Shown here piece after piece: positions 1 to 64,000 of a stretch of 64,000 nucleotides of DNA (position 1 is its first letter; every line of letters starts with the position of its first letter). The DNA lies in NCBI RefSeq assembly GCF_900103255.1, contig NZ_FMWS01000014.1, positions 1 to 64,000 on the forward strand, in the 5' to 3' direction. The notes under the pieces were generated by a model. It searched no databases and had not been told where the DNA came from. It saw only the letters and a list, made by a program, of their open reading frames with translations. The translations under genes were made by a program, and so were the position numbers. This DNA is from Gilliamella bombi. GTDB taxonomy: Bacteria > Pseudomonadota > Gammaproteobacteria > Enterobacterales > Orbaceae.

Positions 1-301
1 CCGATTGAGTATAAAACACTAAAACAGGCAGCATGATTTTCTACGTGAGTTGTGTACTAAGTTTGGGGTATTTACATTTATCTGTTAGCATTGTTCTTGG
101 CATGATGAATCGAGTTATGGTTGTTTTTGGCAGAATTATTATAACTCACATCATGCCGTCTAAAAATAATCACGAAAGATCAACACGCCCTAATATTTTA
201 TGATTAAAATACTCAACTGAAAACTTATAAGGCGTTAATTTTGTTTTTATGTATATTCATTGCAACATTTTTTTAATTACTTTAAACAATGCGATTAATT
301 C
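1..301 (-). pseudogene. intergenic stretch with IS481-type transposase C-terminal scar
   Basis: There is no intact gene here. On the minus strand, roughly 240 down to 187, the reading LTPYKFSVEYFNHK resembles the C-terminus of the degenerate IS481-type transposase at 23801-24560, which ends KTPYEFLKDYFNHEV. Bases 227-300 are also about 88% identical by eye to 24567-24643. The stretch is therefore most likely the edge of a decayed insertion sequence. Bases 1-180 show nothing I recognise. Confidence 0.45.
227..300. repeat. ~75-bp dispersed repeat, copy 1
   Basis: This copy begins ATAAGGCGTTAATTTTG and matches 24567-24643 with about nine substitutions and small indels. Both copies lie beside IS481-type transposase sequence. 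The first ten bases are shared with the transposase C-terminal coding region, so the element is probably an IS end or a deletion derivative. Confidence 0.6.
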
Positions 302-703
302 CTACAGCTTATTTATAAAACTATCAAATGATTCAGATACTAAAACTAATTCTTTTTCATCCATCAGCCATATATATATTTCTCCATAATTTTCATTTTT
401 TAATGAAAGTAAAAAACAATTTCCACCCTCATCATAAGCAAAAGGAATCATATCTTTTAAATTAGAAAAGTCATCAATTAAATTAGTGTAAATATCTTCT
501 ATAGTTAAATCGCCATATTTTATTGGATTAAAGCCACCTAATAAAAAGAAATTATGTTCACCGTTTTCGGGAGGGTAACCACCATTAAATTTAATGTAAA
601 AATCAATAAATGAAAGTGGAATTTCTTTATCAAAATAGTTGCTAAATTCTTCAATTTCTTCAAAAGATAATTGTTTTTCCGATTCTTCGATTATTAGTTG
701 CAT
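302..703 (-). CDS. SMI1/KNR4 (SUKH) family protein, probable immunity protein
   Basis: The 133-residue protein has the SUKH layout: an N-terminal helix (EEIEEFSNYF), then IPLSFIDFYIKFNGGYP, then FLLGGFNPI, and a central IPFAYDEGGNCFLLS. SUKH proteins in bacteria usually neutralise secreted polymorphic or contact-dependent toxins, and some are general cytoplasmic regulators. An AAGGA ribosome-binding site lies about ten bases before the ATG. No toxin gene or Rhs/CdiA tip is adjacent; the neighbour on the 3' side is an IS scar, so the gene may be an orphan left after rearrangement. The family call is good, but the immunity role is inferred from family precedent only. Confidence 0.75.
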   Translation of the reverse strand: MQLIIEESEKQLSFEEIEEFSNYFDKEIPLSFIDFYIKFNGGYPPENGEHNFFLLGGFNPIKYGDLTIEDIYTNLIDDFSNLKDMIPFAYDEGGNCFLLSLKNENYGEIYIWLMDEKELVLVSESFDSFINKL

Positions 704-1063
704 TTGTTATTATCCTTTTTAACTGGAAATATATACTTTTTGATTGTTTTTGTGGGTAAATATTTTACCTTCATTTCAAACTTAAAACACACCGATTTAC
801 AACATTGCATAATAGAAATTAGTTATCGCAATCAAAGTAATAATCTTATAATTTGTGTGAATTTTAGAGTAAAATACAATCAATAAATTATATTAATAAT
901 CATACTTTGTTTTAGTCATGAAAATAGAACCGTATTGATCATTAATTAAACAAAAATTATACCAGTTTTACATAAATTATTACCCGTTTCGATACAGAAG
1001 TTTCTATTGATTCTGCATTTGGAATTGTAGTTCAACATATTTTGTTTAGCTTGGAGAAAGGAA
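704..1063. other. AT-rich intergenic region, no gene seen
   Basis: This 360-bp stretch lies between two divergent genes. A 62-codon open frame starting at 698 has no recognisable protein features and overlaps the start of the neighbouring gene, so I do not call it. The region must hold promoters for both flanking genes, but I found no convincing paired -35/-10. Confidence 0.5.
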
Positions 1064-1714
1064 ATGTATTTATTAGAAATGGCACCAAAATTTTTATTAG
1101 CTTTAATTATTTTACTTGTTTATGTGAAGTTATCGGGTAAAAGCCAAATAGCACCTATGTCACAGCTTGATCAGGTTGGTAGTATGGTTATTGGTGCGTT
1201 GGTTGGGGGGGCCTTACTTAGTCCGACAGTATCTTCTTGGGAATCGGCTGGATTAGTGGCTATTTGGGCTGGCTTACTTGTTTTAATTCGATTTATCAAA
1301 TCTAAAAACTCACGTTTACGCGATGCTATAGATGGCGAACCAATCCAACTTGTTAAAAATGGGCATTTAATAACGGATAATTTTGTTAAAGCCAACTTAC
1401 CAGTAAGGGATTTTGAAACCTTAGTCAATATACAAGGCATAGCTTCTTTTGATGAGTTAAAAGAAGTTTGGTATGAATTAAATGGTTCGTTAACTGTTAT
1501 CAAAAAAGGTGATAAAGATATTGCCGTGCTAATCATCGAAAATGGCGGTATTAGCCATGACAATTTAGAACAACTTAAAAAAGATGAAAATTGGGTTAAA
1601 CAAGAAATTGCAAAACAAGGTTATGAAAAATTAGAAGATATTTTTTGTGCTGAATGGTTTGATAATAAATTAATTGTTTATCCTTATGACGCTGTTCGTG
1701 AAGGTAAAAAATAA
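1064..1714 (+). CDS. DUF421 (YetF-type) inner membrane protein
   Basis: The 216-residue protein has two or three hydrophobic segments in the first 80 residues (FLLALIILLVYVKL, then MVIGALVGGALL and GLVAIWAGLLVL). A cytoplasmic domain follows, with the family-typical DGEPIQLVKNGHL near residue 90 and a later LPVRDFETLVNIQGIASFDELKEV region. This matches DUF421/YetF proteins, a membrane family of poorly known function linked in Bacillus to spore germination or stress. A strong purine-rich ribosome-binding site (GGAGAAAGGAA) precedes the ATG. The gene contains a run of seven G at 1205-1211, conspicuous in such AT-rich DNA. It appears monocistronic. Confidence 0.8.
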   Translation: MYLLEMAPKFLLALIILLVYVKLSGKSQIAPMSQLDQVGSMVIGALVGGALLSPTVSSWESAGLVAIWAGLLVLIRFIKSKNSRLRDAIDGEPIQLVKNGHLITDNFVKANLPVRDFETLVNIQGIASFDELKEVWYELNGSLTVIKKGDKDIAVLIIENGGISHDNLEQLKKDENWVKQEIAKQGYEKLEDIFCAEWFDNKLIVYPYDAVREGKK

Positions 1715-1788
1715 CTATTGTTTGTATCTTAGGGTGGGTAATAATCCACCCATCTTTTAGCTCAATTGGTTAAAAATGTATCTTCAAA

Positions 1789-2061
1789 TTAACGTAGTTG
1801 GCTATCTTTGCTGCCACGACGATTATATAGACTTGATGTTTTAGCTAATTGTTTATCGATTTCTTGTTGGCAAGACAAACAATATTGTACGCCAGGCAAT
1901 GCTGACCTTCTGGCTTCTATAATAGGCTCTCCACATTCAATACAAAAATGAGCACTAATTGTACCGTGATTGAGTTGTCTTCTTGCGTTTTCGATGGCAT
2001 CAGCAATAGTGCCTTCGATTTGTTGATTAACGGCATCGTCAGACGCCCATCCACTTGCCAT
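1789..2061 (-). CDS. ybiI: DksA/TraR-type C4 zinc-finger protein YbiI
   Basis: The 90-residue protein starts MASGWASDDAVNQQIEGT and ends YNRRGSKDSQLR, both very close to Escherichia coli YbiI. The single zinc finger is formed by C-I-E-C and C-L-S-C pairs around residues 40 and 63. Proteins of this type belong to the DksA/TraR superfamily that reaches into the RNA polymerase secondary channel. YbiI itself has no firmly established role, and the protein lacks the long coiled coil of DksA. It is convergent with the DUF421 gene. Identity is confident, function is not. Confidence 0.9.
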   Translation of the reverse strand: MASGWASDDAVNQQIEGTIADAIENARRQLNHGTISAHFCIECGEPIIEARRSALPGVQYCLSCQQEIDKQLAKTSSLYNRRGSKDSQLR

Positions 2062-2226
2062 AAATGAATCCTTCCATAACTGAAATCGTTGACCAATGAT
2101 ATGGTGTTTTTTTAAACATTTTCAAGTAGTATGCTAATTTAAAGCAGTGTATTTTAGTGTTAATGATTATGCTGAAGTTAAGCAATAAATAGAAGAATTG
2201 TTTAACATATTAAGTGGGAGGTTATT

Positions 2227-2754
2227 ATGCAACAATATGAACAAGCAACATTTGCTGGTGGTTGTTTTTGGTGTATGGTTAAACCCTTTGATCAGTATGA
2301 AGGGGTTATTAGTATTGTAGCAGGATATACTGGGGGGAATGTTATCAATCCAACCTATCAGCAAGTTTGCTCAGGCACAACAGGGCACACCGAAGCGGTA
2401 CAAATTAAGTTTGATCCAAAAGTTATTAGTTATAAAAAATTGCTTGAAATTTTTTGGAAACAAATCGATCCAACGGATTCACAAGGGCAATTTGCTGATC
2501 GAGGTGATTCTTATCGTCCTGTTATTTTTTATCATAATGAATATCAACATAAAGTAGCATTATCGTCTAAACAAGCATTACAAGATAGTAAGAAGTTTAA
2601 TAAGCCTATAGGTGTCGCTATCGAGCCAGCAGTTGCCTTTTACCTAGCTGAGGATTATCACCAAAATTATTATACAAAACAATCCCAGCATTATAATCAA
2701 TATTATCAATTATCAGGGCGATCAAAGTTTTTAGCCCAGCATTGGCAAAAATAA
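2227..2754 (+). CDS. msrA: peptide-methionine (S)-S-oxide reductase MsrA
   Basis: MsrA reduces the S epimer of methionine sulfoxide in proteins. The catalytic motif GGCFWC is at residues 11-16, followed by the conserved YTGG (around 36) and the FWKQIDPTD and QGQFADRG segments. At 175 residues it is the compact form without the N-terminal extension seen in E. coli MsrA. It opens an apparent operon with a cytochrome b561 (15 bases downstream) and msrB. The frame contains a run of six G at 2332-2337. The ribosome-binding site is AGTGGGAGG before the ATG. Confidence 0.95.
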
Positions 2755-2769
2755 AGAGGCAATTGAATT

Positions 2770-3297
2770 ATGCAAAACTATCCGCAATATAGTAGTAAAC
2801 AAAAATGGATTCATTGGTTAACATTGATACTGATTGTATTAACGTTTTTATTAGTGTTATTTAAGGTGACATTGTCACATTATTTGGGTGGTATGTTCAC
2901 TATTTATTTATTGCATAAATCTTTTGGTGTGTTGATATTTGTAATAACATTGTGGCGTTTTACAATTATTAAAACCGAAGGTGTGCCTAATGTCTTGCCC
3001 AAAAATCAAAAACTACAACGTATTTTATCTAAGTCCATACAAGGATTTATTTACATTTTTTTAATTATTGTGCCTCTGTCTGGGTACTTAATGAGTAGTC
3101 GGTCGCTGAATTTTTTTGGCATCATTTCTATTCCGGCTATTGATATGCCTAACATGTTTTATGATTTTTTTCATATTATGCATAAGTTCAGCCCATATTT
3201 ATTAGCAATTTTACTTATTTTACATATAGCTGGCGCCTTATATCATTATTTTTGGATTAAAGATAAAGTATTGCAATCAATGTTAAGTCGTAATTAA
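2770..3297 (+). CDS. cytochrome b561-family membrane protein (CybB/YodB type)
   Basis: This 175-residue four-helix protein has the conserved haem-ligand pattern: HWL near residue 15, LLHKSFGV near residue 49, MHKFSPYLLAILLILHIAGALYHYFW near the C-terminus. Such proteins are di-haem quinol-linked electron carriers of the inner membrane. Its position between msrA and msrB suggests it supplies electrons to, or is co-induced with, oxidised-methionine repair, loosely analogous to the quinol-linked MsrPQ system; that link is inference from context. A perfect match to the MatP site matS lies inside the gene at 2866-2878. Confidence 0.85.
   Translation: MQNYPQYSSKQKWIHWLTLILIVLTFLLVLFKVTLSHYLGGMFTIYLLHKSFGVLIFVITLWRFTIIKTEGVPNVLPKNQKLQRILSKSIQGFIYIFLIIVPLSGYLMSSRSLNFFGIISIPAIDMPNMFYDFFHIMHKFSPYLLAILLILHIAGALYHYFWIKDKVLQSMLSRN
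2866..2878. promoter_or_regulatory. matS-like MatP binding site (perfect consensus)
   Basis: The sequence GTGACATTGTCAC fits the published MatP consensus GTGACRNYGTCAC at every position. MatP binds matS to organise the Ter macrodomain, and matP itself is encoded at 52798. Location inside a coding region is normal for matS. Confidence 0.65.
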
Positions 3298-3333
3298 TTC
3301 TATTATTTAAAATAAATAACATAAAGGTGACTT

Positions 3334-3789
3334 ATGAATAAAACAATGAAAGAAAAAGCACTGTCTATATTAACACCTATGCAATATCACGTAACTCAAA
3401 AAAATGGGACTGAACCACCGTTCGAAAACGAATTTAATTCCAATAATGAGGAAGGGATATATGTTGATATTGTGTCTGGCGAGCCGTTATTTACTTCGTT
3501 AGATAAATTTGATTCAGGATGTGGCTGGCCTAGTTTTGCTAAACCGATAAACAAGAGCAATATTGTTGAAAAAAAGGACACTAGTTTTGGTATGCGACGT
3601 ATTGAAGTGCGATCTGTGGAAGCTGATTCTCATCTTGGGCATGTCTTTAATGATGGTCCAAAAGAGTTAGGTGGATTACGTTATTGTATTAACTCGGCTT
3701 CCTTACGATTTATACCTAAAGAGGAACTGGAAGATGCAGGTTATGGGCAATATTTAAACCTGTTTGATAAACAATCACAGACAGCATAA
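3334..3789 (+). CDS. msrB: peptide-methionine (R)-S-oxide reductase MsrB, zinc-less form
   Basis: MsrB reduces the R epimer of methionine sulfoxide. The family core is present: [19 protein letters not shown] (resolving Cys), [11 protein letters not shown] and the catalytic [11 protein letters not shown]. Only two cysteines occur in the 151 residues. The two CxxC pairs that bind structural zinc in E. coli MsrB are absent: the segments corresponding to CLIC and CGNC read VDIV and SVEAD-like. It is therefore a form without the zinc site. It ends the msrA-cytochrome-msrB unit and is followed by a strong hairpin. Confidence 0.93.
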
Positions 3790-3801
3790 TCGTTACAATA
3801 T

Positions 3802-3845
3802 AAAAATCCTATCATCTAAATCAGATGATAGGATAAAATTTTAAA
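3802..3845. terminator. bidirectional intrinsic terminator between msrB and lptG
   Basis: An 11-bp perfect stem (TCCTATCATCT at 3807-3817 with AGATGATAGGA at 3823-3833) encloses a five-base loop. A-rich sequence lies on one side and T-rich on the other, so it can terminate both convergent transcripts. Confidence 0.75.
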
Positions 3846-3849
3846 AAAC

Positions 3850-4914
3850 CTAGTTTTTTCGTTTAAATAAAATATAACTAATCAATAAAAATACGAAACT
3901 GGTTATAAGCGAACCAATAATAGGGTAAATACCAATAACAATACTTACTTGGGCAAACAAATTATCGGCAATATAAAATAAAAAGCCAAAGCTGATACCT
4001 ATCACCACACGAATCCCCATTGATACGCTACGCAATGGACCAAAAATAAACGATAAAGCTAACAACATCATCACAGCAACTGAAATTGGTTTAATGATCT
4101 TTTTCCAAAACAGCAAATCATAATACTTAGTATCTTGCCCAGAGTTTTTTAGATATTGTGAATATTCATAAAGTCCTGAAGCCGACAACGAGTCAGGATC
4201 AAATGCGACAATATTTAATTTATCAGGAGTAATGCTTGTTTTCCAAGGTATGGATATCGTATTTACACCAACTACTTTATTGGGCACTGTTAGATCATTT
4301 TTTTCAACTTGCGATAATGTCCAAGTATCATTTTCATACACTCCATAAGCAGCATAGGTAATGGATTGAAGCTTATTTTGGTCAACTGAATAAATATAAA
4401 CATTCGAAATCGAATTATCGTTATTTACATGGCCAATAAAAACATAATCATTACCATCTTTAGCCCAAAGACTGCCTTGTTCAGCCATTAACGAATTACC
4501 ATAAAGCTTTTCAGAACGCATATTGCGTGCAGTTTGCTCGCTAACTGGAGCAACCCATTCACCAATCGCCATTGTAATTAGTACTAGTGGTAATGCTGTT
4601 TTCATCACCGCAAATGCAATTTTGAAACGACTAAAGCCAGATGTTTCCATTACAATTAATTCACTGCGGGATGCTAACAATCCTAAACCAATCAATGCAC
4701 CCAATAACGCTGCCATCGGGAAGAATACTTCTAAATCTTTTGGAGCCATTAAAAGCGTATAAATACCGACAGAAAACGCATCATAATCAACTTTAATTTT
4801 TCGAAGCTGATCAATAAAACGGATGATACCCGACAAACTAATAAGTAAAAAAAGACTAACACCAATGGTGCTTAAAATAGTTTTACCGATATAACGATCT
4901 AAAATCGAAAACAC
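3850..4914 (-). CDS. lptG: LPS export ABC transporter permease LptG
   Basis: LptG is one of two inner-membrane permeases of the LptB2FGC complex that extracts lipopolysaccharide from the inner membrane. The 354-residue protein begins FSILDRYIGKTILSTIGVSLF and has three N-terminal helices, a large periplasmic domain (about residues 130-260) and three C-terminal helices, as in the YjgP/YjgQ family. The cytoplasmic coupling segment ELIVMETSGFSRFKIAFAV near residue 83 is typical. It is transcribed after lptF with ten intervening bases. Confidence 0.95.
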   Translation of the reverse strand: MFSILDRYIGKTILSTIGVSLFLLISLSGIIRFIDQLRKIKVDYDAFSVGIYTLLMAPKDLEVFFPMAALLGALIGLGLLASRSELIVMETSGFSRFKIAFAVMKTALPLVLITMAIGEWVAPVSEQTARNMRSEKLYGNSLMAEQGSLWAKDGNDYVFIGHVNNDNSISNVYIYSVDQNKLQSITYAAYGVYENDTWTLSQVEKNDLTVPNKVVGVNTISIPWKTSITPDKLNIVAFDPDSLSASGLYEYSQYLKNSGQDTKYYDLLFWKKIIKPISVAVMMLLALSFIFGPLRSVSMGIRVVIGISFGFLFYIADNLFAQVSIVIGIYPIIGSLITSFVFLLISYILFKRKN

Positions 4915-4924
4915 GCTTTGCTCC

Positions 4925-6028
4925 TTAAGATGCAGAATATTTTAAGCGAAGTTTACGCATAAATAGGTTATCCCAACAATTCAATATTATCGCTAACACA
5001 AAATATCCTAAATTTAATATATAAAACCACAATTCGGGATCTAACCGACCTTTACCAGCATTAGCCTTAATTGAACTGGCCGATAAAAAGTAAACTAAAT
5101 AGATCAGTAAAGCTGGTAAAACTTGCGCAAGGCGTCCTTGTCGTGGGTTTGATACGCTCAGTGGAATAACTAAAAAGGCCATTAATGGTACTGAAATAAT
5201 TAGCGTTATCCGCCAATAAAATTCCGCAACAGCTTTAGGTGTATTAGTGTTAATAAGCTCTAATATTCCCAATTGCTGAACATCGATTTTATCGTTATCC
5301 TCGTTAGTATTTAACTCTTTGGGTTTTATGATACCTAAATAATTATGAAAGTTTGAAATTCTAAAATCTTTTAATTGTGCTGTTCCTTCATAACGATTAG
5401 CATTTTCAAGTGTAATAATTTGGTTACCTTCGTTATCGTGTCCAGTCTTACCTTTATTAGCAATAATAATAGAAGGTCGTTGATTTGCTTTTGGATTGAT
5501 TTGAGCAATAAAGACATTCTCTAAATTGTTATTATCCACATTACCAATGTAAATAACTGAATTACCATCTGGCGTTTGTTGGAATTGTCCTGCTAATAAT
5601 CCAGCTAAACTAGGATTGATCTTAGCATTAGCAACCAATTGATCTTGCTTAACGTTAGACCAAGGACCAAACCAGAGTGAATTCATTACGGTTAATATAC
5701 TAGTTAAAATGCATAGAAGAAATACTACTTGATAAGTTAAGTTTTTCTTAACACCACATGCATGCATTGCTACCATTTCACTATCAGAATAAAGTCGCCC
5801 GAAAGTAACAAGTACACCAAGAAAAAGGCTCAGCGGCAAAATAAGATCGGCCATATTTGATACGCCTAAAACTAGTAACGGCATAATTAATTCACGAGGG
5901 ATTGAACCATCGATTGCGCTCGACAAAATTCTAATTAATTTTTGAGAAAAGAAAATCAGCAACAAAATAAATAAAATTGCCCCTTGGGTTTTCAATGTTT
6001 CTTTCACTAAATATCGACGAATTATCAC
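4925..6028 (-). CDS. lptF: LPS export ABC transporter permease LptF
   Basis: This 367-residue partner of LptG has the N-terminus IIRRYLVKETLKTQGAIL, the coupling motif SEMVAMHACGVKK near residue 83 and the C-terminal membrane block typical of LptF (MAFLVIPLSVSNPRQGRLAQVLPALLIYL). It forms a two-gene operon with lptG and is divergent from pepA, the arrangement also found in enterobacteria. LptB, LptC and LptA are not in this window. Confidence 0.95.
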   Translation of the reverse strand: MIIRRYLVKETLKTQGAILFILLLIFFSQKLIRILSSAIDGSIPRELIMPLLVLGVSNMADLILPLSLFLGVLVTFGRLYSDSEMVAMHACGVKKNLTYQVVFLLCILTSILTVMNSLWFGPWSNVKQDQLVANAKINPSLAGLLAGQFQQTPDGNSVIYIGNVDNNNLENVFIAQINPKANQRPSIIIANKGKTGHDNEGNQIITLENANRYEGTAQLKDFRISNFHNYLGIIKPKELNTNEDNDKIDVQQLGILELINTNTPKAVAEFYWRITLIISVPLMAFLVIPLSVSNPRQGRLAQVLPALLIYLVYFLSASSIKANAGKGRLDPELWFYILNLGYFVLAIILNCWDNLFMRKLRLKYSAS

Positions 6029-6100
6029 ATCTTACCTTTATCTGTTGGCACAAAACCAGACTATTATAATCTGATTTGTTTCGTTTTAGTTATCTTTTTG

Positions 6101-6128
6101 TTGCTATCCAACAATGAACCGATAGAAT
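6101..6128 (+). promoter_or_regulatory. candidate sigma70 promoter of pepA
   Basis: TTGCTA (6101-6106) and TAGAAT (6123-6128) are separated by 16 bases and lie about 40 bases upstream of the pepA start. This is a sequence match only. A TATAAT at 6065-6070 in the same interval could serve the divergent lptF. Confidence 0.4.
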
Positions 6129-6165
6129 ATAAATTATCTGCACTAATTCATAAACGAGACGCACC

Positions 6166-7644
6166 ATGGAATTTCAAATAAAAAACAGTACTATTATAAC
6201 TAAACAAAAAACAGAGTGTTTAGTTGTTTCAATTGATTCAAGAAAAAACCAGTCTGATTTTGTCAAAGATATCGATAAATCAACCAATGGTTTAGTTAGT
6301 CAACTTATCAAATCAGGTGATATAAGTTGCGAACTAGGTAAAACTACTTTGCTATATCCAAATAACAATTTAAAACAAAAACTTTTATTTGTTGGTTGTG
6401 GCAAAGCAAAAACATTTGACTCAGTTCAAGCTAAAACCGTTATTAAAGCGGTAATAAAAGAACTACTAGCCAAAAAAATTAAAAATATCGCATGGGATCT
6501 ATTAGCGTTCAATGAAGTAAATAGCCTTGAAATAGCCAAACAATTGCCGCAAATTATTAGCGATATAACTTATCGGTTTGATGATTTTAAAACGACTAAA
6601 GATCCTGTACCAAGCTTAACTAAAGTGACATTATTAATTCATAATAAGAAAGCGTTATCAGCATTAACTGATAACTTGTTACAAGGGCAAATTATTGCTA
6701 ATGCTATTACCGTAACAAAAACAATTGCCAATATGCCGTCAAATATTTGTAACGCAAAATACTTAGCCGAACAAGGTAAACAACTAGGCAAACAGCATTC
6801 ATCATTAAAAGTAACCTGCCTTGGCGAAAGCGAATTGGCAAAATTAAACATGAACGCTTATTTAGCAGTAGGGCGGGGTTCGCAAAACGAATCAATCATG
6901 ACTATTATTGAATACAAAGGTGCTAAAGATAAAAAAGCCCAGCCGTATGTTTTAGTCGGCAAGGGACTAACCTTTGATTCAGGAGGAATATCAATCAAAC
7001 CATCTGCAGGCATGGACGAAATGAAATACGATATGTGCGGTGCGGCAACCGTTTATGGTGTTATGCAGGCTGTGGCAGAGTTAAAATTACCTATTAACGT
7101 TGTTGGAGTCATGGCGGGTTGTGAAAACATGCCTGACGGCAACAGCTACCGTCCTGGCGACATATTGACAACCATGTCAGGTACTACAGTTGAAGTGATT
7201 AACACTGATGCTGAAGGTCGCTTAGTCTTATGTGATGCTTTAACATATGTTGAACGTTACAATCCAAAAACTGTTATTGATATTGCCACTTTAACTGGCG
7301 CTTGTATCGTTGCACTAGGACATCACTATACTGGAGTAATGGGTAATAACGACAAATTAGTTGCACAATTGATCTTATCATCCAACAAAGCAGGCGACAA
7401 AGCATGGGCGCTACCGATTGATAGTGAATTCCAAGAACAAATCAAATCAACCTGTGCTGATATTGTTAATACTGGTGGTCGAGATGGCGGCACCATTACT
7501 GCGGCATGCTTCTTATCACGTTTTACCGAAAAATATCAATGGGCACATCTAGATATTGCTGGCACAGCGTGGAAATCTGGTGGGCAAAAAGGAGCAACGG
7601 GTCGTCCAGTTGCCATGTTGATTCAATATCTACTAGATCAATAA
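6166..7644 (+). CDS. pepA: cytosol (leucyl) aminopeptidase PepA
   Basis: PepA is a hexameric M17 zinc/manganese aminopeptidase; in E. coli it also binds DNA at cer sites and at the carAB operator. The catalytic region is intact: VGKGLTFDSGGISIKP around residue 263 and the signature NTDAEGRLVL at 346-355, with DMCGAA between them. The 492-residue length compares with 503 in E. coli. holC follows after 16 bases, as in enterobacteria, but valS, which normally comes third, is instead at 19764. Confidence 0.96.
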   Translation: MEFQIKNSTIITKQKTECLVVSIDSRKNQSDFVKDIDKSTNGLVSQLIKSGDISCELGKTTLLYPNNNLKQKLLFVGCGKAKTFDSVQAKTVIKAVIKELLAKKIKNIAWDLLAFNEVNSLEIAKQLPQIISDITYRFDDFKTTKDPVPSLTKVTLLIHNKKALSALTDNLLQGQIIANAITVTKTIANMPSNICNAKYLAEQGKQLGKQHSSLKVTCLGESELAKLNMNAYLAVGRGSQNESIMTIIEYKGAKDKKAQPYVLVGKGLTFDSGGISIKPSAGMDEMKYDMCGAATVYGVMQAVAELKLPINVVGVMAGCENMPDGNSYRPGDILTTMSGTTVEVINTDAEGRLVLCDALTYVERYNPKTVIDIATLTGACIVALGHHYTGVMGNNDKLVAQLILSSNKAGDKAWALPIDSEFQEQIKSTCADIVNTGGRDGGTITAACFLSRFTEKYQWAHLDIAGTAWKSGGQKGATGRPVAMLIQYLLDQ

Positions 7645-7660
7645 ATCGAGCTAAGATTTT

Positions 7661-8116
7661 ATGAAAAAAGTGATCTTCTATTTACTTGAAAACCAAACAG
7701 AAGCCGACGAGTCTGGCGTGCTTTTTTACGAAAAACTAGCATGCAAAAAAATAGTTGAAGCATGGCACGCCAATCAGCGCGTGCAAGTTGCTTGTCAAGA
7801 TCAGGGTCAAGCAGAACGAATAGACGAGTACCTATGGCAACTCGAAACCGACAATTTTGTTCCGCATAATTTGGCTGGTGAAGGCATGAAAGGGGGATCA
7901 CCTGTTGAAATTAGCTGGCCACAAAAACGTAGCAGCGGCACACGTCAGCTACTTATTAATTTACAAGAACAATTTCCTGAATTTGCAGGTGTTTATCGTG
8001 ATATTATCGATTTTGTGCCAGTGGATGAGCAGCTAAAGTCATTAGCAAGGAAACGGTACAAGTTATATAAAGAGGCAGGATTTAATCTTAAAACGATTTC
8101 AATTAATTGTGAATAA
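7661..8116 (+). CDS. holC: DNA polymerase III chi subunit HolC
   Basis: HolC links the clamp loader to SSB through the psi subunit. The 151-residue protein begins KKVIFYLLENQ and has the family pattern: ACKKIVEAWHANQRVQVACQDQ, then IDEYLWQL, then FVPHNLAGE. E. coli HolC is 147 residues. It is transcribed with pepA. Confidence 0.93.
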   Translation: MKKVIFYLLENQTEADESGVLFYEKLACKKIVEAWHANQRVQVACQDQGQAERIDEYLWQLETDNFVPHNLAGEGMKGGSPVEISWPQKRSSGTRQLLINLQEQFPEFAGVYRDIIDFVPVDEQLKSLARKRYKLYKEAGFNLKTISINCE

Positions 8117-8637
8117 TATTAGGGAAGTTTTTTTATTTCTTCACTGATTATTTTTTCTAAAACTTAACGTGAAAATTAAATAAAATCAATAGCCTACCTG
8201 AATGTTTTTTAATGGTGAAATCTGTGCATTATCCAAAAACTCAAAATTCACGCCAACCCTTTTTTTATTGATGGGTAAAAATTAATTAAAAACAATAAAT
8301 TAAAATCATCTTGTAGAAAAGGGTATTTTAAAGTAGAAAACCTGTTTTGCTTTTGCAAAACTATGTTTATAGTATATCTGTTTCTCTATTAACGCCATAT
8401 AGGTGGTTTAGAAAAACGCTCTTTTTTCGTTGTGCTTTCTTATATATTCCATTTTATAATTTGTTAGGTATGTTTAGGTTAGCACTATTACACTTTTATT
8501 TTTTAATAGCAAATTTAGGTTTTCTCAAGCTAAATTTTGTTGATTAATATTGCATCGATTATTGACTGTATCAAGACTATTTTGCCAGTTTATGATATAA
8601 TTAGTGCCAAATTCAATTGCAATGAGTTATGGTGATT
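8117..8637. other. intergenic region with no recognised gene
   Basis: This 520-bp AT-rich stretch separates holC from dnaX. A 66-codon frame at 8347 is rich in F, L and Y, as expected of translated AT-rich non-coding DNA. It lacks a ribosome-binding site, so I do not call it. A TATAAT-like box at 8596-8601 about 40 bases before the dnaX start may be its -10 element; no well-spaced -35 is visible. Confidence 0.5.
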
Positions 8638-10845
8638 ATGAGTTATCAAGTTCTGGCACGCAAATGGCGACCAAAATCATTTTCTGAGGTTGTGGGGCAG
8701 CAACATGTCCTTAAAATTTTGTCTAATGCACTTTCGCTAGGGCGAGTTCATCATGCTTATTTGTTTTCAGGCACTCGAGGAGTAGGTAAAACGTCAATTG
8801 CGCGTTTGTTAGCAAAAGGGCTGAATTGCGAAACAGGCATTACTGCTACACCATGTGGAGTTTGTGATAATTGTCGTGATATTGAACAAGGTCGTTTTGT
8901 TGATTTACTTGAAATTGATGCCGCATCTCGTACCAAGGTCGAAGACACTCGTGAAATACTTGATAACATCCAATATTTACCAACTAAAGGGCGCTTTAAG
9001 GTTTATTTGATTGATGAAGTGCATATGTTATCGCGCAGTAGCTTTAATGCACTTCTTAAAACCCTAGAGGAGCCACCTGAGCATGTTAAGTTTTTATTGG
9101 CAACTACAGATCCGCAAAAATTACCTATAACTATTTTATCACGTTGTTTGCATTTACATTTAAATGTATTAGATACAACATTAATTGGCCAGCAACTTGA
9201 ACATATTTTAAAATTAGAGCAAATCAGCAGCGATCCGAAAGCGATTGGGTTATTAGCTAAAGCAGCTAATGGTAGTATGCGTGATGCGCTGAGTTTAACC
9301 GATCAAGCGATTGCTCTTGGTAACGGTAAGGTCGATGCAGAATCAGTGTCGGTAATGCTTGGTACACTTGATAAGTCGGTTCCTTTTGCAATTGTTGAAG
9401 CATTACATAATAGTGATGGTAATGCCTTAATGCAACAAATTGAAGCAGCTGCTATGCAGGGCGCTGATTTGGATAATCTGTTAGCCGAAACCATTACTTT
9501 ATTGCATCAAATTGCGTTATTACAAGTAGTGCCAACTGCTTTGGGTGATTATATTGATAATGAAGAGCGCATACGTTTTTTAGCACAATATATGGCACCT
9601 AACGATGTGCAGTTGTTTTATCAAATTTTGCTAATGGGTCGTAAAGAGCTTTCTTTTTCGCCTGATAAAAAAATTGGTGTCGAGATGAGTTTTTTACGCG
9701 CTTTAGCCTTTATGCCAAAGGTGGTTGATGCTGTTACACCACCAGTTATGGCTAGTTCGGCATCTGTTCAAGGCAATAAGCAGACTCAAACTCAAAAGCA
9801 AACTAAAGAACCGCCTAATACCCAATCGCAATCACAAGCAGTAATGCATGCGAATGTATCAAGGCAAGCAGAAGCTAATAATCAGGCTGTAAATCAAACT
9901 AAAAAACAATCTCGAATTCAGCAATCTGATCCTATACTTGCAACAGTGAGCCAGCCAGTTAATCATACCGAACAGAATACACCACAATCGGTGATAAGTT
10001 CGTCATTAACAAATGAGCAAAGTCAGCACAACGACTTAAACGATTTAACCGTTTTGTCTTCAAAAACAGCGTCAACATCTAAAGCCAAACCAGCAACGGC
10101 GGATCTAACGATTCCTGATGGTGTGTCGTCGGTGACTAAAAGCATTTTAGAAATGCGTATGCAGTTGTTAAAAGAGGAACAATATCCAAAAAAGTCTGAA
10201 TCGGTTGATGTAATTCAACCAAAAAATTTAGTAATAAATAAATCACTAACACGAATTAAACAGAGCGTTGTGCCAGTAAACGATATCGATAACAACGATA
10301 ACGGCAATAGTAAAGAAGATATTACCGCTGAAAATTATCAATGGCAAGCCAGTGGTCTAACTGCAATGAAGGAAGAGTTGGTGGTCGATACTAAGGCTTT
10401 TCGTGAGTCACTAAATGGTGATAAAACTCCTGAAATGATTAAGAAATTAATTACCGAAATGGCGCAAAAAGATGCCTGGTGTGCCGAGATCGAGCAATTA
10501 GATTTACCGCCGTTAATTAAGCAAATCGTAGCTAATTCAGCTTTTGAACAAGTAGATAGTGGAACGATTGTGTTGCATTTGCGTTCAACCGTTAAGCATT
10601 TGATTAATTCGATATCGAATGTGATAAAGATAAAAAAAGCGCTATGCAAACATCGTAACCAAGAGCTTGATGTAGATATTATTATTGATGATGTAAATTA
10701 TAAAACACCAGTTGAAATGCGCGAAGAGTTATACCAAGAAAAACTTGCGCAGGCGAAGATAGCCATTGCCGAAGATTCAAAAGTGGCTACAATTTGTCGA
10801 TATTTTGATGCTAAGATTGATGAATCCAGTATTCGTCCTGTATAA
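8638..10845 (+). CDS. dnaX: DNA polymerase III tau subunit (and gamma by -1 frameshift) DnaX
   Basis: This is the clamp-loader ATPase. I chose the ATG at 8638 because MSYQVLARKWRP is the conserved N-terminus; an in-frame ATG lies three codons upstream at 8629. Walker A GTRGVGKTS is near residue 45, the zinc cluster includes CGVCDNC, and the DEVHML and SRC motifs are present. The full product (tau) is 735 residues because of a long Gln/Asn/Ser-rich linker (about 375-500), longer than the 643 of E. coli. A slippery heptamer at 10188-10194, with an upstream Shine-Dalgarno-like AGAGGA and a downstream stem, would yield a 520-residue gamma. The tau-specific part past the slip site is 215 residues, against 212 in E. 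coli. Confidence 0.96.
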   Translation: MSYQVLARKWRPKSFSEVVGQQHVLKILSNALSLGRVHHAYLFSGTRGVGKTSIARLLAKGLNCETGITATPCGVCDNCRDIEQGRFVDLLEIDAASRTKVEDTREILDNIQYLPTKGRFKVYLIDEVHMLSRSSFNALLKTLEEPPEHVKFLLATTDPQKLPITILSRCLHLHLNVLDTTLIGQQLEHILKLEQISSDPKAIGLLAKAANGSMRDALSLTDQAIALGNGKVDAESVSVMLGTLDKSVPFAIVEALHNSDGNALMQQIEAAAMQGADLDNLLAETITLLHQIALLQVVPTALGDYIDNEERIRFLAQYMAPNDVQLFYQILLMGRKELSFSPDKKIGVEMSFLRALAFMPKVVDAVTPPVMASSASVQGNKQTQTQKQTKEPPNTQSQSQAVMHANVSRQAEANNQAVNQTKKQSRIQQSDPILATVSQPVNHTEQNTPQSVISSSLTNEQSQHNDLNDLTVLSSKTASTSKAKPATADLTIPDGVSSVTKSILEMRMQLLKEEQYPKKSESVDVIQPKNLVINKSLTRIKQSVVPVNDIDNNDNGNSKEDITAENYQWQASGLTAMKEELVVDTKAFRESLNGDKTPEMIKKLITEMAQKDAWCAEIEQLDLPPLIKQIVANSAFEQVDSGTIVLHLRSTVKHLINSISNVIKIKKALCKHRNQELDVDIIIDDVNYKTPVEMREELYQEKLAQAKIAIAEDSKVATICRYFDAKIDESSIRPV
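10173..10220 (+). promoter_or_regulatory. programmed -1 ribosomal frameshift module in dnaX
   Basis: All three stimulatory parts known from E. coli dnaX are present. The anti-Shine-Dalgarno-pairing AGAGGA is at 10173-10178 and ends ten bases before the slippery A-AAA-AAG (10188-10194). After slipping back one base, translation reads AAA AAA GTC then TGA at 10197-10199. A six-bp stem, GGTTGA (10203-10208) with TCAACC (10215-10220), starts eight bases after the heptamer. The zero frame around it (KKSES) matches the E. coli KKSEP context. Confidence 0.85.
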
Positions 10846-10876
10846 TGCAGACTATATTTTTTAATGAGGAATTATT

Positions 10877-11215
10877 ATGTTTTCAGGTGGAAAAGGTGGT
10901 TTGGGCAATTTAATGAAACAAGCCCAACAAATGCAAGCTAAAATGCAACAAGCACAAGAGGAGATCGCTAAATTAGAAGTTACTGGCGAATCAGGTGCTG
11001 GTTTAGTTAAAGTCACCATTAATGGTACTCATAGTTGTAAGCGCGTTGAAATTGATCCATCACTTATGGCTGATGATGATAAAGAGATGTTAGAAGATCT
11101 TATTGCTGCGGCTTATAATGATGCGGCTCGCCGTTTAGATGAAGCACAAAAAGAAAGAATGGCTCAGGTTACTGGTGGCATGCAATTACCACCAGGTTTT
11201 AAAATGCCGTTTTAA
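10877..11215 (+). CDS. ybaB: YbaB/EbfC nucleoid-associated protein
   Basis: This 112-residue DNA-binding protein has the family N-terminus [26 protein letters not shown] and C-terminus [11 protein letters not shown]. YbaB dimers bind DNA with tweezer-like helices. It follows dnaX by 31 bases as in E. coli, but recR, normally the next gene, is missing; a terminator and then ruvA follow. Confidence 0.95.
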
Positions 11216-11253
11216 GTTAATGCATTAATTCAGTTAGTTAAACTTTTTGCATT

Positions 11254-11290
11254 GCCGACTTTGAGTACCAAGTCGGCGATATTTTTTTGT
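11254..11290 (+). terminator. intrinsic terminator after ybaB
   Basis: GCCGACTT (11254-11261) pairs with AAGTCGGC (11270-11277) around an eight-base loop and is followed within a few bases by a run of T. Confidence 0.85.
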
Positions 11291-11396
11291 TATTGCCTGT
11301 CTATTTATACAGTTTTTCTTTATTATTTTTTTGCTATCGGGTAAACTACACCTTATTATTTGCTTATTTGTTATGCTTTATTATTAAGGATATATT

Positions 11397-12005
11397 GTGA
11401 TTGGTCGTTTACGTGGTACCATTATTGAAAAGCAACCACCTAAAGTCTTGATAGAAGTCGGTGGCATCGGTTACGATGTGTTTATGCCGATGACCTGTTT
11501 TTATGAATTACCCGAAAATGGACGAGAGGTCATTGTGTTAACACATTTTTCCGTGCGTGAAGATGCCCAAATCCTATATGGTTTTAATCAAGAACAAGAG
11601 CGTGAATTGTTTCGTGAACTTATTAAAGTTAATGGAGTTGGTCCTAAGTTGGCGTTAGCCATTTTATCGGGCATGTCAGCAGCACAATTTATTAGTGCTG
11701 TTGAACAAGGTGAAATTAAAACGCTAGTTAAATTGCCAGGCGTAGGTAATAAAACTGCACAACGATTAATTGTTGAGATGAAAGATCGCCTCAAACATTT
11801 TGGTGAGCAATCATCAAATGTTAGCTTGGTTTCTGATGTAGATAGTGTTCAAAAGTCAGCTAATCAAATTGAAAGCGAGGCTGTTTCAGCTTTAATTGCA
11901 TTAGGTTATAAACCACAAGAAGCTAGCCGTATTATTAATAAAGTAATTAATCCTGATATGGATTGCGAAACGCTGATTCGTGAAGCCTTAAAATCAGCAT
12001 TGTAA
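11397..12005 (+). CDS. ruvA: Holliday junction branch-migration protein RuvA
   Basis: RuvA binds four-way junctions and loads RuvB. The start is GTG ([15 protein letters not shown]). The OB-fold N-terminus, the acidic-pin region, two HhH motifs ([14 protein letters not shown] near 80, [20 protein letters not shown] near 114) and the C-terminal RuvB-binding domain are all present in 202 residues. ruvB follows after 13 bases; ruvC is not adjacent. Confidence 0.96.
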
Positions 12006-12018
12006 ATAGAGATTTATT

Positions 12019-13023
12019 ATGATTGAAGCGGATCGTTTGATTGCACCACAAGCGCAAAAGGAAGAAGAGTCATTAGATCGTGCAATTCGTCCAAAATATT
12101 TAGACGAATACATTGGTCAACCGCAAGTTCGTGAGCAAATGAAGATATTTATTCAAGCCGCTAAACAACGCAGTGATGCACTTGATCATGTGCTTATTTT
12201 TGGTCCTCCAGGGCTTGGAAAAACTACATTGGCTAATATTGTCGCAAACGAAATGAATGTAAATTTACGCACTACATCAGGCCCTGTTTTAGAAAAAGCC
12301 GGCGATTTAGCCGCTATGCTAACTAATCTAGAGCCAAACGATGTGCTGTTTATTGATGAGATTCATCGGCTTTCGCCTGTAGTTGAAGAAATTTTATATC
12401 CAGCTATGGAAGATTATCAATTAGATATTATGATTGGTGAAGGACCTGCTGCACGTTCAATCAAAATCGATCTTCCCCCCTTTACATTAATAGGTGCAAC
12501 AACTCGTGCAGGGTCGTTAACTTCGCCATTGCGGGATCGTTTTGGTATTGTACAAAGACTTGAGTTTTATCGGGTTGAGGATTTGGAATATATTGTTAGC
12601 CGTAGCGCTAAATTTTTGGGCATGGATCTGTCAGACGAAGGTGCGCATTTAATTGCCCAACGTTCACGCGGTACCCCCCGAATTGCAAATCGACTTTTGC
12701 GCCGAGTGCGCGATTATGCCGATGTAAAATCAAAAGGTGTTATCGACAAAAAAATTGCTATTCAAGCGCTAGATATGCTTGATGTTGATAATGAAGGTTT
12801 TGATTATATGGATCGCAAATTATTACTGGCCATTATAGAAAAATTTATGGGTGGCCCTGTTGGTTTAGATAACATTGCCGCGGCAATTGGTGAAGAGCGT
12901 GAAACGATCGAAGATGTACTTGAACCTTTTTTAATTCAGCAAGGTTATATTCAAAGAACGCCACGTGGTAGAATTGCAACACCACATGCTTATCGTCATT
13001 TTGGGATAATTCAGGATAATTGA
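12019..13023 (+). CDS. ruvB: Holliday junction helicase motor RuvB
   Basis: This 334-residue AAA+ hexameric motor starts [24 protein letters not shown]. Walker [12 protein letters not shown] is near residue 62, Walker [10 protein letters not shown] near 112, sensor 1 [18 protein letters not shown] near 155, and the winged-helix C-terminal domain ([16 protein letters not shown]) is intact. It is co-transcribed with ruvA and ends at a strong terminator. Confidence 0.97.
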
Positions 13024-13054
13024 ACAGTTAAAATTATACTAGTTTATGTCAACA

Positions 13055-13088
13055 AAAAGCGTGGCTATTTGATCAGCCACGCTTTTTT
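13055..13088. terminator. intrinsic terminator between ruvB and cysK
   Basis: AAAAGCGTGGCT (13055-13066) pairs with AGCCACGCTTTT (13075-13086) around an eight-base loop and ends in a T run. The A-rich 5' side allows it to serve the convergent cysK as well. Confidence 0.88.
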
Positions 13089-13116
13089 ATTAATCAAGTT
13101 TAATTCTATTTGGAAT

Positions 13117-14082
13117 TTAACCGAGCTCTTTTTCAGTAAACATGCCACTAAATAAGTCAGTACTTAAGTAGCGTTCACCAGAAGAAGGTAAAATGACTAC
13201 AATAGTTTTATTAGCATTTTCTGGTAATTTTGCTAATCGATCGGCAGCATAAACGGCGGCACCAGATGAAATTCCTGCTAAAATACCTTCTTTTTCCATC
13301 AAATTACGGGCTGTTTTGATCGCTTCTTCATTTGATACTTTTTCCACCACATCAATTAAACTTAAATCAAGATTTGCAGGAATAAAACCAGCTCCAATAC
13401 CTTGAATTTTGTGAGGTCCCGGCTTAATTGGTTCACCTGCTAGTGTTTGACTGATTACTGGTGAGTTGGTTGGCTCAATGGCAACAGCAGTTATATTTTT
13501 ACCCTGCGTTTTTTTGATATAACGTGTTACACCTGTAAATGTACCGCCCGTTCCTACTCCAGCAATAAAAATATCGACTTTACCATCGGTATCTTGCCAA
13601 ATTTCAGGACCCGTTGTTTTTTCGTGAATTTCTGGATTAGCAGGATTACTAAATTGTTGTAGCATCAGGTTCTTTTTAGGATCCCTTGCCATCATTTCCT
13701 CTGCTTTTTCGATTGCACCTTTCATACCTTTAGCAGCTTCAGTTAATACTAAGTTAGCTCCTAAGGCTTTTAGTAGCTTTCTGCGTTCAATACTCATGCT
13801 TTCAGGCATGGTTAAAGTTAGTTTATAGCCTCGAGCAGCGGCTACAGCTGCAAGTGCAATTCCAGTATTACCACTTGTTGGTTCAATTAATTCAACATCA
13901 GTAGTTAATAAACCACGCTTTTCAGCATCCCAAATCATGTTTGAGGCAATGCGGCATTTGACGCTAAAACTTGGATTGCGAGACTCAACTTTGGCTAAAA
14001 TATTACCGTTACCAAAATGCTTTAATCTCACTAATGGTGTATACCCAATAGTTTGTGAATTATCATCAAAAATCTTACTCAT
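13117..14082 (-). CDS. cysK: cysteine synthase A (O-acetylserine sulfhydrylase)
   Basis: CysK converts O-acetylserine and sulfide to cysteine with PLP. The start at 14082 ([20 protein letters not shown]) has an AAGGA eight bases upstream; an in-frame ATG eight codons earlier is less likely. PLP lysine K42 lies in the segment [10 protein letters not shown]. The phosphate-binding [10 protein letters not shown] and GVGTGGT loops and the C-terminal ISSGAA are intact. At 321 residues it matches CysK rather than CysM. An activator-type promoter is plausible because the TATAAT at 14151-14156 (minus strand) lacks a good -35, and cysB is encoded at 56070. Confidence 0.95.
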
Positions 14083-14568
14083 AATAAAGTCCTTCTTTAG
14101 TTTCAATTAGCTCAAGAGAAACTCTCTCTAATTACTTAATCATATTTATCATTATAAATACTACCTAAAAAGATGGTACTAATTAATTATTATAATGATA
14201 TTCATTTGAGCTATAAGGTGATCTTTGTTTGTAGGAGTTTTTTATAAATGTTAGTAATTGCCAAGATTCTAAAATTGAATTTTTGTTAAAAAATATGTTA
14301 TTACAAAATATATGACTTTAAATCAACAAATTCTGGATCGGCTACACTAATTAGTACCAGTTTTATAAGGTCATTGTTATGATAAACTAAAAATAAATTA
14401 ATGAAGCAAATATAAATTAGTACAGGTTAGGTAATTTTTTACGATGTTTATTTTGACTATTTTTCTCATATCAGTAATAGGGGGTATGGCTAGGGCTTAA
14501 TACAGCTGAATTTTAATTGAATAGATGATAATCTGGTTTATTTGGGTAATTTTAAATAGACCATCATA
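14083..14568. other. cysK upstream region with a 12-bp inverted repeat
   Basis: No gene is recognised here. TGGTACTAATTA at 14174-14185 and its exact complement TAATTAGTACCA at 14347-14358 are 161 bases apart. The first copy overlaps the expected -35 region of cysK. A related AATTAGTACAGG lies near 14415. Whether these are operators or a small mobile-element end cannot be decided from sequence. Confidence 0.35.
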
Positions 14569-14645
14569 TGGTACGCCCGGGTGGACTCGAACCACTGACC
14601 CCCACCATGTCAAGGTGATGCTCTAACCAACTGAGCTACGGGCGT
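14569..14645 (-). tRNA. tRNA-Val (GAC)
   Basis: The 77-nt cloverleaf on the minus strand has acceptor ACGCCCG/CGGGCGT, D stem GCTC/GAGC, anticodon stem TCACC/GGTGG around loop TTGACAT (anticodon GAC), T loop TTCGAGT and an encoded CCA. The outer T-stem pair is an A-C mismatch. The rest is close to the E. coli valV/valW type. Confidence 0.93.
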
Positions 14646-14926
14646 ATATTTGAAACACGTAAATATTAACTGTCAAATCGGTTTGTATCAAGTAAAAAAA
14701 TAAAAAAATAGCTTTTTTTTTAGTCTGTTGAACTAAATTTATTATAGAATTAACATTATATGTAATAAATTCTAAAAATTACAATAGATATTGTTTAATG
14801 CAGCTGTTTAAAAAACATTTTATTTTTCGGATTGAATTACCAGTTTTCGAAAATTGATGGTGGTTTGTTTACTTTAATTTAGCTATACTCGCTAGCCCAA
14901 GTCGGATTTTATATGTTTAGGTTAGT
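14646..14926. other. intergenic region upstream of recQ
   Basis: AT-rich stretch holding the recQ promoter region. A TATACT at 14884-14889 is the best -10 candidate; the -35 is poor. Nothing else is visible. Confidence 0.35.
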
Positions 14927-16756
14927 ATGTCAATAAAAGATCATATTGAAGATGTTTTACAAAATGTTTTTGGTTACAAGTCATTTCGAAATCAACAAAG
15001 AGAAATTATTGAATCTATTATTGATGGTCGTGATACTTTAACAATTATTCCAACTGGGGGCGGAAAATCTTTATGTTATCAAATTCCCGCAGTTTTATTA
15101 CCAGGAACAGCAATAGTTGTTTCACCCTTAATTTCTTTGATGAAAGATCAGGTTGATCAATTATTAGCTAATGGTATTGCTGCTGCCTATCTTAATGCCT
15201 CACAATCATCTATAGAACAACAAAAAGTTATCAAGCAATATTTGGATCATTCAATAAAACTATTATACGTTTCTCCTGAAAGATTGGGTGTTTACTCTTT
15301 TTCTTCATTAATTGATGAGTATCCTCCTTCATTAATAGCTATTGATGAGGCGCATTGCATTTCTCAATGGGGGCATGATTTTAGGCCTGATTATAGGCAA
15401 TTAGGACAACTTTCTATTCGTTTCCCTAAAGTCCCTATTGTTGCATTGACTGCAACAGCAGACACAATGACACAAAAGGATATTATTCATCAACTTAATT
15501 TGGTTAATCCATTGGTTGTAGTAAGAAGCTTTGATCGGTCTAATATTCGTTATACAGTTGTTGAAAAATTTAATCAATTTGAACAAGTTGTTTCTTTTAT
15601 TGAGACGCAAAAAGGTAATAGTGGAATTATTTATTGTTCAAGCCGTTCTAGAGTTGAAGATATGACAACTAGGCTTGCTTCCCGTGGGTTTTCTGTTAAG
15701 GCTTATCATGCTGGGTTGACTAATAATGAACGTCAACAGGCCCAAGAAGATTTTATAAAAGATAATGTGCAAATTATTGTAGCTACCGTTGCATTTGGTA
15801 TGGGAATTAACAAACCTAATGTGCGTTTTGTTGTTCATGCTGATAGCCCAAGAACGATTGAATCTTATTATCAAGAAACAGGCCGTGCAGGTCGTGATGG
15901 TGTACCAGCTGAAGCTATACTATTATTTAATAGTAAAGATCTTAATTGGTATCAGCAACAAGTTATTAAAAAAGGGAATGGTCAACATCAAGATATAGAA
16001 TTACAAAAGATCAATGCAATGGAGGCTTTTGCACAAAGTTTGACTTGTCGGCGCATTGTGTTGCTTAATTATTTTGGTGAAGAGAGGACCGAACCATGTA
16101 ATAACTGCGATGTTTGTTTATATCCTCCAGAGCTTTATAACGGTTTAATTGATGCACAAAAAGTTTTATCTTGTGTTTATCGTGTAGAACAGCATTATGG
16201 TGCTCAATATATTATTGACGTGTTACGTGGTTCTGGGCGATCTCAAATTAAAGAAAATGGTCATGATAAGTTATCGGTTTATGGTATCGGTAAGCAGTAT
16301 TCATCAGATTATTGGCTTAGTGTTATTAGACAACTAGTTTATTTGGGGTATTTAAGTCAAAATATATCTGCATTTACTACGCTTCAGTTAACACAAAAAG
16401 CGCGTCTAATACTTAGAGGTGAAATATCATTATCATTAGCTAAACCACGTTTAGAAATTGTTAAGAAAAGCAGAATTAATCGCTATGCAAGAGCGATTAA
16501 TTTAACAACAATTCTATCTTACGAAGAACGTATTTTATTTAATAATCTCAAAAGATTACGCAAAAGTATTGCCGATGTTGAAGATATTCCTCCCTATATT
16601 GTTTTTAGTGATGCAACATTGCTTGAGATGGTTCAGACTAAACCTGAAAGTAAAAAACAGCTAATTAACATTACTGGTGTGGGTAAAATTAAGTTACAAA
16701 AATATGGTAATTTGTTTTTAGATGAAATAAATGAATTTATGATAAAAAATATGTAA
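14927..16756 (+). CDS. recQ: ATP-dependent DNA helicase RecQ
   Basis: This 609-residue 3'-5' helicase acts in RecF-pathway repair and fork processing. Domains in order: helicase core with Walker [11 protein letters not shown] near 43 and DEAH near 139, helicase C-domain with [10 protein letters not shown] near 318, four-cysteine zinc motif (C near 373, then EPCNNCDVC near 390), winged-helix RQC, and a C-terminal HRDC domain (about 530-605). All core motifs are intact. It stands alone. Confidence 0.96.
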
Positions 16757-16964
16757 CAATTTTATACTGAAAAATATTTCTTGAGCTTTTACATCGTTTG
16801 GTTCTGGTAATCTTCAAAAGATACCAAATGGTTACATTTCATGTGTTGTTTCCTTCTTTCTGTATCTAATTAATAAAATAATCTACTGTTTTTTCTTTTA
16901 ATTTTATAATTATTAAAATTATATCTTACTAATTTATTTTAAATGTTATTGATATCTAATTTGA

Positions 16965-16992
16965 TTGAATATCAAGCTGATTAAGCTATAAT
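16965..16992 (+). promoter_or_regulatory. sigma70-type promoter of the pan operon
   Basis: TTGAAT (16965-16970) and TATAAT (16987-16992) have a 16-base spacer and lie 30 bases upstream of the first gene. It is the best-matching promoter in this interval. Confidence 0.55.
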
Positions 16993-17021
16993 GCAACGAC
17001 TTCAAATAATTTACAGTTGTA

Positions 17022-17864
17022 ATGATTATTGGTTTTATCGGTGCAGGTAAAGTAGGTTGTACTTTAGCTAAGTATTTTTCTTTATGTGGAATGCAGATTT
17101 CTGGATTTTATAGCCAAACCTATGAACATGCAAAAGAGGCAAGTGATTTTACTCAAAGCCAACATTATACTTTTTTACCTGAATTAGTTAATGATAGTGA
17201 TTGCATATTAGTCACAGTACCTGATGGTCAAATAGTCACAGTTTGGCAAGAACTTTGTCAATTATCTATTGCTAACAAATGGATTGGTCATTGTAGTGGT
17301 CTGTTAACATCGCATATTTTTAGTCAACATAAGGTTGTTCACCCATTTGCGTTTTCGTTGCATCCTTTATATGCTATTTATGATAGATTTAGTTGCTATA
17401 TGGCAATGTCAGGTATCTCTTTTACTCTTGAAGCAAATGAAAATATTATCCCTCAATTACGAGCCACATTAGCTCCACTAAATAATCCTTTAGCAATTTT
17501 ACCTGCAAGTAAAAAACCGTTGTATCATGCTGCTTGTGTTATGTTAAGCAATCAAGTTATTGCATTGGTTCAAATTGGTGTTGATTTGTTTAAACAATGT
17601 ACACTAGATGCTGAATTTAGTGAACAGGCTTGGCATCCATTATTTCTAGGAAATGCAAATAATATTGGTAAAGTAGGAGTGATCAATGCTTTGACTGGAC
17701 CTGTCGAACGTGGTGATATTGAAACTATCAAACAACATATTATGGCAATGCCTGATGAACTCAAGCCGATTTATCTACAATTATCAACTATTTTACTTAA
17801 TATTAGTCGGAAAAAACATCCAAATAAGGATTATCGACAATTAGAGCTGGAGCTGTTACCTTGA
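17022..17864 (+). CDS. panG: Rossmann/DUF2520 oxidoreductase, probable ketopantoate reductase PanG
   Basis: The 280-residue protein opens with a dinucleotide-binding fold (IIGFIGAGKVGCTLAKYFSL) and a VTVPDGQI segment near residue 65, then a C-terminal DUF2520-like helical domain (YHAACVMLSN near 168, ALTGPVERGD near 226). It overlaps panB by four bases at its stop codon. In Francisella a protein of this reductase type, PanG, is the sole ketopantoate reductase where PanE is missing (recalled literature). The position at the head of panB-panC makes the same reaction, NADPH-dependent ketopantoate to pantoate, the obvious role. No panE lies in the window, so functional replacement is inferred. 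Confidence 0.72.
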   Translation: MIIGFIGAGKVGCTLAKYFSLCGMQISGFYSQTYEHAKEASDFTQSQHYTFLPELVNDSDCILVTVPDGQIVTVWQELCQLSIANKWIGHCSGLLTSHIFSQHKVVHPFAFSLHPLYAIYDRFSCYMAMSGISFTLEANENIIPQLRATLAPLNNPLAILPASKKPLYHAACVMLSNQVIALVQIGVDLFKQCTLDAEFSEQAWHPLFLGNANNIGKVGVINALTGPVERGDIETIKQHIMAMPDELKPIYLQLSTILLNISRKKHPNKDYRQLELELLP

Positions 17865-18715
17865 AAAATACAATTCTTACACTACAAAAACGCAAGCAAA
17901 ATCAACAAAAAATTACCATGTTAACTGCATACGATTATACTACAGCCAAATTAATGGACGAAAGTGGTATAGATTGTCTGTTAGTCGGTGATTCTTTAGG
18001 AATGGTGATGTTAGGTTACGATAGTACTGTATCGGTTACTATGGAGGATATGATTCACCATTCCAAAGCAGTAGCAAGAGCCGCTAAGTCAGCTTTTGTG
18101 GTGACAGATTTACCTTTTATGTCTTATCACACGTCTGTATATGATGCGGTTTTAAATGCAGGTCGTTTAATCAAAGAAGGGCAAGCTCAAGCAGTGAAAC
18201 TTGAAGGTGGGCAAGCATTTTATGAACATATCAAAATGATTACACAAGCATCTATTCCTGTTGTAGCGCATATTGGGTTAATGCCACAATCTGTACTTGC
18301 TTTAGGTGGGTATAAAGTTCAAGGTAAGGATTATGAACATGCTAAAAATATTGTTCTTGATGCATTAGCGGTTGAAAAAGCTGGTGCTGCAGCTATTTTG
18401 CTTGAGTGTGTTCCGGCAGGTTTAGCGAAATTTATCACACAATTAGTTAATATTCCGACGATTGGCATTGGAGCGGGGGGGGATTGTGATGGGCAAGTGC
18501 TAGTTTATCAAGATATGTTATCAATGTATGATGGTATTTCGTCAAAATTTGTGAAATCTTTTGCATCGATTGGTGAACAAATGAAACAAGCTTTTAAATT
18601 GTATTGCCAAGAAGTTAATAATCGACAGTTCCCAGCTACAAATCATGAGTTTTCTATTGAAGATAATGTTATAGAGAAACTCAAGCTTGAATTTACTATT
18701 AACCATAAGGGCTAA
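17861..18715 (+). CDS. panB: 3-methyl-2-oxobutanoate hydroxymethyltransferase
   Basis: PanB makes ketopantoate from ketoisovalerate and methylenetetrahydrofolate. The start is TTG inside TTGA, overlapping the panG stop by four bases, with GGAG about ten bases upstream, so translational coupling is likely. Conserved pieces: KITMLTAYDYTTAKLMDESGID, LLVGDSLGMVMLGY, KLEGG near 112, HIGLMPQS near 139 and IGIGAGGDCDGQ near 203. The glycine-rich loop is written with an unbroken run of eight G at 18475-18482, an unusual choice in AT-rich DNA. Length 284 is slightly longer than the 264 of E. coli. Confidence 0.95.
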   Translation: MKNTILTLQKRKQNQQKITMLTAYDYTTAKLMDESGIDCLLVGDSLGMVMLGYDSTVSVTMEDMIHHSKAVARAAKSAFVVTDLPFMSYHTSVYDAVLNAGRLIKEGQAQAVKLEGGQAFYEHIKMITQASIPVVAHIGLMPQSVLALGGYKVQGKDYEHAKNIVLDALAVEKAGAAAILLECVPAGLAKFITQLVNIPTIGIGAGGDCDGQVLVYQDMLSMYDGISSKFVKSFASIGEQMKQAFKLYCQEVNNRQFPATNHEFSIEDNVIEKLKLEFTINHKG

Positions 18716-18720
18716 TACAA

Positions 18721-19569
18721 ATGAATATTGTAAGTACAATTAAAGAAGTCCAAGCACAAGTAAAAGCTTGGCGTCAAGCTGGGTATAGTATAGGACTTGT
18801 TCCAACAATGGGATATTTGCATGAGGGTCACCAAAGTCTAATGGCTGCGGCTAAAAAGGAAAACCAAAAAGTAATTGTGAGCATTTTTGTTAACCCTATC
18901 CAGTTTGGTCCTTCTGAGGATTTAGCCAGCTATCCTAGTGATTTAAATAGAGATAAAGTTGCTTGTGAGCAGATGGGGGTAGATTTGATTTTTTGCCCAA
19001 CGGTTAATGAAATGTATGTTCCTAATTTTAGCAGCTATGTTGACGTTAATGGTTTAACCAACGCATTATGTGGACAAAAGCGTCCAGGGCATTTTAAAGG
19101 TGTTTGCACTGTTGTCACAAAATTATTCAATATTACGCAACCTGATCGTGCTTATTTTGGGCAGAAAGATGCACAGCAGCTAGCTGTAATTAAACGTATG
19201 GTAAATGATCTGAATTTTAATATTGAGATTGTTGGTTGTCCGATTGTGCGTGAAGCTGATGGGCTAGCTAAAAGCTCGCGTAATAGTTATTTGTCCGAAA
19301 ACGAACGATCCGCATCTGTTTGCCTTTATCAAGCTATAGAAAGTGCCAAAGCAATGATAAAGCAGGGAGAAAAGTCAGTAACTGTTATTACAAAAGTTAT
19401 GCATGAGCTTATAAACAATCAACCCTTAGCTAAAATTGATTATATTGAATTTGTTGATCTAGCATCTTTACAATCGGTTGATATGCTTGAGCAAGATAGC
19501 TTATGTGCATTAGCCGTTTATATTGGTAAAACACGGTTAATTGATAATTTTATATATCAACATCCCTAG
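18721..19569 (+). CDS. panC: pantothenate synthetase
   Basis: PanC ligates pantoate and beta-alanine using ATP. The nucleotidyl-transferase HxGH motif appears as LHEGHQSL near residue 34, preceded by VPTMGYLH. FVNPIQFGP, GVCTVVTKLFNI, YFGQKDAQQ and KSSRNSYL, the KMSKS-like loop, are all intact in 282 residues. It starts five bases after panB and ends at a strong terminator. panD is not in the window. Confidence 0.96.
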   Translation: MNIVSTIKEVQAQVKAWRQAGYSIGLVPTMGYLHEGHQSLMAAAKKENQKVIVSIFVNPIQFGPSEDLASYPSDLNRDKVACEQMGVDLIFCPTVNEMYVPNFSSYVDVNGLTNALCGQKRPGHFKGVCTVVTKLFNITQPDRAYFGQKDAQQLAVIKRMVNDLNFNIEIVGCPIVREADGLAKSSRNSYLSENERSASVCLYQAIESAKAMIKQGEKSVTVITKVMHELINNQPLAKIDYIEFVDLASLQSVDMLEQDSLCALAVYIGKTRLIDNFIYQHP

Positions 19570-19599
19570 TTATAACAATATTTTCGTGATAGATATATA

Positions 19600-19629
19600 A
19601 AACCGCTTGATATAAAGCGGTTTTTTTTG
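19600..19629 (+). terminator. intrinsic terminator after panC
   Basis: AAACCGCTT (19600-19608) pairs with AAGCGGTTT (19615-19623) around a short loop and runs directly into eight or nine T. Confidence 0.88.
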
Positions 19630-19763
19630 TCATTTGTCGTGTAATAAAAATTTTTTAAGAAGATTAAATCAACGAGTTTATTATTCTGCCAATTTATTGT
19701 TTAGCTATTTTACTGTAGAATGGTCAAAATTTTATGCCTTAAATCAGGATTTATGCATTAATT

Positions 19764-22622
19764 ATGAAAAATACGACTTATAATCCACAAGAAATTGAAC
19801 AACCTATCTACAAACATTGGGAAGAAAGTGGGTATTTCAAACCCAATGGCGATAAGTCCCAACCAAGTTACTGTATTGCTATCCCACCACCAAATGTAAC
19901 TGGGAGTTTACATATGGGGCATGCATTTCAACAAACTATTATGGATGCCTTAATTCGTTATCATCGTATGCAAGGCAATAATACTTTGTGGCAATCAGGA
20001 ACCGATCATGCAGGTATAGCAACGCAAATGGTTGTAGAGCGGAAAATTGCTGCAGAAGAAAACAAAACTCGTCATGATTATGGTCGTGATGTATTTATCG
20101 AAAAAATCTGGCAATGGAAAGCTGAGTCAGGTGGCAGCATTACAAAGCAAATGCGCCGTTTAGGGGATTCAGTTGATTGGGAGCGTGAGCGTTTTACAAT
20201 GGACCAAGGCTTATCCAATGCCGTTAAGGAAGTTTTTGTTAGATTATATCAAGAAGATCTGATTTATCGCGGCAAACGTTTAGTTAATTGGGATCCAAAA
20301 CTGCGTACAGCTATTTCTGATCTTGAAGTCGAAAATCGTGAAGTAAAAGGTTCAATGTGGCACTTACGTTATCCTCTTGCTGATGGTATGAAAACATCAG
20401 AAGGAAAAGATTATTTAGTTGTCGCCACAACTCGTCCTGAAACACTATTCGGTGACACAGGTGTTGCTGTTAACCCTGAAGATCCACGCTATAAAGATCT
20501 GATTGGTAAATTTGTAGTATTACCGTTCGTAAATCGTCGCATTCCTATTATTGGTGATGAACATGCCGATATGACTAAAGGTACTGGTTGTGTAAAAATC
20601 ACACCTGCTCATGACTTTAATGACTACGAAGTTGGGCGTCGTCATCAGTTACCAATGATAAATATCCTAACTTTTGATGGTGATATTCGTACACAAGCTG
20701 AAGTATTTGATACTAATGGGGAACCTAGCACGTTATATTCAACTGATATACCATTAGAATTTCAGAATTTAGAGCGTTTTGCTGCCCGTAAAACTGTTCT
20801 TGCACAATGTGAAAAACTAGGTATTTTGGAAAAAATAGAACCTCATGATTTAACCATTCCTTATGGTGATCGTGGCGGTGTTGTTATTGAACCTATGTTG
20901 ACGGACCAATGGTATGTGCGAGCCAAAGTGCTTGCAAAACCAGCCATTGATGCCGTCAAAAATGGTGATATTCAGTTCGTACCAAAACAATACGAAAACA
21001 TGTATTTTTCTTGGATGAATGATATTCAAGATTGGTGTATTTCCCGTCAATTATGGTGGGGACACCGTATTCCAGCTTGGTATGATAAACAAGGTAATGT
21101 ATATGTGGGGCGTGATGAAGCTGAAGTACGACGTGAAAATAATTTGCCAAATGATATTGAGTTAGAGCAAGATGAAGATGTGCTTGATACTTGGTTCTCG
21201 TCAGCGCTTTGGACATTTTCAACGTTAGGTTGGCCAGAAAATACTGACGACTTAACCACGTTCCATCCAACGAATGTGCTAGTGACCGGTTTTGATATTA
21301 TATTCTTCTGGGTAGCTAGAATGATCATGATGACCATGCATTTTATAAAAGATGAACATGGAAAACCGCAAGTCCCATTTAAAACGGTGTATGTCACAGG
21401 TCTAATTCGTGATGAAGAAGGACAAAAAATGTCAAAATCTAAAGGAAACGTTATCGATCCTTTAGATATGATTGATGGTATTTCATTAGCTGATTTGTTA
21501 AAAAAACGAACAGGCAATATGATGCAACCACAACTTGCTGAGAAAATTGCTAAGCGAACAGAAAAGCAATTTCCAAATGGCATTGAAGCGCATGGTACTG
21601 ATGCGCTACGATTTACACTCGCAGCACTAGCATCAACAGGGCGTGATATTAATTGGGATTTAAAACGTTTAGAAGGTTATCGTAATTTCTGTAATAAACT
21701 ATGGAATGCAAGCCGTTATGTGTTAATGAATACTGAGCAGCATGATTGTGGTTTTAAAGGAGGAGATTTAGATTATTCGCTAGCTGATAAATGGATTTTG
21801 GCTGAATTTAATCAAACAGTTAAAACTTATCGTGAGGCATTTGATACTTATCGTTTTGATTTGGCTGCTAATATTTTATATGAGTTCACTTGGAACCAGT
21901 TCTGTGATTGGTATTTAGAACTAACGAAATCCATTTTAGCTAATGGCGAAGCATCGCAGCAACGTGCTGCCCGTCATACGTTAGTGACTGTATTAGAAGC
22001 TCTATTACGTCTGGCTCATCCAATTATTCCATTTATAACGGAAGAAATTTGGCAAAATGTAAAACTACTAATGGGTATTAAAGCTGATACCATTATGTTA
22101 CAACCAATGCCTATTTTTGATAACCAGTCTTCAAATGATGAGGCAGTTGCAGATATTAATTGGATAAAAGATGCGGTAATTGCTGTACGTAATATTCGTG
22201 CAGAAATGAACATTGCACCAAGTAAGCCTCTGCAGTTATTAATTCGTAAAGCGTCACCAACAGTGCATCGAATTACTAGTAATAATATTAGTTTTATTGA
22301 ATCATTAGCAAGATTATCTGAAATAGTCTTATTAGATGAAAATGAAACTGGACCTTTATCAGTAACTAAATTAGTTGACGGTGCAGAATTATTAATACCT
22401 ATGGCAGGATTAATTAATAAAGAAAATGAACTTGCTCGTTTAGAAAAAGAAATTGCACGCATTGAAGGTGAAATTATGCGGATTGCAAACAAGTTATCTA
22501 ACGCAAGCTTTGTTGATAAAGCACCTGCGGCAGTGGTCACTAAAGAGAAAGAAAAACAACAAGGTTATATTAATGATAAAGCCAAACTGCAAGAACAGTA
22601 TTTGTTGATAAAAAATCTTTAA
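19764..22622 (+). CDS. valS: valyl-tRNA synthetase
   Basis: This class I synthetase of 952 residues has the HIGH-type motif SLHMGHAF near 47, the CP1 editing domain with [13 protein letters not shown] near 222, KMSKSKGN at about 555 and the C-terminal coiled-coil arm ([25 protein letters not shown]) typical of ValRS. In enterobacteria valS follows holC; here it stands alone with its own upstream region and a bidirectional terminator, so synteny has been broken. Confidence 0.97.
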
Positions 22623-22634
22623 TATTAATAATAA

Positions 22635-22660
22635 AAAGCCTCTCAAATGAGAGGCTTTTA
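22635..22660. terminator. bidirectional terminator between valS and the OmpW gene
   Basis: AAAGCCTCTC (22635-22644) pairs with GAGAGGCTTT (22649-22658) around a four-base loop. A-rich and T-rich flanks suit both converging transcripts. Confidence 0.88.
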
Positions 22661-22671
22661 TACTTATTAAA

Positions 22672-23343
22672 TCAAAATTTGTACCCAACTCCAATCATAG
22701 CAACCCAAGGATCAAGCTTATAATTGGCTGTTACTTTTGTATTGCCTAAATGTGTAGTTGCTTTCGTTTCAATATCAATATAACGTATTTGAGCATTAAC
22801 GAGCCAATTTTCATTGAAAGTATAATCAGCACCAACCTGTGCTGCCCAGCCCCAGGAACTATCAAGATCTAAACCATGGAACCCAGCCTTTTTAGCTTCA
22901 CCATTGAGTTTTTCATCAAAAAAGAAGGTGTAGTTTATGCCCATTCCAAGATAAGGTTGAAACTCATATTGCGAATCAAGCGGATACCAAACAGCACTTA
23001 ATGTTGGCGGTAGGTGTTTAATTTTTCCTAAATGAGCACCAGAAAGGCCTGTTGAATTACCACCACCTAACTTAAGCTGATGGCTAAAAGGCGTTGCAGC
23101 TAGCAATTCGACACCAATATTATCAGTAACCATATATTGAAAGTTTAATCCAAGTTGGGTATCGTTATCTGCCTTTGCTTTTAGATCGCTTTTTACTCCA
23201 CCTACTTTAACATGATCACTTTTATCTTGAGGATGAACATAAACCGGTCCTCCACGAATTATAATTTCATTTGCTGTATGAGCATAAGCCAAAGAGCTTA
23301 CTAATCCCATTGAGATAAGCATTGTAATTGATGATACTTTCAT
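22672..23343 (-). CDS. ompW: OmpW-family outer membrane beta-barrel protein
   Basis: The ATG at 23343 is chosen because GGAGG lies just upstream; a TTG four codons earlier would contain that ribosome-binding site. The 223-residue product starts with a signal peptide (MKVSSITMLISMGLVSSLAYA, cut before HTANE). Then come eight amphipathic strands including VELLAATPFSHQL, LPPTLSAVWYPL, QPYLGMGINYTFFF and the terminal aromatic VAMIGVGYKF recognised by the Bam complex. OmpW forms a small hydrophobic-channel barrel linked to stress and uptake of small hydrophobic molecules. The family is certain; orthology to ompW is likely. Confidence 0.9.
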   Translation of the reverse strand: MKVSSITMLISMGLVSSLAYAHTANEIIIRGGPVYVHPQDKSDHVKVGGVKSDLKAKADNDTQLGLNFQYMVTDNIGVELLAATPFSHQLKLGGGNSTGLSGAHLGKIKHLPPTLSAVWYPLDSQYEFQPYLGMGINYTFFFDEKLNGEAKKAGFHGLDLDSSWGWAAQVGADYTFNENWLVNAQIRYIDIETKATTHLGNTKVTANYKLDPWVAMIGVGYKF

Positions 23344-23560
23344 TTTTGCCTCCAAAGTTAAATTGCGAATTAATGTAAATTATGACAACAAGTTTTAGTT
23401 AGATAAATAATATTGATTTTATAACTAATTTTATTTTACAATATTATAATACTGAATTTGATATTTCTGAGATTTATATCAAAATTCCTGACAAATAAAA
23501 TTAAATTGATAACTTGCATTATTAATATAATTTATATAAAATAAACGGAAATGTTTAAGT

Positions 23561-23636
23561 GGGTTGTTAGCTCAGTCGGTAGAGCAGTTGACTCTTAATC
23601 AATTGGTCGCGGGTTCGATCCCCTCACAACCCACCA
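23561..23636 (+). tRNA. tRNA-Lys (CTT)
   Basis: The 76-nt cloverleaf has acceptor GGGTTGT/ACAACCC, D stem GCTC/GAGC, anticodon stem GTTGA/TCAAT around loop CTCTTAA (anticodon CTT), T loop TTCGATC and encoded CCA. The T stem GCGGG/CCCTC has one C-T mismatch. It marks the left edge of the accessory stretch containing IS remnants. Confidence 0.92.
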
Positions 23637-23800
23637 TTCTTCTTATTTAAACTCTTATCTAATTCCAAAAAATATTATAAGATAAATAGCTAAGCTAAAA
23701 GTTATTTGCATCAAGTTGCACTGAATTGTGTATATGTTTTGTATACAAACTTTCTTGACTAAGTTGGCTAGTAATAAACTGTAGGAAAACGCCGAGTTGT

Positions 23801-24560
23801 TTACACTTCATGGTTAAAATAATCCTTTAAAAACTCATAAGGCGTTTTCCCTGAAATCGCTTTATGTGGTTTAACGGTATTATAAAAATTAATAAAGCGT
23901 TTTAGTTTTTGTTTTCTATCTATTGAATCGCTAAATATATGCTGATTATGCCACATCGCAATTCAAAGTTCGTATCACTCTTTCGGCTTTCCCATTCGTT
24001 TGTGGGCAGGCGGGTTTGGTGAATTTTTGATTAATACGGTGGTTGTTACACGTTTTAACAAATAAGTGTTCGCTGGAGCCTTGATATTCACGTCCATTAT
24101 CGGAATAAACACATTCAATAGTATAAGGACATTGGGTTAACACATCGTTTTGTAAAAATTGTGCCGCGCTAAATTGGGATTTATCAGGGTAAATACCCGC
24201 ATAAAGCTCACGTGAAAAATCATCAATACCGACAAATAAATATTCTCTAGTTTGCTGTTTCGTTTCATTTTTAAGTAAAGGTAAACGTTTGGTATCAACG
24301 TGTAGCATTTCTCCCGGATAGGTTTTGTTATAGCGTTTAGCTTGCTGTCTTAATTTATCTTCAATCCATTTTTCGACTTTAACCAGACGTTTAATTCCAT
24401 AACGAATGGTTTTATAACGTTCATTCTTACATTTCTTACTGGTTAAAAACACAAACAGCTTCAATCGTTCTTTTTAGTACGTTATAAATGACTTAACGAA
24501 TGGCAATAAAACGTTTAGCTAAATCAATGACCGTTATTTTTTCTTTTGCTATATCTCTTG
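23801..24560 (-). pseudogene. IS481-family transposase, frameshifted
   Basis: An integrase-core DDE transposase lies here in three frames. A fragment with an IAKEKITVIDLAKRF HTH-like N-terminus (about 24558-24512) runs into a stop. The main frame (24464-23946) holds the catalytic D of HVDTKRLP, D of YSDNGREYQG and E of NGKAERVIRT, then ends at LNCDVA. After a +1-type shift near 23955 the C-terminus continues MWHNQHIFSD through KPHKAISGKTPYEFL to a stop at 23801. At least two frameshifts make it non-functional. Clear terminal inverted repeats were not found by eye. Confidence 0.85.
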
Positions 24561-24566
24561 TCTATG

Positions 24567-24643
24567 ATAAGGCGTTAATTTTGTTTTTTTATGTATATTT
24601 ATTACAGTATTTTTTTAATCACTGTAAACAATGTGAGTAAATT
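24567..24643. repeat. ~75-bp dispersed repeat, copy 2
   Basis: Aligns with 227-300 over its whole length, with about nine substitutions and small length differences. On the minus strand it lies immediately upstream of the transposase N-terminal fragment. It contains TTACAGT and ACTGTAA as an inverted pair, not kept in copy 1. Confidence 0.6.
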
Positions 24644-24904
24644 TTATATATTTCTAATTAATCACTTTTCTTAATAATTAAATTAATGTTATATTTACAA
24701 TATATTTACAAGAAATCTAATCATTTCATTTACTTTAAAAAGTTATGTTGTTTAGTTTATAGTTATTTTAATTTTTTTGTGAATAGGTAATATTAGTATT
24801 TTATGTTTTTAAAAGCGCAATATTTACTCGTATTTTCACAAAACGTAATTAGTTAATAAAAGAACTTTAATAAATTTTATTATATAAAATCATAGGGTTA
24901 AGTG
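24644..24904. other. AT-rich region before the adhesin-like gene
   Basis: No gene seen. A TATATAAAAT-like stretch near 24880-24890 could be the -10 of a transcript reading into the ATG at 24905. Extreme AT-richness fits either a horizontally acquired segment or a promoter zone. Confidence 0.3.
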
Positions 24905-25047
24905 ATGAAAAAATTGCAATATGGACGAAGAAATGATATAATTAATAGTAAGGTACACAGGTACACAGGTCACCCTCTGAACAACTTAAAAAGTTATTTT
25001 TATACATACTGTTAATTTTCACGTATTCAAGTCTTTATAGTTCCAAG
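24905..25047 (+). pseudogene. possible true N-terminus of the adhesin-like gene, out of frame by an 8-bp duplication
   Basis: From the ATG at 24905 a short frame runs 36 codons to TAA at 25013-25015. It contains a tandem duplication of GTACACAG (24953-24968). The adhesin frame is itself open upstream to a stop at 24949-24951 and has no ATG in that stretch. Removing one 8-bp unit would join the two frames without a stop, giving about 50 extra residues before position 25048. The present arrangement therefore looks like a frameshift at a short tandem repeat. Confidence 0.45.
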
Positions 25048-26508
25048 TTGTACTTAATTAAAACTTCATTTTTGCTACTTTGGATAAAACCGAAGTTTCT
25101 GACTAAAATAGCAAAGTTTTGTAAACTAATTCCACGGTTAACGCAACCAAATATAAAAAATTATGCTTTTGGAATGATTTTGGTATTGTTAGGTTTAACG
25201 ATATCAAGTAATGCAATTGCACTATCAGCAATAACAGTAAAGACAATTCAAGGTAGTGCGCCTTATTTATCGTTTGATAGAAAGGGGACTAAAGCAAATT
25301 CAACAGAACATTTATTGAGTATTACATTGTCTGATGGTAGGCAATATAGTATCCGTAATAATCCGTCATCGGAAAATAACCCAATTGAGTTGCCTGCTGT
25401 AGATCAAAAACTGAAAGATATTAAGAAATTCATTCCCGAAGGGAAATCAGTAGTTACTTTAACAGATGTAGTATCAACTAACAAATTTTGGAAAGATGAT
25501 GATGGCGATAGTTCGATCTCTGTAACAGGTAATCTTACAATGACCGTGCAAAATGTTGATGGAAAAATAGTTAATGAGAATACAGAATTAAATGCTTGTT
25601 ATTCGCCTTATAAAATCACTTTAACGAGTGATAGTGGTATTTTATCTACCCAATACGGAAAGCCAAGATCAACTGAGTTTAAAGGTGGAAGCGTTAGTTA
25701 TTATCTAACACCTAAAGTTGCAGTTCCTTATGCATGCTTTGCTCAACCAACGTTAAGGTATAATGGAAATGTACTTGTTAGTTATCGTGGTCCAGTTGAA
25801 CAGTGGGATGATGATAAAGGCTTTAAACCACAAGATATAAATTCCCCCGCATCAAATTTCCCAACTATAGGGGCTAAGGGGATGTACTTTGATTTAACGG
25901 TGGCAGGAGCATCGGCAAAAGAGTTAACTTACAGCAAATGGCCAACAGATTCAAATATAGATTTAAGTATAAAACAAGGAAGCCGTTACAATATTGCTAG
26001 AATAGAATTAACCGGACCTAGTGATTCAAATAAAGGTCAAACCTCATCAGTTGTTCCAACTTACTTTAATATTTATTCAGATAAAGCAAAGACAAATGTT
26101 ATATACCGTTTTATGATAAGTAAATGGTTTGTTGCAAAGCCGACTTATAGCGGAGGTTTAGAGGCAGCCAAAGCGTACTGTAGTAGTTTAGGAAATGGTT
26201 ATAGGCTTCCCCATATTGTTGAAATGACAAATGCAAATAATGATATTGTTGCTTGGGCAGGAGGATTATCTGGTCAACCTAATAATTTCCAACGTCGGAT
26301 CGGGGGAGGATTCTTTGCAGAGTGGGGGTATACGGATAATGAATACTACGTGAATAGTGATTTTATACGGGATGATATCAATTTTGATTACTGGACTGCT
26401 GACCCTTTTTATGGTGGAGTACAAAATTATACTGTTTTTTCAAAGCAAGGTAATATTGGGCACTATTATTTTGTGCATAATGAAACTAGAGTTGTGTGCG
26501 TACGTTAA
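25048..26508 (+). CDS. secreted adhesin-like protein, C-terminal invasin/DUF823-like domain
   Basis: The frame gives 486 residues from a TTG at 25048; no good ribosome-binding site supports that start. A hydrophobic export signal lies at about 37-58 (NYAFGMILVLLGLTISSNAIA) with a likely cut after AIA. Next comes SAITVKTIQGSAPYLSFD, repeats of beta-rich sequence, and a C-terminal part with paired cysteines and GYRLPHIVEMTNANN, resembling adhesion domains at the ends of invasin/intimin-like proteins and DUF1566-type lectin folds. No Ig-like repeats or barrel are present. The family call is tentative. IS remnants flank the gene on both sides. Confidence 0.5.
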   Translation: MYLIKTSFLLLWIKPKFLTKIAKFCKLIPRLTQPNIKNYAFGMILVLLGLTISSNAIALSAITVKTIQGSAPYLSFDRKGTKANSTEHLLSITLSDGRQYSIRNNPSSENNPIELPAVDQKLKDIKKFIPEGKSVVTLTDVVSTNKFWKDDDGDSSISVTGNLTMTVQNVDGKIVNENTELNACYSPYKITLTSDSGILSTQYGKPRSTEFKGGSVSYYLTPKVAVPYACFAQPTLRYNGNVLVSYRGPVEQWDDDKGFKPQDINSPASNFPTIGAKGMYFDLTVAGASAKELTYSKWPTDSNIDLSIKQGSRYNIARIELTGPSDSNKGQTSSVVPTYFNIYSDKAKTNVIYRFMISKWFVAKPTYSGGLEAAKAYCSSLGNGYRLPHIVEMTNANNDIVAWAGGLSGQPNNFQRRIGGGFFAEWGYTDNEYYVNSDFIRDDINFDYWTADPFYGGVQNYTVFSKQGNIGHYYFVHNETRVVCVR

Positions 26509-26902
26509 TTATCAAGAAATGGAATTAAAAATTTTAGTTCCATCACAATTAGGTTTATGAGATAAAAACAAAAAACATCTAGTGTACTAGTTTAAGAATA
26601 AAAATGGTTATTGTAAGATAAAGTTATGGATTAAAAGACATTTAAGTTTGTAAGGTGATGATAAATTATTTGGTTACGTGTTGGTAAAATTATAGGATTG
26701 TGATTAGTTGTATCGAAGTTAAAGTCAATCGAATAATAAGACACGAATGAATTGTTACTGAAAGTATATATTCAAACAAAATTTCTACGCATCATGATGG
26801 AGATTAGACCTAGCTTTCTTATAACCATAATTTTTTAAGTAAATAAGATAGCAATTGTAGCTATTTTATAAAATAGTACAGCAAAAAAGTAGAAAATTTT
26901 CC
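26509..26902. other. intergenic region downstream of adhesin-like gene
   Basis: AT-rich, no gene. A palindrome-like segment just after the stop (TGGAATTAAAA then ATTTTAGTTCCA, starting at 26519) could form a weak hairpin without a T run. The rest precedes a decayed IS3 orfA. Confidence 0.3.
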
Positions 26903-27150
26903 ATGATAAAAGTAAAAAGAGAAAATGACAGGCACTAAATCATATTGATCTTAAAAGAAGTTGAAGACGGTATTCTGGTTAAAGAGTTTTGCTGGAAATA
27001 AAGTATGGGAAATTCTATTTTTTATAAATAGTGAGAGAAATCTAACGATATAGAAAGCTTATATATCAAATGTTTAAAAGAATTAGAAGCGGGAAATCAC
27101 AAGATTAAGTAGAAGTTTGCCGATTTGCAAGGATCAAATAACATGATGTG
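26903..27150 (+). pseudogene. decayed IS3-family OrfA (transposase HTH subunit)
   Basis: One continuous frame from the ATG at 26903 reads, with stops, IILILKEVEDGILVKEFCWK, then SMGNSIFYK, then KCLKELEAGNHKIK and KFADLQ. This is the order of an IS3-group OrfA: HTH with 'I..ILKE.E.G..VKE.CRK.GIS..TFY.W', then the leucine-zipper 'LKELE.EN..LK..FADL'. In-frame stops at 26936-26938 and 26999-27001 and further ones near 27029 and 27119 show decay by point mutation. No OrfB is detectable. Confidence 0.65.
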
Positions 27151-27203
27151 TTCTTATATTTTTTGATAATTGACTTATATAATTTAAGGAGGGAGAATAT
27201 GAT

Positions 27204-27725
27204 ATGAAAAACAGACAAAATCATATTATGAAAGTACGGCAAACATTACCTGATAATGTAAGCTTTATTGCAGAAGAAATCGATTATTTAGATTGTCAAA
27301 AAAAAGATATTTCTAAAAAATTGACAGCCTATGAAGCTTATAAAATGATGACATCCTATCAACCTAGATGGCTAAAAATACTATTTAAAATAAGGGATTG
27401 TTTAGTGAAATTAATCGGTGTTAAAGCGATTAATGGATTTGATAGTTCTGCGGAAAATAAGCATCAACCAGACGAAAGCAATATGGCCGATTTTTTTACC
27501 ATAACAGAGGAAACCAACGATAAACTGACATTAGTTGTAAAAGATTGCCATTTAGATGTATGTGTTTGTATTCGTGTTGTAGATAAAGGTAATGACATAA
27601 GTAAAAATACAGTATATTTAATTGCATCAGTTAAAAATCACAATATCTGGGGGAAATTATATATGTTACCCGTTGCTATTTTACATCCTTATATTGTTAA
27701 TAAATTATTTGAAAATATAAAATAA
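27204..27725 (+). CDS. DUF2867-family protein
   Basis: The 173-residue protein has the DUF2867 core: AYEAYKMMTSYQPRWLKILFKIRDCLVKLIGVKAI, then DFFTITEETNDKLTLVVKDCHLDVCVCIRV, and a C-terminal LYMLPVAILHPYIVNKL. Family members are small, often found near oxidoreductases, and have no firm function. AAGGAGG precedes the ATG by about 11 bases; an internal ATG at 27228 is a possible alternative start. The gene sits alone between an IS fossil and the yhiI operon. Confidence 0.75.
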   Translation: MKNRQNHIMKVRQTLPDNVSFIAEEIDYLDCQKKDISKKLTAYEAYKMMTSYQPRWLKILFKIRDCLVKLIGVKAINGFDSSAENKHQPDESNMADFFTITEETNDKLTLVVKDCHLDVCVCIRVVDKGNDISKNTVYLIASVKNHNIWGKLYMLPVAILHPYIVNKLFENIK

Positions 27726-27993
27726 TAAGTCTTTTATTATAAATAACTTATCAAGTTGCAATGAGCATATCAGCTTTATTGCATAATATAATGATGTTAT
27801 TAATTTCAAATCTATAAATAAAATATAAAACCATCCTGCTTATTTTTTTAGCTTTTATTGCGATTGTTTTATGAACAGATATTATTTGCCATAAACATTT
27901 GATACTATTTAAACGATGCAATTGATTAGGCCATAACGATTTGTTATCTCGTTAAAAATTATTATGAATCGTTTTAAAAAAATAAGGTGTTAT

Positions 27994-29067
27994 ATGAAAA
28001 ATATAAGCAGGAAATGGATTGTTATTGCAGTTGTTATTATTTCTATTATTTTTATTTTATGGCAGCAATTAAAAACTGATGGGTATGGTTCAGATTTTAT
28101 TAGTGGCAACGGACGTATTGAAGCGACTGAAATCAATATTTCAGCTAAATTAGCTGGTAGAATAGAAAAAATTAATGTTGATGAGGGCGATTTTGTTAAA
28201 GCCGGTCAAGCTTTAGTCGTCATGCAAACTGATACCTTACAAGCACAACTTAATGAAGCCCAAGCACAATACCGCCAAGCGGTTAGTAATGAAGCAAGTG
28301 CTAAAGCGCAAGTGGCATTAAAAATGAGTGATAAAGTTGCAGCGCAAGCAGGCGTAAGCCAAAAGGAAAGTGACTTAGATATCGCCTCAAAACATTTACA
28401 ACGAACTACCGCACTATATCAAAAAGGTGCAATATCTATTCAACAATTTGATGACGATACTGCTAAAGTAAACAATGCTAAAGCAGCACTAGATTCAGCC
28501 AAATCACAAGTTACTGCCGCTGACGCAGCGATTGCAGTAGCCGAAGCGGGGGTTGATAGCGCCACATCGGCAATCAATGTTGCAAGTGCTAATATTAAAA
28601 GAATTCAAGCTGATATTGATGATAGTACTTTAAATGCCCCTGTTGACGGTCGTATTCAATACCGAATAGCACAATTAGGTGAAGTTTTACCTTCAGGCGG
28701 AAAAGTATTAAATTTAGTTAATTTGTATGATGTTTATCTTACATTCTTTTTACCTGAAACGGTCGCAGGTAAAGTGGGTATTGGTGATGAAGTGAGATTG
28801 ATTTTAGATGCACTACCAGATAAAGCAATTTCTGCCAAAATATCGTTTGTATCAAGCGTTGCGCAGTTTACGCCTAAAACTGTTGAAACTAAAGATGAGC
28901 GTCAAAAATTGATGTTTAGAGTAAAAGCGCAATTAAGCCCTGAATTATTAAAATGTTTTATAAATCAAGTTAAAACAGGTTTACCAGGTGTAGCTTGGGT
29001 AAAACTTGATCCAAAAGCTTCGTGGCCGTCAGGCTTAGCTGATATTGCAAAATGTCCAACAAAATAA
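27994..29067 (+). CDS. yhiI: HlyD-family periplasmic adaptor YhiI
   Basis: This is a membrane-fusion protein with one N-terminal anchor (WIVIAVVIISIIFILW), a split biotinyl-lipoyl domain (NGRIEATEINISAKLAGRIEKI), an alanine-rich coiled coil (about 85-200) and a beta barrel. The start at 27994 has AAGGTG seven bases upstream; the in-frame ATG at 27964 has none. SVAQFTPKTVET and KTGLPGVAWV match E. coli YhiI closely. It heads the yhiI-rbbA-yhhJ operon and should bridge the transporter to an outer membrane channel. Confidence 0.9.
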   Translation: MKNISRKWIVIAVVIISIIFILWQQLKTDGYGSDFISGNGRIEATEINISAKLAGRIEKINVDEGDFVKAGQALVVMQTDTLQAQLNEAQAQYRQAVSNEASAKAQVALKMSDKVAAQAGVSQKESDLDIASKHLQRTTALYQKGAISIQQFDDDTAKVNNAKAALDSAKSQVTAADAAIAVAEAGVDSATSAINVASANIKRIQADIDDSTLNAPVDGRIQYRIAQLGEVLPSGGKVLNLVNLYDVYLTFFLPETVAGKVGIGDEVRLILDALPDKAISAKISFVSSVAQFTPKTVETKDERQKLMFRVKAQLSPELLKCFINQVKTGLPGVAWVKLDPKASWPSGLADIAKCPTK

Positions 29068-29080
29068 TTGGGGATAGCAT

Positions 29081-31879
29081 ATGTCAGAATCCGACAATAA
29101 AGATTTAGCTTTATCAACCGAAGCTAAATCGTTTGATGATGCAGTGGTAAAAATTAGTGATGTATCACTGCATTATAAAAAGAACCTTGCTCTTGATAGT
29201 ATCACTTTAGCTATACCGCCAAGATGTATGGTTGGATTGATAGGACCAGACGGTGTTGGAAAATCAAGTTTATTATCATTAATTGCTGGTTCGCATGTTA
29301 TTCAAGATGGGTTAGTATATGTACTTGACGGTGATATGAAAGATAAAACACACCGTAAAAATGTTTGCACACGTATTGCTTATATGCCGCAAGGGTTAGG
29401 CAAAAACCTTTATCCTACTTTATCCGTTGAAGAAAATTTACAATTTTTTGCTCGTCTGTTTGGTAATGATGCGGCCGAACGTCGACGCCGTATTGATGAA
29501 TTAACGCGTAGTACTGGGTTATATCCATTTTTATCAAGACCAGCAGGGCGGCTGTCCGGTGGTATGAAGCAAAAAGTTAGCTTATGTTCGGCTTTAATCC
29601 ACGATCCTGATTTGTTAATTCTTGATGAACCTACAACTGGGGTGGATCCACTTTCCAGAGCCCAATTTTGGCAGTTAATTAACAAAATTCGTGAACAAAG
29701 ACCCCAAATGAGTGTGATTGTTGCAACAGCCTACATGGACGAAGCTCAAAATTTTGATTGGTTGGTGGCGATGTATGGCGGTAAGATTCTTGAAACTGGC
29801 ACACCAAAATCCTTACTAGTTAAGACAGGAAAAGATAATTTAGATGATGCATTCATTCAGCTAATGCCAGAAAGTTCTAGACAAGGTTATCAAACTGTCG
29901 AAATTCCACCTTTAGATCTTAATAAAGATTTGCAAACAGCCATAGAAGCAAAAGATTTAACTAAACAATTTGGTAATTTTATCGCAGTTGATCATGTTAA
30001 TTTTTCAATTAAACAAGGTGAAATATTTGGCTTTTTAGGTTCAAATGGCTGTGGTAAATCAACCACCATGAAAATGTTAACGGGTTTATTGCCGATTTCA
30101 TCAGGAGAAGCATGGTTATTTGGTAAACCTGTTGATGCTAGTGATATTAACGTTAGGCGTCATTTGGGGTATATGTCTCAGGCATTTTCTTTATATAGTG
30201 AATTAACGGTCAAACAAAATTTAGTTCTACATGCACGCCTGTTTGGTATTGAAGAAAGTAAAATACCTGCCCGCATTGAAAAATTACTAAAACGTTTTGG
30301 TTTAGAACAAGATGCAGAAAATCTACCCGATAGCTTACCTTTAGGGGTAAAGCAACGGCTTTCATTGTCAGTTGCTGTTGTGCATAATCCACAGATTCTT
30401 ATCCTTGATGAACCAACATCCGGCGTTGACCCGATTGCTCGAGATGATTTTTGGCGTTTAATTATCGAACTGTCTAGAAAAGATAAAGTAACAGTGTTTA
30501 TCACAACTCATTTTATGAATGAGGCTGCAAGGTGTGATAGAATTTCATTAATGCATGCAGGTAAAGTATTAGCAAGCGATACGCCAGATAACATTATCAG
30601 CTCCAAAAATGCTAAAACACTAGAAGAGGCCTTTATTAACTATCTTGTTGATGCAGGAGCTGATGATAGTAATGCAGAAGAACACTCTGTTGAACCACCA
30701 AAAGAAATACTCAATCAAGCAACAAAAACATTACCACATCATCATGTTCAAGGGTTTAGTCTTAACCGTATGATAGGTTGCTTATGGCGTGAAACACTTG
30801 AGTTATCTAGAGATCCTTTACGAGCATTATTAGCGTTATTAGGTTCAGCAATTTTAATGTTAGTTATGGGATATGGTATTACGATGGATGTTGAAGATCT
30901 GAATTTTGCTGTGCTTGATCGAGATCAAAGTGTAATTAGTCAAAATTATATTCTTAATTTATCAGGTTCTAAACGTTATTTTATTGAAAGAGCGCCAATT
31001 ACAGATTATAACGATATGGACGCGCGGTTAAGAAGTAATGAAATCGCTTTAGCGATTGAAATCCCTCCCAATTTTGGGCGAGATATACAACGAGGTGATC
31101 CTGTTGATATTGCTATTTGGATTGATGGGGCAATGCCGCTACGAGCTGAAACAATTAAAGGTTACGTTCAAGGAATGCATCTTGCTTGGCTAAGTGAAAA
31201 AGTAAAAGAAGTAACAGGAAAATCCTCAACTAGTTTGGCAAATATAGAAACAAGATACCGTTATAATCCTGATATTAAAAGCTTACCTTCTATGGTGCCG
31301 GCTGTAATACCAATTTTATTATTGATGATTCCATCTATGCTGGCAGCTTTATCGGTTGTGCGTGAAAAAGAGATGGGTTCAATTATCAATTTATATGTAA
31401 CTCCAGTAACTAAAGCTGAATTTTTGCTAGGTAAGCAAGTGCCTTATATCATTATTTCCATGTTTAGCTTTTTATTATTGTTATTTATGGCAATCACCAT
31501 TTTTGCTGTTCCCGTAAAAGGAAGTCTATTTACTTTATGCCTTGCTGCCTTTGCTTATTGCATTATTTCAACGGGTTTTGGTTTGTTAGCTTCAACTGTT
31601 ACTCGTAGTCAAATTGCTGTTATCTTTTTAACTTGTGTAGGTACAATGCTACCAGCAATTCAATTCTCGGGATTACTCAATCCTGTCGCATCTTTAGAAG
31701 GTGGTGGTCGTTATATTGGTGAGGTTTATCCAACAACACATATGCTAATTATTGCTCGCGGTGTGTTTAATAAAGCACTTGGTTTTATGGATTTGCATAA
31801 TTCAATATTTGCTTTATTGGTCACAATCCCCATTGTTCTTGGGGCAAGTATTTTTCTTCTTAAAAAACAAGAAGGATAG
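29081..31879 (+). CDS. rbbA: RbbA-type ABC transporter, two ATPase domains fused to ABC-2 permease
   Basis: The 932-residue protein has NBD1 with Walker [12 protein letters not shown] (about 52), signature [11 protein letters not shown] and Walker [17 protein letters not shown]2 has Walker [13 protein letters not shown] (about 320), a degenerate signature [11 protein letters not shown] and [13 protein letters not shown]. The ABC-2 membrane domain lies in the last 370 residues. E. coli RbbA (911 residues) shares this layout, including the degenerate second signature, and was described as a ribosome-associated ATPase affecting E-site release. Operon context also supports a drug or lipid efflux role. 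Gaps of 13 and 5 bases separate it from its neighbours. Confidence 0.92.
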
Positions 31880-31884
31880 ATATT

Positions 31885-33015
31885 ATGCAAAGTTTAATTA
31901 ATATTTATCGCTTAGGAATAAAAGAGTTATGGGGGTTATTGCGTGATCCTATCATGTTGTTGTTAATTGCCTATTGCTTTACCTTTGATATTTACATTGC
32001 CGCAACAGCTACATCTGATTCGTTGCACCATGCTTCGATTGCAGTTGTTGATGAAGATGACTCACCGTTATCACGGCAAATTATTGCAGCATTTTATCCG
32101 CCGATGTTTAATGATCCCGTTAAATTATACTCAATGAACGATGTTGATCATGGTATGGATACGGATAATTATACGTTTGCTTTAAATATTCCGCCTAATT
32201 TTCAGCGTGATGTGCTAAATAGCCAAAGTCCAGAACTTCAACTTAATATTGATGCAACACGAATGGGACAAGCGTTTGTTGGAAATGGTTATATAACACA
32301 GATTGTTACTGGTGAAGTGACTGAATATGTTAATCGTTACAGTAAGACAACTAATTTGCCAGTTAATATACAAGTGCATACTGCATTTAATCCTAATTTA
32401 ACGCGATCTTGGTTTGGTTCAGTCATGGAGATTATCAATATTGTGACAACATTATCTATTATTTTAACTGGGGCAGCCTTAATGAAAGAGCGGGAACATG
32501 GTACGATTGACCATCTTCTTGCTATGCCTGTTACCCCTTTTGAAATTATGCTCTCCAAAGTATGGTCAATGGGACTTGTGGTATTAATATCAACTTGGGT
32601 GGCATTGTTGTTAGTTGTTCATAGTTGGCTAAAAGTACCAATTGCAGGTTCGGTAAGCTTATTTTTGATTGGAGCTGCATTGCATCTTTTTGTTACAACG
32701 TCACTTGGGATATTTATGGCAACAGTAGCAAAATCCACTGCCCAATTCGCAATGTTACTAATTTTAGTTTTATTACCACTACAAATGCTATCTGGGGGTA
32801 GTACTCCGCGTGAAAGCATGCCTGAAATTGTGCAAAACATTATGATGTTTGCTCCAACCACGCATTTTGTTGAATTAGGGCAGGCAATACTGTATCGAGG
32901 TGCTGGCTTACGCGTTGTTTGGACTTCATTTGCTTGGTTATTGGCAATTGGTGCTGTATTCTTTTTAATTGCTTTAAGGCGTTTTCGTAGTTCAATTGTG
33001 AATATGGGCTCATAA
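31885..33015 (+). CDS. yhhJ: ABC-2 type permease YhhJ
   Basis: The 376-residue protein has an N-terminal helix, a periplasmic domain starting ASIAVVDEDDSPLSRQII, and five C-terminal helices. The signature ALMKEREHGTIDHLLAMPVTPFEIMLSK near 198 and LPLQMLSGGSTPRESMPE near 295 are typical of YhhJ-like ABC-2 permeases. It should pair with the membrane part of RbbA. Confidence 0.92.
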   Translation: MQSLINIYRLGIKELWGLLRDPIMLLLIAYCFTFDIYIAATATSDSLHHASIAVVDEDDSPLSRQIIAAFYPPMFNDPVKLYSMNDVDHGMDTDNYTFALNIPPNFQRDVLNSQSPELQLNIDATRMGQAFVGNGYITQIVTGEVTEYVNRYSKTTNLPVNIQVHTAFNPNLTRSWFGSVMEIINIVTTLSIILTGAALMKEREHGTIDHLLAMPVTPFEIMLSKVWSMGLVVLISTWVALLLVVHSWLKVPIAGSVSLFLIGAALHLFVTTSLGIFMATVAKSTAQFAMLLILVLLPLQMLSGGSTPRESMPEIVQNIMMFAPTTHFVELGQAILYRGAGLRVVWTSFAWLLAIGAVFFLIALRRFRSSIVNMGS

Positions 33016-33180
33016 TGTCCTATATTTTATCGCAAAATTAGTTGCAAGGATTACTCGTATTGTTTACAAAAATTTGAGAAACGACATAATATGGATACTA
33101 AGAATTGAATAGATTCATTTTCAATATTTTATTAATAAAAGAAGACAGCAATGTTTAACACCTAATAACGTCATTGTTTA
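33016..33180. other. intergenic region after yhhJ
   Basis: AT-rich, with no gene or terminator recognised. It continues into an open-frame remnant and a pyrimidine/purine-rich hairpin before the next gene. Confidence 0.3.
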
Positions 33181-33336
33181 TGTCAAAGATATCAATATAA
33201 ATATTATAAAAAATACTGGAATGTACTTCCGTTAGATTTATAAGCAACACAACATGATTTGATTGAATTAGAAAGTGCCACACTAAAAGCAAAGGAGAAA
33301 CATAATCAATTATTCAAAGAGTTTGGATTACCATAG
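33181..33336 (+). pseudogene. C-terminal fragment of an unidentified protein gene
   Basis: One frame reads CQRYQYKYYKKYWNVLPLDL, an in-frame TAA at 33241-33243, then ATQHDLIELESATLKAKEKHNQLFKEFGLP and a stop at 33334-33336. The amphipathic, Lys/Glu-rich, codon-like composition suggests a decayed gene end. I do not recognise the family with confidence. Confidence 0.3.
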
Positions 33337-33370
33337 TTGCTTTAAATCTCAAATTCAAGTCTTAATCTGT

Positions 33371-33399
33371 CTTTCCTCTCTCTTTCTTGGGGAGGGGAG
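33371..33399. repeat. pyrimidine/purine hairpin, possible intergenic repeat
   Basis: CTTTCCTCTC (33371-33380) can pair with GGGAGGGGAG (33390-33399) using three G-U pairs. The strand asymmetry and GC-rich purine run stand out from the AT-rich surroundings and resemble dispersed intergenic repeats, but only one copy occurs in this window. Confidence 0.3.
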
Positions 33400-33492
33400 A
33401 ATGCATTGAATTATTTGTGGTAAGTGATATATTGTGAAATAGCTATAAGTTACGTAATATGCTGTTAAACAGCAGATAACAGAATTACAAAT

Positions 33493-33963
33493 ATGAATAA
33501 ATTCATCCAATGTAAAATGTGTGAAGGACATTATGTTATACGAGACGGAAAATATGGGATATTTGCAGGTTGCTCCCATTATCCAGTTTGTAAATCAACT
33601 TTAAAGATCCCCGAATTAGTTTATGAATTCATTCGTAAATATGGTGTCAATATTTATCAATGGCAAAAACAGTGTTGGAAATGTCAGCAAGAAACGCCAG
33701 TCTATTCATACTATTTGTATTACGAGCTATCCGAATTAGATCCAATTTTTTCTGTATTACACGGGATTGGAGTCGGTGATATTTCCAGTATTGATCGCCT
33801 GCTTAGCTTAAATGTACCAACTGTTAAAATGAAGTACAGTAAAACACTCAATGAACATTATATGGCAAATGTTTGTCTACATTGTGGAGCCATACAAGGT
33901 CATAACTATGTAGTCACTGATCCCCATGAAATCATCAATTCACTGTGCATAATCATGATATGA
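33493..33963 (+). CDS. orphan topoisomerase-type C4 zinc-ribbon protein
   Basis: The 156-residue protein begins with a zf-C4 topoisomerase ribbon: CKMCEGHYVIRDGKYGIFAGCSHYPVCKST, the same pattern as the C-terminal ribbons of the topA product at 53292. A second metal site may be formed by CWKCQQE near 57 and CLHCGAI near 136. No topoisomerase catalytic domain is present. The function is unknown; a nucleic-acid-binding role is inferred. A short frame overlaps its stop. Confidence 0.65.
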   Translation: MNKFIQCKMCEGHYVIRDGKYGIFAGCSHYPVCKSTLKIPELVYEFIRKYGVNIYQWQKQCWKCQQETPVYSYYLYYELSELDPIFSVLHGIGVGDISSIDRLLSLNVPTVKMKYSKTLNEHYMANVCLHCGAIQGHNYVVTDPHEIINSLCIIMI

Positions 33964-34043
33964 ATAACTATTTCTTTAAAAACTTAAAAATTGATACAAG
34001 CACATTATTAGGTGAATTGAAAAGATGTATGGAATGGAGCTAA
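33960..34043 (+). CDS. possible 27-residue ORF coupled to the zinc-ribbon gene
   Basis: ATG at 33960 overlaps the upstream stop as ATGA, and the frame runs MNNYFFKNLKIDTSTLLGEL onward to TAA at 34041. Translational coupling is possible, but the frame is short and could be the start of a truncated gene or chance. Confidence 0.2.
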   Translation: MNNYFFKNLKIDTSTLLGELKRCMEWS

Positions 34044-34441
34044 TATTCTCATGTTTTGTCTGAAATCATCACCTTTAATACCAGTATACTAATTTAGTAA
34101 ATATCAACAATCCTATTTTCCATGGATATTACCGTGTTCGTAGTACTCAATCATTACTTAAGATTTATTTATCCCTTATCGTTCTATTTTAATAAGATAT
34201 GATAAATTAGAAAGGAATTATGTCTGCATGTTATCTCTGGCATTCATACTTATGTGGCTACCAATGCATTGTTGATTAATACATGAATACAAAAGATCAA
34301 CAATCCCTAACAAAGGATAAATATTTTTTAATCGTTAACACATATAACAGTATATATTTTATTGCGTATTTAAGTGTTTGGCTTTATATTATTTTCAATA
34401 CTATTATTGCAATTTTGCTTTAACCTTTATAAGCCCAATTT
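34044..34441. other. intergenic region upstream of the HlyD/ABC-2 operon
   Basis: No gene seen. TATACTAATTTAGTAAATA near 34085-34105 combines a -10-like TATACT with an imperfect dyad TACTAA/TTTAGTA, a possible promoter-operator for a TetR-like repressor; no regulator gene is nearby. Confidence 0.3.
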
Positions 34442-35419
34442 ATGCATAAAAAACGTTTTTCTTTGATTGTAGCGATCATTGCTGTTATTGCTATGGTTGT
34501 TATTATATATTTTGCTTATCAACCTAGTACTATTATTTTGCAAGGTGAAGTTGAATCTAATCGTGTTGATGTTGCTGCCAGAGTTCAAGGTCGAGTAAAT
34601 CAATTTAATTATGATGTTGGTGACGATGTTAAGCAGGGTGAAGTTCTTCTTACTCTTTCAAATCCTGCATTGTTAGCTCAGCTTGCAACAGCAGAAGCGC
34701 AATTAAAAGTAGCAATGGCGAGTCGTGATAATACTTATAGCACTAGACCAGAAACAATTGATGTGCAAAAAGCGCAGTTAGATAAAGCTAAATCAGATTT
34801 AGATTTAGCTCAAACTAGCTATGAAAGAATTAATCGCTTAGCTAAAAATGGCACTGTTTCAAAGCAAAGCTATGATGAATCCTTTAATCAATATCAAGCG
34901 GCCATGAAAGCTTATGAAGCCGCTAAAGCTAACTTATCACTAGCCGAAAACGGTAGCAGTGTAGAACAGAAAAAATTAGCCGATGTGCAAGTTGAACAAT
35001 CAGAAGCAGCATTGGCGCAAGTAAAAGCTGATGTTAATGAATTAACTTTAGTTTCTCCAATTAACGGTCAAATTACGACTCGAGTTGCTGAAACAGGGCA
35101 ATTATACAGTCCAGGTACTCCGCTTTATTCTATTATTGATTTAAATGATATTTGGTTTACTTTTAATATACGTGAAGATTTGCTGGGAAACCTTAAAGTT
35201 GGTGATACGTTTCAAGTAAGAGTACCGGCATTAAATAATCAGATTATAGATGTTAAAGTCACTGTATTAAATGCTTTAGGTCAATATGCGAATTGGCAGG
35301 CGACTAAAGCAACGGGTGATTTTGACTTAAAGACTTTTGAAATGCGTGCTAAACCAATTAATAAAGTGTCAGGTCTCCGCCCAGGAATGAGTGTTACTAC
35401 AAAGTGGCAATCTCGCTAG
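34442..35419 (+). CDS. HlyD-family periplasmic adaptor
   Basis: This 325-residue adaptor has one N-terminal anchor (FSLIVAIIAVIAMVVIIYFAY), the lipoyl half-motifs GEVESNRVDVAARVQGRVNQF and LVSPINGQITTRVAETGQLYSPGTPLY, and a coiled-coil hairpin between them (about 75-200). It resembles EmrA/YhiI-type adaptors and is distinct from the yhiI product upstream. The two following genes are ABC-2 permeases, so it is the periplasmic bridge of a second exporter. Confidence 0.88.
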   Translation: MHKKRFSLIVAIIAVIAMVVIIYFAYQPSTIILQGEVESNRVDVAARVQGRVNQFNYDVGDDVKQGEVLLTLSNPALLAQLATAEAQLKVAMASRDNTYSTRPETIDVQKAQLDKAKSDLDLAQTSYERINRLAKNGTVSKQSYDESFNQYQAAMKAYEAAKANLSLAENGSSVEQKKLADVQVEQSEAALAQVKADVNELTLVSPINGQITTRVAETGQLYSPGTPLYSIIDLNDIWFTFNIREDLLGNLKVGDTFQVRVPALNNQIIDVKVTVLNALGQYANWQATKATGDFDLKTFEMRAKPINKVSGLRPGMSVTTKWQSR

Positions 35420-35461
35420 CTTGAATAATATCGAGATTTTAGACAAAAAGGAACGATATTA

Positions 35462-36622
35462 ATGTATCACCGGCTATTTCAAGTAATTGGATGGGAACTT
35501 CGTAAATTAATTAAACAACGTATTTTGTGTTTATTAGTTTTCATCTATCCTTTATTATTTATTTTTTTATTTGTTTATATGTACCATGCCGGTGTTATTA
35601 CTCAGGTACCTATTGCTGTTGTTGATCAAGATACAACCAAATCATCTCGCTTATTGATTCAACAAGTTGCTGCTTCACCTCAGCTACAGGTAGCTGAACG
35701 TTATCAAGATCTTACCTCAGCTAAACATGCGTTGATTAAAGGTGATGTTTATGCTGTGCTTTTCATTCAGCATGAGTTTGAAAAAGATCTTATAGCTGGT
35801 CATCAGCCAGAAGTTGTCGCTTTTTATAATAATCAGTATATGTCAGCTGGAACGATTATTTTTCGGGCGATGAGTTCCGCATTGAAAACAGCAAATAGTC
35901 AAATAGTATTGCAAGGATTATTAGAAAAAGGAATTGCTTCACCAGTTGCACAAAGCCAAATGCAAACTATACCGACAAGTTTACATCCTTTATATAATCC
36001 AACTTTAAATTATCTATATACGTTAATTAGTGGTTTAATTCCTACTATATTACAAATCATTATTATGATGGCCATGGTTACTAGTATTACTCGTGATCGT
36101 TTTACTGGAACGGGGTATCAGCAAATATTAAAATTAGCTAATCATAATATTTTTATCTTTTTATTAGGACGCATTATTCCTTATTTTATCTATTTTTTAT
36201 TTTGCTTGATTCTATTTGATACCGTTTTAATTGCTAATTTTAATTTACCTTTAAATGGACATTTAATATTGCTTATACTTGGTGATATAGGCTTTATTTT
36301 GACTTCATGTTTGTATGGCATTTTCTTTGGTTTAACGGGATCAACACTAGCACAAGCTTATGGCACTGCAAGCTTAGTAGCATCACCAGCGTTTGGATTT
36401 ACTGGGCTTATTTTCCCTCGGATTGCAATGAATACCTTTGCTTATATTTGGAGTGCTTTATTACCTGTAACATGGTATATACAAATTCGTCTTGATCAAA
36501 CATTAAGATCGCCAAATATAGTAACTTCCTTACAACCGTTTGTTTATTTAGTGATCCAATTAAGTGTTATGGCTATTCTTGTTTATCTTTTTTTACGAAA
36601 GATCCGTAGGCGGTTGATATGA
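35462..36622 (+). CDS. ABC-2 type transporter permease (first of pair)
   Basis: The 386-residue protein has one N-terminal helix (ILCLLVFIYPLLFIFLFVYMYH), a periplasmic domain starting VPIAVVDQDTTKSSRLLIQQV, and five or six C-terminal helices including ISGLIPTILQIIIMMAMV and FGFTGLIFPRIAMN. This is the YhhJ/ABC2_membrane_3 layout. The ribosome-binding site AAGGAACG is well placed. Its stop overlaps the next gene's ATG by four bases. No ATPase gene exists in the operon. Confidence 0.85.
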   Translation: MYHRLFQVIGWELRKLIKQRILCLLVFIYPLLFIFLFVYMYHAGVITQVPIAVVDQDTTKSSRLLIQQVAASPQLQVAERYQDLTSAKHALIKGDVYAVLFIQHEFEKDLIAGHQPEVVAFYNNQYMSAGTIIFRAMSSALKTANSQIVLQGLLEKGIASPVAQSQMQTIPTSLHPLYNPTLNYLYTLISGLIPTILQIIIMMAMVTSITRDRFTGTGYQQILKLANHNIFIFLLGRIIPYFIYFLFCLILFDTVLIANFNLPLNGHLILLILGDIGFILTSCLYGIFFGLTGSTLAQAYGTASLVASPAFGFTGLIFPRIAMNTFAYIWSALLPVTWYIQIRLDQTLRSPNIVTSLQPFVYLVIQLSVMAILVYLFLRKIRRRLI

Positions 36623-37809
36623 TTAAATCTTTACTATTAACTTCCTATGATGAATTAAAACGAATTTTCCAAACCAAAGCGATAGTTAGCGTTATGTTTG
36701 TGGGAATATTTATCTATTTCATCTTTTACCCACAACCTTATTTACATGAAGCAATCCGAGATGTTCCTATTGCTGTTATTGACCAAGATAATACCAATTA
36801 CAGTCGAGATCTAGTAAGACAACTTAATGCTAATAAGTCCATCAATATAGACTTACATATTGCAGACTTAGAAACGGCTAAAAAACTTATCGAAGAACGT
36901 AAAATATATGGAGTTGTACTCATACCTTACCGTTTTCAAAAGAATATATTAGAAGGAAAAACTAGCCCAGTGTCATATTATGGCGATGCGAGCTATATTT
37001 TAATTTATAGTAATGTTGCTACCGCCATTAATACCGTTGCCAGTAATTTTGGCGCTAAAATTTCAATTTCACGCAAAATAGCGCAAGGTATCGATCCTGC
37101 AGTGGCAAATAATAATGTTTCTCCTTTTAATAGCCAGTTAATTAGTTTATTTAATCCTCAATCAGGATATGCAACCTATATTATTCCAGCCGCTTTTATT
37201 TTGATCTTAAATCAGACATTATTTATCGGTAGTATTTTATGCCGTCTATTTAGTAAAAATTCTGATTTTGAAATAGCCTTTATTAATAAACAGAATCACA
37301 CGGTTTCATCGGCATTATTCCTGCTTTCTGGTAAATTATTGACTTATTTAGTGCTTTATTTAATCTATTTTATTATTTATACCGTATTTGCTAACTATTG
37401 GTATGACTTACCGCGCCTAAGTCATCTATCTGTATCCTTACTATTTATTCTTCCTTTTATTTTGTCCACTTCGTTATTAGGTAAAATTGTTTCACATTTT
37501 GTCCATACGGTAAGTGATGTGTTTTGCTTAATTATACCGTCAAGTATGATTATCTTTTTTGTTACAGGATTATCTTGGCCAAAAGAATTGATGCCTCCTT
37601 TGTTCTATTTTATTGGCTATATATTTCCAGCTGTACCAGCTATAGTTGGGTCAGTAAAAATAAATCAAATGGGAGCAAGTTTTTCCGAATTTAGTCAGCA
37701 ATATTGGCATTTGTGGATATTAACCATTGTCTATTTTTGTATCGCATTTATTTTAGAAAAACGTTATGTTCAAAAGATAATGTCGACAAATGCTAGGAGA
37801 GAAAATTAA
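36619..37809 (+). CDS. ABC-2 type transporter permease (second of pair)
   Basis: The 396-residue paralogue of the preceding permease has the same layout: N-terminal helix, periplasmic domain from VPIAVIDQDNTNYSRDLVRQL, and C-terminal helices with FVTGLSWPKELMPPLFYFIGYIFP. The two permeases probably form a heterodimer. They are translationally coupled (ATGA overlap). The energy source is unclear because no nucleotide-binding subunit is encoded here. Confidence 0.85.
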   Translation: MIKSLLLTSYDELKRIFQTKAIVSVMFVGIFIYFIFYPQPYLHEAIRDVPIAVIDQDNTNYSRDLVRQLNANKSINIDLHIADLETAKKLIEERKIYGVVLIPYRFQKNILEGKTSPVSYYGDASYILIYSNVATAINTVASNFGAKISISRKIAQGIDPAVANNNVSPFNSQLISLFNPQSGYATYIIPAAFILILNQTLFIGSILCRLFSKNSDFEIAFINKQNHTVSSALFLLSGKLLTYLVLYLIYFIIYTVFANYWYDLPRLSHLSVSLLFILPFILSTSLLGKIVSHFVHTVSDVFCLIIPSSMIIFFVTGLSWPKELMPPLFYFIGYIFPAVPAIVGSVKINQMGASFSEFSQQYWHLWILTIVYFCIAFILEKRYVQKIMSTNARREN

Positions 37810-37999
37810 ATTAGCAATAGTTCATTTATTATAAATAATCAAATAAAAATTGATTGATACAACAACGTCATCAATGGCACTAATTTGCAGCTGTATTAAT
37901 ATGTTTGAATTTCTTTTTTAGCTTTATGATAAACCTCATTTGTTATATATAAAAATATGTCAGTTTCATAAAGTTAGATATAGAATTTTAGTTTTTTCC

Positions 38000-38028
38000 T
38001 TGAAGGTTAGTGTGTATAGCTATATCAT
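38000..38028 (+). promoter_or_regulatory. candidate promoter of queH
   Basis: TTGAAG (38000-38005) and TATCAT (38023-38028) with a 17-base spacer, about 65 bases before the queH start. A palindrome CTAAGATCTTAG follows at 38039-38050. Confidence 0.35.
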
Positions 38029-38094
38029 AATTGGCCGACTAAGATCTTAGTTAGCTAGACCCCAAAAAATAGAAAACAAAATAAATGAGTCCCC

Positions 38095-38814
38095 ATGTTA
38101 ATTAATGCTAAAAATATTCTCGAAAAATTAAATCCACATAATAAAGTAAATTACGATTCTGTTTTAAAAGAAGTGATTAATAATTGGCAATCAGAATCAG
38201 TTCGACCAAAGTTATTAATTCATAGTTGTTGTGCACCTTGTAGTACCTATGTTTTAGAGTATTTAGCACAATATGCAGATATTACGATTTATTTTGCTAA
38301 TTCTAATATCCATCCCAGAGTTGAATATGAGCACCGTAGTGTGGTGCAACAGAAATTTATTGCTGATTTTAATCAAAAAACAGGTAATAACGTTCAATTC
38401 TTAGAAGCACCTTATCAGCCAGCAGAATTTATTAAACAAGTTGGTCATTTGCGTAATGCGCCCGAAGGTGGCGAGCGTTGCCATATTTGTTATAAAATGC
38501 GATTAGATCTGGCCGCAATTAAAGCAAAAGAATTGGGCTTTGACTATTTTGCAAGTGCTTTAACACTAAGCCCTAAAAAGAATAGCCAAAAAATAAACGA
38601 ACTGGGGTTTGAAATTCAAGAGATCTTTTCGGTCAATTATCTGCCTTCTGATTTCAAAAAAAATAACGGTTATAAACGCTCTATTGAATTATGCAAGGAG
38701 TATGATGTGTATCGTCAATGTTATTGCGGTTGTATTTTTGCCGCCAAATCACAAGGTGTTGATTTGAAAAATGTGATTGCGATAGCTAAGCAAGGTTTAG
38801 AAAAAGGTTTATAA
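38095..38814 (+). CDS. queH: epoxyqueuosine reductase QueH
   Basis: QueH (formerly DUF208) reduces epoxyqueuosine to queuosine in tRNA and is the cobalamin-independent alternative to QueG. The 239-residue protein carries the conserved metal and cluster cysteines: LIHSCCAPCS near residue 41, GERCHICYKMRLD near 125 and YRQCYCGCIFA near 205. FDYFASALTLSPKKNSQKIN matches the family. It precedes a very large iron-sulfur activase-like gene on the same strand, 190 bases downstream. QueA and Tgt are not in the window. Confidence 0.92.
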   Translation: MLINAKNILEKLNPHNKVNYDSVLKEVINNWQSESVRPKLLIHSCCAPCSTYVLEYLAQYADITIYFANSNIHPRVEYEHRSVVQQKFIADFNQKTGNNVQFLEAPYQPAEFIKQVGHLRNAPEGGERCHICYKMRLDLAAIKAKELGFDYFASALTLSPKKNSQKINELGFEIQEIFSVNYLPSDFKKNNGYKRSIELCKEYDVYRQCYCGCIFAAKSQGVDLKNVIAIAKQGLEKGL

Positions 38815-39005
38815 CTATTAGGGACATTTAATTATAGACCATACTCAAACGTATAGTTACCTGAAACTTTTTGACACTGTTATTATCTGCGGAAAGATAT
38901 TTTTTAAACAGAACTATTAAAAAATTTGAACATTTAACTATAATTATCATTTATAAAATTAATTTTCTGATAGTCAGTTATATTCTTGCTAAATGTGAGT
39001 TTATT

Positions 39006-42000
39006 ATGTCAAAACTTTATAAGTTAGGATTGGATGTTGGTTCTACAACAGCTAAATGTGTGTTGCTTGATGAGCATGGCAATTTTGTTTATACCAATTA
39101 TGTTCGCCATAATACCCATATTATAGCAACTGTGTTGCGATTATTAGATGAGATAGTACAAAAACTTGGCAATAATATTATCTTGTCGGTGAAAGTGACT
39201 GGTTCGGCAGGGATGGGGATTTCGGAAAAAGCAGAGATTGCTTTTATTCAAGAAGTGGTAGCTGCTTCAGAAGTTGTGCAACGAAAATATCCCGAAGTAA
39301 GAACATTGATTGATATAGGGGGAGAAGATAGTAAGATGATCTTCTTCTTCCCAGATCGTCCACCAGATATTCGTATGAATGGCAGTTGTGCTGGAGGAAC
39401 TGGAGCGTTTATCGATCAGATGGCAACGTTACTTAATACTCCAGTTCAACAATTCGATCTCCTCGCCCAAAATCACAACCAAATTTACCCAATCGCTTCT
39501 CGTTGTGGTGTTTTTGCTAAAACCGATGTCCAAAATCTGATTAGTCGTAACGTTTCAAAAGAAAATATCGCATATTCTGTTTTGCATGCCGTTTGTATTC
39601 AGTTAGTTAACACCTTAGCGCGTGGTTATGACGTTGTACCAAAAGTGATGTTAATTGGTGGACCATTTTCATTTATTCCAACACTTGGTAAAGCGGCTTT
39701 AGAGACTTTAAAGCTAACTGAAGATCAAATTGTAAAAACTGAACATCCCACGTTATTGTCGGCTTGGGGAGCTGCAATTCATCTTTTGGATCGTACTGAA
39801 CTTTCAATTACTGATTTTATTGCAAAATTAAATGCCTCAACAAAAATAACCACTAATCAGTCTTTTAGATTAAATCCATTATTTAATAAATTATTGTCTT
39901 TTAATGATTGGAAAAAACAAAGAAAATATATTGAAATTCCTAAAATTAAGCTAGCTGATTATCAAAAACAAAACGCTTTTTTAGGTATTGATAGTGGATC
40001 TACAACTACAAAAATTACCTTAATTGGTGAAGATGACGAGTTGCTTTTTACCTATTATGCACCAAATAATGGTCACTCTATTGGTGCTTTAAGCAAAGGT
40101 TTAACACAATTAAAGCAAGAAATTGCATCATCAAGCAAAAACATTGTTATTGCTCGCACAGGTGTTACAGGTTATGGCGAAGAGCTATTAAAAGCAGCTT
40201 TTGCTTTTGACGATGGACTTGTTGAAACGATGGCGCATTTTGCCGCTGCAAAACATATCGATCATGAGGTAAGCTTTGTGATGGATATCGGCGGCCAAGA
40301 TATGAAAGCTATTTTTATATCCAATGGTGTTGTTAATCATATTGAACTTAATGAAGCTTGTTCATCAGGATGTGGGTCGTTTATTGAAACATTTGCTAAA
40401 TCACTTAATTTTAATACGATCGACTTTGCTGATGCAGCTTGTAAATCAACAAGCCCTTGCGATTTAGGTACACGATGCACTGTTTTTATGAATTCTAAAG
40501 TTAAACAAGCTTTGCGCGAGAATGCTACCGTTGGTGATATTTCAGCTGGGTTGGCTTTTTCAGTCATAAAAAATGCGATTCACAAAGTATTAAAACTCCA
40601 CGATATGCGAAAACTAGGTGATCATATTGTGGTACAAGGTGGAACTTTTAAAAATCCAGCAGTTTTTAGAGCGTTAGAACAATTAACTGGTGCACAAATT
40701 ACGAGTTCTAATATACCTGAATTAATGGGGGCTTATGGCTCTGCATTAGTAGCAAAAAATCACTATCAACAAAACCCAATAGCATCAACGTTTATTGGTT
40801 TAAACAATTTATACAAAGCCGAAGATAACAAAGCTAAACCTTCGCGTTGTAAAGGGTGCGAAAATAAATGCGATATTGTAATTTATCGTTTTGCTAATGG
40901 GCAACGCTATTATTCAGGCAATAAATGTGAACGTTTTTTAAGTAATAATCCTCAAAAAGATAACAATTCATTTAATATGTTTGATTATAAAAATGCGTTG
41001 TTATTTGATCGTATTGCAATTTCAACTTCTAATGCAAAAATCAATATTGGCATTCCGCGAGTGTTAGGGCAATACGAAAATTTTCCTTTTTGGCATACGT
41101 TATTAACTCACAGTGGCATTAAGGTTACTCTTTCGCCATTTTCAACCAATGCTATTTATGAAAAAGGGGCAGGAACAGTCATGTCTGATAGTGTTTGTTT
41201 TCCTGCTAAGTTGGTACATGGGCACATTATGGAACTTATTGAACAAAAGGTTCATCGTATTTTTATGCCCATGGTGGTTTTTGAGTCTGCGCAGTTTGAT
41301 AATGCTGTGAATAGTTATAACTGTCCAATAGTCAGTAGTTATGCTGAAGTGGTAAATAGTGCGATTAATCCCGAAATTAAATATGGCTTGCCAATTGATC
41401 ATCCGGTTGTTAATTTCACCAATATTAAATTACTTAAAAAAGGCTGTATTAAGAATTTAACTTCGTTAGGTATTAATAAAGCTGTGGCAGAGAAAGCATT
41501 TTCTAGTGCAATAATTGCTCAATCTGAATTTAAAAAATCACTTTATAATAAAGCAATTGAGGTCTTAAATAATGCTAAACAAACAGGAAGTTATGTATTT
41601 GTTTTAGCGGGGCGCCCTTATCATAGTGACAGTTTAATAAACCATAAAACTCCCGAAATCTTAAATGCACTTGGTTGCGATGTGATTACTGAAGATTCGG
41701 TATTGGGAGCGATCAATCAATTGTCACCAGAACTACAAATCTGTTCACAGTGGAGTTATCCAAATCGTTTATATGCTGCGGCAACCTTTGTGGCACAACA
41801 AGCAAATAATATTCAATTCGTTCAACTCAATTCATTCGGTTGCGGACCTGATGCGATTGTCACCGATGAATGTAAGGCGATATTAGAATCAAAAGGCAAA
41901 ACCTGTACGATTATTCGTGTTGATGAAATTTCAGCAACGGGATCCGTTCGCTTACGTTTGCGGTCAATAATTGAATCCATCCGTATGAATCACCAACAGC

Positions 42001-43280
42001 CATTAAAATCTGTTGAACGTAAAAAAATAGCTATTTTTAATAAACAAGATAAACAGCGTAGGACGATACTAGCTCCGTTTCTTTCTGACTTTTATTCGCC
42101 AATTTTACCGTCAGTATTTGCATTATTGGGCTATAAACTAGAAACATTGCCAAAACCAGATAAAACTTCGGTTGAGTGGGGATTAAAATATTGTAATAAC
42201 GAGATTTGCTATCCAGCAACCATTATTGTTGGCGATATTATCAAAGCTCTTCAATCTGGTAAGTATAATCGTGACGAAGTTGCGATTGGAATTACTCAGA
42301 CAGGGGGACAGTGTCGTGCAAGTAGTTATCTATCATTAATTAAAAAGGCCATGATTAGTAATGGTTTTGAAGATATACCAATCATATCACTTAGTCTTAA
42401 GAACATGAATCAGAGTGAACAGCCAGGTTTTAAAATTAATTGGCTTAAAGCACTGCCAACTTCTTTTTTTGCTATGTTGTTTACTGATTCATTAGCTAAA
42501 ATGTATTACGCTGTAGCGCCTAGAGCAAAGATAAAACAACAAGTTGATCAACTCAAGGATCTTTACATAAGAAAATTAGAGCAGGCTATTAGTCAGTATA
42601 AAGGTCATAAAGCAATTTATACACTATTAGCCGAAGCAGTTGCTGATTTTAACCAAGTAGAAGTTCTAAACAAAAATTGCCCACAAATTGGTATTGTAGG
42701 TGAAATCTATGTTAAATATAATAATTTTGGTAACCAACACAGTATTGATTGGTTAATTGATCAAGGCATTGAGCCAGTGATACCTCCAATGCTCGAATTT
42801 TTTGTTCAAGGCTTTGTAAATTTTGATAGTAATATTGATAATCACCTTGAATCGAAAAGGTATCTTTCCTATTTATTACACTTTTTTGAGAAGATTGCAC
42901 AACGTTATATTGATAAAACTAATCAAATTCTGGCTAATTTTAAATATTATCAACCATTTCATAATATCCGTGATATAGCAAAAAAAGCTGAACAAATTCT
43001 TAATTTAAGTAACCAATTTGGAGAAGGCTGGTTGATTCCAGCAGGCATCATGAGTTTTGCTGAGTATGGTATTAACAATGTCATTAGTTTGCAACCTTTT
43101 GGCTGTATTGCTAATCATGTGGTTTCAAAAGGTGTTGAAAAACGTATGCGTGACTTGAATCCTAAACTTAATTTATTGTATTTGGATTTTGATGATGGGG
43201 CAGGAGAAGTAAACGTGCTAAATCGTTTACATTTTATGGTTAGCTCATTAAAGTATACGCAATTACAACGTATTGTTTAA
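39006..43280 (+). CDS. 2-hydroxyacyl-CoA dehydratase activase-related protein (double BadF/BcrA ATPase plus DUF2229 and HgdB-like parts)
   Basis: Starting at MSKLYKLGLDVGSTTAKCV (39006) the product is 1424 residues; a 45-codon extension upstream lacks family features. It holds two ASKHA ATPase domains: domain 1 with GLDVGSTTAK (about 8), SCAGGTGAF and SRCGVFAK; domain 2 with GIDSGSTTTK (about 325), EACSSGCGSF and TRCTVFMN. The glycine/cysteine pairs bind the shared Fe4S4 cluster in HgdC-type activators. Then comes CKGCENKCD with GNKC (about 618-640), a DUF2229 part with DSVCFPAKLVHGH, and a C-terminal part with NEICYPATI and QPFGCIAN. Such fusions are widespread in anaerobes. The substrate is unknown, and ATP-driven electron delivery is inferred from the family. 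Confidence 0.82.
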   Translation: MSKLYKLGLDVGSTTAKCVLLDEHGNFVYTNYVRHNTHIIATVLRLLDEIVQKLGNNIILSVKVTGSAGMGISEKAEIAFIQEVVAASEVVQRKYPEVRTLIDIGGEDSKMIFFFPDRPPDIRMNGSCAGGTGAFIDQMATLLNTPVQQFDLLAQNHNQIYPIASRCGVFAKTDVQNLISRNVSKENIAYSVLHAVCIQLVNTLARGYDVVPKVMLIGGPFSFIPTLGKAALETLKLTEDQIVKTEHPTLLSAWGAAIHLLDRTELSITDFIAKLNASTKITTNQSFRLNPLFNKLLSFNDWKKQRKYIEIPKIKLADYQKQNAFLGIDSGSTTTKITLIGEDDELLFTYYAPNNGHSIGALSKGLTQLKQEIASSSKNIVIARTGVTGYGEELLKAAFAFDDGLVETMAHFAAAKHIDHEVSFVMDIGGQDMKAIFISNGVVNHIELNEACSSGCGSFIETFAKSLNFNTIDFADAACKSTSPCDLGTRCTVFMNSKVKQALRENATVGDISAGLAFSVIKNAIHKVLKLHDMRKLGDHIVVQGGTFKNPAVFRALEQLTGAQITSSNIPELMGAYGSALVAKNHYQQNPIASTFIGLNNLYKAEDNKAKPSRCKGCENKCDIVIYRFANGQRYYSGNKCERFLSNNPQKDNNSFNMFDYKNALLFDRIAISTSNAKINIGIPRVLGQYENFPFWHTLLTHSGIKVTLSPFSTNAIYEKGAGTVMSDSVCFPAKLVHGHIMELIEQKVHRIFMPMVVFESAQFDNAVNSYNCPIVSSYAEVVNSAINPEIKYGLPIDHPVVNFTNIKLLKKGCIKNLTSLGINKAVAEKAFSSAIIAQSEFKKSLYNKAIEVLNNAKQTGSYVFVLAGRPYHSDSLINHKTPEILNALGCDVITEDSVLGAINQLSPELQICSQWSYPNRLYAAATFVAQQANNIQFVQLNSFGCGPDAIVTDECKAILESKGKTCTIIRVDEISATGSVRLRLRSIIESIRMNHQQPLKSVERKKIAIFNKQDKQRRTILAPFLSDFYSPILPSVFALLGYKLETLPKPDKTSVEWGLKYCNNEICYPATIIVGDIIKALQSGKYNRDEVAIGITQTGGQCRASSYLSLIKKAMISNGFEDIPIISLSLKNMNQSEQPGFKINWLKALPTSFFAMLFTDSLAKMYYAVAPRAKIKQQVDQLKDLYIRKLEQAISQYKGHKAIYTLLAEAVADFNQVEVLNKNCPQIGIVGEIYVKYNNFGNQHSIDWLIDQGIEPVIPPMLEFFVQGFVNFDSNIDNHLESKRYLSYLLHFFEKIAQRYIDKTNQILANFKYYQPFHNIRDIAKKAEQILNLSNQFGEGWLIPAGIMSFAEYGINNVISLQPFGCIANHVVSKGVEKRMRDLNPKLNLLYLDFDDGAGEVNVLNRLHFMVSSLKYTQLQRIV

Positions 43281-43359
43281 TAACTATAATGGCTTATGGT
43301 TATGTGATAATGTATAAAATTATTCATAGTAATGGATTTACAAGGAGGATCAGTTAGTT

Positions 43360-43968
43360 GTGTTGTCGATTTATCAATTAAAACCAAAATTTCAAGCATT
43401 ACTTAGACCATATGCCAATGCTCTTTATAAAGCAAATTTTACAGCCAATCAAGTAACATTAATAGCTGGATTTGGATCGATTTTTATCGCTTTCATTGTT
43501 GGAGTATTAGCCAAATATCAATGGATTTTTTTTCTTATTCCAATATGGATGTTTATCCGTATGGCACTTAATGCCATTGATGGTATATTAGCAAGAGAAT
43601 ATTACCAAAAATCAAATTTAGGTGCTTATTTAAACGAAATTTGTGATGTTGTGTCTGATAGCGCATTGTTACTCATTTTTACACAAATTGAATGTGTCAA
43701 TAACTATTTAGTCATTTTAGTGGTTTTATTGTCGTTATTAACAGAATACAGTGGCGTGCTAGGTGTTATGATTGGTGCTTCACGGCGGTATGATGGACCA
43801 ATGGGTAAGAGCGATCGAGCATTTGTGCTTGGTGGAATTAGTCTAGCGATTGCCACTTATTTATTACCTTTAAGTTACATCAATGCGCTATTATGGATCA
43901 TTAGTATTTTGCTTGTTTGTACTGTAATTAACAGAATACGAAATGGCATTCAAGAAGTCCAAAAATAA
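43360..43968 (+). CDS. ynbA: CDP-alcohol phosphatidyltransferase YnbA
   Basis: The start is GTG behind AAGGAGGAT. The 202-residue membrane enzyme begins LSIYQLKPKFQALLRPYANALYK, like E. coli YnbA. The CDP-alcohol signature is present as DGILAREYYQKSNLGAYLNEICDVVSD, with Asn in place of the third-from-last Asp position; the same substitution occurs in E. coli YnbA as I recall it. It should condense a CDP-diacylglycerol with a polar alcohol phosphate. It begins the ynb cluster. Confidence 0.88.
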   Translation: MLSIYQLKPKFQALLRPYANALYKANFTANQVTLIAGFGSIFIAFIVGVLAKYQWIFFLIPIWMFIRMALNAIDGILAREYYQKSNLGAYLNEICDVVSDSALLLIFTQIECVNNYLVILVVLLSLLTEYSGVLGVMIGASRRYDGPMGKSDRAFVLGGISLAIATYLLPLSYINALLWIISILLVCTVINRIRNGIQEVQK

Positions 43969-43979
43969 CGAGGGGAAAT

Positions 43980-45731
43980 ATGCGTCAACAGCAACAAAAA
44001 ACATTTATTAGTTATGATGGCTGTCAGTTATTCTATCGCTATTGGCCTGTTATTGATAGCAATGCTAATCAACCTAAAGCAATAGTCATTTTTCATCGTG
44101 GGCATGAACATTCAGGACGTGTTGCACATTTTGCTGATGAATTAAATCTACCAGATTATCAAATCTTTGCTTGGGATGCTAGAGGTAATGGTCAATCAGA
44201 AGGTGAGCGAGGTGATGCTCCTAATTTTGCAACATTAATTAAAGATGCTAACTGTTTCATTGAACACATCATGCAGGAGTATAACCTCCGTCAAGAAGAT
44301 ATTGCTATTATAGCCCAAAGTGTTGGTGCTGTGATTGCTTCGGCATGGGTACATGACTATGTGCCAAATATTCGTGCCTTGGTATTAGGTTCACCAGCTT
44401 TTAGCGTAAAATTATATGTACCATTAGCGGTGCCAGGATTGAAATTACTATATAATTTGAAAGGGAATTTTTTTGTTAATAGTTATGTCAAACCTAATTT
44501 ATTAACGCATGATTTAGAAAGAGCAACTTCGTTTACAAAAGACCCATTAATTACTCGACCTATTTCTGTACGACTTTTGCTTGATTTATATTCAGTATCA
44601 GATCGTGTTGTTAAAGATGCAAATGCAATTACCGTCCCAACACAATTGTTAGTTTCTGGATCGGATTATGTAGTAAGACGAAAACCGCAAAGACAGTTTT
44701 ACGATAATTTGGGCACACAACAAAAAGAATTTCACATTCTCCCAGGGTTTTATCATGATACATTTGGCGAAAAAGAACGAAAATTCGCTATCGATCGTGC
44801 AAGACGATTTATTATTGGTTGTTTCGCCAATCAAATTTGTGTACCGCCATTAGTTAATGCTGATCTTGTAGGATATACTAGGCAAGAAGCAGATAATTTA
44901 ACGATGCCTCCATCGGGTTTGATTAAACCTATATACTGGAAGTTTATTAAAGCCAATTTAAAATATGTCAGTAAAATATCTGACGGAATTAGGCTTGGTA
45001 TCGATACGGGATTTGATTCGGGTAGTACGCTTGACTATGTTTACCGTAATGAACCATCGGGAACATCAAAATTGGGGCGTTTTTTTGATTATGTTTATTT
45101 ACAATCTATTGGTTGGCGAGGAATTCGACAACGAAAAGTACATCTTGAAGAGCTATTAAAACTAGCTATCAATAAATTATATGATCAGAACTATTCTGTC
45201 GATATTGTTGATATAGCAGCAGGGCATGGGCGTTATATTTTAGAAACGATTAATCAAATTGCCAATAAACCCAATTCGATTTTACTACGAGATTATAGTG
45301 ATATTAATGTGCTTGCAGGTCAAACATTAATAGAAGAGAAAGGATTAGTAAATATAGCACGTTTTGAAAAAGGTGATGCTTTTAATCGTGAGCAACTAGC
45401 CCAATTATCACCTAAACCAACTTTAGCTGTTGTATCTGGTTTGTATGAGCTGTTTAGTGATAATCAGTTGCTACGTAACTCTTTATCTGGCCTTGCTGAC
45501 TCAATACCTGAAGGGGGATATTTAATTTATACCAATCAGCCATGGCATCCTCAATTGGAATTTATAGCAAGAGCGTTAACATCACATCGTGATGGTCAAC
45601 CATGGATTATGCGAAGACGAACTCAACGTGAAATGGATCAGTTGGTTGCAACTGCTGGGTTTAAAAAAATAACAATGCGTATTGATCAGTGGGGGATTTT
45701 TACTGTATCGCTAGCACAACGAATAAAATAA
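43980..45731 (+). CDS. ynbC: YnbC: alpha/beta hydrolase fused to a methyltransferase-like domain
   Basis: The 583-residue protein has an N-terminal Hydrolase_4-type alpha/beta hydrolase with FHRGHEHSGR (oxyanion region, about 37), nucleophile elbow AQSVG (about 121), LVSGSDYVV and GFYHDTFGE (acid and His). Its C-terminal half (about 330-583) carries VDIVDIAAGHGRYILETI, a class I SAM-binding glycine loop, and ends in a Rossmann-like fold. The pair resembles lysophospholipase and lipid-tailoring enzymes. Its stop codon shares one base with the ynbD start (TAATG), giving translational coupling. Confidence 0.85.
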   Translation: MRQQQQKTFISYDGCQLFYRYWPVIDSNANQPKAIVIFHRGHEHSGRVAHFADELNLPDYQIFAWDARGNGQSEGERGDAPNFATLIKDANCFIEHIMQEYNLRQEDIAIIAQSVGAVIASAWVHDYVPNIRALVLGSPAFSVKLYVPLAVPGLKLLYNLKGNFFVNSYVKPNLLTHDLERATSFTKDPLITRPISVRLLLDLYSVSDRVVKDANAITVPTQLLVSGSDYVVRRKPQRQFYDNLGTQQKEFHILPGFYHDTFGEKERKFAIDRARRFIIGCFANQICVPPLVNADLVGYTRQEADNLTMPPSGLIKPIYWKFIKANLKYVSKISDGIRLGIDTGFDSGSTLDYVYRNEPSGTSKLGRFFDYVYLQSIGWRGIRQRKVHLEELLKLAINKLYDQNYSVDIVDIAAGHGRYILETINQIANKPNSILLRDYSDINVLAGQTLIEEKGLVNIARFEKGDAFNREQLAQLSPKPTLAVVSGLYELFSDNQLLRNSLSGLADSIPEGGYLIYTNQPWHPQLEFIARALTSHRDGQPWIMRRRTQREMDQLVATAGFKKITMRIDQWGIFTVSLAQRIK

Positions 45732-47068
45732 TGGATAAAGTAAAACTAGGATTTAATAAGCTAACTATTTATAAGTTTATATGGTTAATTTGTTTAGCTA
45801 TTTTCTTTTTTACTAGCTATAATTTTGCCAATTGGTTTACCTCTACACGTAGTGATGTAGGAAGTATAGTTTTTAAATGGGAACATTCAATTCCATTGTG
45901 GTCTTGGTCTATCGTACCTTATTGGTCGATAGACCTTATGTATGGACTAGCAATATTACTTGTTTGCTCTCATCGAGCTCTAAAAATACTTTGTCTTCGA
46001 CTTTTATCCGCTCAGATTATTTGTATTATCTGTTTTTTGATTTTTCCGCTTAAGTTTTCTTTTGAGCGCCCAACATTAGATGGATTATCGGGATTATTAT
46101 TTGATATTTTGATGGGATTTGATAAACCTTTTAATCAAGCGCCATCGCTTCACATTACATTATTGGTTATTTTATGGCAATTTTATGCTAGCTATTTTCG
46201 TGGTGTGTGGCGCTATATTTTACATATTTGGTGTTTATTAATTGCTTTATCTGTATTAACAACTTGGCAACATCACTTTTTTGACGTCCCTACAGGGGTC
46301 GGAGTAGGGTGTTTCTGTATTTGGTTATGGCCAAATGATAGTCTATCACCAATAAAAAATTACCAATTACCTAAGCAGTATTTTTGGAGTAGTGTTTATT
46401 TTTTACTGTTCGCATTTTCCTTTTATATTGCTATTTACTTTTATTCATGGGCATTGTGGTTATTATGGTTTTCTGTTGCATTTTTATTAGTTTCAGTAAA
46501 CTATTTACTAGTTGGCACAGTCGGTTTTCAAAAACAGACTAATGGAAAATTTAATCTTGTAGTTACTATTTTATATCTGCCTTATTTTGTGATTATATGG
46601 GTTAATTCACGATTGTGGACATTTAAAAACAAGTCGGTAGATTTGATTTGTGATAATGTTTATTTAGGTAGAATACCTTCCAATAATACTTTGCGCACAA
46701 ATCATTTTTTCTCAATTGTTGATCTTTGCGCTGAATTACCAATTCCTCATTTTAATGGTCAGTACAATCTCATCCCTGTATTAGATATGACGCCACTGAC
46801 GATTGAACAATGTCAACAAGCAGCTGAAATTATTAATCAGCATTACAAAAAAGGTAAATTATTAGTCTGTTGTGCTTTGGGATATTCGCGCAGTGCTACC
46901 GCTATTATTGCTTGGTTATTGTTAACTAAAAGAGCATCGAACTTAGATGAAGCAATAAGTATGGTAAAAGAACGCCGTCATACAATTGTTATTACAGCCA
47001 AGCAACGAATAATTTTGTTAGACTGGTTTTTACAAATAAAAAAAGGAAGTCAGTATGTTAAATCATGA
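45731..47068 (+). CDS. ynbD: YnbD: PAP2-type and dual-specificity phosphatase membrane protein
   Basis: The ATG at 45731 overlaps the ynbC stop; a longer frame from 45689 is not needed. The 445-residue protein has an N-terminal multi-helix PAP2-like region (with QAPSLHITLLVIL and TTWQHHFFDVPTGVGVG) and a C-terminal dual-specificity phosphatase domain with the CX5R loop CALGYSRSA near residue 383. E. coli YnbD has the same architecture (430 residues). It probably removes a phosphate from a lipid headgroup intermediate, on the outer or inner face depending on domain. Confidence 0.88.
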   Translation: MDKVKLGFNKLTIYKFIWLICLAIFFFTSYNFANWFTSTRSDVGSIVFKWEHSIPLWSWSIVPYWSIDLMYGLAILLVCSHRALKILCLRLLSAQIICIICFLIFPLKFSFERPTLDGLSGLLFDILMGFDKPFNQAPSLHITLLVILWQFYASYFRGVWRYILHIWCLLIALSVLTTWQHHFFDVPTGVGVGCFCIWLWPNDSLSPIKNYQLPKQYFWSSVYFLLFAFSFYIAIYFYSWALWLLWFSVAFLLVSVNYLLVGTVGFQKQTNGKFNLVVTILYLPYFVIIWVNSRLWTFKNKSVDLICDNVYLGRIPSNNTLRTNHFFSIVDLCAELPIPHFNGQYNLIPVLDMTPLTIEQCQQAAEIINQHYKKGKLLVCCALGYSRSATAIIAWLLLTKRASNLDEAISMVKERRHTIVITAKQRIILLDWFLQIKKGSQYVKS

Positions 47069-47540
47069 TGAATCAAAAAAATTAACAACAGATTGTCAAA
47101 CATCACTTGTGATATTTTGTGGATTACTGACTATCAGTTTATTAATTGGTTTATTATTGTTGTTTTTCACTATTACAGCATTATGCTTTGGATTGATCTC
47201 AAATTGGATGATTAACGATGCTTTACCATTAACCTTATTTTGTTTTGCTGCCTTTATTATGGGATTGATTGGGATTTATTACACATTAAGAATTCAATTT
47301 GATAAACAACTGTTTAATTATTTGTCTACTCGCAACAAACAACTCGCTAATACACTTATTGAGTTAGATAATGTTCTGTTAACCCTTCATTTAATTAAGT
47401 CCAATCAGTTAATAAAACGAACTATCATTGAACGCCAACAAGGTACATTAAGGTTGTTTAGAAAACAAATAACATCACTGATTATACAAATTATATTGTT
47501 AATAGGAGCATGGTTTAGTGGCATTATTCAATCTTGGTAA
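47055..47540 (+). CDS. unknown three-helix membrane protein inside the ynb cluster
   Basis: The 161-residue protein has strong hydrophobic segments at about 17-50, 57-77 and 143-159 and a charged middle (RNKQLANTLIELDNVLLTLHLIK). It starts 14 bases inside ynbD, with AAGGAAG upstream, so it is co-translated. I recognise no family, and the E. coli ynbABCD group as I recall it has no counterpart. Its position between ynbD and ynbB suggests a subunit or regulator of the lipid enzymes. Confidence 0.75.
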   Translation: MLNHDESKKLTTDCQTSLVIFCGLLTISLLIGLLLLFFTITALCFGLISNWMINDALPLTLFCFAAFIMGLIGIYYTLRIQFDKQLFNYLSTRNKQLANTLIELDNVLLTLHLIKSNQLIKRTIIERQQGTLRLFRKQITSLIIQIILLIGAWFSGIIQSW

Positions 47541-47600
47541 TTCAGTTAAAGTAAAATTGGTTCATATTTAACAGCGGACAAGCAATAAGGAGAAAGGAAT

Positions 47601-48539
47601 ATGTCTAATTATCAAAATGATACCTTATTACTATTTGCTGGTATTGGTATTTTACTTGTTATTGCCTCTACTATAGGTTGGTTATTAAAACGGCATCTTA
47701 GTAGTCCAAATAATGTAATTGATAATCTTATCACTCGCATTAATGCATGGTGGGTAATTGTGGCTGTTATAGGTATTGCATTCTTGATAGGAAAATTTGC
47801 GGTAGTTTTTCTATTTTTCGTAGCATCTGCTATTGCATTACGAGAGTTTTTAATTTTAACGCCTGCTAGTCGTTATGATTCTTATGCATTGGTATTTGCC
47901 TATTTCATTGCTTTACCTTTGCAATATATTTTAGTTGCTATATCGTGGTATGGATTATTTAGTATTTTTATCCCTGTTTATGGTTTTTTATTATTAGCCA
48001 TTTTGGCGGCAATAGCTGGTTCAACTTATAATTTTTTGGAGAGAACAGCTGAAGTACAATGGGGATTAATGACTACAGTATATAATATTTCTTGCGTACC
48101 AGCATTATTAATATTACCAATTGATAATTATCAGGATCGCAATCTTCTTTTGATTGCTTTTTTATTATTGGTTGTAGAGCTTTCAGATGTGTTGCAATAT
48201 GTGTTTGGAAAATTATTTGGCAAACATAAAATTACTCCAAATCTATCGCCATCTAAAACGGTTGAAGGATTTATTGGAGGAACCTTATCAGCAAGTTTAA
48301 TTGGTGCGTGCTTATTTTGGATCACACCTTTTAGTTTTATCCAAGCAGGGTTTATTTCACTCATGCTTACATTATTTGGTTTTTTAGGCGGTTTGGTTAT
48401 GTCTGCCATCAAACGAGATAGAGGTATAAAAGATTGGGGAAATTTAATTAGTGGTCATGGTGGTGTGCTCGATCGTTTAGATTCTGTTTGTTTTGCCGCA
48501 CCGATCTTTTTTCATCTTGTACGTTATTTTTGGGTCTAA
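47601..48539 (+). CDS. ynbB: CDP-diacylglycerol synthase paralogue YnbB
   Basis: The 312-residue CdsA-family enzyme has eight or so helices, the conserved SPSKTVEGFIGG near 212 and the full CDS signature SAIKRDRGIKDWGNLISGHGGVLDRLDS near 270. It transfers CMP from CTP to phosphatidic acid. E. coli YnbB has been linked to glycolipid MPIase synthesis together with YnbA (recalled). It closes the cluster and comes 60 bases after the unknown membrane gene. A separate housekeeping cdsA is expected elsewhere in the genome. Confidence 0.9.
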   Translation: MSNYQNDTLLLFAGIGILLVIASTIGWLLKRHLSSPNNVIDNLITRINAWWVIVAVIGIAFLIGKFAVVFLFFVASAIALREFLILTPASRYDSYALVFAYFIALPLQYILVAISWYGLFSIFIPVYGFLLLAILAAIAGSTYNFLERTAEVQWGLMTTVYNISCVPALLILPIDNYQDRNLLLIAFLLLVVELSDVLQYVFGKLFGKHKITPNLSPSKTVEGFIGGTLSASLIGACLFWITPFSFIQAGFISLMLTLFGFLGGLVMSAIKRDRGIKDWGNLISGHGGVLDRLDSVCFAAPIFFHLVRYFWV

Positions 48540-48678
48540 CTTTAATATTAACTTTAGATAAGCAAACTAGTTTATCTAAATTATACAAATTCACATGCAA
48601 AAAAAGAGCAAAATCGTTTAATTTATGATATAAATACAGTTATAGTTTTAAATTTAAAATATAAATAAGGACTTTATT

Positions 48679-48942
48679 ATGTTAAAAGAGCAAATGGTAG
48701 TAAAAAATTCAACGGGCTTGCATGCTCGCCCTGTAACAACACTAGTTAAATTAGCTGGTCGTTATAAATCATCAATTGAGCTTGTTTATAATGATAAAGC
48801 AATTAAATTAAAAAGTATGATGGGTTTACTTGGTGCTGGGGTTAAAGGTGGTTCAACTGTAGAAATCATCTGTGATGGTGAAGATGAACAAGCAGCAATG
48901 GACGAAATCCGTGAACTATTTGCTACAGGTTTTGGTGAGTAA
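48679..48942 (+). CDS. HPr-family phosphocarrier protein
   Basis: This 87-residue PTS HPr has phosphorylatable His within NSTGLHARP (about residue 15) and Ser within LKSMMGLLGAGVK (about 46). The sequence around Ser and the KGGSTVEIICDGEDEQAA tail look more like Gram-positive or stand-alone HPr than enterobacterial PtsH. No ptsI or crr is adjacent, and the gene has its own ribosome-binding site (AAGGA) and terminator. It may be the main HPr or a regulatory paralogue such as NPr. Confidence 0.85.
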   Translation: MLKEQMVVKNSTGLHARPVTTLVKLAGRYKSSIELVYNDKAIKLKSMMGLLGAGVKGGSTVEIICDGEDEQAAMDEIRELFATGFGE

Positions 48943-48982
48943 TTACAACATTAGCTAGCTAATAATTATTTTTTTATTTGAT

Positions 48983-49014
48983 TCCGTCGACTTAGGTCGA
49001 CGGAGTTGTTTTTT
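48983..49014 (+). terminator. intrinsic terminator after the HPr gene
   Basis: TCCGTCGAC (48983-48991) pairs with GTCGACGGA (48996-49004) around TTAG, followed by GTTGTTTTTTG. Confidence 0.85.
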
Positions 49015-49064
49015 GAAAGGCGTAACTAGATACTTTTAAGTAGACCTAATTTAAAAAGATTAAG

Positions 49065-50441
49065 TTAATCTTTAATTATTGAATTCAATTCGCTATGATC
49101 AATTGATGGCAACGTTTTGGTAAAACCTTTAGTTAGATAAATTAAATAAATAACCCCAATTGCTAACCAAACTAAACCAACAATCATCGCTGTTGCATCA
49201 AGACTTGTCCACAACCACAATGAAAGCAAAACGCCAATTGCAGGTAATAGTCCATACTTAAATAGCATTGATGCTGTTTTTGTATTACCACTAAGGTAGC
49301 TTTTGATCACACATAGATTGACAAAAGTAAACGCCACTAATGCACCAAAGCTTATCATTGAGAAAACCAAACTAAGATCTAATACTAATGATAGTAATGA
49401 AAAACAAGCGACAAAGATAATCGATAAATAAGGCGTTCTAAAGCGTGGGTGAATTTTATAAAAGATCTGTTTAGGTAGCACGCCTTCACGTCCCATTGCA
49501 TAAAAAATCCGTGATACGCTAGTCTGTGCAGTCATTGCCGATGCAAAGACGCCAGTTAGATATGCCGCTTGGAAGAAATTGTACATAAAATTGTTACTAA
49601 TTTGTCTAATAAATTCTATACGATTGATTTTATCAAGGTGGTGCATCACATCAAGGCTTGCCGTATCTTGGTTATCAACAAAACTACTCCACATAGGAAA
49701 AATCAGATGACCACAATAAGAGACAACCAAAAAGATACAGCCAGCAATAAGAACTGTCCAAATAATGGCTTTAGGCAGAGATCTTTTTGCATCATTGGAT
49801 TCTTCTGCCAACGTTGCTATCGCGTCAAAGCCTAAAAAAGCAAGGCAAAGTACTGCGGCTCCTGACATTAATCCGCTAAAATCATTAGCATTGATCTTAA
49901 GTGGTTTTATTATCACTTCTGGGGTTAAATGGGTATTAGCAAAAGTGAAAAATATAAATAATCCAATAAAAATCATCTGAACAATAATTAAGGTGAAATT
50001 TACCGAATTGATCAACTTAATACCCAGATAATTTAAGAGACTAACCCCAATCAATGACCCAAGTACAAATACATAAGCAGGAACGCTAGGAAATGCTTCG
50101 TTAAGATAAATACCTAAAACCAAATAATTTAATATTGGTAAAAATAGGTAATCAAGGATTTGTGCCCAACCCACCAAAAATCCAGCTTTTCCACCAAAAG
50201 TACGTTGTACATAAGAATAAGCAGAACCAGCAATAGGTAGTTTATTTGCCATACGACAATAGCTTAATGCAGTGAAAAAAATCATGGCAAGGGTGATGAT
50301 ATAGGCTATAGGTAAGTGTCCATTACTTTTAACAGTTACTTCCCCATAAGTGGTAAAGATCCCTAAAGGAACCATATAAGCTAAACCAAATGCAATTAAT
50401 GCAGGTGTGGTTAAAACTCGTTTCATTTTTATTGCGGACAT
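49065..50441 (-). CDS. APC-family amino acid/polyamine permease, PuuP/PlaP-like
   Basis: The 458-residue protein has twelve hydrophobic segments. The N-terminus MKRVLTTPALIAFGLAYMVPLGIFTTYGEVT closely follows the putrescine importers PuuP and PlaP, and FLGFDAIATLAEESNDAKRSLPKAI near 200 is the APC consensus. GAGGAG is well placed before the ATG. Substrate is inferred (putrescine or a related compound). A structured leader with a terminator-like hairpin lies just upstream on the transcribed strand. Confidence 0.85.
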   Translation of the reverse strand: MSAIKMKRVLTTPALIAFGLAYMVPLGIFTTYGEVTVKSNGHLPIAYIITLAMIFFTALSYCRMANKLPIAGSAYSYVQRTFGGKAGFLVGWAQILDYLFLPILNYLVLGIYLNEAFPSVPAYVFVLGSLIGVSLLNYLGIKLINSVNFTLIIVQMIFIGLFIFFTFANTHLTPEVIIKPLKINANDFSGLMSGAAVLCLAFLGFDAIATLAEESNDAKRSLPKAIIWTVLIAGCIFLVVSYCGHLIFPMWSSFVDNQDTASLDVMHHLDKINRIEFIRQISNNFMYNFFQAAYLTGVFASAMTAQTSVSRIFYAMGREGVLPKQIFYKIHPRFRTPYLSIIFVACFSLLSLVLDLSLVFSMISFGALVAFTFVNLCVIKSYLSGNTKTASMLFKYGLLPAIGVLLSLWLWTSLDATAMIVGLVWLAIGVIYLIYLTKGFTKTLPSIDHSELNSIIKD

Positions 50442-50470
50442 GACTTACTTTGCTCCTCTGTCCCAAAAAA

Positions 50471-50534
50471 CAATAAAAAACTACTAAGTATAGTTTTGCC
50501 TTTTTACCCGCTTAAAGCGGCAGGGAATTCTGCC
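50471..50534 (-). promoter_or_regulatory. structured 5' leader of the permease gene
   Basis: In the minus-strand transcript three hairpins occur in order. GGCAG/CTGCC (50534-50519) shares two bases with CCGCT/AGCGG (50520-50508), so these two may exclude each other. A later AAAACTA/TAGTTTT hairpin (about 50497-50475) runs into a U-rich stretch 30 bases before the start codon. The last hairpin is weak because it is almost all A-U. A transcription attenuator is possible. Confidence 0.35.
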
Positions 50535-50961
50535 ATATTATAATAATTATGCAAGCTAATTTTTTGTAAAAAATATTAAAGCTGGCAAATTATAAACTTT
50601 AAAGTATATTAGCTGTTAATTAAGACCTATTTAATTTAAACGGGTTAGTTAAAACTTTGAATTTCTATTTTTACATATGAGTAGCAACAGAAATACTAAT
50701 TTAACAAATCAGTTTATAAAATAAGTATAGATTATTGTATTGATCTTTAGTGGAATTATGAGGTATGGTCAGGAGCTATATGGTATGTGATTGATATGTT
50801 TATCGGAGTATTGATTATTGCTGCTATCTTACATTTCACAAAAACGACAGCGGGGAAACAGAAAAAGCAAAAGCAATTGGAGTTGATTAAAGCTTGGATA
50901 ATTATTTATGCTACACCACTAATAATTGTGGTGTAGTAATTTGACATAAAAAAGTTAAATT
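50535..50961. other. intergenic region with a possible 46-residue hydrophobic ORF
   Basis: On the plus strand an ATG at 50796 opens a 46-codon frame to TAG at 50934 (MFIGVLIIAAILHFTKTTAG, then a Lys/Gln-rich stretch and a second hydrophobic end). The frame is open further upstream as EVWSGAIWYVID, so it could be the end of a lost transporter gene or a small membrane protein. No clear ribosome-binding site was found. Confidence 0.3.
50911..50936. terminator. hairpin downstream of the amidohydrolase gene
   Basis: CTACACCAC (50911-50919) pairs with GTGGTGTAG (50928-50936). The stem is strong, but neither side has a good T run, so terminator function is uncertain. Confidence 0.4.
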
Positions 50962-52650
50962 TTAAATTACATCATTTTGATAAACCGTTTTACCGCCAAC
51001 AATAGTTGTTAACACGTTAACGTTTTGGATATCATTAGTTGGTATGGTAAATGGGTTGCGATCTAAAATAATTAAATCAGCAAATTTACCTTTTTCAATT
51101 GAACCAATATATTCATCTTGATTTAATACATATGCAGCATTGATAGTAGCACTACGCAATACTTCAGTAATAGTTAAATTACGATCGCTGTCTAATCGTG
51201 GATGATCAGCATCAATTTGTCGAGTCATAGCAATTTGGAAATCATACCATTCGTTTAAAGGATCAATTGGCCAATCGCTACCAAATGCACAGTCTACACC
51301 AGCATCAATGTATTGCCCGTGCGCTTCTAATCCATTATAACGTTCTGGACCAAATAGAGTTTGATACTGCTCAACCATTGCTGAACTACAACCAGCCCAC
51401 TGAAAAGAAAATACTACGCAAGCATTTAATTGTTTATATCTGGCAAACTGGTGTGTTGCGCTTAGTTCGTTATGTGCAGTGCTTGGACGGATATCTGCAT
51501 CAGGTAAGGCTTTTCGCATTTTTTCAATAGCGTCAAGTACTACTTCAATTGCCCCTTCACCAACAGTATGCATATGTGGATGAAAACCTGCTTTTGCGGA
51601 TTCAAGTATTAATGCATCTAACATTTCAGTGGAATAATAAAGATCACCGTAACGATCTTTTTCGTTTTCTAACTGATATGGTTTAAGTAATCGTGCCGTC
51701 ATCAAAGGTGCTTGCATTACGCCATCTACAAATAACTTAGTATGTGATATTTTAATGCCTGGTTTAGGTTGCCAGTTTTTATCATCATAACGAGTGGCAA
51801 ACTGTTTTACTTTCTCAATGACATTTGGAATATCGGCAATTGATGACACATCATCAGGTGGCAATTCCCGAGCGCCGAACAGGCGGATAGAAAGCCCATC
51901 TTGTTGCTGTAGTCTTAAAAAGGCATCGGCTTGAGTTTCAGTAATTCGAGCATCCATAACAGCAGTAACGCCTTGTTTATTTAATTCTGCTTGCGATAAT
52001 TTAGCAATATTAAGTGCTTGTTCATCAGTTAATTTAGAAATACTATCAAAAGCACGCATGGCTGGGGCATCTTCTAATATACCATTTAATTCGCCGTCAT
52101 CAGTACGACCAATTTTACCATCCGATGGTTCTGGAGTGTTTCTATCTAAACCAAATTTCTCTAATGCTATACTGTTAGCAACCAAAGTATGGCAATCATT
52201 TGAAAACAAAATAACAGGGCGTTTTGTATTGAGTTTATCAAGATCAAAACGAGTAATGTCTGTACCAATTGGCAACACTTCTTGGCGTAACCAACCACGG
52301 ACTTGCAACCAATTAGCGTTATGATTGGGATTATCTTTATCTAAATAGTCTTGGATAATAGCTAAAGTCTCATCAATAGTTAAACTTTGATAATTTAAAT
52401 TACATGATGATAATTGCATGCCACCCCAAAAGGTGTGTAAATGTGAGTCAATAATGCCAGGCATCATTGTTTTACCTTGCAAATCATAAATTATTGTATG
52501 ATTATCAACATAGTGACTGTTATTTATTTCTTGCGTGGAGCCTGTTGCAATAATATAGCCATTTTCAATTGCGATAGCTTCACACACGCTGTCTTGCTTA
52601 TCTGCGGTGTAAATATAGCCATTAATATAAATAACATCAGCTTTAACCAT
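50962..52650 (-). CDS. amidohydrolase family protein (YtcJ-like)
   Basis: The start at 52650 (MVKADVIYINGYIYTADKQ) has AAGGA ten bases upstream; 14 further codons upstream are not typical of the family. The 562-residue protein matches Amidohydro_3 enzymes: metal ligands DSHLHTFWGG near 72, GFHPHMHTVGEGA near 370, and FGSDWPIDP near 475. These cytosolic metal hydrolases act on N-acyl or formyl bonds, often of unknown substrate. It is transcribed toward the permease gene but 520 bases away, so shared regulation is unproven. Confidence 0.85.
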   Translation of the reverse strand: MVKADVIYINGYIYTADKQDSVCEAIAIENGYIIATGSTQEINNSHYVDNHTIIYDLQGKTMMPGIIDSHLHTFWGGMQLSSCNLNYQSLTIDETLAIIQDYLDKDNPNHNANWLQVRGWLRQEVLPIGTDITRFDLDKLNTKRPVILFSNDCHTLVANSIALEKFGLDRNTPEPSDGKIGRTDDGELNGILEDAPAMRAFDSISKLTDEQALNIAKLSQAELNKQGVTAVMDARITETQADAFLRLQQQDGLSIRLFGARELPPDDVSSIADIPNVIEKVKQFATRYDDKNWQPKPGIKISHTKLFVDGVMQAPLMTARLLKPYQLENEKDRYGDLYYSTEMLDALILESAKAGFHPHMHTVGEGAIEVVLDAIEKMRKALPDADIRPSTAHNELSATHQFARYKQLNACVVFSFQWAGCSSAMVEQYQTLFGPERYNGLEAHGQYIDAGVDCAFGSDWPIDPLNEWYDFQIAMTRQIDADHPRLDSDRNLTITEVLRSATINAAYVLNQDEYIGSIEKGKFADLIILDRNPFTIPTNDIQNVNVLTTIVGGKTVYQNDVI

Positions 52651-52773
52651 TATGTAGGATTCCTTAAATAAAGATAGAAATGAAAGGCTCACGATAACAG
52701 ATTTATAAAAAATTTGTCAAACGCAATAATTTTCTTTATTGTGTGAGCAGATTATGCTACAAATAGCTATTTA

Positions 52774-52786
52774 GTTACAGCGTCAC
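52774..52786. promoter_or_regulatory. matS-like site in the matP leader
   Basis: GTTACAGCGTCAC differs from the matS consensus GTGACRNYGTCAC at one base (third position). It ends 11 bases before the matP start codon, so MatP binding would cover the translation or promoter region of its own gene. Confidence 0.4.
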
Positions 52787-52797
52787 AAGGTGAACGG

Positions 52798-53262
52798 ATG
52801 AAATATCAACAGCTAGAAAACCTTGAATGCGGTTGGAAATGGAACTATCTAGTTAAGAGACACTTAGAAGGTGAGTTAATTACACGCTATATTGAAAAAA
52901 GTGCTGCGCAACATGCGGTCAATGAGTTATTGTTGTTAGAACATAACCCAACTGGTGTTGTTGATTGGATAAAAAAGCATTTAAACCCTGACTTAGATAA
53001 TCGCTTGAAGCAAACTATTCGGGCAAGGCGAAAGCGCCATTTTAATGCAGAACAACAATATACTCGGAAAAAATCCATTGATTTGGAATTTTTAGTCTGG
53101 CAACGATTGGCTAATTTAGCTAAACGCCGTGGATGCACGTTGTCACAAACCATTACTCAATTAATTGAAGATGCAGAGCAGAAAGAACAATATGCAACGA
53201 AAGTATCAACAATTAAAGATGATTTACTATCACTCTTAGATGTAAATATTGATAGTAAATAA
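52798..53262 (+). CDS. matP: macrodomain Ter protein MatP
   Basis: The 154-residue protein begins [22 protein letters not shown], as in enterobacterial MatP. It has the N-terminal helical domain, the ribbon-helix-helix part ([29 protein letters not shown], about 91-120) and the C-terminal coiled coil. MatP binds matS sites and organises the terminus region of the chromosome, bridging to ZapB. In E. coli it neighbours fabA and ompA; here topA follows after 29 bases. Near-consensus matS sites occur at 2866, 52774 and 60506. Confidence 0.95.
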
Positions 53263-53291
53263 TACAAACAACAGAATAGAAAGGTTTAATT

Positions 53292-55901
53292 ATGGGAAAA
53301 TCCCTTGTTATTGTCGAATCACCAGCTAAAGCAAAAACGATCAATAAATATCTTGGTAAAGATTTCGTGGTTAAATCAAGTGTAGGTCATATTCGCGATC
53401 TACCTGTGAGTGGTAGTAGCCAACGAGCTGAAAAATCAACAAAAGACAAAAAAGATAAAGCAGATAAAAAAGTTAAACGTTCAGAAAGACAGGTCTTGGT
53501 TGATCGCATGAGCGTCGATCCATATAACGGTTGGAAAGCGCATTACGAAATTCTACCAGGTAAAGAAAGGGTAGTATCTGAACTGAAAAAACTGGCTAAA
53601 GATGCTGACATGATCTATCTTGCAACCGATTTAGATAGAGAAGGGGAAGCCATTGCATGGCATCTTAAAGACGTGATAGGTGGTGAAGATAGCAAATATC
53701 GTCGTGTTGTTTTTAACGAAATTACCAAAACGGCGATCAAAAATGCTTTTAATGAACCATCGATGCTTGATATGGATCGTGTTAACGCCCAGCAAGCACG
53801 TAGATTTATGGATCGGGTAGTTGGCTTTATGCTATCGCCATTACTTTGGAAAAAGGTTGCTAGGGGGTTATCAGCTGGTCGTGTACAATCTGTTGCTGTA
53901 CGCCTTGTTGTTGAACGTGAACGCGAAATTCATGCTTTCATTCCTGAAGAATACTGGGATCTGTTTGCTGATTTGAACACGAGTAAAAATGAGCCATTAA
54001 GTTTGCAAGTTACTCATTATAAAAACGAAGCATTCGAACCTAAAGATAAAGTTGCCATTGATATTGCGCTAGCTGAACTTAGTAAAAACCAATATCAAGT
54101 AACTAATATTGAACAAAAGCCAACTAAAAGTAATCCAACAGCACCTTTTATTACCTCAACTTTACAGCAAGCAGCAAGTACTCGTCTTGGTTTTGGTGTT
54201 AAAAAAACCATGATGTTGGCTCAAAGATTATATGAAGCAGGTTACATTACCTATATGCGTACTGACTCGACCAATTTAAGTCAGGATGCGCTATCGATGG
54301 TACGTGATTATATCGGTAAAAATTTTGGCGATAAATATCTACCAAAATCGGCTAATGTATACAGTAGTAAAAAGAACTCGCAAGAAGCACATGAAGCGAT
54401 TCGCCCATCAGATGTTACTATCTTAGCTGATAATCTTAGTGATGTTGAAGCTGATGCCACTAAATTATACCAACTAATTTGGCGCCAATTTGTAGCTTGC
54501 CAAATGACATCGGCTGAATATAACTCAACAACAATTACGGTTAATTCAGGTGATTTTACTTTAAAAGCCAAAGGTCGGACATTGCGTTTTGATGGTTGGA
54601 CTAAAGTGCAGCCACAGCTAGCCAAAAATAATGAAGATAAAATATTACCATCACTATCGATAAACGATAAGCTTGATTTAATTAACTTAAATCCAAATCA
54701 ACATTTTACCAAACCACCAGCAAGATATAACGAAGCATCTCTTGTTAAAGAGCTTGAAAAGCGAGAAATTGGGCGACCATCGACTTATGCAACCATTATT
54801 TCGACAATACAAGATCGTGGTTATGTACGTTTAGATAATCGTCGGTTTTATGCTGAAAAAATTGGTGAAATTGTTACCGATAGACTTAGTGAAAACTTCA
54901 ATGATCTCATGAGTTATGATTTTACAGCACGTATGGAACATGCTCTGGATGAGATTGCTCATAAAAAACAAGAATGGCGTGAAGTGCTTGATCAGTTTTT
55001 TAGTGACTTTAGTCAGCATCTTGAGGTTGCTGAACAAGCACCAGATAAAGGTGGAATGCAGCTTAATCCATTGGTGCTAACACCTGAAATTAAATGTCCA
55101 AATTGTGGGCGTGAAATGGGTATTAAAACTGCCGGTACCGGTGTATTTTTAGCTTGTTCAGGCTATGCGTTGCCACCTAAAGAGCGTTGTAAACAGACCA
55201 TTAACTTAATTCCTGAGCACGAAACATTAAATATTCTAGAAGAAGCTGAAACAGCAGAAACTGATGCTTTAAGAGCCCGTAAACGCTGTCCAAAATGTCA
55301 CACGGCTATGGATAGTTATCTACTTGATAATGAAAGAAAACTGCATATCTGTGGCAATAACCCGATTTGTGATGGTTTTATTGTTGAAAAAGGTAACTTT
55401 AAGGTTAAAAGTTATGAAGGGCCAATTATTGAATGCGAAAAATGTGGTTCAGAAATGCATTTAAAATCAGGGCGATTTGGCCTATATATGGGCTGTACTA
55501 ATCCTGATTGTAAAAATACGCGTAAGATCTTAAAAAATGGTGATGTTGCACCACCAAAAGAAGACCCAGTTGATCTACCTGAACTAAAATGCACCAAGTC
55601 AGATGCACATTTTGTATTACGTGACGGTGCTGCGGGCATCTTTTTGGCGGCGCATAATTTTCCAAAATCAAGAGAAACACGCGCACCTTTGATAGAAGAG
55701 TTACAACGTTTTAAAGAGCGCTTACCCGAAAAATTCATTTATTTGACCGAAGCACCAAATAAAGATCCTAATGGTAATCCATCAATTGTTCGTTTTAGCC
55801 GTAAAAATAAACAACAATATGTTACTTCTGAAGTTAATGGAAAATCGACAGGTTGGGTGATGCAATATGTAGATGGCAAATGGATCAATAGCAAAAAGTA
55901 G
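53292..55901 (+). CDS. topA: DNA topoisomerase I (omega protein)
   Basis: This 869-residue type IA topoisomerase relaxes negative supercoils. The Toprim domain starts [20 protein letters not shown] with [13 protein letters not shown] near 115. The catalytic tyrosine is Y321 in [10 protein letters not shown]. The C-terminal zinc ribbons are [18 protein letters not shown] and CEKCGSEMH, each with a second Cys pair. A Lys-rich insert (about 50-70) lies near the N-terminus. cysB follows, as in E. coli. Confidence 0.97.
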
Positions 55902-56004
55902 GTAGGCACGTCTGAATTTTGTTAAAAACTTTCAGGAAAGTATGCGTTTTAGTATAAAATAATTATTCTTTTGCGCTAAGCTGTGAAATGACTTACCTTA
56001 GCAA

Positions 56005-56038
56005 TTCTTCCTTTTGTAATGTTATTAAAAAGGAAGAA
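56005..56038 (+). promoter_or_regulatory. hairpin in the cysB leader
   Basis: TTCTTCCTTTT (56005-56015) pairs perfectly with AAAAGGAAGAA (56028-56038) around a 12-base loop, 31 bases upstream of the cysB start. No T run follows, so it is not an ordinary terminator. It may be a leader structure or part of the topA 3' end. Confidence 0.45.
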
Positions 56039-56069
56039 AGGCATACAGTTAAAGGAGCGTTTGAGTGTT

Positions 56070-57041
56070 ATGAAATTGCAACAATTACGCTATATTGTTG
56101 AGGTCGCAAATAACGACCTCAATGTATCGCTAACATCCGAAAAACTGTATACCTCTCAACCCGGTATAAGCAAACAAATAAAATTATTAGAAGACGAGCT
56201 CGGCGTTCAGATATTTACTCGAGTGGGTAAACACCTTTCTCAAATCACACCGGTTGGTGAAAAAATCATTGCTCTTGCCCGAGAGATCCTCAATAAGTCC
56301 AATGATATTAAGATTATCGCCAAAGAGTTTAGTCAACCAAATCAAGGCTCATTAACAATTACCACTACCTATACTCAAGCTCGTTATACATTGCCAGTTG
56401 TGATTCAACAGTTTATGCAGCAATATCCAAGTATTACATTGCATATGGAGCAAGGATCTTCTCCTCAATGTATTTTACAAACTCAAGAAGGTCTGGCTGA
56501 ATTTGCTATTGTGACCGATATCTCACAGCTTAGCGATGATATGATAGCCTTACCTTGTTATCACTGGAACCAAGCTGTGATTGTGATGAAAGATCATCCG
56601 CTTGCCAAAAGTAAATTAATTTCGATTGAAGAGCTTTCAAAATATCCGTTAGTTAGTTATGATTTTTCTAATGATGGTTCAGATTTAAATCAAGCTTTCT
56701 TGCGTGCTAACCAATCACCTAATATTGTTTTTAGCACAACGGATGGCGAGTTAATTAAAACTTATGTTAAATTAGGTGTCGGCGTTGGTATTGTGGCAAA
56801 AATGGCGGTGATCAATACTTCAGATGACGATTTAGTTGTACTTAATGCTGGACATATTTTTCCTTACAGCACGACCTATATCGTTTTTCCTCGCTCATTA
56901 TATTTACGCAGTTATATGTATGATTTTATCAGTCAGTTTTCGCCTCATTTGAATCGACAAGCTGTAGACAAACTTATGTTATGTGAAAACAATTCCGAAG
57001 TATTAACGATGTTTAACGGGGTAAAATTACCCGTTTACTAA
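56070..57041 (+). CDS. cysB: LysR-type regulator CysB
   Basis: I chose the ATG at 56070 because MKLQQLRYIVEVANNDLNVS is the conserved start; an ORF from 56019 adds 17 unsupported codons. The N-terminal winged HTH (SEKLYTSQPGISKQIKLLEDELG) and the C-terminal inducer domain (TTTYTQARYTLPVV, PCYHWNQAV) match E. coli CysB (324 residues). CysB activates sulfate assimilation and cysteine synthesis genes and senses N-acetylserine; cysK at 13117 is an expected target. Confidence 0.95.
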   Translation: MKLQQLRYIVEVANNDLNVSLTSEKLYTSQPGISKQIKLLEDELGVQIFTRVGKHLSQITPVGEKIIALAREILNKSNDIKIIAKEFSQPNQGSLTITTTYTQARYTLPVVIQQFMQQYPSITLHMEQGSSPQCILQTQEGLAEFAIVTDISQLSDDMIALPCYHWNQAVIVMKDHPLAKSKLISIEELSKYPLVSYDFSNDGSDLNQAFLRANQSPNIVFSTTDGELIKTYVKLGVGVGIVAKMAVINTSDDDLVVLNAGHIFPYSTTYIVFPRSLYLRSYMYDFISQFSPHLNRQAVDKLMLCENNSEVLTMFNGVKLPVY

Positions 57042-57075
57042 TTTATTCTATCTTTTTATGAGAATAAAAGTTGAA

Positions 57076-57103
57076 CCAAAGTGCGATATAACTCGCACTT
57101 TGG
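57076..57103. terminator. hairpin between cysB and hisIE
   Basis: An 11-bp perfect stem (CCAAAGTGCGA at 57076-57086 with TCGCACTTTGG at 57093-57103) lies between two convergent genes. The T runs on both sides are modest, so it is probably a bidirectional terminator. Confidence 0.65.
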
Positions 57104-57114
57104 ATGGATTATAA

Positions 57115-57734
57115 CTATTTATGTCTTGCTTTTAAAATACCAATGACATCTTGTAAAGACAGATTCTGGTCTTGGAGTAAAACTAATAAATGATAAATTA
57201 AATCGGCAGATTCATTTTTTAGTTCCTCGCTGTCATGAACTGTTGCAGCAAGGGCTGTTTCAACGCCTTCTTCTCCCACTTTTTGGGCTATGCGCTTAGT
57301 ACCGTCATGATACAGTTTTGCGGTATATGATGATTTAGGATCGCCATTTTTACGCCCTGCAATTATCTGTTCTAATTCAAATAGGAATCCCCATTGGGTT
57401 TTAGTCGAAGCAAAACAACTTGTTGAGCCGGTATGGCAAGTTGGGCCAACTGGATCAACTAAAATCAATAACGTATCATTATCACAATCCGTTGAAATAT
57501 TCACAACATTAAGAAAATTGCCAGAAGTTTCACCCTTTGTCCAAAGGCGCTGTTTGGTTCGTGAATAAAAAGTGACTTTGCCGCTATTTTGTGTTTGTGC
57601 TAACGCTTCTTGATTCATATAGCCAAGCATTAACACATCGCCCGAAACATAATGCTGAATAATGACCGGCATTAAATTATCCACTTTTTGCCAATTGAGT
57701 TGTTGTAATTCTAATTGGGTATTGCAATTTTGCG

Positions 57735-57741
<7 letters not shown>
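57115..57741 (-). CDS. hisI: bifunctional phosphoribosyl-AMP cyclohydrolase / phosphoribosyl-ATP pyrophosphatase
   Basis: HisIE performs steps two and three of histidine synthesis. The HisI half contains [19 protein letters not shown] and [10 protein letters not shown] near the zinc site; the HisE half contains [29 protein letters not shown] and [13 protein letters not shown]. 208 residues is the usual fused length. It is the last gene of the his operon and overlaps hisF by seven bases. Confidence 0.96.
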
Positions 57742-59835
<2,094 letters not shown>

Positions 59836-60903
59836 TTATAGCACTCCTTTTGAGCTTGGTAATCGGTCACTTTCAATTTTGATGGCTTGTTTTAATGTTC
59901 TAGCAAAAGATTTAAATAAACTTTCTACTTTATGATGATCATTATCGCCTTCTGTTTCAATATGCAATGTAATAGCCATAGCATAACTTATTGAGTAAAA
60001 GAAATGTTCTACCATTTGCGTGCTCATATCGCCAACTTTAGGGTGAGTAAACTCTGCTTTAAATTTTAGATAAGGGCGTCCTGAAATATCTATTGCACAT
60101 CTGGCCAAACACTCGTCCATAGGGATAACAGAGGCATAACGGGTAATACCACGTTTATCACCGAGTGCTATTTTTAGTGCCTCTCCTAAAGCTAGTCCAG
60201 TATCTTCTATGGTATGATGATCATCAATATGTAAATCACCATCAACTTGGATATTGAGTTTAATTCCACCATGAGTCGCAATTTGATCGAGCATATGATC
60301 AAAAAAACCAATTCCAGTATTAATTTGACTGTCACCTTGGCGATCAAGCCACACTTCAACAAGTATTTTAGTTTCTTTGGTATTGCGTTCAACTTTTGCA
60401 TAACGATCTTTAGTGGTTAATCGTTGGGCGATTTCGCTCCAATTTAAATTTTCAGGATGATATCGTAATCCTTGGATTTGCATGTTTTCAGCCAATTGAA
60501 TATCTGTGACCCTGTCACCAATAACATAACTGTTTTGTTTATCTAATTTGCCACTAGTAAGATATGGCAAAACTAATTGGATTTTCGGCTTACGACACTC
60601 ACAATTATCTTCTGGAAAGTGTGGGCAAATTAAGACATCCTCAAAATTAATACCTTGCGATTTAAAAATCTGCATCATCAAATTGTGTGGACCATCAAAA
60701 TCAGCCTGTGGATAGCTACTAGTCCCGAGCCCATCTTGATTGGTGACCATCACTAAATGGTATCCCGCAGTTTGTAGCTTGAGTAGGGCTGGGATCACAT
60801 TAGGTTCAAAAGCCAATTTTTCAAACTGATCAACCTGAAAATCAACTGGAGGTTCAGTAATTAGTGTGCCATCTCGATCAATAAATAAGTACTTTTGTAA
60901 CAT
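59836..60903 (-). CDS. hisB: bifunctional histidinol-phosphatase / IGP dehydratase HisB
   Basis: The N-terminal HAD phosphatase (to about residue 165) starts [13 protein letters not shown], with zinc ligands in [14 protein letters not shown]. The C-terminal IGP dehydratase contains [30 protein letters not shown] and [16 protein letters not shown], with Mn-binding His/Glu sets. At 355 residues the fusion is the enterobacterial type. A near-matS site (60506-60518) lies inside it. Confidence 0.96.
60506..60518. promoter_or_regulatory. matS-like site within hisB (one mismatch)
   Basis: GTGACCCTGTCAC keeps both matS half-sites GTGAC and GTCAC exactly and departs from GTGACRNYGTCAC only at the R position. 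It is a plausible but weaker MatP site. Confidence 0.45.
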
Positions 60904-60911
60904 TTTTGCTC

Positions 60912-61970
<1,059 letters not shown>

Positions 61971-61979
61971 TTAAGCCAC

Positions 61980-63281
61980 CTATTTTTGATTTGTTGAATT
62001 TAATACCGATAGACGAAGACTAACTGCTTGTTTATGAGCGGTTAGTTGTTCAGCCTCTGCCATAAGCTCAACGGCATTACCTATTGCTTTTAATCCTTCT
62101 GGTGATAATTTTTGCACCGTCATACGTTTTTGAAAATCTGCAAGCCCAAGGCTAGAATATGTGGCTGTATAACCATAAGTTGGTAATACATGATTGGTTC
62201 CTGAAGCATAATCGCCTGCTGACTCTGGTGACCAATCGCCTAAAAATATAGAGCCAGCACTAGTAATTTGTTCAACTAATTCATCCGCATTCGCAGTTTG
62301 AATAATTAAGTGTTCGGGACCATAGCGATTGCTAATAGCAACACATTCATCCAAATCTTTAGTTACAATAAGGCGACTTTCTTGTAATGCTTTTTTAGCG
62401 ATATTTTGGCGCGATAGTTGCGTAAGTTGCTTATCGACTTCAATCGATACTGCTTGTGCTATTTTTTCATCAGGTGTTAACAAAATAACTTGTGAATCAG
62501 GACCATGTTCAGCTTGCGACAAAAGATCGGCAGCAATAAAAGCAGGATTTGCTGAACTATCTGCAATCACTAATACTTCAGACGGACCAGCTGGCATATC
62601 AATGGCTGCGCCATCAAGTCGCTGACTGACTTGTCGTTTGGCTTCGGTAACGTAGGCATTTCCTGGACCAAAAATCTTATCGACTTTAGGAACCGACTTG
62701 GTGCCAAGCGCCATTGCGCCAATGGCTTGTGCACCGCCTAATTGATAAACCTCGCTAACACCACATAATTGTGCCGCATATAAAATTTCGTCAGCAATGG
62801 GCGGTGGTGAACATAAAATAACTTGACGACAACCAGCAATTTTAGCAGGTGTTGCAAGCATTAACACAGTAGATAATAAAGGGGCAGAACCACCCGGAAT
62901 ATAAAGCCCAACTGAATCAATAGGGCGCGTTACTAACTGACATTTTACGCCCGGCATTGTTTCGACCATAATGGATTGATAGGCTTGTGCTTGGTGGAAT
63001 TTTTCAATGTTGGTAACCCCTAATTGCATGGCTTGTTTTAATTCAGGATTAACACGATTTGCGGCGGCTTTTATGTCTTCTTTTGTAAGCTTTATTTGCT
63101 CAATTTGGACTTTATCAAATTTGCGACTTAAAACCTTTAAAGCCTCATCGCCGTGCTGTTTTACTTGTGCCAAAATATCGGCTACTGCCTTGCTAATCGA
63201 ATCCGAAGCATTAATTGCTGGGCGAGTAAGTAGTTTCCTGCGTTGATCGTCATCACATTGTTGCCAATAAGAGAGTTTCAT
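61980..63281 (-). CDS. hisD: histidinol dehydrogenase HisD
   Basis: This 433-residue NAD-dependent enzyme performs the last two oxidations. [13 protein letters not shown] near 130, [13 protein letters not shown] near 180, [14 protein letters not shown] near 255 and [10 protein letters not shown] near 320 are conserved. It follows hisG after four bases. Confidence 0.97.
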
Positions 63282-63285
63282 ATTA

Positions 63286-64000
63286 TTACTCCATCATTTT
63301 TTCAATTGGTAATACAAGAATTGAACTTGCGCCTAATGTTTTTAATTTTTCCATGGTTTCCCAAAAAAGAGATTCACTACTCACCATATGTAGCGCAACT
63401 CGATTTTGCTCGCCTGTTAACGGTAAAATGGTTGGATTTTCGGCACCCGGCAATAGCGCAACAATATCATCTAACACCTCAGTAGGGGCGTGGAGCATAA
63501 TATATTTGGATTCACGAGCTTGAATAACGCCTTGAATGCGTGTCATGATTTTATCGATTAACGCCTGTTTTATTGGTGACATTTCGCCTTGACGTTGAAT
63601 TAAGCAGGCTTTTGATTTATAGATAACTTCGATCTCTTTTAGTCCATTGGCCTCAAGCGTTGCACCACTCGAAACCAAATCACAAATTACATCGGCAAGC
63701 CCAGCACGGGGGGCAACCTCGACCGAACCATTAAGCAAACATGTTTTAAAAGTAACATTATATTGAGCAAGATAACGGCGGAGCAGGTGAGGGTAAGTGG
63801 TGGCAATACGCAAATCATTTAAACATTCTGGTCCTGTATACTCAAAATCACGAGGTGCTGCGATCGACAACCGACAGCCACCAAAATCTAAACTGCGCAA
63901 TTTTTTAAATTGTGGATCTTCGCCTTCGGCCTGCCTATCTAATACTTCCTCTTCTAAAACATTTTCGCCGACAATCCCAATATCGACAACGCCATCAATA
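63286..64000 (-). CDS. hisG: ATP phosphoribosyltransferase HisG (5' end outside window)
   Basis: First enzyme of the pathway, feedback-inhibited by histidine. The frame is open to the window edge. On the minus strand it reads [19 protein letters not shown] near 64000, then [50 protein letters not shown] and the C-terminal regulatory domain ending LPIEKMME. It is the long, HisZ-independent form. The start codon and any his leader lie outside the window. It is the first his gene visible, giving the order G-D-C-B-H-A-F-IE. Confidence 0.95.

Follow-up and report, generated by a model that had tools for sequence, protein, structure and literature searches.

The window, a stretch of 64,000 nucleotides from a Gilliamella bombi genome of 2.62 Mb in 132 contigs, contains on its forward strand an open reading frame (8638-10842) that was identified as dnaX by NCBIfam NF005942 (824.5 bits, cut-off 613), and Pfam placed on its product the clamp-loader domains and tau domain V. 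The gamma and tau lengths given here were counted from ATG 8638; an alternative start, ATG 8629, would add 3 residues. Further frames lie upstream (7661-8116) and downstream (10877-13023). The upstream one is probably holC-like and those downstream ybaB-, ruvA- and ruvB-like; in E. coli, recR follows ybaB. The features considered were the following.

8638..10842, + strand: dnaX zero frame, read as tau of 735 aa, with the stop codon at 10843-10845 (open reading frame, NCBIfam NF005942, Pfam domains)
10173..10178, + strand: Shine-Dalgarno (SD)-like AGAGGA, with 10 nt between its AGAGG and the heptamer; the genome has the 16S anti-SD CCTCC
10188..10194, + strand: slippery heptamer A_AAA_AAG in the dnaX zero frame, the same in 43/43 family genes
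10197..10199, + strand: −1 frame TGA, one codon past the shift; TGA or TAA there in 43/43 family genes
10203..10208, + strand: hairpin 5′ arm GGTTGA (stem search, family comparison)
10215..10220, + strand: hairpin 3′ arm TCAACC (stem search, family comparison)
8638..10199, + strand: gamma as predicted, zero frame up to 10194 followed by GTC TGA in −1; 520 aa with a C-terminal Val
10411..10833, + strand: tau domain V (alpha-binding), not in gamma (PF12170, residues 592-732, 127.4 bits)
23561..23636, + strand: tRNA-Lys(CUU), cognate for the slip-site AAG (ARAGORN), with a C50-U64 mismatch in the T-stem

The zero frame from ATG 8638 runs CCA (10186-88) AAA (89-91) AAG (92-94) TCT GAA over positions 10186-10200, and the −1 frame entered at the heptamer reads AAA AAA GTC (10194-96) TGA (10197-99). 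The original prediction had put A-AAA-AAG in the correct zero frame, a TGA after the single −1 codon GTC, and a 6-bp stem from eight bases downstream, and each of these was found on direct reading; the hairpin (10203-10220) has 6 bp and a 6-base loop, starts 8 bases past the heptamer and was assigned −6.7 kcal/mol. The SD-like element was also present where expected, but the ten-base spacing claimed for it is true of AGAGG, while AGAGGA lies 9 bases from the heptamer, so that the claim was off by one. The 10-base spacing of AGAGG equals that of AGGGAG in Citrobacter (L028), and the anti-SD CCTCC is carried at the 16S 3′ end of the window's genome. The lengths foreseen for the two products agreed with ours, with 519 residues plus Val giving 520 aa for gamma, and 735 aa for tau.

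Bare AAAAAAG is not enriched in the window (42 occurrences against 45 expected). The pattern joining SD, spacer, heptamer and stop (RRGRGG-10-AAAAAAG-NNTRA) gave a single match in the 2.6-Mb genome, at dnaX, and its reversed control gave 0 matches in the whole genome. At 684 other codon positions in the window's dnaX, as good a stem was found in 1.2% and as good an SD in 3.1% of cases, and the two together at none. When compared with synonymous recoding, the hairpin was only just significant (p 0.045), and the single stem of the window is modest evidence on its own. By these counts the dnaX signal is not due to chance, and the main weight of the case, as we judge it, is in the comparative evidence.

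The genomes searched were 35 of the window's genus and 44 of its family (Orbaceae), the window's own counted in, and dnaX was recovered from 43 of the 44; none came from G030, which is 67% complete. Alignment, tree and column counts used 42 rows of the 43, as L115 has a broken upstream frame, and the tree for counting changes was built without the slip-site region. Also left out were a partial second dnaX in G022 (L126 and part of L127) and the repeats L127 and L128 of L088 and L098. In all 43 family genes, A_AAA_AAG was in frame and followed at the same offset by a −1 stop (TGA or TAA). The codon before KK encodes eight residue types in the 42 aligned genes (Pro, Lys, Ala, Ser, Thr, Leu, Val and Arg). 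On the tree its amino acid changed 15 times or more, yet its third base never, being A throughout; the Ser/Pro codon after KK changed amino acid four times, with the third base always T. The third base is invariant in just two of the 241 columns that hold at least four amino acids, one of which is the codon before KK. Among 15 columns invariant for Lys, 13 mix AAA and AAG; the exceptions are the two heptamer columns, each with one codon throughout, and one of these is fixed for AAG though AAG makes up 25% of Lys codons. In the 10/42 genes with Lys, not Glu, after Ser, TAA replaces TGA as the −1 stop. The slip site itself falls between codons 437 and 529 in family members and near codon 430 in E. 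coli-like genes, which bears out the lengthened linker of the original prediction. Because third bases, AAG and the −1 stop are fixed while residues change, these constraints are, as read in the alignment, marks of selection on a −1 frame event. The conservation pattern is supported as one that would be expected of a functional −1 frameshift signal and not of a protein-level motif, and with slip and stop bases fixed in 43/43 genes among varying neighbours, the proposal of a −1 frameshift module gained strength.

The stimulatory elements were more variable. SD strength is kept within the genus while the SD codon alternates between Glu and Gly (AAAGAGGAA, AAAGGGGAA, AAAGGAGAA), and the SD falls in the best 5% of its own gene in 35/42 family genes, being clearly weak in L117, L120, L121, L123 and L125. 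For the hairpin the corresponding count was 34/42, and a hairpin of the GGTTG/CAACC type was readable in 32/43 (our own count), with varying loop lengths and arm changes that preserve pairing. Its inner helix is 87.8% paired, against at most 47% in slid controls, and double-changed cells numbered 23 versus 12.5 in shuffles, a value above all 500 shuffles, which ignore kinship. When the same residues were recoded synonymously for comparison, 25/43 hairpins reached p≤0.05 and 18/43 did not. The uninterrupted-stem measure is ill suited to the interrupted hairpins of Enterobacteriaceae, giving 0 for most, and folding energies apply there. In the clade L110/L112/L113/L115, which carries a one-codon insertion, no comparable hairpin was found, and heptamer, stop and SD are kept. 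Of the two losses in relatives that the original prediction had named as counting against it, that of the heptamer was thus seen in none of the 43 genes, whereas that of the stem occurred in these four. Judged across the family, heptamer and stop are absolute, and SD and hairpin are common yet replaceable, because the former pair is found in 43/43 genes, against weak SDs and a hairpin-less clade.

The −1 frameshift of dnaX is a textbook mechanism. We consider it very probable that the window's dnaX undergoes a functional −1 programmed ribosomal frameshift of the E. coli kind, with gamma of 520 aa and tau of 735 aa as products. From the signal, its position and the selection on it, which are read in sequence, we infer the slipping, its efficiency and both proteins. 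The 16S anti-SD would pair with AGAGG, and the hairpin would impede the ribosome while tRNA-Lys occupies AAA AAG; tRNA-Lys(UUU) would then re-pair one base back, on AAA AAA. The slipped ribosome would add one Val and stop, yielding gamma without the alpha-binding domain V, and unslipped ribosomes would yield tau. For E. coli dnaX, the available text of PMC5009743 states that roughly half of the ribosomes change frame and terminate after one more codon, and that of PMC6787027 gives an efficiency of 70-80%. By analogy, we would expect frameshifting as in E. coli in kind, not necessarily in amount. Against the frameshift reading stand the hairpin-less clade, the weak SDs in five genes and the 18/43 hairpins with p>0.05, as well as an Rfam DnaX score below cut-off and the presence of tRNA-Lys(CUU), which should lower slipping on AAG.

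In the window's genome, 42 tRNA genes were found, among them two tRNA-Lys(UUU) beside tRNA-Lys(CUU), which the original prediction had not mentioned. The latter was detected in 42/44 family genomes, 37 by exact pattern and five with one or more changes; the two genomes without a match are 67% and 59% complete. Going by the copies read, tRNA-Lys(CUU) is under selection, because 30 of 36 are identical over 76 bases. All 36 carry a pyrimidine mismatch at T-stem 50-64 (C-U, with U-C in G011), a position that is paired in eight CUU tRNAs of named Enterobacterales and in the UUU tRNAs of the window's genome. A link between loss of the CUU tRNA and loss of the hairpin was considered and dropped: G001, G009, G010, G011 and G028 do have the CUU gene, altered at a base that the pattern covers. 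Further CUU-negative labels, each given by a single pattern, may likewise include genes that were overlooked. In the available text of PMC5009743 and PMC6787027, slipping in E. coli is put down to the wobble on AAG of its one lysine isoacceptor; Tsuchihashi and Brown (1992) are among the references. The window's genome differs in having a CUU isoacceptor beside tRNA-Lys(UUU); a single tRNA-Lys(UUU) belongs to the explanation for E. coli, not to the signal.

One variant of the preferred reading differs from it in efficiency: a real signal would slip weakly, because tRNA-Lys(CUU) reads AAG, and gamma would be made in small amounts, at a level set by the ratio of the tRNAs. It agrees with the occurrence of the CUU tRNA in 42/44 family genomes and with the single Lys isoacceptor of E. 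coli, whose weak pairing to AAG is regarded as promoting the slip (PMC6787027 and PMC5009743, as far as available). However, the signal is maintained despite the CUU tRNA; other CUU-positive genomes also keep it (10/10 with Enterobacteriaceae-like dnaX, two of them with A_AAA_AAA), and the T-stem mismatch may weaken the CUU tRNA. We regard weak slipping as possible, if somewhat improbable. tRNA-Lys(CUU) would pair C34-G with AAG and would mispair on AAA, so that only AAG read by the UUU tRNA should slip well, and because the CUU tRNA is present and has these pairing properties, the UUU:CUU ratio likely limits gamma. That gamma:tau is actually set by competition between the two tRNAs seems to us doubtful. 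Under such competition, UUU on AAG would permit the slip and CUU would block it, the CUU tRNA being kept weak by its fixed mismatch (U50-C64 in one genome, otherwise C50-U64), which would let the slip survive; if true, the dnaX frameshift would sense the ratio of charged tRNAs.

The CUU pattern matched 99 of 397 genomes of the order (≥95% complete), 38 of the 99 being in the window's family, and dnaX was read in all 61 CUU-positive genomes outside the family and in 19 of 298 CUU-negative ones. Group labels (Enterobacteriaceae-like f17, Pasteurellaceae-like f8, Aeromonadaceae-near f23) denote the best named dnaX match. Enterobacteriaceae-like dnaX had the module in 10/10 CUU-positive and 4/4 CUU-negative genomes. 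Of 49 named genomes searched for the CUU pattern, a set without L056, 11 were positive, eight of these Enterobacterales; seven of the eight combine A_AAA_AAG with a stop after one codon (L005, L006, L032, L033, L038, L050 and L052), and in dnaX of the CUU-positive Acerihabitans (L008) no such combination was found. The module analysis of named loci was run without eight Vibrio-type loci (L013, L014, L016, L017, L021, L022, L048 and L055) and L126. In 14/21 Pasteurellaceae-like dnaX, from genomes with and without CUU, the run is A10 and each off-frame has a stop within 17 nt; no such slip site was found in the dnaX examined of the Aeromonadaceae-near group (15), f14 (2) and f20 (1). Because the module occurs with and without CUU and the groups differ, the CUU tRNA does not exclude the ribosomal signal, nor does its absence predict the signal. 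Two CUU-positive, Ewingella-like loci, L230 (G279) and L232 (G237), have A_AAA_AAA at the dnaX slip site in place of A_AAA_AAG; Ewingella L018, which had no CUU pattern match, has A_AAA_AAA as well.

Transcriptional slippage at the A run could also make a short form, as in Thermus, while the ribosome reads normally. According to the available text of PMC5009743, Thermus uses RNA polymerase slippage and has two lysine tRNAs, which are offered as a possible reason for the different mechanism; that of PMC3711429 describes transcriptional slippage sites as often being homopolymers of eight or longer. Runs of nine As occur in L117 and L118 and of eight in L093-L095 and L114, and the A10 of Pasteurellaceae-like dnaX, with off-frame stops on both sides, points the same way. 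On the other hand, just six As are present in 37/43 family genes, the window's among them, a +1 stop, which this mechanism also needs, lies within 15 nt in 2/43 as against the −1 stop in 43/43, and SD and hairpin would be without a role in polymerase slipping. The Thermus-type combination of an A run of 8-9 or more with near stops in both off-frames is not the pattern of the family. The prevailing A6, the fixed −1 stop and the lack of a fixed +1 stop indicate ribosomal, not transcriptional, slippage; the latter was rejected as the main mechanism on A-run length and missing +1 stops, and we hold it very unlikely. L117 and L118, which have nine As and also a good hairpin, could use both slippage routes. 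In the Pasteurellaceae-like set (L245-L251, L253-L258, L261-L263, L266, L275, L277, L280 and L281), where SD and stem are mostly weak, a Thermus-like switch from ribosomal to transcriptional slippage is likely. Within this set, the dnaX frame of G346 (L277) stops at codon 461, and the part compared is 100% identical to Aggregatibacter kilianii.

It is highly improbable that there is no frameshift and that KKSE is conserved for the protein, with the bases following from codon bias. KK is indeed invariant (42/42) and followed later by E/K/D, and AAA is the commoner Lys codon, but the constraint falls on third bases and the minority codon AAG, not on residues: 15 residue changes came with 0 third-base changes adjoining KK, and the 13 other invariant-Lys columns are mixed. 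Both codon bias and a protein motif are contradicted by this. Gamma produced from tau by proteolysis, as the available text of PMC5009743 describes for Caulobacter crescentus, is barely credible here, since a leftover signal would decay, whereas this one has persisted across wide divergence and changes in the length of the surrounding linker.

The ribosomal −1 frameshift thus preferred resembles that of E. coli dnaX (RF00382) in the zero-frame A_AAA_AAG, the SD-like element ending 10 nt upstream, the hairpin 6-8 nt downstream, the −1 stop one codon on, a gamma (here predicted) without the alpha-binding domain, and a homologous site just before KKSE. Unlike in E. coli, the window's hairpin is GGTTGA/TCAACC, weaker than the CCGGC/GCCGG-type arms, the slip site lies at the later codon positions given above, and an AAG-cognate tRNA-Lys is present. 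With Thermus thermophilus dnaX it shares two DnaX lengths per gene (predicted here) and two lysine tRNAs (PMC5009743, available text), and it differs in having six As, not nine, in a +1 stop that is not kept, and in the presence of SD and hairpin. Recoding in dnaX is likewise common to the two-frame dnaX of a GeneTack cluster (PMC3711429, available text), from which it differs in that the zero frame would give tau, and recoding gamma. The Rfam DnaX model RF00382 exceeded its gathering cut-off of 35 bits in 0/44 family genomes (best score within dnaX 24.3, in G042) and gave no match at the window site, the sole match in the window, mir-1264, being noise; as a detector for the family it was set aside, since it misses at its cut-off. 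Our literature search recognised nothing on dnaX of Orbaceae or Gilliamella or on CUU tRNA competition there, which is weak evidence, as subscription papers were mostly outside it. The E. coli dnaX frameshift would, on strong comparative evidence, be extended to Orbaceae, a family unnamed in the available text of the literature searched, with the recoding bases constrained while the surrounding protein drifts. The full ribosomal signal and a cognate CUU tRNA coexist throughout this family, and the old explanation, that A_AAA_AAG slips because E. coli is without an AAG-cognate lysine tRNA, is now testable.

Other dnaX arrangements were also noted. In group f3 of the order, 22 of 25 dnaX examined (L285-L287, L290, L291 and L293-L309) have a zero frame of 362-389 codons that ends soon past 9-10 As, and the long frame (490-769 codons, several clipped by the stretch end) goes on in −1. 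There, tau would need slippage, and f3 apparently has a split dnaX type family-wide; the available text of PMC3711429 describes this type for other genera. In L115 (G029), dnaX is split around 1690 into frames of 411 and 304 aa at an A8 tract, where L110, L112 and L113 have A9; a real indel, an assembly error or a split tolerated through slippage are possibilities. The second, partial dnaX of G022 (L126 and L127:670-2450) is without about codons 140-346 and is the same in two contigs; in one of them it lies 9 kb from the intact gene, and its SD, heptamer and hairpin are still there.
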